Below, piece by piece: positions 1 through 51,276 of a stretch of DNA of 51,276 nucleotides (within the stretch, counting starts at the first letter, position 1; every line of letters begins with the position of its first letter). The stretch is from assembly GCA_945873085.1 (NCBI GenBank), contig CAMCCR010000003.1, forward strand, positions 1 through 51,276. The letters are read 5' to 3'. This stretch comes from Candidatus Kuenenia stuttgartensis (lineage in GTDB: Bacteria > Planctomycetota > Planctomycetia > Pirellulales > UBA1268). A model generated the notes under the pieces. That model was not told where the DNA came from and did no database searches. It saw nothing but the letters and a program-made list of their open reading frames with translations. Position numbers and translations under genes: made by a program.

Positions 1-578
1 GCCTCCCACGGCGGGTCGGCGATCATCATCAGCGTGCCACTCGCCATGCAGGCCACGGCCAGCGTCATCATGATCGCGTAGACCCGCGCCGCGATCTGAC
101 CGCCCGGCGTCGCCCGCGTGCTCCACCAGGTGGGCAAAGCCGTCACCACCCAGGCGACGATGAGAACCAGCGGGTGGGCGGTGGAGACCAGCGCGAGGGT
201 CGTGGCCGCGCCGAGGAGGATCCGCACCGTTGCCGGGCCGTCGAGGAATCGCTTCGGCGCCACCATCACGATCGCCAGTTCAACAATCGCTACAAACGGC
301 AGGAGCACGGCGGTGAGCCCGTCGATGTGGACGAGGTAGCCACCGCCGAGCCGCTGGCCGAGCTCGAGGGTCACCTCCGGACCGCTCATCCAGAACCGGG
401 TGATCGTCAGGCCGGCGATCAACGACACCAGCAGGGCGATCATCGCCGGGGTGCGCGGGGCCGCAGGGCTCCCTCCGCGGTGGAGACCGCGGTGTATGTG
501 GAGCGCCGCTGCCAAGGGGGCAAGAATCGCCGCGGTCAGCGCCGCCACGAGCGGAATGTCATGGCCGTCGAGATTCAC
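1..578 (-). CDS. NuoM/NuoN-like proton-conducting membrane subunit (partial, runs off the left edge)
   Basis: Hand translation of the minus strand from GTG at 578: VNLDGHDIPLVAALTAAILAPLAAALHIHRG...GGGYLVHIDGLTAVLLPFVAIVELAIVMVAPKRF..., hydrophobic, open to the window edge. Overlaps the stop of the upstream NuoL-like gene by 4 nt (GTGA). Absent from the ORF track because it has no stop in the window. Confidence 0.7.
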   Translation of the reverse strand, partial: MNLDGHDIPLVAALTAAILAPLAAALHIHRGLHRGGSPAAPRTPAMIALLVSLIAGLTITRFWMSGPEVTLELGQRLGGGYLVHIDGLTAVLLPFVAIVELAIVMVAPKRFLDGPATVRILLGAATTLALVSTAHPLVLIVAWVVTALPTWWSTRATPGGQIAARVYAIMMTLAVACMASGTLMMIADPPWE

Positions 579-2017
579 CGCCGCCCCCCCTGCATCCGCC
601 GCCCGACGACTTCCCGTCTCCGGTCCTCAGGGCGCGTTCCGAGCCAGTCGATCCACGCCAGTTCAGCCCCCCCGAGTCGCTCGAGGAGCCTCCAAATGGG
701 CCCGATGACAAATCGCGACAGCACCATCTCCTCGAATCCGCGGTCGAGGGCCACCCGGTAAAGCCGGGACTGCATCCCCTCGGGAAGAAGCCGGACGACC
801 GACCACGACACCGCGCCGGGATGGCCGCCAAGGGCCGCCTCGAGCTCGTGACGATCATGGAGCGCTGAGGGAGAGCGGAGGATCTGAAGGCTGCGGAGGA
901 TCGCATGGCTGACGATGTGGACGAGGACCACGACCCGGAATCCGAGGCCGATCTCGACGAAGATGATCCCCGCCTGGGTCATCGAGGCGTAGGCGAGCAT
1001 GCTCTTGAGGTCGGTCTGGACGCGCCCGACGAGGGCCGCATGGATCGCCGTGAAGGCCCCGATGACGACAAGGACGATCCGGGCCAGCGGCGCCGCATCG
1101 AGGAGGGCCTCGCAGCGGAGGAGGACGTAGGCGCCGGCATGGATCGACAGGGCCCCGTAGAAGATGGCGCTCGACGGTGTCGGCCCCTCCATCGCCCGCG
1201 GCAGCCAGTTCGAAAACGGCACCTGCGCACTTTTTCCCATCGCCGCAAACACCAAGAGGAGCGACACGAGCGTGGCGGTGCCGGGGGAGACGAGGCAGTG
1301 GGCGTTGGGCCAGACGCCGTTGAAGAGCCGCTCGAAATCCCCCGAGCCGACGGCCCGATGAATCATCACGCCGGCGGTGAGCAGGCCGACGTCACAGATC
1401 CGGTAGGTGGTAAAGGCCCGCAGCGCCGCCTTGAGGGCGTTGGTGCGCTCGTGGAAGAAGCCGATCAGCATCGTCGAGGAGATGCCGAGAAACTCCCATC
1501 CCGCGAACAGGACATCGATGCTTCCGGCGAGGACCATGAGGTTCATCCCGGTGCCGAACAGCGTGAGGAGGACGAAGAACCGGGTGAAGCCCGGCTCGCG
1601 GTGGAGGTATTTCCCGGCAAACGCGTTGACCAGCGCGCACAGCCCGGTGGAGAAGCAGACATAGGGCACCGACAGCCCGTCAGCGACGAGATCGACCGTG
1701 GCGTCGTGGTGCCCGACCGCAAACCAGGTGCCGAGGTGGACCTGCTCGGGAGCGAAGCCGCGCATCGCGAGCACCGCCAGGGTGACAAGCCCCGCGAGGA
1801 AGGCGAGCGTGAACGCGCCGCCGACGAGCCTGGTGGTGGTCCGCTCGGCGAGGGGTCGATCGAGCAGCGCCGGCAGGCCGACGAGGACGAGGGTCAGGGC
1901 CGGGGCAGCGAGTTGGAGGACGACCAGCAGCGAAACGAAGGCATGGGTCGAGGCGGCCTGGGCCTCGAGCGCCCCCAACAGCTGGGCGACCGGTACGGCC
2001 GCCCCGGAAAACGTCAT
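575..2017 (-). CDS. NuoL-like / proton-conducting transporter (Complex I subunit 5 family)
   Basis: ORF 575..2098; likely ATG at 2017 (MTFSGAAVPVAQ...). NuoL family motifs: FAGWEFLGISSTMLIGFFHERTNALKAALRAF, GKSAQVPFSNWLPRAMEGPTPSSAIFYGALSIHAGAYVLLR. Confidence 0.85.
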   Translation of the reverse strand: MTFSGAAVPVAQLLGALEAQAASTHAFVSLLVVLQLAAPALTLVLVGLPALLDRPLAERTTTRLVGGAFTLAFLAGLVTLAVLAMRGFAPEQVHLGTWFAVGHHDATVDLVADGLSVPYVCFSTGLCALVNAFAGKYLHREPGFTRFFVLLTLFGTGMNLMVLAGSIDVLFAGWEFLGISSTMLIGFFHERTNALKAALRAFTTYRICDVGLLTAGVMIHRAVGSGDFERLFNGVWPNAHCLVSPGTATLVSLLLVFAAMGKSAQVPFSNWLPRAMEGPTPSSAIFYGALSIHAGAYVLLRCEALLDAAPLARIVLVVIGAFTAIHAALVGRVQTDLKSMLAYASMTQAGIIFVEIGLGFRVVVLVHIVSHAILRSLQILRSPSALHDRHELEAALGGHPGAVSWSVVRLLPEGMQSRLYRVALDRGFEEMVLSRFVIGPIWRLLERLGGAELAWIDWLGTRPEDRRREVVGRRMQGGRR

Positions 2018-2232
2018 GTGCCCTGGCTCCCGTTGATGCTCCGCCGTCCGAAGTCGTTCCGGCGAGGCTCGCCGCCACCGATTTTCGTAGTATGCCACGA
2101 TTCAGCCGACCGGATGTCGAAGCCCATGTCGCCCCGGAGCGGAGCCGGGGGCGAGCGTCTTTTTTGGTAGGCTCACCCGGGCCGAACGGGCGCTGCCCGT
2201 CTCCCCGAGTCCGTGCTCAGCGAGTCGACGCC

Positions 2233-3456
2233 GTGGACGTCCCTCAGCCCCCACTTCGCCCCCCCGTCACGCTCTCCGCGACCACTCCGCGTCGCGGCGT
2301 GGTCCTGCTCGTCGATGACCAGCCGATCATCGGCGAGGCGATCCGACGCATGCTGTCCGGAGAGGAAGCCCTCGATTTCCATTACTGCCGCGATCCAGGC
2401 TCGGCCCTCACCGTGGCTGCCGATACGGCCCCGACCGTTGTCCTCCTCGATCTGGTGATGCCCGAGATCAACGGGCTCGAAGTCCTTCGCCAGCTACGGG
2501 CCGATGAACGCTTCCGGGAGCTGCCGATCATCGTCCTGTCGACGAAAGAGGAAGCGGCGGTGAAGGCCGAAGCTTTCGCGCTCGGGGCCAACGACTATCT
2601 CGTGAAGCTCCCCGACCGGGTCGAACTCGTCGCCCGCATCCGCCATCACTCCCGCGGCTACATCGCCCTGCTCGAACGGAACCTGGCCTTCGAAGAGCTG
2701 CGAATCAGTCGCGCGGTGCTCGCCGAGGACCTCGCCAGCGCCGCCCGCTACGTGCGCTCGCTCCTCCCCCCCCCGGGAGACCTGGCCGGAATCCGCGCCG
2801 ACTGGCGGTTCATCCCCTCGGCCGACCTGGGGGGCGACGCCTTCGGCTACCACCGCCTCGACGACGACCATGTCGCGATCTACCTCCTCGACGTCTGCGG
2901 CCACGGGGTCGGCGCGGCCCTCCTCAGCGTGTCGGCCCTCAACGCCGTCCGTGGCGAGTCGCTGCCGAACACCGACTTCCGCGATCCGGGGGCCGTCCTC
3001 ACGGCGCTCAACCGGGCGTTCCCCATGGAACGGCACAACGACATGTTCTTCACGATGTGGTACGGCGTTTACGACCGCCAACGCCGCTCGCTCCGGTGGG
3101 CTGGCGGCGGGCACCCCCCCGCCCTGCTTTTCCAACCAGGGTTGGCCGCAAACCTAAATCCGGCCACTCTCGACTCCGACAATCCCCTCCTGGGGGCCAT
3201 CGAAGGGCTCGACTTCTCCTCCCGGGAAGTCGAAGTCCCTCCCGAATCGACGCTCTACCTCTTCAGCGACGGAGCGTTCGAGATCACCCGGCCAGACGGC
3301 TCGATGGGGACGCTCGACCGGTTTCAAGAGCTACTCGCCTCCCGACCAGGAGGGGGGGAATCGGCACTCGACAGCGTTGTGGAACAGATCATGGCCCTCG
3401 CCGGGGGGGTCGACCTCGCCGATGATCTCTCGATTTTGGCGGTCACGCTCCGATGA
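2233..3456 (+). CDS. Response regulator with receiver domain and C-terminal SpoIIE/PP2C-type phosphatase (RsbU-like)
   Basis: Receiver motifs VLLVDDQPIIGEAIRRM, VVLLDLVMPEINGLEVL, GANDYLVKLPD; SpoIIE motifs GGDAFGYHRLDDDHVAIYLLDVCGHGVGAALLS, WAGGGHPPALLF, LYLFSDGAFE. Start uncertain (ORF opens at 2092; GTG 2233 plausible). Confidence 0.85.
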   Translation: MDVPQPPLRPPVTLSATTPRRGVVLLVDDQPIIGEAIRRMLSGEEALDFHYCRDPGSALTVAADTAPTVVLLDLVMPEINGLEVLRQLRADERFRELPIIVLSTKEEAAVKAEAFALGANDYLVKLPDRVELVARIRHHSRGYIALLERNLAFEELRISRAVLAEDLASAARYVRSLLPPPGDLAGIRADWRFIPSADLGGDAFGYHRLDDDHVAIYLLDVCGHGVGAALLSVSALNAVRGESLPNTDFRDPGAVLTALNRAFPMERHNDMFFTMWYGVYDRQRRSLRWAGGGHPPALLFQPGLAANLNPATLDSDNPLLGAIEGLDFSSREVEVPPESTLYLFSDGAFEITRPDGSMGTLDRFQELLASRPGGGESALDSVVEQIMALAGGVDLADDLSILAVTLR

Positions 3457-3600
3457 AAAACGAGACAAAAGCGGGTTTTCAGCCCCTTTCTGCCTTCCTG
3501 CCAGCACGCTATCTCCGCTCCGGCCGATGTGTCGAGGGGCAGTCTTGCATGCGATTCCCGAATCCGTACACTCAAGGGTTTCCCGTCCCGGGACGGTCTG

Positions 3601-3673
3601 GCTAGCGTAGCTCAATTGGCAGAGTACCTGATTTGTAATCAGGTGGTTGCGGGTTCAACTCCCGCCGCTAGCT
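3601..3673 (+). tRNA. tRNA-Thr (anticodon TGT)
   Basis: Cloverleaf: acceptor GCTAGCG/CGCTAGC, D-loop AATTGGCAGA, anticodon arm CTGATTTGTAATCAG, T arm GCGGGTTCAACTCCCGC. No encoded CCA. Confidence 0.95.
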
Positions 3674-3953
3674 CACTCCATATTCCGGGAGGGAGCGCTC
3701 GTCCGATCGTGGCAGGCGTCGTCCGGAAGCGTTTCAATCCCGTTGCGAACGCAACAGGCAGGAAATGGGCCGGTCGTTGTCTGGGTCGTCGACTCGACGT
3801 ACGTTTTGGGCTCTGCCCGCTTCGGAATGGCTGATTCGGAGCGGAGCCGGATCGAGGAAAATGGTGGCGCCGGTTCGAAAAAAGCGGTGGCGCTCCCGCG
3901 GCAGGTTTTGATTCGGGGAGATTTGGATCCGAACCGATATCACCAACACATGA

Positions 3954-4035
3954 GGGAAGTTTCCCGAGCGGTCAAAGGGGCTTGACTGTAAATCAAGTGG
4001 CTCTGCCTTCGCAGGTTCGAATCCTGCACTTCCCA
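3954..4035 (+). tRNA. tRNA-Tyr (anticodon GTA)
   Basis: Acceptor GGGAAGT/ACTTCCC, anticodon arm CTTGACTGTAAATCAAG, long variable arm, T arm GCAGGTTCGAATCCTGC. Confidence 0.95.
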
Positions 4036-4302
4036 CTTCCAACCCCATGCCCCGATACCGACACTGAACTCGATACCGACACTGAGCCCGATACTGAGGT
4101 AGATCGCGGCGATAAGCCGCAAAGGCTAAAAACGAAGCTAGCGACAAAGAAGTCTGTTTGAGCCCGACGTTAGAGCAACGCGTCTCGTTCCGTCCCCCCG
4201 ATTCCTCAGCCCCACCACGAAAAACACCCCAAACGAGCAGGGACCATCCAGCAGAGGCACACGCGGGCAGGCTCGGCTCATCACCGGCCTGCACGAACGC
4301 AT

Positions 4303-4373
4303 GCGGGTGTAGCTCAATGGTAGAGCAATAGCCTTCCAAGCTAAAGACGAGGGTTCGATTCCCTCTACCCGCT
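4303..4373 (+). tRNA. tRNA-Gly (anticodon TCC)
   Basis: GCGGGTGTAGCTCAATGGTAGAGCAATAGCCTTCCAAGCTA...AGGGTTCGATTCCCTCTACCCGCT. Confidence 0.95.
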
Positions 4374-4540
4374 TTCCAGGCCGCAACTGTTCCTCAACGT
4401 CCTCTCCGCTCAACGACACCCCGACCACACCGTTTCCTTATTTCCACGGAGCGAACGCCGACACGACCGACCGATCCGCGTCCTCGCCGGGACAACGCCG
4501 CGCTCTCAAGCGCTCGTCCACCGAGGCCACGACGCACACC

Positions 4541-4613
<73 letters not shown>

Positions 4614-4833
4614 TCCCAGCGGTCGCCGTGACCACGTCGCCCCACACCCAAGATTCATCCTTCCGGCCTGCCGGAGGGACGCTCGTTACAAGATCGATCG
4701 ATGCTCCGCGTCAGACCTGGCCAGGCGGGGCATCGTCGATCGATCGGATAGTTTGATTTGATGCAGGATTTCAGGGACCAGGGCAGGCGCCGCCTGCAGC
4801 CACACACCAGAGAGGAAGATCGAGGGAGAAAGC

Positions 4834-6033
<1,200 letters not shown>

Positions 6034-6051
6034 TCACAGAACCTGTGTACC

Positions 6052-6085
6052 GTTCCAGGCGCCGGCTTACGGCCGGCGCCTGGAA
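6052..6085 (+). other. Strong GC hairpin in the tuf-trnW spacer
   Basis: TTCCAGGCGCCGGC-TTACG-GCCGGCGCCTGGAA perfect inverted repeat; no U-tract follows. Confidence 0.7.
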
Positions 6086-6089
6086 ACAC

Positions 6090-6162
6090 AGGGGCGTAGC
6101 TCAACTGGCAGAGCGCTGGTCTCCAAAACCAGAGGTTGCGAGTTCGATCCCCGCCGCCCCTG
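6090..6162 (+). tRNA. tRNA-Trp (anticodon CCA)
   Basis: AGGGGCGTAGCTCAACTGGCAGAGCGCTGGTCTCCAAAACCAGAGGTTGCGAGTTCGATCCCCGCCGCCCCTG; sits directly before secE. Confidence 0.95.
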
Positions 6163-6334
6163 CTTCGCGGGATCTGGTCGCCCTGGCCACGTCCTCACGA
6201 GTCTGGATCGACAGCGTCGGTGTTTGGATCGAGGTTGAATAAGGCCGGTTGGGGAATGCCCCACCAGGAAACAGTCGCCCCCACAGACCGGGCTCATCAT
6301 TCAGACGGATCGCCCGAGCCGGACGGAACCGACC

Positions 6335-6817
6335 ATGGCAGGTATGCAAGAAAACCCAACCGCCCTCAGTTCGCTGGGGCGAGAATTGTTCAGCGCGGCC
6401 GTCTACAAGCGGAGCCAAGGGCGCGTCACCCGTCAGGTGACGTTTGTCGCCTTGGCTCTTGCCTGGGCGATTGCCGTCTGGAGGCTCGCTCAAATCCTAC
6501 CGGCGTGGATTTCTGCAGGCGGCCCGATGACTCCGGCGGTGAGCGCCGACGCTTATGGCTTGGTCCGGTTCGTGATTCCTTTCCTCGTTTTCCTTGCTGG
6601 TGCATGGCTCGCCTACCGGGCGGTGAATCTTCCCCGGTTCGCTGAGTTCTTGATCGGGGTTGAGTCGGAGATGGCAAAGGTGGCGTGGCCCACCCTCGGC
6701 GAAGTGGCCCGCAGTTCCGCCGTTGTGATCTTCATGATCTTCGCCTTGTCCTTCATCCTCGCGGCCTACGACTTGTTCTGGTGGTTCATTCTCCGGGCGA
6801 TTCAGGGATTTCGTTGA
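6335..6817 (+). CDS. secE: Preprotein translocase subunit SecE
   Basis: C-terminal SecE signature FLIGVESEMAKVAWPTLGEVARSSAVVIFMIFALSFILAAYDLFWWFIL; located between trnW and nusG. Confidence 0.93.
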   Translation: MAGMQENPTALSSLGRELFSAAVYKRSQGRVTRQVTFVALALAWAIAVWRLAQILPAWISAGGPMTPAVSADAYGLVRFVIPFLVFLAGAWLAYRAVNLPRFAEFLIGVESEMAKVAWPTLGEVARSSAVVIFMIFALSFILAAYDLFWWFILRAIQGFR

Positions 6818-6867
6818 ACGCGGTCGAGACCCAAGGGTCCGGGTGACACTCCCGGACATCCCCACGC

Positions 6868-7632
6868 ATGTCGAAGCACGATCATCCAACCGAGCCCCAG
6901 GCCGACGCGGTCGCGTCTCCCCCTGAGCACGCCACGCCCCAAGGCCATGCCGACGGAGCATCGCATGCAGGCCCCGGCACGCCGTCTGGAGAGGCCGACG
7001 ACGACGATGGCACCCCTGCCGAACTCGCCGATCCCTTTGCCGGTGGCGACAACGCCAAGCCCGTCGCCTCGGCAACCGACGAAGAGATCGCCCCGATCGG
7101 GGACAAGAAGTGGTACATCCTCAAGGTGCAAAGCAACCGCGAGGATTCGATCAGCGACACACTCGAGCGACGGATCCGGATGCAGGGACTCGACCGCTAC
7201 TTTGGCAAGGTCATCGTGCCGAAGGAGCAGGTCACCGAGTTTAAAAGCGGCAAAAAACGCGTTGTTTCTCGCAAGCTCTATCCTGGCTACATCCTTGTGA
7301 ACATGATTCTCAATGACGAGACGTGGTATCTCGTCAGGGAGACAGGCGGGATTGGCGATTTTACCGGGTCGGCCGGAAGGCCGAGCCCGATGCTCCAAGC
7401 CGACGTTGACAAACTGCTCAACAAGTCCGCGGTCAAGCCGGACGAGGCGCCGCGGCTGAAGATCAACTTCAAGAAGGGTGACCGGGTCAAGATCACCGAA
7501 GGTACGTTTGAGAACTTCGAGGGTGAGGTGGAGCAGATCGACGAGGCGAACGGACGAGTCACGGTGATGCTCAGCATCTTCGGTCGTTCGACCCCCGTCG
7601 ATATCGAGTACTGGCAGATTGAGGGGATTTGA
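6868..7632 (+). CDS. nusG: Transcription termination/antitermination protein NusG
   Basis: KKWYILKVQSNREDSISDTLERRI...LYPGYILVNMILNDETWYLVRETGGIGDFTG..., KOW region FKKGDRVKITEGTFENFEGEVEQID. Confidence 0.97.
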   Translation: MSKHDHPTEPQADAVASPPEHATPQGHADGASHAGPGTPSGEADDDDGTPAELADPFAGGDNAKPVASATDEEIAPIGDKKWYILKVQSNREDSISDTLERRIRMQGLDRYFGKVIVPKEQVTEFKSGKKRVVSRKLYPGYILVNMILNDETWYLVRETGGIGDFTGSAGRPSPMLQADVDKLLNKSAVKPDEAPRLKINFKKGDRVKITEGTFENFEGEVEQIDEANGRVTVMLSIFGRSTPVDIEYWQIEGI

Positions 7633-7792
7633 ACCAAGTGTGCCGCCGTCCAAGACGGCTTGCTACGAACGATCATGCGTCCATCCTGCACGGACGCCGG
7701 GGCGCGCAGGGTAGGCCGGTAAGGCATCAAGCAGCAACGTTTCCAACACAACGCGTCCAAGCAGTCCCGCGGAAGGGGAAGAGGTCAGAGTC

Positions 7793-8218
7793 ATGGCGAA
7801 GCAGGTGGTCGGTCAAGCGAAGTTCCAGATTCCAGGCGGACAGGCCACACCGGCCCCCCCGGTCGGTACGTCGCTCGGCCGGTACGGCATCAACCTCGGA
7901 CAGTTCGTCCAGCAGTTCAACGACAAGACCCGCGAAGCCGCCGGTATGGCGATTCCGGTGGTTGTCACCGTCTACAACGATCGCTCTTTCGAGTTCTACA
8001 CGAAAAGCCCGCCGGCGGCCGCTCTTCTCAAGAAGGCAGCAGGCCTTGCGAAGGGCTCCGGGGTGCCGAACAAGGACAAGGTCGGCAAGGTCACCAAGGC
8101 ACAGCTCGACGAGATCGTCCGACTCAAGACCAACGATCTCAATGCCAGCGATGCCGATCATGCCCGTCGCATGATCGAAGGCACCGCCCGCAGCATGGGG
8201 ATTACGGTCGACAACTGA
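7793..8218 (+). CDS. rplK: 50S ribosomal protein L11
   Basis: [35 protein letters not shown]; conserved gene order. Confidence 0.98.
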
Positions 8219-8284
8219 CCCCTTGATCCTCGGTCGTCACAACTTTTTCCCGATTTTCCCTCGAACACTTTCAGGACCGTAGCC

Positions 8285-8965
8285 GTGGCTGTTACCAAGC
8301 GCATGAAGGCGATGCTCGCCAAGTTGCCGAAGACCGAAGACCCTCTTCCCGTCGCCGATGCCGTCGCGCTCATCAAGAGCATGCCGCCGACGAAGTTTGA
8401 CCAGGCCTTTGAGATCCACATGCGTCTGGGCATCGATCCGAAGCAGGCCGATCAGATCGTCCGTGGCTCGATCGTGCTGCCGCACGGGATCGGCAAGTCG
8501 AAGCGAGTCGTCGTGTTCGCCAAGGGCAACATGGCAGACGAGGCCCGGGCTGCCGGGGCGGAAGAGGTCGGCTCCGATGATCTTGCCAAGAAGATCAAGG
8601 AAGGCTGGACCGATTTTGATGTCTGCATTGCGGCTCCCGACATGATGGGCCTGGTCGGCCCGCTCGGAAAGGTACTCGGTCCCCGTGGCCTGATGCCGAG
8701 TCCCCGTGCCGGCACCGTCACCGCCGACATCCGTAAGACCGTCAGCGAGTACAAGGCCGGAAAGGTCGAGTTCCGGAATGATCCGACCGGCATCGTCCAT
8801 GCGGTGGTCGGCAAGGCCAGTTTTGATGAGGCGAAGATCGTGGAAAACATCAAGGCCTTTATCGACCACATCATGTCGCTGCAGCCCAACAGCGTTCGTG
8901 GTCAGTACGTGAAGAGCATCTCGATCTCCGCCACGATGACCCCGGGCGTCATGATCGCCGCCTGA
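8285..8965 (+). CDS. rplA: 50S ribosomal protein L1
   Basis: [51 protein letters not shown]. Confidence 0.98.
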
Positions 8966-9109
8966 AGCCCGGAATGGCTCGCGCTTCCTTCCCGCTCAAG
9001 CCCCCTTTCCAGTTGACGATTCAAGTTCCTGTTTCCTCCATCCCGGCACGGTTCAGTCTCACTCGGCTACGTTGCCGCCCAAGCCGCCCGATCAGGGCCC
9101 AAATTCGCC

Positions 9110-9661
9110 ATGAGCAAGCTTGTCAAGAATCTCCTCGTCGATGACCTCAAGGGACGCCTGACGGGCGTCGGCGAGGTGATTGTTCTCAGCCTCGGTCGCC
9201 TCGACGGCACGAAGACCACGCAGCTCCGACAGACGCTGCGGAAGAAGAAGATCCACCTGCAACTGATCAAGAACAGCTTGGCGCGCCGGGCGACGCTCGA
9301 CACCCCACTGGCACCGGCTTTCGGCAAGACCGAAGGCATGCTCGCGATCGCCTGGGGCGGCGAAGACGTCGTCGATCTCGCGAAGGAACTCGATCGAGTT
9401 TCCGCCATCAAGGACTACGACGGTGTCGAGTTCCGCGGCGGTGCCCTCGACGGTGCTCGGCTCGAGCCAAGTGACGTCAAGAGCGTCGCCAAGTGGCCCT
9501 CCCGTGCCGAGCAACTCTCGATTCTGTCTGGCCAGATCAGCTCGATGGGCTCGACGCTCTCGGGACAGATCCTCGGGGCCGGAGGGACGCTGGCTGGCCA
9601 GATCAGCTCGCGGGTCGACGACCTCGAGAAGGCAGAAGCGCCGGAGGTTCCGGCGGCCTGA
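9110..9661 (+). CDS. rplJ: 50S ribosomal protein L10
   Basis: LRQTLRKKKIHLQLIKNSLARRA, GGALDGARLEPSDVKSVAKWPSRAEQLSILSGQ; between rplA and rplL. Confidence 0.96.
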   Translation: MSKLVKNLLVDDLKGRLTGVGEVIVLSLGRLDGTKTTQLRQTLRKKKIHLQLIKNSLARRATLDTPLAPAFGKTEGMLAIAWGGEDVVDLAKELDRVSAIKDYDGVEFRGGALDGARLEPSDVKSVAKWPSRAEQLSILSGQISSMGSTLSGQILGAGGTLAGQISSRVDDLEKAEAPEVPAA

Positions 9662-9809
9662 GGCAGACTTTTCGGACCGACACCATGGCATGGGCTTCCC
9701 ATGGCCCGCGTTCATGGTATGACTATGGGTTCCCAATTTTCCAGAGGCGCCAGTCCCGGACGTGGTCCATACGGGGCAGGCGTGCACGACCGACCACCCA
9801 TGACACACA

Positions 9810-9830
9810 GCCGGCGGCATTCCCGCCGGC
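9810..9830 (+). other. GC hairpin upstream of rplL
   Basis: GCCGGCGG-CATTC-CCGCCGGC perfect 8-bp stem about 30 nt upstream of the rplL ATG. Confidence 0.65.
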
Positions 9831-9860
9831 CTCATTCCTGAAGGGAAAGGATCTCGAGCG

Positions 9861-10283
9861 ATGGCAACGGCTGAAGCGACACGTGAATTCACCAATGAAA
9901 CGAAGGACCTCGGCGACAAGATCGTGTCCTTGACGCTCAAGGCCGCCAAGGAGCTCTCCGACTACCTCGACGAAGTCCACGGCATCAAGCCCGCTGCCGG
10001 TGGCGCGGTCATGATGGCCGCTCCGGGCGGAGCAGGTGCCGGTGGGGCTGCCGAGGCGGCGGCCGAGAAGACCGAGTTCGACGTCGTTCTCGAGAGCTAC
10101 CCGACCGAAGCGAAGATCGGCATCATCAAGGTCGTCCGCGCCGCGACGGGCCTGGGCCTCAAGGAGGCCAAGGATCTCGTCGAGAGCGCTCCGGCGAAGG
10201 TCAAGGAGGGCATCTCCAAGGCCGACGCTGAGAAGCTCAAGAAGGAGCTTGAAGAGGCCAAGGCGAAGGTCGCCGTCAAGTGA
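9861..10283 (+). CDS. rplL: 50S ribosomal protein L7/L12
   Basis: [72 protein letters not shown]. Confidence 0.98.
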
Positions 10284-10302
10284 TTTTTGCTTGATTTACC
10301 GA

Positions 10303-10338
10303 GGCAGCGGCCGGAGGCTTGGTCTTCCGGCCGCTGCC
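10303..10338 (+). promoter_or_regulatory. Hairpin in the rplL-rpoB spacer (candidate attenuator)
   Basis: GGCAGCGGCCGGA-GGCTTGGTCT-TCCGGCCGCTGCC perfect 13-bp inverted repeat directly after rplL; a TTTTT run follows about 8 nt later. Confidence 0.6.
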
Positions 10339-10742
10339 CGGTATAGTTTTTGCATGTCGATTTCCCGACGGTCATCCATTCGACGGTGGTTCCGCGGGAA
10401 CGGCAAGCGCCTCCTCCTTCGTCAGCCCACGTCCACCGCATCCCTGCGGCGGAACGACTCCCATTCATTTCCTGGCTCTTCAGACGGATGGCCTGCTTCC
10501 GTGCAGCGGTCCCTTACCTATCCGTGGGTGGGTGGCCGAGCCGGTGCTGCTGTTCCTCCCGAGTCGGGTCGGGGGTGTGGGTTTGTTTTGTCTGTAGCGA
10601 CATCCGGTTCCTTTGCCAAGGTCGTCGGTAGAACGCAAGGCTTTCGTTCAAGGCCCTTGTTTTTCTGCTCTGTTGAGTTGTTTCTGTTTTTTAGTTTTTA
10701 GGTTTTGGTTTTCTTGCTTCGGTCTTCTTGGGAGATTCGCCC

Positions 10743-13700
10743 ATGGCCACACGCGCCGTCCGTCGCCTCCAGCCCACCCAGATCCGCCGTTACGGAAGCA
10801 GCCGCGCAAGCCACGCGATTCCTGACCTCACTGAAATCCAGACGCGCTTTTACGATCGCTTTCTCCAGTACGACACCCCGTCGTTGAAGCGCAAGGACGA
10901 GGGCATCGAGGGTGTTCTTCGGGAAATCTTCCCGATCGAGAGCTATGACCGCACCGTCAAGCTCGAGTACGTCCGCTACGAATTGGGAAAGCCCCGCTAC
11001 GATCCCGACGAATGCCGTCAACTCCGGCTCACGTACGGCCGCCCGCTGCGTGTCTGGCTGCGTTTGACGCGTGATCAGCCGGTCGAGGAAGAGGTCTATC
11101 TCGGCGACATCCCCATCATGCTCGGTGGCGGAGAGTTCATCATCAACGGTGCTGAGCGCGTCGTCGTCAGCCAGCTCCACCGTTCTCCTGGTATCGATTT
11201 CGTCGCCGACACCGAATCAACCGACCGCAAGACGCACAACTGCCGCATCATTCCGGAACGCGGCAGTTGGATCGAGCTCAATGTTTCCAAGAAAGACACG
11301 CTCCAGGTGCGGATCGACCAGAGCGGGAAGTTCTCCGCGCTGACGCTCCTCCGCGCGATGGACGAGAAGTACACCCACGACGCCGAGATCCTCAAGCTCT
11401 TCTACCAGCCGGAGAAGGTGAAGGCCGACGGCGGGCGCTACGTTCCTAAGATCGAGGGGCGGATCGCGGTCGACGACATCGTCTACCCGTCGAAGCACAA
11501 GGATGGGTCGCCGAACGAGCGAGCCGGTGAGATCATCATTGAGGCCGGCTGCAAGATCTCCCACGATCAGGCCGAACTGATCTGCACGTCAGGCCTGCCC
11601 GCGGTGGAGGTGATGGAGGAGCAAAAGGTGCCCCTCATCATGAACAGCCTCCGCGAGGACGCCGACGAGTCGAAGCGTCGCACCGGTGTCTCCCCCAGCC
11701 ATCAAGACGCCCTCGTCCGCATCTACCAGCGGCTTCGGCCGGGCAATCCTCCGGCCCTCGACAAGGCGCGGACGTTGTTCGACGAGAAGTTCAAGGACAC
11801 CAACCGCTATCGCTTGGGCCGCGTCGGCCGCTTCCGCATCAACCGCAAACTCGGATTGTCGGTCCCCGAGACCGAAATGACGCTCCGCCCCGACGACCTG
11901 ATCGCCGCGATCAAGTACATGCTCCTCCTCTCCGAGGGTGAGAACGAAGTCGAAGTGGACGACATCGACCACCTCGGTAATCGTCGCCTGCGGACGATCG
12001 ACGAACTCGCCAGCGATGAACTCCGCAAGGGGTTCCTCAAGCTCCGTCGCACCGTTCAGGAGCGGATGAGCCTCAAGGACGTCACGGAAATGACGCCCCG
12101 CTCGCTCATCAACCCCAAGAGCATCTCGGCCGCCATTGAGTACTTCTTCGGCCGTGGCGAGCTTTCGCAGGTCGTCGATCAGACCAACCCGCTCTCGATG
12201 CTCACCCACGAGCGCCGCCTCTCGGCACTCGGTCCCGGAGGTTTGAACCGTAAGCGTGCGGGATTCGAGGTGCGCGACGTGCACATCTCCCACTACGGCC
12301 GTATCTGCCCGATCGAGACGCCGGAAGGTACGAACATCGGCTTGATCTCGAGCCTGGCGATCTATTCTGGCGTCGATTCCTACGGCTTCCTCGTCACTCC
12401 CTACCGCAAGGTTTCGAAGTGCCGCCTCACCGACGACGTCGTCTGGCTGCGGGCCGATGAGGAGCACGAAGCGACGCTGGCGCCGGCCGACGCCCCTGTG
12501 GTGGATGGCAAGATCGAAGGGGACAACATCATCGCGCGCAATCGTGGTGACTTCGTCCTCGTCCGCGCCGACGAGGTCGGCTACATCGACGTTGCCCCCA
12601 GCCAGATGGTGGGCGTGTCGGCCGGGTTGATCCCGTTCCTCGAGCACGACGACGCAAACCGCGCGCTCATGGGCTCCAACATGCAGCGGCAGGCGGTGCC
12701 ACTCTTGGTGACCGAACCGCCCATCGTGGCGACCGGAATGGAGCGCGATGTGGCGGCCAACTCCGGCCTCATTGTGCGTGCGACCCGCAAGGGGACGGTG
12801 ACCTATTGCGACGCCGAGCGGATCGAGGTCTCGCCGGGCGGCGTTGTCGCCCCCGACATCTACCGCCTGCGGAAGTACGTTGGCCTCAACGAACGCACCT
12901 GCCAAAACCAGAAGCCGATCATCAGTCTCGGCCAGAAGGTCGAGAAGGGGGAGGTGCTGGCCGACGGTGCCGCGATCTACAAGGGGGAACTGGCCCTCGG
13001 GCGCAACGTCCTCGTCGGCTTCATGGCTTGGGACGGATTCAACTTCGAGGACGCGATCATCATCAGCGAGGAGCTGGTGGAGGACGACGTCTACACCTCG
13101 ATCCATATCGAGGAATACGACATCGAGATCCGTGACACGAAGCTCGGCCGTGAGGAGTTCACTCGCGATATTCCCAACGTCGGCGAGCGGGCCCTTCACA
13201 ACCTCGACGAAGGGGGGATCGTCAAGATCGGCACCTTCGTCCGCCCCGGCGACATCCTCGTCGGCAAGGTTTCACCGAAGAGCAAGACCGAACTGACCCC
13301 CGAGGAGAAGCTTCTCCACGCGATCTTCGGCAGGGCCGGCGAGGACGTGAAGAACGACTCGCTCGAGGTCCCGTCCGGCGTCGAGGGGATCGTCATCGCC
13401 ACCGAGAAGTTCTCGCGTCGCATGAGCCTCTCCGAGGATGAGCGCCGCGAGTTCGAGAAGCAGTTGAAGGAAGTCGAAAACGAGGGGAACGCCCGCGTTG
13501 CCGAAGCCTTCAGTGCCATGGTCGAAGAGATTGGCAAAGCGATCGGCAAGCCTCTGACGGCTGCCGACGGCGGCCCGCTCGTCCGCGATCAGGAGCACAA
13601 GGTGGTAGCCGAACGGGCTGCCGCCTTCCGCATCGAGGAACTCGATCTCCGCTCGCCGAAGGCCAAGCCCGAAGTGGAGAAGATCCACAAGGCGATGTGG

Positions 13701-14516
13701 CCCGCCGTCGAAGAGGCGATTGACTCTCGCGAGCGCAGGCTCAACAGCATGAAACGGGGTGATGAACTGCGCCCTGGCGTTCTCCAGATGGTAAAGGTGT
13801 ACGTCGCCGCGAAGCGGGCCATCAGCGTCGGCGACAAGATGGCCGGTCGTCACGGCAACAAGGGGGTGATCGCCAAGATCCTCCCCAAGGAAGACATGCC
13901 ATTCCTCGCCGACGGCACTCCCGTTCAGATCCTCCTCAACCCCCTCGGCGTGCCGAGCCGCATGAATGTCGGGCAGATCCTCGAGACCCACCTCGGGTGG
14001 GCCGGGAAGGTGCTCGGATTCCAGGCAATCACGCCGGTGTTCGACGGGGCGAGCGAGGAGGAGATCAACGACGTTCTCGAAGAGGCGAATCTCCCGCGGC
14101 ATGGTAAGGCCCAACTCTTCGACGGCCGCACCGGTGAGCAACTCGAGCAGGAGACGACGGTCGGCTACATCTACATGCTCAAACTCCACCACCTTGTCGA
14201 CGACAAGGTGCACGCCCGCTCCACCGGCCCCTACTCCCTCATCACCCAGCAACCGCTGGGCGGCAAGGCGAGGTTCGGAGGTCAGCGGTTCGGGGAGATG
14301 GAAGTCTGGGCTCTGGAGGCCTACGGTGCCGCCTACATTCTCCAGGAACTCCTCACCGTCAAGAGCGACGACGTCGAGGGGCGCACGAAGATCTACGAGA
14401 GCATGGTGAAGGGGGAGAACACCCTCGAAGCCGGCACCCCGGCGAGCTTCGACGTGCTCACCAACGAGATTCGTGGTCTGGCCCTCAACATGTCGCTCGA
14501 GAAGCGTCGACTCTGA
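10743..14516 (+). CDS. rpoB: DNA-directed RNA polymerase subunit beta
   Basis: [90 protein letters not shown] at 10743 preferred within ORF 10728..14516. Confidence 0.99.
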
Positions 14517-14539
14517 CCCTCGCTTCCAATCTGCCGATC

Positions 14540-14571
14540 CCGGTGGGTGATGCGACTGCGTCACCCACCGG
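14540..14571 (+). other. Hairpin in the rpoB-rpoC spacer
   Basis: CCGGTGGGTGA-TGCGACTGCG-TCACCCACCGG perfect 11-bp inverted repeat. Confidence 0.65.
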
Positions 14572-14658
14572 CTTCCGTTCTTTCCCCACCGCATCCGATC
14601 CCGGCGACCGCAACGCCAGCCCCAACAGCCCATCAGGGTTCTTCCAAGGAGACGTCTC

Positions 14659-17600
14659 GTGAGCATCGGTGAATCCACCTACGATCGCGTCAACGACTAT
14701 TCCGCCGTGAAGATCAGCCTGGCGCGGCCCCATGACATCAAGAGTTGGTCGTTCGGCGAGGTGAAGAAGCCCGAGACGATCAACTACCGCACTTACCGTC
14801 CCGAGAAGGACGGACTGATGTGCGAGAAGATCTTCGGCCCGGAAAAAGACTGGGAGTGCTCCTGCGGCAAGTATCGCGGGATGAAGTACAAGGGGATGAT
14901 CTGCGACCGTTGCGGCGTGAAGGTCACCCACAGTCGTGTCCGTCGCAAGCGCATGGGCCACATCGAACTGGCCGCGCCGGTCGTTCACATCTGGTTCTTC
15001 AAGGCGATGCCGAGTCGGCTCGGGGCCCTGCTCGACATGAAGACGTCGAGCCTGGAGAAGGTGATCTACTTCCAGGATTACGTCGTCCTCGATCCCAAGG
15101 ACACCCCGCTGAAGCGTCAGCAACTCCTCACCGAGGAGGAATATCGCGAGGCGCGTGCCAACTACGGTGAAACCGGTTTTGACGCCGAGATGGGTGCCGA
15201 GGCGGTCCGCAAACTCCTCCTCGGGCTTGAACTTGTCAGCCTCTCCAAGGAACTCCGCGAGGAACTCCACACGACCGGCTCGAAGCAGAAGAAGAAGGAT
15301 CTCGTCAACCGACTCAAGATCGTCGAAGCCATCCGCGACAGCGAGAACAAGCCCGAGTGGATGGTCCTTGACGTCATCCCGGTGATCCCCCCTGATCTCC
15401 GTCCGCTCGTGATGCTCGATTCCGGCAACTTCGCCACGAGCGATCTCAACGACCTCTACCGCCGGATCATCAACCGGAACAATCGTCTCAAGAAGCTCGT
15501 TGACCTCAACGCTCCCGAGGTCATCATCCGCAATGAGAAGCGGATGCTGCAGCAGTCCGTTGACGCTCTGTTCGACAACAACCGCTGCAAGCGGCCGGTG
15601 CTCGCCTCGAGCAACCGCCCGCTCAAGAGCCTCACCGACATGATCAAGGGGAAGCAGGGCCGCTTCCGCGAGAACCTCCTCGGCAAACGTGTCGATTACT
15701 CGGCTCGAAGCGTGATCGTCGTCGGCCCGACCCTCCGGCTCCACCAGTGCGGACTGCCGAAGAAGATCGCGCTTGAGCTCTATCAGCCGTTCATCATCCG
15801 GCGGCTTAAGGAACTCGGCCACGCCGACACGATCAAGAGCGCCAAGAAGATGCTCGAGCGGAAGGACGCCGAGGTGTGGGACATCCTCGAAGAGGTGATC
15901 CGCAACCACCCGGTACTGCTCAACCGTGCCCCGACGCTCCACCGCATGGGCATCCAGGCGTTCGAGCCGATCCTCGTCGAGGGGAACGCGATCAAGCTCC
16001 ATCCGCTGGTTTGCAAGGGCTTCAATGCCGACTTCGACGGCGATCAGATGGCCGTCCACCTGCCGCTCTCGATCGAGGCCCAGGTCGAAGCCCACACGCT
16101 GATGCTGTCAACGAACAACATCTTCAGCCCCGCCAACGGCGCCCCGATCATCAGCCCTTCGCAGGACGTGGTGATGGGTTGCTACTACCTCACCATGCAA
16201 CTCCCTGGCCGCAAGGGGGAGGGAATGGTGTTTAAGGATGTCGAAGAGGTGGAAATGGCCCACTCGCTCGGCAAGGTGGAAACGCATGCCAAGATCCGGG
16301 TCAAACTCCCGTCGAAGCGTCGCCTCAAGATGGAGGACATGTCGCAATCGAAGCCCGGCGTCATCATCGAGACGACCGCTGGCCGCGTCCTCTTCAACTC
16401 CGTTCTTCCCGAAGGGATGCTCTTCTACAACATCCCGATGCGGTCGAGCGAGTTGGCCCGCGTGATTTCCGACTGCTATCAGGCTCTCGGACGACGTCGC
16501 ACGATCGACCTGCTCGACGACATGAACCGCACCGGCTTCAAGTGGAGCACGAAGAGCGGCCTGTCGTTCGCCACCGACGATCTCATCACCCCGACAGACA
16601 AGTCGAAGATCATCGGCGACGCCGAGAAGGAGGTCTTCAAGATCCTCAAGCGTTACCAGAAGGGCGTGATCACCGACGGCGAGCGGTACAACTCGGTGCT
16701 CGATGCGTGGACGCACGCCCGTGAGGAGATCACCAAGGGAATGATGGCCGCCCTCGAAAAGGACACGGCCAGCGAATCCCGGCATGACGGCTACGTCAAC
16801 CCGATTTACCTCATGGCCCACTCCGGTGCCCGTGGTGGTGTTGAGCAGATCCGTCAGCTCGCGGGGATGCGTGGCCTGATGGCCAAGCCGTCGGGAAAGA
16901 TCATCGAAACGCCAATCAAGGCGAACTTCCGCGAAGGACTGACCGTCCTCGAGTACTTCAGCTCGACGCACGGTGCCCGCAAGGGACTGGCCGACACCGC
17001 TCTCAAGACGGCCGACTCGGGCTACCTCACCCGCAAGCTAGCCGACGTCGCCCAGAATGTTGTCGTCACGATGCACGACTGCGGCACGCCGCAGGGGGTG
17101 CAGAAGGGGGTCATCTACCGCGGAGAGAAGGTCGAGGTTCGGCTCGCCGACAGCCTCCGTGGGCGCGTCAGCCGGGCAGAGATCTCCAACCCCATCAGCG
17201 GTGAAGTGATCGCCCACGAGGATGATCTGATCACGCCCAAAATCGCTCAGCAGATCGAGGAACTCGGGCTTGAGAAGGTGCAGGTCCGCAGCCCACTGAC
17301 CTGCGAGGCGCCGCTCGGCGTCTGCCGCCTCTGCTACGGCATGGATCTCTCGACCGGTTCGCTCGTCGAGGAGGGGATGGCCGTCGGCATCATCGCCGCC
17401 CAGAGCATCGGCGAGCCGGGCACGCAGTTGACGATGCGCACGTTCCACATCGGTGGCGTCGGTCAGCGTGCCCTCGAAGAGAACCAGAGCAAGACGAAGC
17501 GTGCCGGAACGGTGCGGTTTGCCCGGCTTCGGAGCGTGCCAGACGAGAACGGCCAACAGGTCGTGCTCGCCCGCAACGGTGAGATCACCATCAGCGACGC

Positions 17601-18999
17601 CAAGGGGAACGATCTCGAGAAGATCGACGTTCCGGCCGGTGCCATCCTCAAGGTCAAGGAAGGGGATGAGGTCAAGCCGGGCACCGTGCTCGTGCAGTGG
17701 GATCCGCACTCGATCCCGATTCTCTCGGAAGTTTCCGGAAAGGTTCGCTACGAGGACGTTATCGAGAACGAGACGGTTCGCATCGAGAAGGATCCCAGCG
17801 GCCACGTTCGCCGGATGATCATGGAGCACAAGGGTGTCTATCAGCCACAGATCGCGCTGCTTGATGATGACGGCAAGACGCTCGGCTTCTACTACCTCCC
17901 CGAGAAGGCCTACATCGAGGTCAACGAGGGCGAGATCGTCAAGGCGGGTCACATTCTCGCCAAGACTCCCCGCGAGGCTTCGGGGACCCAGGACATCACC
18001 GGTGGTTTGCCCCGCGTGACCGAGATCTTCGAGGCCCGCAAGCCGAAGGATCCCGCGATCATGGCCGAGATCAGCGGTCGCGTTGAGGTGAAGGGTGAGA
18101 AGCGGCGCGGCAAGCGGACCATCGTCGTCCGTAACGAATCGGGACGCGAGGAGGAGCATCTCGTCAGCCAAGGCAAGCACATGCGAGTGCACACCGGTGA
18201 CGAGGTCAAGGAGGGAGAGGCGCTCGTTGACGGGCCGCTGGTCCCCCATGACATCCTCCGCATCTCGGGCGAGGATGCCGTGCAGCAGTATCTCGTTCGC
18301 GAGATCCAAAACGTCTATCGCAGCCAGCGTGTCGATATCGATGATAAGCACATCGAGATCATCGTGTCGCAGATGCTGCGGAAGGTGAAGATCGAGTCCG
18401 TCGGTGACACGACCCTGCTCCCGGGGAGCGTCATGGACAGGTTCGAGTTCCAGCAGGCCAACAAGCAGATCGCTGAAAGCCTGCGGATCACCGACAAGGG
18501 AGACAGCGAGTTCGCGGTCGGTTCGGTCGTGCCGAAGGAAATCCTCGCCCAGGCCAATGCCCAGATCGAGACCCTCGGCGGCACGGCAGCCAAGGGCACC
18601 AAGCCGAAGCCGGCCACGGCGAGCACCCAACTGCTCGGGATCACCAAGGCGAGCGTTCAGAGTTCGAGTTTCATCTCGGCGGCCAGCTTCCAGGAAACGA
18701 CCAAGGTCCTCACCGAAGCCGCCTTGGCCGGCAAGGTCGACAACCTTGTCGGGCTCAAGGAGAACGTCATCCTCGGCCACCTCATCCCGGCCGGAACCGG
18801 CTTCAACACGTTCCAGAATTCGGAGGTCCGGGTTCGTCCCGAGGCCCTCAATTCGATGCGGCACGACCCAATCGGGAAAACGCTCGCCCAGCAGTTCCCC
18901 CTCCTCGAGGATTCGGCTCCGGGGAACGAGTCTCGGCTCGGCGGTGACTCCGACGTCGCCACCCTCCCAGAGACCGACCAGGCACGCGAACAACTCTGA
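14659..18999 (+). CDS. rpoC: DNA-directed RNA polymerase subunit beta'
   Basis: [85 protein letters not shown]. Confidence 0.99.
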
Positions 19000-19078
19000 T
19001 CCACGGGCTTGGGCCCGGTCGGACGGATACCGGCCGATCGGGCCACAACACCACCAGTCGATGATGGCCTGAAACGGG

Positions 19079-19101
19079 CCGGCCGGGAATTGTCCGGCCG
19101 G
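19079..19101 (+). other. Hairpin downstream of rpoC (possible transcript 3' end)
   Basis: CCGGCCGG-GAATTGT-CCGGCCGG; no U-tract, so not a classical intrinsic terminator. Confidence 0.5.
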
Positions 19102-19205
19102 TGGTGACGGTCGGTCCGTCGGTGCCGTGGAGAAGTGACGGTGTGCGGCTGGATGCACCGCAGCGCCGAAGGACCATGGAACGGCCTTCTCTCAGGAGCC
19201 ACTCC

Positions 19206-20150
19206 ATGCGTCCCTCCAAAGCCCCCCGCCACAGCCGGCTCGGCGATCCATCAACGGGATCGAGGGCGATTCTGGTCGGCCTGATGCTCGTCGTGGCTGG
19301 AAATGGCGACCTCCCAGTCGTGCGTGGACAGGTTGTCCCCTACAACCCCTACGCCGACAGCCAAGACCCTACGCCGCCGGTGCTCCCCGACGGAACGCTC
19401 CATTGGGGAAGCTTCTTCAAGTCGGCGGCGATTCAAAAAGCCTACGAGCGACTCTGGAACCTCGGTGCCTGCCGCAACACGAATAAGGCGATCACGATCC
19501 CCGTCGAGAACAACAAACTGTCGATCGACAGCCTCCCGGAGGACGAGTTCCGTGGGGTGGTGCAGGCGGTCACCGGCACCAACGCCGGCGGCGCCGTGGC
19601 TTTTCTCCAAACACCCAAGGACGGATCCGCAGGATTGGAGAGGGTCGCCCTCCTTCATCCGGCAGGGGTTTCACGCGTCGATGTCGCGGGGACTGCCGGA
19701 GTTTCTCTGCTCGCCCCCGGCATGGTCGTTCGCTTCCAGGCAAACGTCGACGCGAAGGGGAGAGGCACGGCCCCGATCCGTGTCCTTCATGTGGCCACTC
19801 CCTCGGCAGAAGCCAAACCGACCGCTGTCACGCCCGGGCTCGACGAGATGGTGATCGGGAAAGTCGTCCAAATGAAGCGGGGAATCCTCTCCGTCCGAGT
19901 CGATGCGGGGAAGATCCGCCGCCTGTCGCTGCCCCTGGCCGAGGACGCCGTCGTCGAGGTGGCAACGTCCCAGATCGGTCTGATCAGGCCCGGCGACGCC
20001 ATCGAAATCAAGGGAAGGCTTTGGACGGGTGAAGGGGCGCTCGGCGACGGCACCGTGTTTGCAGACCAACTCACCGTCACAAAGAAGGCCTCCGCGGCAG
20101 GCGGTGCCTCAGGGGAACATGCCGACGCCGCCGACCTCGGCGCACGCTGA
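19206..20150 (+). CDS. Putative secreted protein of unknown function
   Basis: Likely ATG 19206; N-terminal hydrophobic segment (AILVGLMLVVAGNGDLPVVRG), C-terminal beta-rich region MVIGKVVQMKRGILSVRVDAGKIRRLSLPLAEDAVVEV. Confidence 0.6.
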   Translation: MRPSKAPRHSRLGDPSTGSRAILVGLMLVVAGNGDLPVVRGQVVPYNPYADSQDPTPPVLPDGTLHWGSFFKSAAIQKAYERLWNLGACRNTNKAITIPVENNKLSIDSLPEDEFRGVVQAVTGTNAGGAVAFLQTPKDGSAGLERVALLHPAGVSRVDVAGTAGVSLLAPGMVVRFQANVDAKGRGTAPIRVLHVATPSAEAKPTAVTPGLDEMVIGKVVQMKRGILSVRVDAGKIRRLSLPLAEDAVVEVATSQIGLIRPGDAIEIKGRLWTGEGALGDGTVFADQLTVTKKASAAGGASGEHADAADLGAR

Positions 20151-20271
20151 ATGGAAGGCGGTAGGTGCGGGGGTGCTTCCCGAGGATGGACCGTTGTGAC
20201 AGACTTCGCAGGACGGGGCGTGCGGTCGCCACCCGAGGCTTCCCCCCGTCGATTCCCCGGAGTTCCGTCCC

Positions 20272-21402
20272 ATGGCGGTACGCCTTCCTGTCCCGCGTGG
20301 CATCCCCTTGCCGATCATCCTCGGACTCGGAACAGCGGCCGCCCTCGCCGGTGTCGTGCTCCTCGCCACCCGTGATGGCAGCGATCAGGGCGGTCGATTG
20401 TCCGTGAGGGGATTCGAGGCGACGCGGCCCGCCACCGCGTCTCCGCCGACCGCGCTGCCCGAGGGGATGGTCTGGATTCCGGGCGGGGAGTTCTCAATGG
20501 GGTGTGACGACCCCCGCGGCAAACCGTTCGGCGGCAAAGAGCCGATGCCGGATGCCAGGCCGGTGCATCGCGTCCATATCGACGGTTTCTGGATCGATTC
20601 CACGGAGGTGACCAACAACCAGTTCGCGGCGTTCGTGGCCGCCACCGGATACGTGACGGTAGCCGAGACCCCCCCCCGCGCCGAGGACTTTCCCGGCGCA
20701 CCTCGTGAAAACCTCGTGGCCGGCTCGATCGTTTTCTCCCCTCCCGACGGGCCCGTCTCCCTCGACAACCACTACCAATGGTGGGCCTACATCCCCGGCG
20801 CCAATTGGCGCCATCCCACCGGCCCCGACAGCTCCATCGAAGGTCACGGCACTCACCCGGTGGTGCAAATCGCCCACGACGACGCGGTGGCCTACGCGAC
20901 GTGGTCGGGCAAACGCCTGCCGACCGAGGCCGAATGGGAGTTCGCCGCCCGCGGAGGATTGACTGGCGCGATGTATCCCTGGGGAGACGAGTTCCAACCG
21001 GAAGGCAGGGAGGTGGCCAACACTTGGCAGGGTCCCTTTCCGACCCCCAACACTGCCGAGGATGGCTTCGTGTTCGCGGCTCCCGTCGCGACGTTCCCTG
21101 CCAACGGCTACGGCCTCTACGACATGTCGGGCAACGTCTGGGAGTGGTGTGCCGACTGGTACCGCCCCGACACCTACGCCCGCGATGCCCGTAGGCCGGG
21201 CCAGCCCGTGAGAAACCCACAGGGACCGGACACGAGCCACGATCCGCAGGAACCGGGACAGGCAAAACGGGTGCTCCGCGGCGGCTCGTTCCTCTGCACC
21301 GAACAGTACTGCTCCCGGTACATCGTCGGCACCCGGGGCAAGGGAGAGATGTCGAGCGGCGCCAACCACATCGGCTTCCGTTGCGTCCGGTCGCCGAACT
21401 GA
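20272..21402 (+). CDS. Formylglycine-generating enzyme family protein (SUMF1/FGE type), N-terminal membrane anchor
   Basis: MVWIPGGEFSMGCDDP, DGFWIDSTEVTNNQFAAFVAATGYVT, KRLPTEAEWEFAARGG, GNVWEWCADWY, RVLRGGSFLCTEQYCSRYIVGTRGKGEMSSGANHIGFRCVR. Confidence 0.92.
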   Translation: MAVRLPVPRGIPLPIILGLGTAAALAGVVLLATRDGSDQGGRLSVRGFEATRPATASPPTALPEGMVWIPGGEFSMGCDDPRGKPFGGKEPMPDARPVHRVHIDGFWIDSTEVTNNQFAAFVAATGYVTVAETPPRAEDFPGAPRENLVAGSIVFSPPDGPVSLDNHYQWWAYIPGANWRHPTGPDSSIEGHGTHPVVQIAHDDAVAYATWSGKRLPTEAEWEFAARGGLTGAMYPWGDEFQPEGREVANTWQGPFPTPNTAEDGFVFAAPVATFPANGYGLYDMSGNVWEWCADWYRPDTYARDARRPGQPVRNPQGPDTSHDPQEPGQAKRVLRGGSFLCTEQYCSRYIVGTRGKGEMSSGANHIGFRCVRSPN

Positions 21403-23160
21403 TCAGGTCGAGCGCGGCCCCAGCAGGTTGCGGAAATCGTTCCAGCCGAGGGCGTTGACGACGTCAACGCTGGTCAATCCGGCGCGGCGCGCCTGGAGCA
21501 CACCACACCGCATCACGCCGAGGCCTCGGACCGAATGGGCATCGGTTGAGATCACCATCCGCACCCCGGCCCGTCGCGCCGCAGCCGCGTGATGGTCGTC
21601 GAGATCGAGCCTGCTGGGATGGGCGTTGATTTCCAGGAAGGTTCCCGCAAGCGCAGCGGCCGCGATCACCGCCTCCATGTCGACGTCATAGGCGGGCCGA
21701 CGGTTGATGAGCCGGCCGGTGGGGTGTCCGATGACCCTCACGGCCGGGTGACGAATCGCCTCGAGGATCCGCTCCGTGATCCTCTCCCGGGGCTGGGATT
21801 GCCCGTAGTGCAGACTGGCCACGACCCAGTCCGCCCGAGCGAGGACGTGATCATGGAGATCGAGCCCGCCTCGCTCGAGCATGTCGACCTCGATCCCCTT
21901 GAGGACCACGATCGGTGCCGGCCCTTCGGCGGCGAGTGTCTCATTGAGCCGGTCGATGCGATCCCACTGCCGCAGGAGCCGCGTCTCGTCCAAGCCATGA
22001 GCCATCGAAACCCGCTGGCTGTGATCCGTGATCGCGATGTACTCGAGGCCACGCTCGCGGGCTCCCCGCACCATGTCGGTGAGCGTGTCCTCCCCGTCGG
22101 TGTCGGTGGTGTGCATGTGGAGATCACCACGGATATCTTGCTCCTCGACGAGGCGAGGGAGCCTCACCTCCGCGGCAAGCGCCAGTTCGTCACGGCCCTC
22201 GCGGAGTTCTGGGGGGATCCAGGCGAGCCCGAGGGCATGGTAAACCTCGGCCTCAGTCTCGGCAGTCGGCGGTTGCGCTGCAGCCGGGGGATCGACCGGT
22301 TGGAAGCCGTACTCATTGAGCGACCAGCCGTGTTCGCGGGCCCTCGAGCGGACGCGGATGTTGTGTTCCTTGGATCCGGTGAAGTAGAGCCAGGCCGCCC
22401 CGAAGGCTGCGGAGACGACAACCCGGAGATCGATCTGCATGCCACGCGGCCCGCGGATGCTCGACTTCGTCACCCCGGAGGCGATCACGTCGGTCGTGTG
22501 ATCCCAGCGGCGGAAGTGTTCCATGACCGCAACCGCATCGGTTGCCACGGCGACGAGGTCGATGTCGCCGACCGTCTCGCACCCCCGTCGCCAACTCCCG
22601 GCGGCCTCGATCCGCTCCACCGCCGGGCATCCCCGCATCCAGGCGAGGACTTCCGCCACGACCTGATCGGCATCCTCCCAGAGTTGTCGCTGTACGGCGG
22701 TGCCACGGACGAAGGCGAGGTTCTTGAGGATCGCGGCCTCCGTCTTCTCGCCGAAGCCCTTCACGCCCCGCACGCGTCCCCCGCGGCAGGCCTCCTCGAG
22801 TGAGTCGAGCGAATCGATGCCCAGCCCATCGACGAGTTGCCGGACCTTCTTCGGACCGAGGCCCGGAATCCGCAACAAATCGAACACGTCCGCCGGCACC
22901 TTCCCCGACAACTCATCGAGGAGCGGGAGCCGACCGGTGTCGAGGATCGTCCCGATCTTGGCGGCAAGATCCCGACCGATGCCCTCGAGATCGGTGAGGG
23001 ATCTCGTGTCATCGGCCCTGATCGCACCGAGCGACTCGATCTGGTCGGCGATGGTTCGGGCGGCAGCGCGGTACGCGCGGACCCTGAACGCGTTCTCCCC
23101 GTCATATTCGAGGAGATCGGCGAGACGATCGAAGAGGGCGGCGACGTCGGCGTTTGTCAC
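21403..23160 (-). CDS. polX: PolX family DNA polymerase with C-terminal PHP domain
   Basis: GTG start at 23160 (VTNADVAALFDRLADLLEYDGENAFRVRAYRAAARTI); HhH IPGLGPKKVRQL; nucleotidyltransferase VGDIDLVAVATD; PHP DIRGDLHMHTTDTDGEDTL, YIAITDHSQRV, ISTDAHSV. Confidence 0.9.
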   Translation of the reverse strand: MTNADVAALFDRLADLLEYDGENAFRVRAYRAAARTIADQIESLGAIRADDTRSLTDLEGIGRDLAAKIGTILDTGRLPLLDELSGKVPADVFDLLRIPGLGPKKVRQLVDGLGIDSLDSLEEACRGGRVRGVKGFGEKTEAAILKNLAFVRGTAVQRQLWEDADQVVAEVLAWMRGCPAVERIEAAGSWRRGCETVGDIDLVAVATDAVAVMEHFRRWDHTTDVIASGVTKSSIRGPRGMQIDLRVVVSAAFGAAWLYFTGSKEHNIRVRSRAREHGWSLNEYGFQPVDPPAAAQPPTAETEAEVYHALGLAWIPPELREGRDELALAAEVRLPRLVEEQDIRGDLHMHTTDTDGEDTLTDMVRGARERGLEYIAITDHSQRVSMAHGLDETRLLRQWDRIDRLNETLAAEGPAPIVVLKGIEVDMLERGGLDLHDHVLARADWVVASLHYGQSQPRERITERILEAIRHPAVRVIGHPTGRLINRRPAYDVDMEAVIAAAALAGTFLEINAHPSRLDLDDHHAAAARRAGVRMVISTDAHSVRGLGVMRCGVLQARRAGLTSVDVVNALGWNDFRNLLGPRST

Positions 23161-23179
23161 GGACGATCCCGGGGGCGGC

Positions 23180-24454
23180 TCACTGCTGCGAACGCGAGGG
23201 GAGGGCAGCCGTGGGATAGGCCGCCGGACGGGGGGCGGCCGGCTGCCACGACGTGGTGTGGGCCGTCGGAGCCAGCAACCTGGGGAAGGCCCCGGTGGTC
23301 GTTCCCGGCCCGGGGCCCGGAACCGTTGGCATGCCGGGAGCCACGGCACGGGGAGCCGGAGAGGCAGGTGCGGCCGGAATCGGCACCAACCGTTGGGCGC
23401 CGGCCTGGGGAGCCTCTCCGGTGACCGGTGTGGCGACAGGGGCTTGGCCGGCGGCCGGCGCGTTCCCCGTCGCCGCAGGTGCCGTGGCACTGCTCCCGGC
23501 CGCAGCCGGAGCCGCGGTCGCAGCCGGCGCCGGGGCCGTCCCGGCCTGACCGACAGCGGGAGACTTCGGCAATTCCGGGATCGGCCGCAGCGCCGGGGTG
23601 GGGGTGAGTGTCGGAGGACTGATGGGCTGGAGCCCTGGCCCCTGCTGAAGCGTCGGTGCAAAGGAGCCACTCTGGGGAACGATCTGCGGCTGGTAGGTGG
23701 GCTGGGCGGCAGTTCCTCCCTGCTGGAGCGCCGGAGCCGAGATGCTGGTTTGACCGGGGACGATCTGCTGCGGGATATCGGCGCCGGCGGCACCCCACGC
23801 CTGCGGAGCGGTCTGCACCGGCGCGGCGAACGGGCTGGTTGCCGGGCCGGCCGGCCCGGGAGCGACGTTTGTCCCCGGGACCCACGCCGATGGGGCGGCG
23901 GCGGCTGGCGCCATCACGGGCGCCCCGACGGCCGGTTGTGTGTAAGCGGGCTGAGCGTAAGCGGGCTGGGTGTACGCCGGCTGGGCATAGCCCTGCTGGG
24001 GTTGCATCTGCACGTACTTCGTCGAGTAGACCGCCCGGTATTGGGTGACCGGCACGTTGACGGGCTGCTGGACGTAGTTCGTCACCTGCTCCATGCAATC
24101 GCGAGGGCAACCGGTGCAGGGATCGATTTCGCACGAAGGCTTGTAACTCGTCACCGGTACCGAGCGGTATTCAGTCCGATATGTCGTCTCGGGAACGTAG
24201 CTCACCTGCTGGACGGGAACGGTGACAGGGGGCGGCGGCGCGACAGGCACCGGCGCCATCATTGGGACCATGGACGGCGCCGCCACAGGGGCCACGACCG
24301 GCGCAATGGCGTAGGCCTGCGGGGCCTTGTAGAAGCAGGATTGGAACCCGGCGCACAGATTCGTGAGACAACACTGCGCCATCCCGACGCGTGGTCCTGC
24401 CACCATGAGCACTCCCGCCAGATTCAGCGTTACGATCATTCGCCGCACGTTCAT
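23180..24454 (-). CDS. Secreted Pro/Ala/Gln/Tyr-rich repeat protein
   Basis: Start MNVRRMIVTLNLAGVLMVAGPRVGMAQ (signal-peptide-like), Cys-rich segment CCLTNLCAGFQSCF, VPVQQVSYVPETTYRTEYRSVPVTSYKPSCEIDPCTGCPRDC, then YAQPAYTQPA repeats and a long P/A/G-rich tail. Confidence 0.7.
   Translation of the reverse strand: MNVRRMIVTLNLAGVLMVAGPRVGMAQCCLTNLCAGFQSCFYKAPQAYAIAPVVAPVAAPSMVPMMAPVPVAPPPPVTVPVQQVSYVPETTYRTEYRSVPVTSYKPSCEIDPCTGCPRDCMEQVTNYVQQPVNVPVTQYRAVYSTKYVQMQPQQGYAQPAYTQPAYAQPAYTQPAVGAPVMAPAAAAPSAWVPGTNVAPGPAGPATSPFAAPVQTAPQAWGAAGADIPQQIVPGQTSISAPALQQGGTAAQPTYQPQIVPQSGSFAPTLQQGPGLQPISPPTLTPTPALRPIPELPKSPAVGQAGTAPAPAATAAPAAAGSSATAPAATGNAPAAGQAPVATPVTGEAPQAGAQRLVPIPAAPASPAPRAVAPGMPTVPGPGPGTTTGAFPRLLAPTAHTTSWQPAAPRPAAYPTAALPSRSQQ
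23942..24001 (-). repeat. Coding 15-bp tandem repeat (QPAYA/QPAYT)
   Basis: Four consecutive 15-bp units: gtaagcgggctgagc/gtaagcgggctgggt/gtacgccggctgggc/atagccctgctgggg. Confidence 0.8.
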
Positions 24455-24726
24455 GACTCGCTCCTCGGAATCGACCCGACCCACTTCCGGCCAACCGCCC
24501 GCCGCGGAGCGCGGCCTTCGCGGCCGCGATCTCCTTCTCAATCCTGTCTAGCGTAGGTTGCCGGCAGGGGGGATTAGGGAAAGTATTTCATCCTCCGAAT
24601 CATGAATTCCCGTTGCGGTCCCGGCAGGATCGTCACGACTCGCACAGTCGGAACTTCCTGCCGCGGCGGGAAGGTTTCGGCGTCGCGCTGATCGCCAACT
24701 TCACCCGCCGTGGCGGCGAAACCGCG

Positions 24727-25353
24727 TCAACGGGGCGCTCCCGCACGGGATCGCTCGAAGCGGTCGTAGAGGAGGTCGAACGCCCTGCGCAGATCTTCCC
24801 CGGCTTCGACGATCGCCGCGTCCAGATCGGCCGGCATGATCGTCGTTCCGAACCACTCCCCATGGCCAGGGAGTTGGCTGACCAGCGCCTCGAGTAACGC
24901 CTTGCTTCCACGACAGGAAACGAGCGTGGGCAAGTCCGTCGGACCGTGGGAGGTCACCATCAATCCGATGCCGAGCCCCCGGGCCATGCACCGCACCATG
25001 GACCGGCCCACAGGTCCGAGAAGCTCCCAGCTATCGATGCAGGCCAGGCCGCCCCGGGGCGTTTGCCTCATCGACCGGAGGACGCCGAGCACGTCGCCCC
25101 GACTCCGCAGCCTGATCCTCACCACGGGCCGCGCTTCCGCAGCGACGACTTCCGACAGATGGAACAGCAGGGTCGACTTCCCTGTTCCGTGTGGACCTTC
25201 GATTGCGCCCGACCCACCGATGGTTCCGAGCCGCTCAACGATCATCGGGAGGTCGAGGACTCTCCCGCGACTGTCGCGCGGTACGAGACGGGCCGACGCA
25301 ACGTAACGGGTCGCGAACGGATTCCGACGATGGTGGAAGTGTTCGAAAAGCAT
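24727..25353 (-). CDS. Small P-loop ATPase of unknown function
   Basis: MLFEHFHHRRNPFATRYVASARLVPRDSRG...; Walker A GPHGTGKSTLLFHLSEV; Walker B-like GGLACIDSWELLG. Confidence 0.65.
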   Translation of the reverse strand: MLFEHFHHRRNPFATRYVASARLVPRDSRGRVLDLPMIVERLGTIGGSGAIEGPHGTGKSTLLFHLSEVVAAEARPVVRIRLRSRGDVLGVLRSMRQTPRGGLACIDSWELLGPVGRSMVRCMARGLGIGLMVTSHGPTDLPTLVSCRGSKALLEALVSQLPGHGEWFGTTIMPADLDAAIVEAGEDLRRAFDLLYDRFERSRAGAPR

Positions 25354-25375
25354 GACGCAGCCTTGAGTCATTGAC

Positions 25376-25822
25376 TCACGGCAGGATCGACGGGGGGACA
25401 CGACCGACGTTGAACACATGCTCCGAGACGTGGTCGCGCCCCAACTCGAAAAACACCCGCAGACGAATGCACCAGCGGATCTTCACGATCACCCCCTCGT
25501 AGGAGAGCGGGCTCGTCGGCAGTTGGATCGCGAACGTCCCTTCCGGCACGACACGGTCGATGGTGTCGGCCGTGGCAAATCGCTCGAAGGAATGCACCCC
25601 GAGGTCCTCTTCCCCCTTCCCTTCCGTGTACCAGAGGGCCGACCGCTCCAGCGCCCGGGGCCGCTCGCCGTTGAGACCTTCGATGCAATACTCGACCGTG
25701 ACCCACTCCCCCGGGTCGTAGCCCCGGCTCGGATGACCGAAACGGAGCTCGATCCGGGGAAACGGCTGGGCCGTACTGGCGGGAACATGGTCGTCGCCGT
25801 GCGAAGCGTCCGCGGTAGTCAT
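25376..25822 (-). CDS. Hypothetical protein, possible arrestin-like beta-sandwich
   Basis: 148 aa; RGYDPGEWVTVEYCIEG...SALWYTEGKGEEDLGVHSFERF...FAIQLPTSPLSYEGVIVKIRWCIRLRVFFELGRDHVSEHVFNVG. Overlaps the upstream gene by 4 nt. Confidence 0.6.
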   Translation of the reverse strand: MTTADASHGDDHVPASTAQPFPRIELRFGHPSRGYDPGEWVTVEYCIEGLNGERPRALERSALWYTEGKGEEDLGVHSFERFATADTIDRVVPEGTFAIQLPTSPLSYEGVIVKIRWCIRLRVFFELGRDHVSEHVFNVGRVPPSILP

Positions 25823-26898
25823 TCCAGCGCCTCCACGGTTTCGGAGATAGCCGTCGTGACCAGCGCCTTCACCGGCAGCACGACCACGGGAAACACGCGG
25901 GTGAACTCAGGCCAGCGGTCAGGCAGGGCCCGAACCACGATTCGCCACTGGACGGCATTGTTCTCACTCGAGAAGGAGTGCATGGCATCGGCCGGGATCG
26001 TCACGGACACGCGGGCCTCGAAGCTCCCCCCCGGCACCGGTTGCACCCGCTGCCAGCGCGACACGGGAACCCTCCGCACAACGAGTCGCTGGGTTCTGGT
26101 GTCGGTACCCTGCCGGAAGGTGGCCGTCTCCTCCAATTCGAGCCCGAGATCGATCGACCTGAAAAGATGCGCACCTCCCTGCCCGAGCCGGACGTCATAC
26201 GACATGCCCGGGACGAGCGGGTGGTCGGAGATCTCGACATGCGTTGGCCCCACAGATGTGGAGAGGACGGTCGCCCTGACGAACAACACCACCCCGCCGA
26301 CGCCGACCGCGACGAACGGCACGAGCAAGCCGATCAGCAACCAATCGGTCGTCCCGCCAATGAGATCGGCCCCCACGCCGACGGCAAGCACCACGACCAC
26401 GGCGTTCCAGAGCAGCGCGAACAACCCGAACCCGACCAACGTCCAATTCTCCGGACTCTCGAGGGGAAGCCGGTACCTGAGCACGATGCCGGGCGAGTTC
26501 TCGAGGTTGTCGCACGAGGGCACCCCCGGATGCCCGGCCGCCGGGGAGGCGCCGGCAAGGCCTTGGAGGATCACCGTTCTCGACGCTGCGGCCCGATGTT
26601 CTTGCGACTTTCCCCAGGTTCGCACCACCCGAGCGAGCCCGGAGCCACCGAAGGCCAACAGCGCCACAGGAATGAGGAGCGTCAGCAGCCACATCCACCA
26701 TTCGTAGCCACGCTGGAGCACGACCGAGTCTGGATCAGCCGGCGCGTAGGATACGGCTCCGGTCACCAAGAGAAGTCCGAACACGACCCCAGCACCAAAC
26801 AGCAGCGCGTAAAAGAACCCCTCGGCGAACGATCCCCAGGCATGGGAATCGGTTCGTCGGTGGCCCCGCTTCTTCGTGAAGAACCGCGGAAATCTCAT
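25819..26898 (-). CDS. Hypothetical membrane protein with C-terminal beta-rich (possible arrestin-like) domain
   Basis: 359 aa; several hydrophobic segments (FAEGFFYALLFGAGVVFGLLLVTGAVSY, LVGFGLFALLWNAVVVVLAVGV, LLIGLLVPFVAVGVGGVVLFV); C-terminus FEARVSVTIPADAMHSFSSENNAVQWRIVVRALPDRWPEFTRVFPVVVLP. Confidence 0.6.
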   Translation of the reverse strand: MRFPRFFTKKRGHRRTDSHAWGSFAEGFFYALLFGAGVVFGLLLVTGAVSYAPADPDSVVLQRGYEWWMWLLTLLIPVALLAFGGSGLARVVRTWGKSQEHRAAASRTVILQGLAGASPAAGHPGVPSCDNLENSPGIVLRYRLPLESPENWTLVGFGLFALLWNAVVVVLAVGVGADLIGGTTDWLLIGLLVPFVAVGVGGVVLFVRATVLSTSVGPTHVEISDHPLVPGMSYDVRLGQGGAHLFRSIDLGLELEETATFRQGTDTRTQRLVVRRVPVSRWQRVQPVPGGSFEARVSVTIPADAMHSFSSENNAVQWRIVVRALPDRWPEFTRVFPVVVLPVKALVTTAISETVEALE

Positions 26899-26974
26899 AG
26901 CCGGTCAACCCGTACGTGCGCCGGCCGGCGGTTCGCTCCGTCCTGCCGGATACCCCGGCCCATTCGTCCGGAGT

Positions 26975-27295
26975 TCAGTTTGGATCTTCGCTGGCAGCCC
27001 CGGACAATCCGCTCGTCCCCTGCAACGTCGCCTGGGGGGAGGATGACTGCGCCGAGCGGTAGAAGCCGATCTTCTCGAGGGCCCGATAAACCTCCTCGAG
27101 CGTCTTCTCACCGAAATTGGAAATGCCGAGGAGATCGGCTCGCTTGCACTTGAGGAGATCGTGGACGGTGAAGATGCCCTTCTCTTCAAGGCAGTTGGTC
27201 GTTCGAACCGAAAGACCGATCTCGGCCGTGCTCATGTCGAGCTTCTCCGCCATCTCGTCCGATTGCGTCAGATTTTTGTACGGAACGCGTGGCAT
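26975..27295 (-). CDS. Stand-alone RNA polymerase alpha C-terminal domain-like protein
   Basis: 106 aa from ATG 27295: MAEKLDMSTAEIGLSVRTTNCLEEKGIFTVHDLLKCKRADLLGISNFGEKTLEEVYRALEKIGFYR, which matches the alpha-CTD helix-hairpin-helix pattern; no alpha-NTD present. Confidence 0.85.
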   Translation of the reverse strand: MPRVPYKNLTQSDEMAEKLDMSTAEIGLSVRTTNCLEEKGIFTVHDLLKCKRADLLGISNFGEKTLEEVYRALEKIGFYRSAQSSSPQATLQGTSGLSGAASEDPN

Positions 27296-27645
27296 GGGTT
27301 CCCTCCCGTGCGGCGGACCGGGTTCCCGGTCCATGGGCGTCGTGTCCCGGGAATGTCCCGGGAATCGGAACCGTCTGTGACGGGGTACCATCGGGCATCC
27401 CTGCGCCGCCCTTGTGGGGCGACTCTTCATTGATCGTTCAGCACGCGTGGCGGGGGAAGGGGTTTTCCCCATCCAGCCACTGCGATGAACCAGATCCATG
27501 ATCCGATGGCACCGTCTTCCGACGGGGAAGAAATATACTCGGGATCAAGGGATTCCGACTACCTCCCGGTCGGCATCCACCTCTCTCCACCCAAACTACG
27601 CATCCCACCGGGGTTCACCGCCGCCGCGGGATCGATCAGGAACGC

Positions 27646-30036
27646 ATGCAACTCGACAACCTCAATGAGTCGCAGCGTCTGGCGGCCACACACATGGAAG
27701 GCCCGCTTCTGGTCCTCGCAGGGCCCGGCAGCGGCAAAACCCGTGTCGTCACTCACCGGATCGCCCACCTCATCTCGCAGGGCGTTCCGGCCAGGAACAT
27801 CGTCGCACTCTCCTTCACCAACAAAGCTGCCGACGAGATGCGCCGCCGCGTGACAGCACTCGTTGGTCCTCAGGCGGTGGAAATGGGAACGTTTCACCGG
27901 TTCGCGGCCCGGCTGCTCCGCACCCACGCCAGGATGGTCGGACTGACGAGCGATTATTCGATCCTCGACACCGATGACTCCGGATCAGTGATGAAGCGGG
28001 CGGCGAAGCGCCTCGGGCTGAACCTCACGCACACCCCAGTCGACCGTCTCGCGGGAATCATCAGCCGTGCCAAGAATGACCTCCGGACACCGGAGACCTT
28101 CGAGCCCGGTTGGGGACGGCCGGCCGACGAGGTCGCCGTGCGATTGTGGCCCGTCTATCAACAGATGATGCTCGAGTGCAACGCCGTCGACTTCGACGAC
28201 CTGCTCGTCCATGTGGCACGGTTGATCATCGACAACCCGGAACTCCGCAGCCAACTCGACGCCCGCCACCGCTGGATTCTCGTCGACGAATACCAGGACA
28301 CCAACGCCGCTCAGTATGCGATTCTCCGCGGCCTGTCGATCGATTATCCGAATCTCTCGGTGACGGGCGATCCCGACCAGGCGATCTATGGGTGGCGCGG
28401 GGCGAGCATCCGCAACATCCTGGAGTTCGAACGCGATTACCCCTCCGCAAGTGTTGTGAAACTCGAGCACAACTACCGCAGCACGGCCAACATCCTCGCG
28501 ACGGCCGACCGCCTCATCGCGCACAACACCCGGCGGAAGCAGAAACGCCTCCTCACCGATGCGCCTGACGGATCCCCGGTCCGCATCGTGCTCGATGCGT
28601 CAGGACACGAAGAGGCTGAACGGATCGCCGACGAAATCGCCATGTCGATCACGACGTCGGCTCGCTCCCCTCGCGATTTCGCGATCCTCTTCCGGACTAA
28701 TGCGCTCTCCCGTTCCCTCGAGGTCGCGCTTCGTTCCCGGGGCGTCCCTTATCAGCTTCTCCGCGGAGTCGAGTTCTTCAAGCGACGGGAAATCCGCGAC
28801 GTTGTCGCCTGGCTGCGGCTCCTGCGGAATCCGCGCGACGACGAAGCACTCCTCCGGGTCGTCAACGTTCCCGCACGCGGCATCGGTCGACAGTCGCTCG
28901 ATCTCCTCTCGGCGTGGGCCGCCGACCACCCCATGCCACTCCTCACCGCCTGTGGACGGGCGAAGTCGGTCCCTGGTCTGTCAGCACGGGCAGCGACGTC
29001 GATCGGTCGATTTGCCGCACTCCAGGCCTCGCTCGCCAGGGTCGCAGCGAGCGAACCGTCGGTAGCGGCGCTCCTCGAAGCAGTGCTCGAGCAGACTGGC
29101 TACCGCGCCATGCTGGCCGACGACGAGGACGAAGAGGGGGATGACCGTCTGGCGAACGTCGAGGAATTGATCACGGCGGCCAGGCAGGCCGATGCCGCGT
29201 ACGCGTCCGACCCGCAGGGACGCGAGGAAGACGAATCGCCGCTCGGCTCCTTCCTCGACACGACGGCTCTGGTGGCAGACACCGACGTCTGGGACCCTGC
29301 CGCCGACCGGGTGTCGCTGATGACGTTCCATGCCGCCAAAGGGCTCGAGTTCCCGGTCGTCTTTCTCGTGGCGATGGAGGACGGGATTCTTCCCCACCAA
29401 CGGAGCCTCGATCACCCCGATCAACTCGAGGAGGAACGGCGACTGGTGTTCGTGGGAATTACCCGCGGCATGGAACAGGTTCACGCCAGTTGTGCCCGGA
29501 TGCGCGACTACCGGGGAACCCGAAGGATCGGCTGCCCAAGCCTGTTTCTCGCCGAGATCACGGGCGCCGGAACGGAGGTGACCGGCAGCGAGGCGCCGGC
29601 AGGGAACGCACTCGGCGGACGGCGACCGGGCGCCGATGACGAATCCCAACTGCCCCCCGACTCCTGGGACGAAGATCAGGGCTGGGCAGCGCCGAGGGCC
29701 GACAGACGCCCTCCTGCGGTGAGGGATGACGGCTTGGTCATGGACCTCGATGACGAGGCCTCGCCACCGGTGCGTTCCAGGACGACCTCACGACAAGCCC
29801 GCCCAGCACCGGCGCTGGAGACAGCCGCCGATCTCGCCGAAAGGACAACCGGGCGGCAGCCCCCCACCCCCGTGATCCAAGGGCAGCGCGTGCGGCATGC
29901 CGAATACGGCGAGGGCACCGTCGCCGGCGTGAGCGGTACCGGCGTGCGGTCGGTCGCAACGGTGATCTTCGATGGCACCGCCGGGACACGACGCTTCATC
30001 CTCTCCCACGGCGCCCTCGAACCCATCGCGGACTGA
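27646..30036 (+). CDS. UvrD/PcrA-type superfamily 1 DNA helicase
   Basis: LNESQRLAATHMEGPLLVLAGPGSGKTRVVTHRIAHLI, ILVDEYQDTNAAQYAIL, VTGDPDQAIYGWRGASIRNILEFE, LEHNYRST, LMTFHAAKGLEFPVVFLVAMEDGILPH. Confidence 0.95.
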   Translation: MQLDNLNESQRLAATHMEGPLLVLAGPGSGKTRVVTHRIAHLISQGVPARNIVALSFTNKAADEMRRRVTALVGPQAVEMGTFHRFAARLLRTHARMVGLTSDYSILDTDDSGSVMKRAAKRLGLNLTHTPVDRLAGIISRAKNDLRTPETFEPGWGRPADEVAVRLWPVYQQMMLECNAVDFDDLLVHVARLIIDNPELRSQLDARHRWILVDEYQDTNAAQYAILRGLSIDYPNLSVTGDPDQAIYGWRGASIRNILEFERDYPSASVVKLEHNYRSTANILATADRLIAHNTRRKQKRLLTDAPDGSPVRIVLDASGHEEAERIADEIAMSITTSARSPRDFAILFRTNALSRSLEVALRSRGVPYQLLRGVEFFKRREIRDVVAWLRLLRNPRDDEALLRVVNVPARGIGRQSLDLLSAWAADHPMPLLTACGRAKSVPGLSARAATSIGRFAALQASLARVAASEPSVAALLEAVLEQTGYRAMLADDEDEEGDDRLANVEELITAARQADAAYASDPQGREEDESPLGSFLDTTALVADTDVWDPAADRVSLMTFHAAKGLEFPVVFLVAMEDGILPHQRSLDHPDQLEEERRLVFVGITRGMEQVHASCARMRDYRGTRRIGCPSLFLAEITGAGTEVTGSEAPAGNALGGRRPGADDESQLPPDSWDEDQGWAAPRADRRPPAVRDDGLVMDLDDEASPPVRSRTTSRQARPAPALETAADLAERTTGRQPPTPVIQGQRVRHAEYGEGTVAGVSGTGVRSVATVIFDGTAGTRRFILSHGALEPIAD

Positions 30037-30053
30037 TCGTCCGGGGCCGCCGC

Positions 30054-30995
30054 TCATCCGCTCCGCTCGCGCCACCACTGGATTGTCTCCGCGAGCCCCT
30101 GATCAAAATCGCGGGTCGGGTGCCAATCGAGCAACTTCCGGGCGCGGGAGATGTCGAGGCCGCGACGGGGTTGACCATCCGGCTTCGATCGATCCCAGAC
30201 AATCCGCCCCCGATAGCCGCAGCCCTTCACCACCTTCGCCACGAGGTCACGGATCGCGATTTCTTCCCCGCCACCGAGATTGATCGGAAGCGGATCCTCG
30301 ATCCGCTCAGCCGCCCTCACCACCGCCTCCGCGGCGTCCTCGACATGGAGGAACTCCCGAGTGGCCATCCCCGATCCCCAGCAGACCATCTCGGGCATGC
30401 CGGCCCGGCGTGCCTCCTCACTCCTTCGGATCAACGCCGGAATGACATGGCTCGTGGCTGGATCGAAATCGTCGCCGGGCCCGTAGAGATTCACCGGCAC
30501 CACCACCGCCGAGCGGAGTCCGTACTGCCGCCGGTAGGCGTCGAGCATCACGAAGAGCGCCTTTTTAGCGATCCCGTAAGGGGCATTGGTGACCTCTGGG
30601 TAGCCGTTCCAGAGGTCGTCCTCCTGGAACGGAACAGCGCAGTCACGCGGATACGCGCAGACCGTGCCGGTGTGGACGAACTTCTCCACGCCGGCCCGTC
30701 GGGCGTGCTCGACGAGATGCAGCCCCATCGCCATGTTGGCGTAAAAGAAACGCCCCGGAGACGCCCGATTCGCGCCGATGCCACCGACCTCTGCAGCCAA
30801 GTGAATCACGACGTCGGGCCGGGCTGTGTCGTAGAGGCGGGCGACGGCCGATTCGACGGTGAGGTCGCAGGAGTCGCGCCGCGGCACGATCAGCTGATCA
30901 TCGGAAACACCGCGGGCGCGAAGCACACGACAGACTGCCGTCCCCAGGAATCCGGCACCACCGGTGAGAACGATCCGCTTGCTCGAAAGGTCCAT
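30054..30995 (-). CDS. fcl: GDP-L-fucose synthase
   Basis: RIVLTGGAGFLGTAVCRVL, VIHLAAEVGGIGANRASPGRFFYANMAMGLHL, VNLYGPGDDFDPATSHVIPALIRR, GSGMATREFLHVEDAAEA. Confidence 0.92.
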   Translation of the reverse strand: MDLSSKRIVLTGGAGFLGTAVCRVLRARGVSDDQLIVPRRDSCDLTVESAVARLYDTARPDVVIHLAAEVGGIGANRASPGRFFYANMAMGLHLVEHARRAGVEKFVHTGTVCAYPRDCAVPFQEDDLWNGYPEVTNAPYGIAKKALFVMLDAYRRQYGLRSAVVVPVNLYGPGDDFDPATSHVIPALIRRSEEARRAGMPEMVCWGSGMATREFLHVEDAAEAVVRAAERIEDPLPINLGGGEEIAIRDLVAKVVKGCGYRGRIVWDRSKPDGQPRRGLDISRARKLLDWHPTRDFDQGLAETIQWWRERSG

Positions 30996-31077
30996 GCCTA
31001 AACCTTCGGGCCCCTCGACCACCGCTTGCCACGCTTTGTCTGCCGCCAGGAAGACGACCGCCCCGGTGGCTCCAGGA

Positions 31078-31860
31078 TCACGATGCGCCGCTTGAGGAAG
31101 GGCCAGAGGATCGTGTTCCCCGCTCAGCGGTTGTTGCCTCGGCGGGCGCCTCGTCAACGAAGATCACTCGATCGAACTCGGGGATCAGATCGGAGAGGAA
31201 CTGGAGGCCGGTTCGACTCCCCTCGCCACGCGGCATGGCCGTCTCGTCGATGATCGCGTAGATCTTGAACACTGAGGGGCTGTTGGCAAGTTCGATCCGG
31301 GCGATCTGGGGCGCGATCCACTTGCCAGTCACGGCGTAGGTCCAAAAAATACGCAGGCTTTCCCCCGGCTTCTTGAAGGAGCCCGAGAACGCCTCGGCCG
31401 TGGCGCCATCCTCGAGCGTGATCGTCTCCCGGTGTTCCTGTTCGGCGATCTCAAAGCCAGCGCTCGGATAACAGCGGTCCGGGGTGTGGCCTGAGGCATC
31501 GCTCGGAGTGGCGCAGACCACGAACACACCAACCCGGGCGCCGCTGTCAACGTTTTGATACTCGCGCGAGATGTGCCCAACCGCCCCGGCGACCTTGAGC
31601 TGTGCTGGGTCGGCATCAGTCTCGCCCACCATCCTCCACGGACCGAATTCCTTCGGAAACGACGCCTCCAGCCGCGTGGCATTCCGCTGGAGTTCCTCAC
31701 TGACGTTCTTTCCGGTCCAACGCCCCGTCAACACCCCCTGGGCAACCGTCACCCCAACCACGGCCACCAAGCCGAGGATCACCGGCGCCCACGTGGATAC
31801 GGTGGAGGCAGTGGATACGGTGGAGGCAGTGGATACGGTGGAGGCAGCGGTCGATTTCAT
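31078..31860 (-). CDS. Exosortase-associated EpsI-like protein
   Basis: Hydrophobic N-term; FPKEFGPWRMVGET, REYQN...GARVGVFVVCATPSDASGHTPDRCYPSAGFEIAEQE, FWTYAVTGKW; adjacent to the exosortase locus. Confidence 0.8.
   Translation of the reverse strand: MKSTAASTVSTASTVSTASTVSTWAPVILGLVAVVGVTVAQGVLTGRWTGKNVSEELQRNATRLEASFPKEFGPWRMVGETDADPAQLKVAGAVGHISREYQNVDSGARVGVFVVCATPSDASGHTPDRCYPSAGFEIAEQEHRETITLEDGATAEAFSGSFKKPGESLRIFWTYAVTGKWIAPQIARIELANSPSVFKIYAIIDETAMPRGEGSRTGLQFLSDLIPEFDRVIFVDEAPAEATTAERGTRSSGPSSSGAS
31793..31846 (-). repeat. 18-bp tandem repeat (3 copies) at the N-terminus of the EpsI-like gene
   Basis: gtggatacggtggaggca x3 exactly; encodes (TASTVS)n on the minus strand. Confidence 0.95.
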
Positions 31861-31900
31861 CTGTTCTGCAATCCTGCTGGGTCAAACGATCGGCGGACGA

Positions 31901-34171
31901 TCACGCCGGAAACCGCTTCGCATTTCCAGTCCCTGAATCACTCACCCCGCTGAGCACGCAACCAGCGACACGGACACCGGCCGACCGGAGCCGATCAACC
32001 GCCGCGAGCGTCGCGGGGACACTGCTGAGGTCGCGCATGGTGGCGATGATGGCGATGTCGCTCTGCCGCCCCATGATGAGTGTGTCGGCGTATGCCAGCA
32101 CCGGACCTGCATCGATGACGACATGATCGAAGGAATCGCGGAATCCCTGGATGATCCGGGGGAAATCCTGCCGGGAGAGCGCGGTGATCGCGTCGTAGTC
32201 GACCGCGCCCGCGGTGACCGCGAACAACCCGTCGATTGCCGTCGGCTGCACAACCTCGTTGTTGGTGGTCTCTCCGCGGAGCAGTTCCGCCATCCCGGGA
32301 GTCGAAGCGTCGAGTTGGAGCGCCGCATGAACAGACGGATTCCGCAGACTCCCCTCGACCAGAAGGGTGCGGTGATCAGATCTGGCGATGCTGGCGGCGA
32401 GATTGGCCGCCAAAGACGACTTGCCCTCCCGATCCCCGGCACTGGTCACGAGAATGACCCGCGCCGATTCGCGGTTTCCCTGAAGGATGAGGGTGCGGAT
32501 ACTGTCAACGCTCTCTGCCAGACGGTACTCGTTGGCACGGCCGCGCCTCGACTTGCCAACCCACGGAATCGTTCCAATCACCCGGACGCCGATCCTTGAT
32601 GGGATCTCCTCGGCATCTCCGAGCCTGTTCCGCAGGTACTCGAGGGCCACGACCAGACCACCACCGAACGTCACCCCGGCAAGCCCGGCAATCGCAGCGA
32701 GCAGCAATCGCTTCAAGGTGTCGTTGCCACCGGGCACCACGGCTTCCTCGAGGAGCGTGACCCGCGGTGGGGCGGTGAGATCAAGCGACGTGGCTTCGAG
32801 TTGGAGTCCGATCTGGTCGGTAACGCGGGAGAGTTGCTCGATCTCTCCCTTGCGATTCTCGAGATCGGCGTTGGCATTACCGAGATCGACGACCTGTTTC
32901 GAGATGTCCTCGTAGGTCGCCCGCGCCTTCCCGATCGATTTGACAAGCGTTTGCCGACGGAGGGCAAGTTCACGGGGACTGACGGCCCCACCAGTCGCCC
33001 CCCCCCCCGACCCGATCACGCCGAGGATCTGAGGCCGGAGTTTCGTCTTCGTTGCCTCGATCTGGCGGAGGATCTGCTGCCGCCGGCCGACCATCCGCCT
33101 CACCGCCGGCTCGTTCATGCCGCGGGCGCTCCGTTCGGCCTGGCCGAGAATCGCGTTGGTCAGTTCGGCGATCTGGGATTCGAGCGCGCGGATCTCCGGC
33201 TCGCGGGAGAGCGCCGCTTCGATCATGTCATCCGATGCAAACGCCTCGTCCGCACCCTCCCCTTCGCCGGCACCAGCCTCCCCCTCGCCGGCAACAGCCT
33301 CCGCTGCCTCCCCTTTCCGGAGGTCATAGACAGCGATCTCGGACTCGAGTCTTTCCAGATCATTCTCGGCCTGCACCATCCGGTTTCTGGCGGTGCTGAG
33401 CTGATCCATGAGGAGACCGCGCTGCGTCGCCACTTCCTGACTGTCGCGCGTGCCGAGCGTTCGGGCGAGGTCGTTGAAGGTCTCGCGCCGGCTGCGCAAT
33501 TCCGTCTGGTTTTCCTTGAATTTCTTCTCGAGTTGATCACGGCGACCGAGCCGATCCTGGCGATCCTTGTTGACGATGTCGTCGAGGTAGCAAGAGGTAA
33601 TCGCATTGAGGATCTTGGCTGTTTCCTCGGCGACCGCCCCGCGGAACTTCAGTTGCATCACCTCCGAGTCGCCCTGCACCACCGGTTCGATCGTCCTGGC
33701 TAACCATGCCTGAGGATCGTCCTGCTCGGTGATCATCCGCAGCGAAGAGATACCCGGCTTCCGCAGGGCTGCATTGAGCACAACGGGGCTGCGGAGCAAC
33801 TGCAGTTGAGTCTTGCGATAGGCGTCGTACTCGGCGCTCCGCCCCTCGCTGAGGAGGGTCCCGCTGGAGCGAATCCGCAACCACACCACCGCCTCGTAGC
33901 CGCGGGGCATAAACAGCCAGACGGGAACCGCAACGGCGATCCCCGTCAAAAGCCCGAGCGCCAGGGCCGGCAGCCAGCGTCTCCGCAAGGCATGGAGCAG
34001 ACGTTTGGCGTCGAGCCCGCCGTCACCGGCCGCATCGGCCGGAGCAACAGGGAAGGCCATGCCGGGTGCACTGGGCATTGCCAGCGCCGTATCACGCACG
34101 GCAAGGGCCCCGACCGACGGCAGCGGCACCTTGGGCTCAGTCGCGACGGCAACAGCAGCAGTTTCGCTCAT
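31901..34171 (-). CDS. Wzz-domain polysaccharide chain-length determinant fused to BY-kinase/CpsD-like ATPase
   Basis: N-term Wzz with TM RRRWLPALALGLLTGIAVAVPVWLF, coiled-coil middle; C-terminal RVILVTSAGDREGKSSLAANLAASIARSDHRTLLVEGSLRNPSV and DHVVIDAGPVLAYADTLIMG. Confidence 0.9.
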   Translation of the reverse strand: MSETAAVAVATEPKVPLPSVGALAVRDTALAMPSAPGMAFPVAPADAAGDGGLDAKRLLHALRRRWLPALALGLLTGIAVAVPVWLFMPRGYEAVVWLRIRSSGTLLSEGRSAEYDAYRKTQLQLLRSPVVLNAALRKPGISSLRMITEQDDPQAWLARTIEPVVQGDSEVMQLKFRGAVAEETAKILNAITSCYLDDIVNKDRQDRLGRRDQLEKKFKENQTELRSRRETFNDLARTLGTRDSQEVATQRGLLMDQLSTARNRMVQAENDLERLESEIAVYDLRKGEAAEAVAGEGEAGAGEGEGADEAFASDDMIEAALSREPEIRALESQIAELTNAILGQAERSARGMNEPAVRRMVGRRQQILRQIEATKTKLRPQILGVIGSGGGATGGAVSPRELALRRQTLVKSIGKARATYEDISKQVVDLGNANADLENRKGEIEQLSRVTDQIGLQLEATSLDLTAPPRVTLLEEAVVPGGNDTLKRLLLAAIAGLAGVTFGGGLVVALEYLRNRLGDAEEIPSRIGVRVIGTIPWVGKSRRGRANEYRLAESVDSIRTLILQGNRESARVILVTSAGDREGKSSLAANLAASIARSDHRTLLVEGSLRNPSVHAALQLDASTPGMAELLRGETTNNEVVQPTAIDGLFAVTAGAVDYDAITALSRQDFPRIIQGFRDSFDHVVIDAGPVLAYADTLIMGRQSDIAIIATMRDLSSVPATLAAVDRLRSAGVRVAGCVLSGVSDSGTGNAKRFPA

Positions 34172-34243
34172 GGGGGCGATACCTGGGATCAGAAACGGGA
34201 TTCACCAACGAGAACCTTGCCAACAACCAGCCCGGCCACCGCG

Positions 34244-35596
34244 TCAGCCCTTCCTCTGCGGAAACCCGACCACGGGCCCCGCGTTCCCTGTGCTCTTGCC
34301 AGCGGCACTGCCGGTGGTCCTGGCAGCGATCGGGCCGAGGCCGAGAACGGCGGGAGTTGCGGCCGTCTTGGCCTTGCGACCAGCGGCCTCCGGAACCGCC
34401 GCAGCCGAGCGGCCCAGCACGGCAGGCCCTTCGAACTCCGCAAGGAAAACGTTCGAAAGGATGTACTGCTCGGCCCACAGCATGGCCATGGCCATCGGCA
34501 TCATCACCAGACCCGCCCAGTCGTGGAACACACGCTCCGCGAACTCGGTATCGGCGACCTGATAGAGGACTCCCGTGACCGTGATCCGGATCGAGTTGAC
34601 CGCCAGCGCAATCGGAATAGCACTGGCAAGAATGATGGCGTTTTCCCACCAAGAGCGGCGACCTACCATGACCAGCCCGACTGACAACGCGCAGAAAATC
34701 GTCAACATTCGCAGCCCGCTGCAGGCATCGACGACACCGAGGTGCATCTCGCCGATCACGATCTGATTACCTTCTCGGTACGCCTCGAGCCCCAGCGTCT
34801 GGAGGGCGAACGTACTGACCATCGTGGCGGTTGTCTGGAGCGGCCCGAGGAGGTAGCGGGTCGCTTCGTCGGGGAGCGGATACATGAAGATGAGAAACAT
34901 CAGCGGGGCCCACGCCCAGCGGAACACGCTCCAGCCACCGAGCAGAATGAAAACTCCGCAGATGGCGGGGACAAACGTGTACATGTCGATCGTCACGATC
35001 CGGTAGCTGGCCGCGAACAGCCGCAATCCAAACGCGGCGGCGAGGAGGAGCAACCCCGCCAGCCGAGCCGAAAGCGCCACCGGTGCCGCGATCGGCTGCC
35101 GCCACCAGAAGAGGAGGGCCGCTGAAAACAGCGGCACAATCCATCCGTGGGCATACTGGGGGTTGGCCCACGCGATGTAGGCGTTGGTGAGACCGGGCAG
35201 ATAGCTGTAGATGAGCAGGCCGGTGAAGATCGCGATCGTGGTCATCGTCGTGCGCTGAAACGGATCGCGCATGTCGACACGAAACTCAGACCACTTCCGC
35301 TTCAGCTGACTGAAAAACTCTTCCTCGTCGTCGCCAACGGCGGCCCTCGGCTGGGCGGAAAACTGTGGCCGAGCCGCGCTGATGGTGGGCGCGGCGCCCC
35401 CTGCGGCAGGCGATGCCTCCACCGCCAGAGCCGCTTCGCCACCGATCTCTTCTCCCGACGCTCCGGGATTCTGATCAGACACCGCGACATCTCCGCCGGC
35501 AGCCGAAGGCTGGAGCACGGGGGGCTTGGCCCGGCTCGTGGCGGAAGCCGGGACGAGGGGAGCTTTGGGCCCGAGGCCGACGATGAGTGGTTTCAT
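34244..35596 (-). CDS. Exosortase family transpeptidase
   Basis: Multi-TM; catalytic signatures VVDACSGLRMLTIFCAL (Cys), NSIRITVTGVLYQ (Arg), AERVFHDWAGLVMMPMAM (His). ATG 35596. Confidence 0.9.
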   Translation of the reverse strand: MKPLIVGLGPKAPLVPASATSRAKPPVLQPSAAGGDVAVSDQNPGASGEEIGGEAALAVEASPAAGGAAPTISAARPQFSAQPRAAVGDDEEEFFSQLKRKWSEFRVDMRDPFQRTTMTTIAIFTGLLIYSYLPGLTNAYIAWANPQYAHGWIVPLFSAALLFWWRQPIAAPVALSARLAGLLLLAAAFGLRLFAASYRIVTIDMYTFVPAICGVFILLGGWSVFRWAWAPLMFLIFMYPLPDEATRYLLGPLQTTATMVSTFALQTLGLEAYREGNQIVIGEMHLGVVDACSGLRMLTIFCALSVGLVMVGRRSWWENAIILASAIPIALAVNSIRITVTGVLYQVADTEFAERVFHDWAGLVMMPMAMAMLWAEQYILSNVFLAEFEGPAVLGRSAAAVPEAAGRKAKTAATPAVLGLGPIAARTTGSAAGKSTGNAGPVVGFPQRKG

Positions 35597-35726
35597 GCAA
35601 CACCCTAACCTGCGAGTCAGAACCTCTGATCCTCGGTCAAGAGTATACACGATCGTGGAGGCCGATCTCACGCGTTCGCGTCACAGCCCAAGGAGGCCAA
35701 AAACCGCCTTGGACGCTTTCCGGGGA

Positions 35727-36833
35727 TCATTCCGCCCCCGCCCGCCACAGCCATCGCCAGGCCAGCAGAAATGCCGCCGTTGCCACCATCAAATCCCCCC
35801 CCGGGAACTCCTGTCGCTGCAAATACAGGGCGATGGGATCGACCAGGCGGGCGAGAAACGGCCCCCGATCACAGGCCGTCTCCGGCCTTGAAACGGCGCC
35901 CGGCCCGGGCTCGGGGAGGGAGGATGATCCAGGATCGATCGATGATGGTAGTTCTCCTTCGAGTGACGCCAAAACTGATTGGATCGATTCCGAAAACTCT
36001 CCCGTCGTTCCATCGGCGTTTTTGCCATCCCCCGCAGGGGGGTCGGGAGGAACAAGCGACGCCAACATCGCCCGGAGCCAGCCGACGACTGGTCGCAACA
36101 GCGCGATGCACGCTGCGGCCTGCCACCCCAGGATGGCTCCGACGAGCATCAACCCCTGCCGCCCCGCGGGCGTGGAAGAGACCCCAAGCAAGGCGCCACA
36201 GGCCAGTCCGCAAGCGGCGATTCCGAGTCCACGCCCCGGCCCTTGGCCCATCCAAGCCGGTTCCTCGAGGCCGATACCGACCGGGAGCAGCGCGTTCCAG
36301 CCGACGACGATCGCCAGCGCGATACCGAGGGCCATGCGGCTCCAGCGGGCCGGCACGACGCGCCCGTCGGCCTCTACGGCTGCCCCGAGAAGAAGATTGA
36401 AGAGGAGCCAGCCGTGGAGGCCGGCGACGGCGATGAGGAGCGGGTCGGGACGGAGGAGGAGGTTGTCGGCGCCGGGGCGAACGACACCGAAGGCCGCCCC
36501 AGGAAGTGTGCGGCCCCCCGAAAGGAGTTCCGCGGCGGCAACCCCGCCGATGACAACCGCCCCGACCGCCTCCACCAGCGGATACCTGGCGGCAATCATC
36601 GCGCCGCAGTCACGACAACGGCCCCCCAACAGCAGCCACCCGAACACCGGGACGTTGTCATACCAGCGAATGGCCGATCCGCACGACGGGCAGTGGGATC
36701 CTCCGTGCACGACCGACTCGCCACGCGGCAGACGATGGACCACGACGTTGAGGAAACTGCCGAGATTGCCCCCGATCAAGAGGAGTAATCCGATCACCAC
36801 AAGGTCTGTCAGAGGAATGATCCACTCGACCAT
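35727..36833 (-). CDS. A24 family prepilin peptidase-like protein (atypical aspartyl motifs)
   Basis: [72 protein letters not shown]. Confidence 0.9.
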
Positions 36834-37063
36834 CACGATCCCCGTCCTGTCGATGTCCTCACCGATCCGACACGGGCGGTGATCCAACTTGCCCGCCGCT
36901 CGATGCGGTGGTAGCTCTCCGGAAAAACCAGAGCTTTTCGGAATTGCCCCGGGCGAACGATGCCCTCGGATGGCTTTGTTCGAGGAAAGAATAGATTACT
37001 CGCTCGGCAACCTGAATGAGTTCGAACTCCCCAACGGCCCCTTTCACTCCAGGGAAGAGACTG

Positions 37064-38113
37064 ATGCCAGAACTTCCGGGACACTCCCCCGCCCCCGAGC
37101 CGGCTCCCAAGAGCACCGGCCGGGCACGGCGGGCCGTGGGAATGCTTCTCCGGATTGCGGGCACCGTCGCGCTCATGGCGCTGACGCTTCGCAACCTCGA
37201 TTGGCCCCGGCTCCTCGAACTGTTTGAGACCGTCGACTGGCGGTGGTGGGGGGCCGGTTTGGGGCTCGGGCTGGTCGTGCAGTGCCTGGCCGCCATCCGT
37301 TGGGCGGTGCTGGCTCGCCCGATCGGATTCCGGGAGCCAATAACCGTGTTCATCCGCCGATTCTTCGAGGGGCAATTCTTCAGCCTCTGCCTGCCGACAT
37401 CGATCGGCGGCGACGTGGTCAAGGCCTACCGTCTCTCCGCGACGACGCGCGGTCGGGTCCTGGCGGGCTGCACCGTTCTCGCCGACCGGCTCGCCGGCCT
37501 CTCGGCCCTAGGGGTGATCGCCATCACGGCCCTGATCAGCAACCAGGCATCCCTCTCACTTCTCCCCGCTCTGCTGGTCGGCGCTGGGCTGCTTGTCGCC
37601 GTGCTGTTGCCGGCCCGCCTGATCGTCGGCAATCTCGATGCCCTTGCGAAGTTCCTTCCGTCCAACCCCGCCGTGCAGGGCGTCGTGGCCGGCCTCCTTC
37701 CCTACCAACAGAGGCCGGGGTTGATCCTCTCGGCGGTCATCTGGAGCCTGTTTGTGCAGATGGGCGGGGCTCTGGTGGTCGACGCGGTGGGCAAGTCGAT
37801 CGGAACGGATCTCCCCGTCTCTTTCTGGTTCGCGGCCGTGCCGCTGGTGGCCCTGGCGATGGTCCTTCCCATCAGCATCAGCGGTGTCGGCATTCGCGAG
37901 GGGGGCCTGGCCGTCCTCCTCGCCCCCTACGGCGTCCCTCCCGAGAAGGCCGTGGCGATCGGACTGCTCTGGTTTCTCGTCACGATCGTCAGCGGCCTCG
38001 TTGGGGGAGTGATGTTCCTGGCCGACCGCCACCCGAGCCCCGCTTTCGATGCCGGCGGACGTGGCCTCTCCCCCTCACCGAAAGCGGAAGCCCCCGCCAC
38101 CGGCGTCCGCTGA
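37064..38113 (+). CDS. Lysylphosphatidylglycerol synthase TM-region / UPF0104 flippase-like membrane protein
   Basis: LRNLDWPRLLELFETVDWRWWGAGLGLGLVVQCLAAIRW, RRFFEGQFFSLCLPTSIGGDVVKAYRLS, LADRLAGLSAL, LPISISGVGIREGGLAVLLAPYGVPPEKAVAIGLLWFLV. Confidence 0.88.
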   Translation: MPELPGHSPAPEPAPKSTGRARRAVGMLLRIAGTVALMALTLRNLDWPRLLELFETVDWRWWGAGLGLGLVVQCLAAIRWAVLARPIGFREPITVFIRRFFEGQFFSLCLPTSIGGDVVKAYRLSATTRGRVLAGCTVLADRLAGLSALGVIAITALISNQASLSLLPALLVGAGLLVAVLLPARLIVGNLDALAKFLPSNPAVQGVVAGLLPYQQRPGLILSAVIWSLFVQMGGALVVDAVGKSIGTDLPVSFWFAAVPLVALAMVLPISISGVGIREGGLAVLLAPYGVPPEKAVAIGLLWFLVTIVSGLVGGVMFLADRHPSPAFDAGGRGLSPSPKAEAPATGVR

Positions 38114-38659
38114 TCGGCGGCCGAGGGCATCGACCAGCAACAAGCCGGCCACCGTCTTCGCGTCGTCGATCGCACCGTCCAGACACATCCCGATCGCCTC
38201 CTCCCAACGAACGATCTGGACCCGGATCTGTTCCCCTGGTTCAAGATTCTGTTCACCGGGCTCGAGCCCCTCGGCGATGAACAGGTGCATTCGTTCGCGG
38301 AGAATCCCCGGTGACATCCAGAACGCACCGGCCGCGGTGAGCCGGCGCGATCGGTAGCCGGTCTCCTCGGCGAGCTCCCGGGCGGCGGCAGACTCGAGCG
38401 ACTCGACCCGATCGAGGGTGCCGGCGGGCAACTCAAGGAGTGTCAGGCCGACCGCCACCCGGACGACCTCGACAAGACAGACCTCGACAGGCGAAAGGAG
38501 CGGCACGACGACGACGCTGCCCGGATGTTCGATCACGTCGCGCACCCGCCCCGCTCCGCCCGGCCCCGGTTCGCGACGACGGACGACGCGGAATCGCGTC
38601 GCCTCCAGCAGCACCTCGCCGGGCCCACCGGGCTCCATCCCCGCACGTGCTTCACTCAT
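38075..38659 (-). CDS. NUDIX hydrolase (ADP-ribose pyrophosphatase-like)
   Basis: Nudix box: LPAGTLDRVESLESAAARELAEETGYRSRRL (G-x5-E-x7-REx2EE-like pattern). Confidence 0.9.
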   Translation of the reverse strand: MSEARAGMEPGGPGEVLLEATRFRVVRRREPGPGGAGRVRDVIEHPGSVVVVPLLSPVEVCLVEVVRVAVGLTLLELPAGTLDRVESLESAAARELAEETGYRSRRLTAAGAFWMSPGILRERMHLFIAEGLEPGEQNLEPGEQIRVQIVRWEEAIGMCLDGAIDDAKTVAGLLLVDALGRRSADAGGGGFRFR

Positions 38660-39759
38660 CCCACACCTCCCGATGCCCCTCGTGACAAAGGCAGCTCCAC
38701 CCACCGGGCGGGCACTCCCGCGACCTCCAACTCAACCCCCGCGGCCAAGGCCTGCGTCCGCATCAGGCCGAGCCCTAGCCATTCGCCGAGCCGGGGTGAC
38801 GAGCCAGCCGAGGTGATCGTACCGACGGCTTCCTGCGCGCCGCGGATCGTCACCGTCGCGCCTGCCCCCGCCGCAGGCCCCGCCGACACGTCGGCCGCCG
38901 TGACGATGCCCACGAAGCGACGGTTGACATGGCCGAGGGCATCGAGCCTGGCCACCGTCTCCTGCCCGAGATAGCACCCTTTCGTGAACGAGATCGCAGC
39001 ACCGTCGCGGCCGAACTCCTGGGGAAGCGCACGTGGCGGCACGTCGCACGGAGCCGGGCGCCCCTCTTCGCGCCGCACCGCCTCGAGGGCTGCGGCCGAT
39101 GCCTCGACGATCCCTTCGCCCCGCCATCGATCGACCAACCGCGTGGCGTCGTCGTGCGGCACGACCACGAGGAACGACCCCGGCCCCAGCCACTCTCCTT
39201 GGAGGATCGCCGCCGGGACCCCCGCGCACTGCCCCGGCAGGATACCGGCAGCAACGTCGGCCAGGCGGCCGTACTGGGGCGCGATGAGCGATTGAGGCAA
39301 TGCCTCCCGACCGGGCAAGTCTTCAGCGCTGCCGACCGGCAGGGACGCCTCGCGCTGGAGCCAGGCCCTCGCCGCCGGCCCGGCGAGGAACAGCGTGGCG
39401 AAGCGGTCGGACGCATCGACGATCTCCAACCGCTCGCGGATGTGGTAGCGGTCGAGGTGCGCCGCCAGCGACCATCCTTCGCCGTCGCCATCAAGGGGCG
39501 GGTCGGCGTCGATCCACAGGCCGTCGGCCATCCTCAAGATCGTGGCCCAGAGCTGCACCTGCCCCCGCGCATCAGGGAAGAAGGCCTCGGTGCCGGATCC
39601 GAGAGCGAGCCCCGCAAGCGATGCGGTGCAGAATCCGTCGACAAACCGCACGGCATCCTCCCCCGCCACGAGAACAATGCGGCGGCGGCCTGCATCCCCC
39701 CAAGCGAGATGATCGCGGAGGTCGCGGTAGCCGTCGGGAGCGATGCTGACAGGGTCCAT
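38656..39759 (-). CDS. YgfZ/GcvT domain-containing folate-binding protein
   Basis: KGCYLGQETVARLDALGHVNRR signature (K-G-C-Y-x-G-Q-E); aminomethyltransferase-like N-term. 4-nt overlap with the NUDIX gene. Confidence 0.88.
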   Translation of the reverse strand: MDPVSIAPDGYRDLRDHLAWGDAGRRRIVLVAGEDAVRFVDGFCTASLAGLALGSGTEAFFPDARGQVQLWATILRMADGLWIDADPPLDGDGEGWSLAAHLDRYHIRERLEIVDASDRFATLFLAGPAARAWLQREASLPVGSAEDLPGREALPQSLIAPQYGRLADVAAGILPGQCAGVPAAILQGEWLGPGSFLVVVPHDDATRLVDRWRGEGIVEASAAALEAVRREEGRPAPCDVPPRALPQEFGRDGAAISFTKGCYLGQETVARLDALGHVNRRFVGIVTAADVSAGPAAGAGATVTIRGAQEAVGTITSAGSSPRLGEWLGLGLMRTQALAAGVELEVAGVPARWVELPLSRGASGGVG

Positions 39760-40111
39760 GGCGTGGTCTCGGGGAATGCGAAGGGGTGGAGGGATCGGTG
39801 CCGGATCCGAAGCGGGCGTCTCGGCGGGAAAAAAAGTTCCTGTTCCGCGCGAACGAGCACGGCCCATCCGGCGTATTGGTTCCTGTCACACCCCCTGCGG
39901 GGCGTGGCCGGCGACGGACGGTCGGCACATCCGACTTGCCGCTGCCGGTAGAGTTATCCAGTCGGGTCCTCCTGGCAAGGCAGGATCCGGTTCTGGCGAG
40001 CGGCGTTCGCGCCGGCCCATGTCTTCCGTGCTCGCTGTACCCCCGTTCGATGGTCCGCGCTCCCGGTGCGCCTCCGCTTCGGGGGCCCCGGAACTGCAGG
40101 AGGATTCCACG

Positions 40112-40741
40112 ATGGCAACTGTCCACTACGAAACCGACTTCCAGGGTCGCTACGACGATCCCGAGGACGGGATGCAGCACCCCTTCGCGGTGGCCGACAG
40201 CGGTGTCTCCGACGCCGTCCGTGCCGAAGCCGACGCCTGTCTGGCTCACACTCCCGTCAAGCCGCGGACGGCGGCCCGGCAGCAGAAGCGTCTCCATCGA
40301 CTCTCAGACGTCCGCCAGCAACAGGGGGTGACGCTGCGGAACGTCGCCCGCCGGCTCGGTGTCGAGATTTCGGTTGTCCGTCGCCAGGAACAGGAAACCT
40401 GCGACCTGCGAATCTCCGACCTGCTCGGCTGGCAGGAAGTTCTCGAGGTGCCGATCGCCGAACTCCTCGTCGAAGCCGAAGGCCAGCTCTCCGGGCCGGT
40501 GCTCGAACGCTCGCGAATGGTGAAGCTGATGAAGACTGCCGCCGCCATTCGGGAGCAGACCGACGGCACGGCAACGCATCGCTTGGCAAACATGCTCATC
40601 GGCCAGATCCTCGAGATCATGCCCGAATTGCAGGATGTCTCGCCGTGGCACCATGCCGCGCAGCGCCGCACCCTCGACGACGTCGGTCGGGCGGCCCGAA
40701 ACGTTGTTTCCGACGACGTCTTCGGGCAACCGACCTCGTAG
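40112..40741 (+). CDS. HTH (XRE-like) DNA-binding protein
   Basis: ATG 40112; RLSDVRQQQGVTLRNVARRLGVEISVVRRQEQETCDLRISDLLGWQEVLEVPIAELL. Confidence 0.75.
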   Translation: MATVHYETDFQGRYDDPEDGMQHPFAVADSGVSDAVRAEADACLAHTPVKPRTAARQQKRLHRLSDVRQQQGVTLRNVARRLGVEISVVRRQEQETCDLRISDLLGWQEVLEVPIAELLVEAEGQLSGPVLERSRMVKLMKTAAAIREQTDGTATHRLANMLIGQILEIMPELQDVSPWHHAAQRRTLDDVGRAARNVVSDDVFGQPTS

Positions 40742-40902
40742 GCCATCCGCTCCCCCCGGAAGCGGCTACGGACGCGTGTGAACGTCTTGTGGACGGCCGG
40801 GGCCATGCCTACGATGTCGTCGCGGCGGCGTGGGCCCCGGTCAGCGTTCAGACTGGGGCGGGTTCGACCGCCGTCACTCCCGGAAACCGGAGGGCTCGCG
40901 TC

Positions 40903-40989
40903 GTGTTTTCTCTGCTCGGTGTCGTGGGGATCGCGTTGATCCTGTTCGTGGTGGTCGCCGCCACGGCAGCGGTCGTGTTCGGCAAGTGA
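40903..40989 (+). CDS. Possible 28-aa single-pass membrane microprotein
   Basis: GTG start: MFSLLGVVGIALILFVVVAATAAVVFGK*. Confidence 0.35.
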   Translation: MFSLLGVVGIALILFVVVAATAAVVFGK

Positions 40990-41039
40990 TCGGCGAGCCG
41001 TGCGCGGACGGAGCCGTCGTCGCTTTCAGCCCGCACGCT

Positions 41040-41480
41040 TCAGCCTCCTTCGTCCAGCCGATCCTTCTTCGGTTCGCGGCCACCGCTCGCCCCCACGATC
41101 ATCATCCCGAGAAAGCCGCCGAGGGTTCCGGCGAGGACCACCCAGGCGATGATCGCCAAGGGGAGATAGTCGCGTAGCCACACCCGGATCGGTGGCTCCA
41201 CGCTCTTGGGAACCTTTCGAAGCACCGGGCCCACCGGTCCCTCCGCGCCCGACTCGGCCCGCATGGCGCTGCGGAACTCTTCCCAGTTCTCCTGAGCTGC
41301 CGGGGCTTCCAGGCTTGCCAACCAGGCCGTGCGGTTGGCGACGAGATAGAGCGGGGGCACGATCATCAGCGTCCCCCATGCCAGGACGACAAGACGAGCC
41401 ACCCAGCGACGGCGCCCGGATCCGCTCCCCGGGGAAACTTCGGCCTGCCGAGGGCTGAGGGGGAAGTCATCAGGGGGCAT
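41040..41480 (-). CDS. Hypothetical membrane protein (two predicted TM segments)
   Basis: RWVARLVVLAWGTLMIVPPLYLVA and LPLAIIAWVVLAGTLGGFLGMMIVGASGG; ATG 41480. Confidence 0.65.
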   Translation of the reverse strand: MPPDDFPLSPRQAEVSPGSGSGRRRWVARLVVLAWGTLMIVPPLYLVANRTAWLASLEAPAAQENWEEFRSAMRAESGAEGPVGPVLRKVPKSVEPPIRVWLRDYLPLAIIAWVVLAGTLGGFLGMMIVGASGGREPKKDRLDEGG

Positions 41481-41730
41481 GGCGGAATCCTCCGACGACG
41501 TGCAGGCTGTGGACGACACCTCAGAAAACAGCGCCGTTTTGAGGGGTTTTCCCGGGGGAACAAAGCCCCTGGATGGCCCTGTCCGCGGACTCGGGCGCCG
41601 GGGAGAGCGAGTCATTGTCCGCTGCCGCCTCCCCACTGACAACCGGTCTGGCATGACCCCGGGGTCGTTGCTACCCTCCGCGCCTCCTTCGTTTCCCAGG
41701 CCCACTCGACTCCGCCAAGGAACCGTTCGC

Positions 41731-42816
41731 GTGAAACCGGTGACCTTCCCGAACGCCCCCGCCTGGCTTTTGGCCGCCATCTGCCTTCTTACCGCGGCCG
41801 CCCCCGAAGCCCGCGCTCAGAGTGGCTGGCTCCCAACTTCATGGTTCAGCCAGGCGGAAGTTGATTCCAAATCGATGTATCCGCTCGCGGAACGCGACGG
41901 CCCGTGGCTCGTGCTTGCCACCACCTTCCGCGGCGAAGGGGCGAGGGACGACGCCCGGCGTCTCGTCCAGGAGTTGCGTCGCACCAACAAAATCAAGGCC
42001 TACACGCACGAGAAGTCGTTCGACTACACCGGCAGCCAACCCGGCCTCGGCCTCAACCCGGACGGTAGCCCGAAAAAGATGCGCTACGCCAATGCCGAGC
42101 AGGTCGTGGAGGTCGCCGTCCTCGTCGGTGACTTCGCGTCGTTCGACGATCCGCGCGGTCAGAAGATGCTCGCGAAAGTGAAGTCACTCAGCCCTGAAGC
42201 CCTCACCGGCAACAGTGGCAAGAGCCAGTCGTTCTCCGACTTCCGCAAGATGATCGGCCTCGAACGGACGGCCGGAAAGGGCCCGATGCACCTCGCCTTC
42301 GTGATCCCCAACCCGCTCCTGCCCGAAGACTACTTCTCCCGCCAGCAGGTCGACCGCTTCGTCCTCGACATGAACGCCGATGTGACCCACTCGCTCCTCG
42401 ACTGCCCCGGCCTCTATTCCGTGCGTGTGGCGACGTTCACCGGCTCCGGCACGTTCGATCAGAAGGCAATTGCCGCCGGCGAGGACGATGTCGAACTTGA
42501 GGGCCGGCTCGTGGAGGCGGCGGAGAAGGCCCACCGCCTCACCGCCTCGCTCCGCAAGGCGGGCTGGGAGGCCTGGGAATACCACGACCGCGAGTCGAGC
42601 ATCGTCTGCATCGGCAGCCTCGATTCCAAGACCGTTCCCGGCGCTCAGGGCGTGCCTACCATCCATCCGGAAATCGCTCGGATCGTCCGCGAACTCGGCC
42701 CCGATCCCACGCGCCTCGCCACCGGCGTGGTGCTGCCGCGAACCGTCGACGGGGTCATGCTCGACGTCCAGCCGGCGCCGATCCAGGTCCCGCGGGCCCC
42801 GGAAGGCTGGCACTGA
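41731..42816 (+). CDS. Putative secreted protein of unknown function
   Basis: GTG 41731: VKPVTFPNAPAWLLAAICLLTAAAPEARAQSGW (signal peptide-like), then a soluble domain with WLVLATTFRGEGARDDARRLVQELRRTNKIKAYTHEKSFDY. Confidence 0.7.
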   Translation: MKPVTFPNAPAWLLAAICLLTAAAPEARAQSGWLPTSWFSQAEVDSKSMYPLAERDGPWLVLATTFRGEGARDDARRLVQELRRTNKIKAYTHEKSFDYTGSQPGLGLNPDGSPKKMRYANAEQVVEVAVLVGDFASFDDPRGQKMLAKVKSLSPEALTGNSGKSQSFSDFRKMIGLERTAGKGPMHLAFVIPNPLLPEDYFSRQQVDRFVLDMNADVTHSLLDCPGLYSVRVATFTGSGTFDQKAIAAGEDDVELEGRLVEAAEKAHRLTASLRKAGWEAWEYHDRESSIVCIGSLDSKTVPGAQGVPTIHPEIARIVRELGPDPTRLATGVVLPRTVDGVMLDVQPAPIQVPRAPEGWH

Positions 42817-42834
42817 TCACCCGGGGACCGCTCG

Positions 42835-43434
42835 ATGCACGAGGAACTCGTTCTCGGGACGACCAATGCTGGAAAAGTGAGGGAACTCGCGGCACTCCTC
42901 GAGCCCCACGGCATCCGGGTCATCTCCCTGCGGGAATGCCAAGGAGCGGTGTCGGTTGATGAGACCGGGACGACCTTCGCGGCAAACGCTGACCTCAAGG
43001 CCAGCCAGCAGGCGTCCGCCCTCTCCCGTTGGGTGCTCGCCGAGGACAGCGGCCTGTGCGTCGACGCCCTTGGCGGTGCGCCGGGAATCCACTCCGCCCG
43101 CTTCTCCACTGGCGGTGACGACGCCAACAACAGCCTGCTCCTCGAGCGCCTCAAAGCATTGCCTGCCAGCGCTCGCGGAGCCCACTACGCCTGCCATGCG
43201 GCACTGGCCGATCCGCGCGGCGCCATCGTCGCTCGCTCCCAGGGCAGCTGTCACGGGAGCATTGCCACGGTGCCCGGCGGTAGCGGAGGCTTCGGGTACG
43301 ACCCGCTGTTCATCGTGCCGGAATACCATCGCAGCTTCGGAGAACTTGCCCCCGAAGTGAAGGGGGTGATCAGCCACCGGGCCCGGGCGATGCGTGCCAT
43401 CCTTCCGGCGATCCTCCGTCACCTCGCCCGCTGA
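42835..43434 (+). CDS. rdgB: RdgB/HAM1 family non-canonical purine NTP pyrophosphatase
   Basis: LVLGTTNAGKVRELAALLEPHGI, DETGTTFAANADLKA, LAEDSGLCVDALGGAPGIHSARFS, GGSGGFGYDPLFIVPEYHRSFGELAPEVKGVISHRARAM. Confidence 0.95.
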   Translation: MHEELVLGTTNAGKVRELAALLEPHGIRVISLRECQGAVSVDETGTTFAANADLKASQQASALSRWVLAEDSGLCVDALGGAPGIHSARFSTGGDDANNSLLLERLKALPASARGAHYACHAALADPRGAIVARSQGSCHGSIATVPGGSGGFGYDPLFIVPEYHRSFGELAPEVKGVISHRARAMRAILPAILRHLAR

Positions 43435-44563
43435 TGGCCTGCTGGTCCGAACCTGCCTTTGGAGCGGGCGCGCGATCGGAGACATCTGGCCGGGAAAGCC
43501 GATGGCGAAGGACCTCGAGCACCTCGCCGGTGCCATCCATCCTCCCTGCGACGGCGGCCAGAGCCGGCCGAAATCGGTCGAGCCCGGCGACAAACGCCTT
43601 GATCCGTTCTGCCGTCGTCTCCTCGAGAAGGCAGAAATCGCCACAGTTCATCGTGGCGAGGAAGTGCGCATTCATGAGTTGCTCGGCGTGGGCGCTCTCG
43701 GGAAGCACGAGCATCGGCTTGCCAAGTTGGAGGGCCTCACCGATCAACTGATTGCCGGCGGCGGCGACCAGCGCCCGGCATCCGATGAGGTCTTCGACAA
43801 ATCGGCTGCCGTCGATCGCATGGAACGACAACGCTCCGAACGACTCCCGTTCGCCGAGCCCGTAGACCCGCACCGGCAGTCCACAATCGGCCAGGCTCGC
43901 CAGCGTGGCAAATGGCGTATGGCGACGCAGGTAGCTGACGAGGTACCCGCGATCGTCAGGCGCCGCGCCGAGCAGATCCCGGCGCAGCAGCGGGCCGACC
44001 TGGACGACATGCTCCCACCCGCGGCGGAGGGGCGGACGGAAGAACGCCGAGACGACGGTGTCGGAGGCACCGACGGTGCACACCCACACCGCATGCCCCA
44101 TCAGCCACGCATGCCACTGGAGCGACCAGGGGAGGACGCCGAGATCGTACGCGAGGAGGAAATGCTGGTGATCGATACTCAGCAGCGGGATCCCTTGGCG
44201 AGCACAGGCCCTCGGCAGGGCAGGCTCGAAATCGGTGATCCCGAGATCGGCGCCAAAGGCCTCGAGTTCGGCCATCAGGCGATCGGTGAGCGGTCCGAGC
44301 GTCCGCGCCTGGTACTCGAGCCCCGCCGTGATCGATCGGACGACATCGAGGCGCCCTCCCGTGTACTGGAACACGAGGCCCGGGATCTCCCGCACCTCGA
44401 CATTCCCGGCCCCGGGCGGATGACGAAGCCTCAGAAACGCCAACGCATCGGCGGAGGTGTAGACAAGGATCTCGTGCTCGTCGGCCAAGTGCTCGATGAG
44501 CGTGCAGATCCGCGTCGCGTGCCCGCGTCCCTCGCCGCACAAACTGATCGCGATCCGTGCCAT
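43370..44563 (-). CDS. MJ1255/VC2487-type glycosyltransferase-like protein
   Basis: MARIAISLCGEGRGHATRICTLIEHLADEHEILVYTSADALAFL, GADLGITDFEPALPRACARQGIPLLSIDHQHFL, AAAGNQLIGEALQLGKPMLVLPESAHAEQLMNAHFL. Confidence 0.8.
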   Translation of the reverse strand: MARIAISLCGEGRGHATRICTLIEHLADEHEILVYTSADALAFLRLRHPPGAGNVEVREIPGLVFQYTGGRLDVVRSITAGLEYQARTLGPLTDRLMAELEAFGADLGITDFEPALPRACARQGIPLLSIDHQHFLLAYDLGVLPWSLQWHAWLMGHAVWVCTVGASDTVVSAFFRPPLRRGWEHVVQVGPLLRRDLLGAAPDDRGYLVSYLRRHTPFATLASLADCGLPVRVYGLGERESFGALSFHAIDGSRFVEDLIGCRALVAAAGNQLIGEALQLGKPMLVLPESAHAEQLMNAHFLATMNCGDFCLLEETTAERIKAFVAGLDRFRPALAAVAGRMDGTGEVLEVLRHRLSRPDVSDRAPAPKAGSDQQAISGRGDGGSPEGWHASPGPGG

Positions 44564-44797
44564 GCCGTGGCGCCTCCAACCATCCGTCCTCGTCGCGCTT
44601 CCTCCAGCCCCTCCGGAGCCGCACCACCCGACGATTGTGCCGCCCAGCCTGTCCGGAGGCCAGTTGAACGCAAGGCGGTGCCGCAACCGGGCCCGCGCTT
44701 CTGAGGCGGGACACGATCCGATACGATGGATCCCGGGGTCGGCCGGGACCCAGCCGCGCGATGCCCAGACACGATATGGTCCCATCATGAGGGGGCG

Positions 44798-45847
44798 ATG
44801 AACACCCTGCGCACGCAGAACCTCCGACGGCTGCGGTCGGTGCCGATCCTTCTCCTCCTCCTTGGCGTGCTGACCGCACTCGCTGGCCCGAACGCCTCGA
44901 GCCAGGACACCGAACCAACCGCTGCAGAAGAGACTGAACCGGCAGCTGAATCGGAGGCCAAGACCGAGGTCATCGCCACCGTGGGGACCACCCGGCTGAC
45001 CCGTGCCGACCTCGAGCAGGCGGTGCGGCGACGGAGCGGTGGACGTCCGGTCCCCGCCGAACAGCAAGACCGTCTCCAGGCCCTAGCCGTGGGAGACCTC
45101 GTGGAACAGGCGCTTCTTCGGGCAGAGATCGAGCGCCGCCAGGTCGAGGTGACCGATGGCGAGATCAATGATCAGATCGCCCAGCTCTCCACGGAACTCA
45201 CCGCCCGGCAGTCGAGTCTCGATGCGTTCCTCGCCGGCGCCGGTCTCGACCACGAGGGCCTGCGTGAACAGGTGCGTTTCGATATCGCCGTGCCGAAAGT
45301 CATCCTCCCGATGATCACGGAGGATGTCATGCGGCAGGTCCTCGCGATGCACCGCTATGACTTCGACGGCACCCGCGTCCGCGCCAGCCACATCATCCTC
45401 CGCCCCGAGGCGAGTTCTGGCCCGAATGCCATCACCGCGGTGCTCGCCCGAGCCGAACGGATTCGCGCCGATATCCTCGCCGAAGAACTCACCTTCGCCG
45501 AAGCGGCCGAGCGGTATTCCGCCGGCCCGAGTCGGCATCGGGGGGGAGATCTCGGCTTCCTGCCGCGGCATGGCCTGCTCTCCGAGGAGTTCGCGGCCCA
45601 GGTGTTCAAGCTCACCAAGGGGGAGGTTTCGAAGCCGTTCGTGACCCCGTTGGGAGTTCATGTGGCCAAGGTCACCGACGTCGATCCTGGCACAGTCGCG
45701 CCGGAGACGTTCCGCAAGCCCCTGGAGCAACTCGCCTTCCAGAAGGTCCTCCAGGCATTCGTCATCCATTGCCGTCAGCAAACCCCGATCGAACTCAAGC
45801 CCGGGATCGTGGCCGCCGATCCCCGCGCCCCCGGGCCCCGTCCTTAG
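44798..45847 (+). CDS. Peptidyl-prolyl cis-trans isomerase, parvulin/SurA-like
   Basis: Signal-peptide-like N-term; SurA_N-like helices; RVRASHIILRPE...FAEAAERYSAGPSRHRGGDLGFLPRHGLLSEEFAAQVFKLTKGEVSKPFVTPLGVHVAKVTDV. Confidence 0.9.
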   Translation: MNTLRTQNLRRLRSVPILLLLLGVLTALAGPNASSQDTEPTAAEETEPAAESEAKTEVIATVGTTRLTRADLEQAVRRRSGGRPVPAEQQDRLQALAVGDLVEQALLRAEIERRQVEVTDGEINDQIAQLSTELTARQSSLDAFLAGAGLDHEGLREQVRFDIAVPKVILPMITEDVMRQVLAMHRYDFDGTRVRASHIILRPEASSGPNAITAVLARAERIRADILAEELTFAEAAERYSAGPSRHRGGDLGFLPRHGLLSEEFAAQVFKLTKGEVSKPFVTPLGVHVAKVTDVDPGTVAPETFRKPLEQLAFQKVLQAFVIHCRQQTPIELKPGIVAADPRAPGPRP

Positions 45848-46066
45848 CTGGCGGAGGGAGGGAGCCCCCTTGGTCTTTTTCCCGAGGCCGGGCTTTGCCA
45901 GCCTGTCAGACCGCACGGAACCCCGCCCCATTCAGGATTGTCCCGATCGGGCGGCCGGACTACCTTCCCTCCCCCGACACCCCACCGGCAGGCCTGAGCT
46001 GAAGAGCGGCCTCTTCACTGGTCAGCCCACCCCGGGAACCTCCGTCGTTCGGACGCCGATCCCGTC

Positions 46067-46741
46067 ATGAAGCTCCGTTCCGCCTTGCTGATCGCGTGCC
46101 TGATCGTGGTGCCTCTGCTGGCCATGTTCTCGCACAAAGTCCCGACCGCGACCCGGGCAGCGATCCGGGAACGCTTCTGGGACCCGATGATCAGGCCACT
46201 GGCGTCGGCCCTCGGCTTGGGTGCCACTTCCCCAACCAGCCCCGCCCCCCGGCAAGCCGCCGCCTCTCCGGTGGAGGAAGCCTTCCCGGGCCCACCGAGA
46301 GCGTTTGCCAGCAGCGGATCGGCTTCGACCGATATCGGGCCAGCGGCGGCCGATCCCCTCCAGCCTCTCCAAGCAACTCGGGCGACGGGCCTGCGCGAGC
46401 CCGATACGGCCATCGCTGGCAACACCCCGCCGCCGGCGATCCTCCTCGGCTCGGACGACTCGCTGCCGATCGGCGGGGCGACGGGCCGGGAATCGCTCGA
46501 GGCCCGCCTCCGGGCCCTCGGGGCCACAAGGATCGACTGGACACCGGGTCAGGGGGGCGACGGTCTCCATCGCTGCAGCTGCCGCATTCCCGCTGAACCT
46601 TCGGGTCAGCTTCACCGCATCTTCCAGGCAGCCGCCACCGACCCAGTGGCCGCGCTCGACAATCTCGTTGGCCAGGTCACGGCTTGGTCGATGCGGAGCG
46701 GGGGCACCGCAGCGAGCCCGGCGATGCCCCTGCAGCGCTGA
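46067..46741 (+). CDS. Hypothetical exported/membrane-anchored protein
   Basis: MKLRSALLIACLIVVPLLAMFSHKVPTATRAAIRERFWDPMIRPLA...; immediately upstream of the scpB-like gene. Confidence 0.6.
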   Translation: MKLRSALLIACLIVVPLLAMFSHKVPTATRAAIRERFWDPMIRPLASALGLGATSPTSPAPRQAAASPVEEAFPGPPRAFASSGSASTDIGPAAADPLQPLQATRATGLREPDTAIAGNTPPPAILLGSDDSLPIGGATGRESLEARLRALGATRIDWTPGQGGDGLHRCSCRIPAEPSGQLHRIFQAAATDPVAALDNLVGQVTAWSMRSGGTAASPAMPLQR

Positions 46742-46758
46742 TCGGGGGAGATCTCGCC

Positions 46759-47529
46759 ATGCTGCTCCAACGTCGGGCTTCGAATCGACTCCCCGACCTT
46801 TTCCAACGCCGAGCGGCATCCGGCCGGGGGCCTCGGCCCTGCCTCGCCCCCATCCGAAGGCAGCGTCTACTGACGACTCCCACCAGGCCCCCCGTGGGGC
46901 TGGCAGAGGCCGAACCGGGGCCTCACGCCCGTTCGGAGGAGCTGGCCCGTCTGGAGGCGGCCTTGTTCATCGCCCGCGAGCCGCTCTCCACACGACGGCT
47001 GGCAAAAATCGCCCGGCTCTCCGACGGCACCCGTGCCCGGGCACTCCTCCGGGAACTGGCTGCCGTTCAGGACGCCAGCGGCAGCGCCATCCGGGTCGAG
47101 CCGATCGCCGGCGGCTTCCAACTCCTCACCCGCTCACCGTTCGGCCCGTGGGTCCGCAGACTCCTGACGACACCGGCGGAAAACCGGCTGTCGGCGGCGG
47201 CACTCGAGACGCTGGCGATCGTGGCCTACCGTCAGCCGGTGACCCGGGCGGAAATCGAAGCCATTCGCGGGGTCGGGTGCGAGGAGATGCTGCGTCAACT
47301 CATGGAAAGGGATCTGGTCGCGGTCGGAGGGAGGAGCGAGGAACTTGGTCGTCCCAACGTCTACCAGACCACGAAGCGATTTCTGCGGGCCTTTGGGCTG
47401 TCCCGCATCGAGGATCTGCCCGACATTGGCCCGGTCACGACGCTCGACCCGACCGTCTCCCCTAACCCCGGCGGTCAGGAGCCCCCCGGCCCACCGGCAC
47501 CCGGCTCCCCCTCGTCCGAGCGCTCTTGA
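46759..47529 (+). CDS. scpB: Segregation and condensation protein B-like
   Basis: LARLEAALFIAREPLSTRRLAKIARL..., LSAAALETLAIVAYRQPVTRAEIEAIRGVGCEEMLRQLMERDLVAVGGRSEELGRPNVYQTTKRFLRAFGL. RBS-like GGGGGAG precedes ATG 46759. Confidence 0.88.
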   Translation: MLLQRRASNRLPDLFQRRAASGRGPRPCLAPIRRQRLLTTPTRPPVGLAEAEPGPHARSEELARLEAALFIAREPLSTRRLAKIARLSDGTRARALLRELAAVQDASGSAIRVEPIAGGFQLLTRSPFGPWVRRLLTTPAENRLSAAALETLAIVAYRQPVTRAEIEAIRGVGCEEMLRQLMERDLVAVGGRSEELGRPNVYQTTKRFLRAFGLSRIEDLPDIGPVTTLDPTVSPNPGGQEPPGPPAPGSPSSERS

Positions 47530-47900
47530 GCAATTTTTCATGCCCCTCGCCCCGCTTGCACTCCATCGAACCTGCGGCGACACTTTCCCGGTCCCGCGAC
47601 CGTGCTTCGGAAGCCCAGCCGTCCCCGGTTCACGAATTTTTTTCCGAAGGTTGGATGATTCCGCACGATCGGGTACAGAATTGTGCGAAGGAATCTGCCG
47701 ATACTCGGACGACTGCCCGGCAACATGCCCGATCCAACGCTTCTCACGGCGGGAAGCCCATCCGGGAATCATCGACGATTCACACCAACGGATACGCAGC
47801 GATGATGGCATCAACACCGACAACTCAACGTGGATCGTTATCGTCTGACCGTTCACCGTCCGTCGCAGGGCCTGTGAACAGACTCGAGGGAGGTTTTTCA

Positions 47901-48326
47901 GTGACCAGCGTTGCGAGCCCCAGGGGATCCCGAAGCGTGTTGAACTCCGACGTGTTTTGCTGGGATGAACTTCCCGATTTGCTCGCCGCCGAGGAGCTCT
48001 TCGAGATTGCCGGCAACCGCAACTCGACGTCGCCGATCGTCGGCAAGCAGGATGACGACGAGGACGATGACGACCTCGAGGATGACGACGACGATGATGA
48101 CGATGACGAGGAAGAAGACGATCTCGAGGACGACGACTGGGAAGAGGTTGAGGACGAGGACGAAGAAGAGGACGACGAAGAAGAGGAAGAGGACGAGGAA
48201 GAAGACGACGAAGAGGATGAAGAAGAAGGGGACGATGACGAGGAGTGGGAAGACGACGACGAAGAGTGGGATGACGAGGACGAAGAGGACGAAGACGAAG
48301 ACGAGGAAGAAGACGACGACGACTGA
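47901..48326 (+). CDS. Small protein with an extremely acidic Asp/Glu C-terminal tail
   Basis: GAGGGAGG Shine-Dalgarno-like site about 8 nt before GTG 47901; VTSVASPRGSRSVLNSDVFCWDELPDLLAAEELFEIAGNRNSTSPIVGKQ then about 90 residues nearly all D/E. Confidence 0.75.
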   Translation: MTSVASPRGSRSVLNSDVFCWDELPDLLAAEELFEIAGNRNSTSPIVGKQDDDEDDDDLEDDDDDDDDDEEEDDLEDDDWEEVEDEDEEEDDEEEEEDEEEDDEEDEEEGDDDEEWEDDDEEWDDEDEEDEDEDEEEDDDD

Positions 48327-48394
48327 CTTCCGCCACGCCTGATTCCGCCGTCATCCGCTCAAATATCGCGCGGTATCGCCGCCACAGCATTCAA

Positions 48395-48437
48395 GCGACC
48401 CTGGAGACGCTCAGCGTGTCTCCGGGGTCGCTTTTTT
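48395..48437 (+). terminator. Intrinsic terminator downstream of the acidic-tail gene
   Basis: GCGACCCTGGAGACGC-TCA-GCGTGTCTCCGGGGTCGC followed by TTTTTT. Confidence 0.88.
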
Positions 48438-48554
48438 AATATTCTGGCGGAAGCGGGTACGGCTAAGGGCTGCGGCCACGGGCTGTCGTCGGGCCGGCCT
48501 CAAACCGGAGTAGGCCCCGTCATTTCGTGGCCTTTCTTCCCATCGGCCGCAACC

Positions 48555-49904
48555 TCATGGCACCCGAGCCGGTTCGGTGCCAGCCGCGGGTGCCGCGGGC
48601 CCCTCATCCCCCGTCGACGCAGGTGTCTCCCCGCTGACAACCTGGACCTCGAGGATTCGCCCGGCGCGGTCGATCTGCAGCGTCAGGGCATCGCTTGCCG
48701 ACGCCATCCGCTGGAGCATCGTTGCCTGCGTGGCGAACGGCTCTCCATCGATGGCGATGATCCGGTCACCACAGCGCAGGCCGGCACGCTCGAGGGGGGA
48801 TTCAGGCACGACACGAACGACGATCGGTGCCGACGGATCGCCGGCATCGGACCGGGTGCTCATGCCCCACCGCACGCGCTGCTCCACTGGCGCCGCCGGG
48901 AGAACGCGTTCGAGCGCGTCACGGTGGGCATTCTTCTCCCGGCGACTGGCGTCACGGAAGCCGGCCAGCGTCCCCGGCCGGTCAGCCACGGCCATCACCA
49001 CACCCATGGCCAGCCGCGCCACCGTCTCGACCCCCGCGGTGTTCACCAGTTGCACATCGTCACTGGGGCGGTGGTACTCGTCATGGAGCCCGGTGTGGAG
49101 CATGACGGTGGGCACGCGGGATTCGATGAACGGGAAGTGGTCGGAATCGTCGACGATGTCCCAGTCGAAGATGAGTTCCAGCCCCGCCTCCCGATTCGTC
49201 TCGGTGAGAATCCTCCGCAGGCCGGTCATGGTTCTGCCGCCGTAGATCTCGACACGCTCGCCGCGAAGCCGGCCGATCATATCGAGGTTGACCACGAACA
49301 CCGGCCGCAGGTCACGGAGTGGCTGAGGACGGACACGGACGAAGTGCCACGAGCCGAGCAGTCCCTTCTCCTCCCCGTCCCAGAAGGCGAGGAGCACCGG
49401 CCGCCGCGGCTTGGCAGGCATCGCCTGAAGCACCTCGGCGATCTCGAGCACCCCGGCGACCCCCGAAGCGTTGTCGTCGGCGCCGTTGTGGATCAGTCCC
49501 GTCGGGCCGTAGCTGTTGGCGGCCGTGCCGTAGCCGACGTGATCGTAATGGGCCCCCACGACGACCAACTCCCGTGCGCAGGCTGGGTCGCTGCCCGGCA
49601 CCAGGGCGAGGATGTTCCGCATCGTCCCGAACCGCTGGTAGTAGGTTCCCTCGTCCCCGGCCGGCCGGAGGCCGGCGTTGCGGAGCGTCTCGACGATGTA
49701 GGCGCCGGCGGCCCGCCCTCCTCGGCTCCCCCCCTCGCGTCCCTCGAGGGCGTCATCGGCGAGGGCGGCCACATGACGGCCGGCCCCCGCGGCGTCGATC
49801 ACCGACACCGCTTCCGCAGCGTGGCCCCGTTCCCCTCCGAGCAGGCCAGCCGACAGAATGAACCATCCCAAGGCAATCGCCGGGAAAACCGTCCGCACGT
49901 CCAT
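48555..49904 (-). CDS. M28 family metallopeptidase with C-terminal PDZ domain, exported
   Basis: Signal-peptide-like MDVRTVFPAIALGWFILSAGLLGGERGHA; VVVGAHYDHVGYG, GADDNASGVAGVLEIAEVL, AFWDGEEKGLLGSWHFV, DDSDHFPFIESRVPTVMLHTGLHDEYHRPSDD; PDZ VRVVPESPLERAGLRCGDRIIAIDGEPF. Confidence 0.92.
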   Translation of the reverse strand: MDVRTVFPAIALGWFILSAGLLGGERGHAAEAVSVIDAAGAGRHVAALADDALEGREGGSRGGRAAGAYIVETLRNAGLRPAGDEGTYYQRFGTMRNILALVPGSDPACARELVVVGAHYDHVGYGTAANSYGPTGLIHNGADDNASGVAGVLEIAEVLQAMPAKPRRPVLLAFWDGEEKGLLGSWHFVRVRPQPLRDLRPVFVVNLDMIGRLRGERVEIYGGRTMTGLRRILTETNREAGLELIFDWDIVDDSDHFPFIESRVPTVMLHTGLHDEYHRPSDDVQLVNTAGVETVARLAMGVVMAVADRPGTLAGFRDASRREKNAHRDALERVLPAAPVEQRVRWGMSTRSDAGDPSAPIVVRVVPESPLERAGLRCGDRIIAIDGEPFATQATMLQRMASASDALTLQIDRAGRILEVQVVSGETPASTGDEGPAAPAAGTEPARVP

Positions 49905-50090
49905 GATCCAGGCACTCCGAATGACCGCCCCGGCCCCCTTCGACAACACCCCCCACACGGGAGGGGTTTCGGAGGAACGCCCCGCGACCCACAATGGCCC
50001 CTCCAGTGGACTTCGCTCCCAGAGCGACGGCAAGGTGAGTCCGGTGATCATCCGGGCATCCTGGCCGGGCTCTTCGCGGTCCTTGGGTGA

Positions 50091-50180
50091 GGAGAGGTGG
50101 CAGAGCGGTCGAATGCGCGTCTTTGCTAAAGACGTGTCCGGTCAAAAGCTGGACCGCGGGTTCGAATCCCGCCCTCTCCG
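50091..50180 (+). tRNA. tRNA-Ser (anticodon GCT)
   Basis: GGAGAGGTGGCAGAGCGGTCGAATGCG-CGTCTTTGCTAAAGACG-long variable arm-CGGGTTCGAATCCCGCCCTCTCCG. Confidence 0.95.
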
Positions 50181-50957
50181 TTTGGTGAAGAACGTCGAAG
50201 CGAATATGCCCTGTTTCCAGGGCTTCTTGAAAAGCGAGTCATTGTTGACCTCCGTGACTTTGCTGATCAACCACCAGCCCCGCGACCGCCGCGGGGTGAC
50301 TTTGCTGAAACTTTGCTGATGCCCCGCCGCCCCCGGGCGGGTTTGGCGGCACGCCTGGCGGCTCTCGGCCAACTGCTGTTTGGTCACCTGGGCCTCTTTG
50401 TCCGCGATGTGGACGTAATTTTTGAGCGCCTCCTCGTCGATGTGGCCGCCCCAGCGACGGAGGGTGAAAAAGTTCACCCCGCTGAGGACGGCGATCGTGC
50501 AGAAGGAGTGCCGGAACTTGTGGTTGGTGTCCTCGAGGCCGAGCTTCGCGAGCACGGTCGTAAGATAGGCCAGGATGTGGCGGTCGTTGGCGGGCTGGTT
50601 CGCGGTGGCGGCGGTGCCGTTCATCCGGTCGATCACCCATCGGCGGCGGCGGGGTAGGCCCCGAAGCATGGCGACGGCTCGGGGCGAGAGCGGCACGGCC
50701 CGCTGCTCGCCGTTCTTGGGCCCCCAGGGCCGGGCACCGGGCACAACCTCCTTCGGCCGGATATGGACGACGGGCGTTGGCCCGTCCAGGGTCAGATCGT
50801 CGTGCGTCAGGTGGACGACCTCGCCGATCCGCATGCCGGTCTCGGCCATCAGCAGGAACGCGGCCTTGTAGGGGCCCCTGGCTGCCTCCACGATCGCGTC
50901 GAGCTGCGCAAGCGTGGCGAGAGTCCCGCCCAGAAACGGCAGGGCCCAGGCCGACAC
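50142..50957 (-). pseudogene. Tyrosine recombinase/integrase, catalytic domain only (N-terminal domain missing), ORF running antisense into tRNA-Ser
   Basis: ETGMRIGEVVHL (Arg I), HKFRHSFC (HxxR), LRRWGGHIDEEALKNYVHI (His/Tyr). No core-binding domain upstream; the frame is closed by TGA near 51086. C-terminal RGRDSNPRSSF is antisense of the tRNA T-arm/acceptor. Confidence 0.7.
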
Positions 50958-51123
50958 GAGGAGGAAGGCAATGCCCGCAATGGCCGCCGCGCAGCAAACG
51001 GGCAGGCAGGATGCCGGAGAAGCCGCTCGAGATGGTGGAGACGCATGTTCGGCACGGGAGAGGTCGGGCGGTGTCGCAACGGGTCACTTGTGCATGACCA
51101 ATGATCGCGGATTTCATTTTTAT

Positions 51124-51138
51124 TGCAACTGAGTTGCA
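51124..51138. promoter_or_regulatory. Perfect 7-1-7 palindrome, candidate operator
   Basis: TGCAACT-G-AGTTGCA, immediately upstream of a TACAAT -10-like hexamer (51141-51146). Confidence 0.5.
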
Positions 51139-51171
51139 CCTACAATCGTTTCGCGTTACCATGACGCCAAC

Positions 51172-51276
51172 GTGTTCGTGTTCAGCCCACTCTGGAGCCT
51201 CGTCATGCCCCTGTTCGCGCACCATGTGGAAATCAACCTCTTCGACCTGATCGTCATCGAGCCGGAGACCATGCCC
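51172..51276 (+). CDS. Start of an unidentified CDS (partial, right edge)
   Basis: Open frame from GTG 51172 (or ATG 51205): VFVFSPLWSLVMPLFAHHVEINLFDLIVIEPETMP..., downstream of the palindrome/-10-like element. Confidence 0.35.
   Translation, partial: MFVFSPLWSLVMPLFAHHVEINLFDLIVIEPETMP

Follow-up and report, generated by a model that had tools for sequence, protein, structure and literature searches.

In the planctomycete order to which the window belongs (the window being the whole 51,276-nt stretch of DNA analyzed here), almost every surveyed genome encodes a hyperacidic protein directly downstream of scpB, the gene for a component of the machine that organizes bacterial chromosomes. The acidic tract has been fused to ScpB and separated from it repeatedly, and the free acidic protein appears to be selected throughout the order, as does, in many cases, its fusion to ScpB. 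Its position beside scpB, in many species within the ScpB reading frame and with a start signal of its own, suggests that the SMC complex has a negatively charged partner or regulator not described before. The reading we favor, to which we give just under even weight, is that it is a disordered polyanion belonging functionally to ScpB, a DNA-mimic-like modulator of SMC-ScpAB.

The gene in the window and its surroundings comprise the following features:

46684..47529, + strand: scpB, encoding the SMC-ScpAB kite subunit, the conserved upstream neighbor (PF04079, E = 6e-52; TIGR00281)
47556..47586, + strand: second promoter-like site, TTGCACTC...ACACTTT (TTGCAC.. at 47556), conserved in the genus alignment
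47651..47679, + strand: promoter-like site TTGGAT-N17-TACAGA, a conserved block in the genus alignment
47886..47893, + strand: Shine-Dalgarno site GAGGGAGG, ending 7 nt before the GTG; a GGAGG-type site is kept in relatives
47901..48326, + strand: hyperacidic protein gene, GTG start, 141 aa; start, head and tail all conserved
47901..48050, + strand: head, 50 aa, conserved in the window's family; predicted amphipathic helix at residues 21-40 (WDELPDLLAAEELFEIAGNR)
48051..48323, + strand: polyacidic tail, 91 aa, 92% Asp/Glu by composition; predicted disordered (AlphaFold2)
48138..48149, + strand: WEEV motif, residues 80-83, the tail element best conserved across the order and invariant in the window-family alignment
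48393..48437, + strand: intrinsic terminator, a hairpin at 48393-48433 followed by a T run

The original prediction, made from the letters of the window, described a head of roughly 50 residues followed by about 90 that are nearly all Asp or Glu, with a few Leu, Val, Trp and Gly. The composition bears this out: 84 of the 91 tail residues are acidic (45 Asp and 39 Glu), and the rest are three Trp, two Leu, one Val and one Gly. The computed net charge of the protein is about -87, and the computed pI of about 4.05 lies close to the calculator's lower limit. AlphaFold2 predicts a single helix at residues 21-40 (pLDDT about 63-75) in an otherwise unstructured chain (mean pLDDT 58); the model contains no DNA-like fold, and the extremely acidic protein is predicted to be disordered.

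That prediction had also taken the gene's own ribosome-binding site and terminator as marks of a real gene, a view that its conservation across the family upholds. The terminator has an 18-bp stem with a dG of -35.6 kcal/mol (z = -8.4), and none of 200 shuffled sequences was equally good. Among 48 family upstream regions, the GATCGGGTACAGAAT-like block at 47651-47679 is found in 33, about two thirds, and the site at 47556-47586 recurs in 10. As these promoter-like sites lie within the interval between scpB and the acidic gene, the gene is probably monocistronic in the window. The 371-nt interval (47527-47900) carries genus-conserved blocks near 47555-47590, 47640-47715 and 47830-47875, and a regulatory 5' leader besides the promoters is possible; an Rfam scan of the acidic gene and its leader gave no score near any gathering cut-off.

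In the window, the acidic gene begins 371 nt past the scpB stop and in a different frame. Throughout the family, scpB precedes it, and in-frame continuity with ScpB is absent, the acidic gene having its own start and the scpB stop intervening. The family gene order is RdgB/Ham1, a glycosyltransferase-like ORF, a PPIase/SurA-like gene, orf46067, scpB and the acidic gene, with a convergent M28 peptidase gene downstream. Farther along in the window, a tRNA-Ser(GCT) gene (50091-50180, + strand) overlaps the end of a tyrosine recombinase ORF (50142-50957, - strand; PF00589). Several members of the family have a relative of the integrase next to their M28 gene, so this recombinase may be a resident chromosomal one.

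Conservation of the head among relatives, the lack of which had been named as grounds for rejecting the gene, was found: the head is present in 48 of 99 related genomes, every one in the window's own family, and some of the apparent absences are either contig ends, contigs often ending in or just after the acidic tract, or genomes that lack the contig with scpB. Four contigs (L048, L051, L052 and L055) stop inside the tract, which breaks short-read assemblies and so leads to undercounting. The head was also found in nine public planctomycete MAG contigs. Three MAGs titled 'Candidatus Kuenenia stuttgartiensis' (L003, L006 and L007) carry the gene at 80-94% head identity in the same gene order; they look mislabeled and are close relatives of the window's genus. 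All family members read out have a GTG start after a purine-rich ribosome site. The family alignment has invariant residues in both parts of the protein (among them F19, W21, E23, L27 and L33 in the head; W80-E81-E82-V83 in the tail). Compared with seven close relatives, the tail differs by synonymous or Asp-Glu changes, with at most five others per pair, which indicates constraint at the protein level.

A homology search with the head only, as had been proposed, recovered relatives within the window's family and proved misleading for the wider order. When 297 genomes of the order were searched with a head profile, 59 genomes of the window's family scored at E < 1e-12 and the remaining genomes gave nothing comparable; searches elsewhere returned weak matches at chance level (E about 0.01-1). 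The head pattern VFxWxELPxLxAAExLF is accordingly a feature of the window's family only.

As the head gave no lead outside the family, we turned there to the region downstream of scpB. The survey covered 98 genomes, mostly draft MAGs, from all 20 families of the order at roughly one or two per genus. An acidic ORF immediately follows scpB in 97 of the 98, a count that, like the others from this survey, treats related genomes as separate. Every other family of the order has a polyacidic ORF in its representative, nearly always with WEEV, and across the order 87 of the 97 loci contain WEEV or WDDV. Outside the window's family the head is wholly different; what persists is the WEEV-bearing acidic tail, the GTG start with its Shine-Dalgarno site, and the adjacency to scpB. 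Three features are thus common to the whole order: that adjacency, a polyacidic tail in which a central WEEV is followed by Trp anchors farther on, and a strong ribosome site that usually serves a GTG start. The proposal that the head is a specific docking module loses its footing here, and we dropped the head as the defining module of the protein. The neighboring scpB, which the original prediction missed, is the main clue.

In other orders of the class, as in other classes, the region downstream of scpB yielded no acidic WEEV gene. When a strict DNA pattern for WEEV was applied, it matched 15 of 39 genomes from the order versus 0 of 120 from other orders of the class; this pattern overlooks many true members, and the restriction to the order holds at that stringency. 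One surveyed genome, L256 (G159), has scpB without an acidic ORF in the 2.1 kb downstream, and a relaxed WEEV pattern gave no match in it.

Across the 97 loci, the acidic tract continues the open frame of ScpB without an intervening stop in 45 and is separate in 52, as judged from frame continuity in the assemblies; the gap in the separate loci is often just 0-60 nt, and stop and start sometimes overlap. On a FastTree phylogeny of ScpB domains, the two states have interchanged at least 15 times. An in-frame Shine-Dalgarno site with a start codon is present in 43 of the 45 fused linkers versus 5 of the 45 ScpB domains, the domains being about twice as long, which corresponds to 0.0162 per codon in linkers versus 0.0010 in domains.

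The codons at the junction tell the same story. In an alignment built without regard to start codons, the junction column holds Val in 30 rows, encoded by GTG in all 30, and Met in two, both ATG. In the same ScpB domains, by comparison, GTG accounts for 153 of 346 Val codons (44%); codon usage is mixed in other conserved Val columns, and WEEV mostly has GTC for its Val. If the rows were independent, GTG in all 30 would have a chance of about 2e-11, a figure that relatedness weakens, although it does not weaken the Val/Met alternation. Given this contrast with Val codons elsewhere, the column has most likely been selected as a start codon. The retention of a nested Shine-Dalgarno site and start within fused ORFs implies that the free acidic product is probably made order-wide, with a ScpB-acidic fusion expected as an additional product in many lineages.

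Fusion and adjacency of genes are the usual type of evidence for functional linkage, and here adjacency across the order together with repeated fusion points to a functional link between the acidic protein and ScpB. ScpA was found in 56 of 59 genomes, indicating that the SMC-ScpAB complex is present. The ScpB domain carries a charge of +5 to +7 in this order versus +0.9 to +3.4 elsewhere, without correction for phylogeny. Acidic C-terminal tails on ScpB itself in the sister lineages f22 and f24, detailed below, also speak for the link. Two ScpB paralogues occur in genomes of this order and in several others of the class (for example, G000:C3 and G000:C16), and in family f21 no ScpB match was obtained in 13 of 14 sampled genomes.

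In our favored model, WEEV and the further Trp residues would anchor the acidic tail, which would occupy basic DNA-binding surfaces of SMC-ScpAB, with ScpB/kite or the SMC head/neck region as candidate targets. The fused form would act in cis and the free form in trans, and this occupancy would tune how the complex loads or releases DNA. The short amphipathic head, which differs between families, would help to place the tail. Precedent for such a modulator comes from phage T7, whose acidic DNA mimic gp5.9 blocks the DNA capture site on MukE, the kite subunit of MukBEF (PMC7617805). A DNA-mimic-like role is the best of the roles offered by the original prediction and now has a named candidate target. 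At the level of gene sequence, the link between the acidic protein and ScpB is established; DNA mimicry at that target is a further step, which we infer from the linkage. When a fusion of ScpB and tail was modeled with AlphaFold, the tail was unplaced (pLDDT below 50) and showed no docking on ScpB, a result that neither supports nor excludes contact. Against a ScpB-bound role, the free product is retained even where scpB ends far upstream, so action away from ScpB is possible, and in the window's family the gene lies 371 nt from scpB and is equipped with a terminator and promoter-like sites of its own. More tentatively, the system may represent a new class of SMC cofactor, in which one mRNA would yield ScpB with an acidic tail and, via the nested GTG, a free modulator; this would be an endogenous regulator of DNA-mimic type for a bacterial SMC complex, near-universal in one planctomycete order.

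Such retention of the free product in every case would also be expected of a general polyanion of the nucleoid, or of a chaperone serving basic, HU/H1-like DNA-binding proteins, that is co-expressed with scpB through a shared role in chromosome compaction and does not act on SMC-ScpAB itself. In composition, the tail is similar to the disordered acidic stretches of histone chaperones, FACT among them. We consider this unlikely, as the repeated fusion to ScpB indicates a more specific partner and a histone-fold protein (PF00808) was detected in 0 of 59 relatives, the search having detected it in archaeal control genomes; the suggested role in histone binding accordingly lacks a histone-fold partner in these genomes.

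Less probable still is a polyanion that is RNA polymerase delta-like or directed at the ribosome, or a cation or metal buffer, and that sits beside scpB through operon history. An acidic disordered tail is compatible with each of these, and the strong Shine-Dalgarno site and promoter-like sites of the window gene suggest good expression. The scpB linkage extends across the entire order, however, and neither Pfam nor NCBIfam contains a delta or other domain match, which leaves the delta-like role that had been put forward without domain support; simple charge buffering, moreover, would not need the conserved WEEV and Trp anchors.

That the acidic tail is chiefly a solubility or disorder tail of ScpB acting in cis, with the free protein a split relic persisting by drift, we regard as improbable. 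It would fit the 45 fused loci, and ScpB proteins of the sister lineages f22 and f24 of the same class have acidic C-terminal tails of their own (up to 119 aa, net charge up to -68), as do a few ScpB proteins of other classes; the ScpB of f23, f25 and f26 and the second ScpB paralogue examined had none. It does not account for the selection of GTG and a Shine-Dalgarno site within fused ORFs, nor for the free gene that the window's family maintains with promoter-like sites and a terminator. Finally, an artefact or low-complexity drift without protein function, for which the low-complexity DNA and frequent assembly breaks might speak, is already contradicted by the conservation data: the head recurs in relatives, the GTG start and Shine-Dalgarno site are conserved, tail substitutions are nearly all synonymous or Asp-Glu, and TGG codons and WEEV are retained across families, so the tract is not an assembly or repeat artefact.

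Descriptions of bacterial SMC-ScpAB usually count three proteins. If our favored reading is correct, the acidic protein would be a lineage-wide fourth component, offering a handle on how SMC DNA loading is regulated and bearing on the unusual chromosome biology of planctomycetes. Sequence searches with the window protein against Pfam (E <= 0.001), NCBIfam and PDB returned no relative, and a literature search that included ScpB with Planctomycetes or Rhodopirellula found no such protein described, the one match being a review that mentions ScpB a single time. Polyacidic tails and DNA mimics are already known; no description was found of a hyperacidic protein linked to ScpB across an order and provided with a nested, apparently selected start.

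Among known systems, ScpB itself (PF04079/TIGR00281) is continuous with the acidic tract in the fused loci and adjacent to it in the window, but the window protein is a separate gene product without a ScpB domain, and such a tail lies outside the ScpB models of Pfam and NCBIfam. RNA polymerase delta (RpoE) of Firmicutes combines an N-terminal winged-helix (HARE-HTH) domain with an Asp/Glu-rich disordered C-terminal tail. The window protein likewise has an N-terminal part followed by such a tail, but it lacks the winged-helix domain (no Pfam match; one helix in the model) and is linked to scpB. Acidic disordered segments of FACT (Spt16/SSRP1) are described as partly replacing DNA on histones (PMC6629675, PMC9376062). 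FACT and similar histone chaperones thus share with our protein disordered acidic stretches of a kind that substitute for DNA on basic partners, whereas the window protein has no chaperone domain and no histone-fold partner was found. T7 gp5.9 (PMC7617805) is a folded coiled-coil dimer encoded by a phage; the window protein is chromosomal, almost purely Asp/Glu in its tail and predicted to be disordered save for one helix. Like gp5.9, it is acidic, and we propose that it acts likewise on the DNA-binding surface of an SMC kite subunit.
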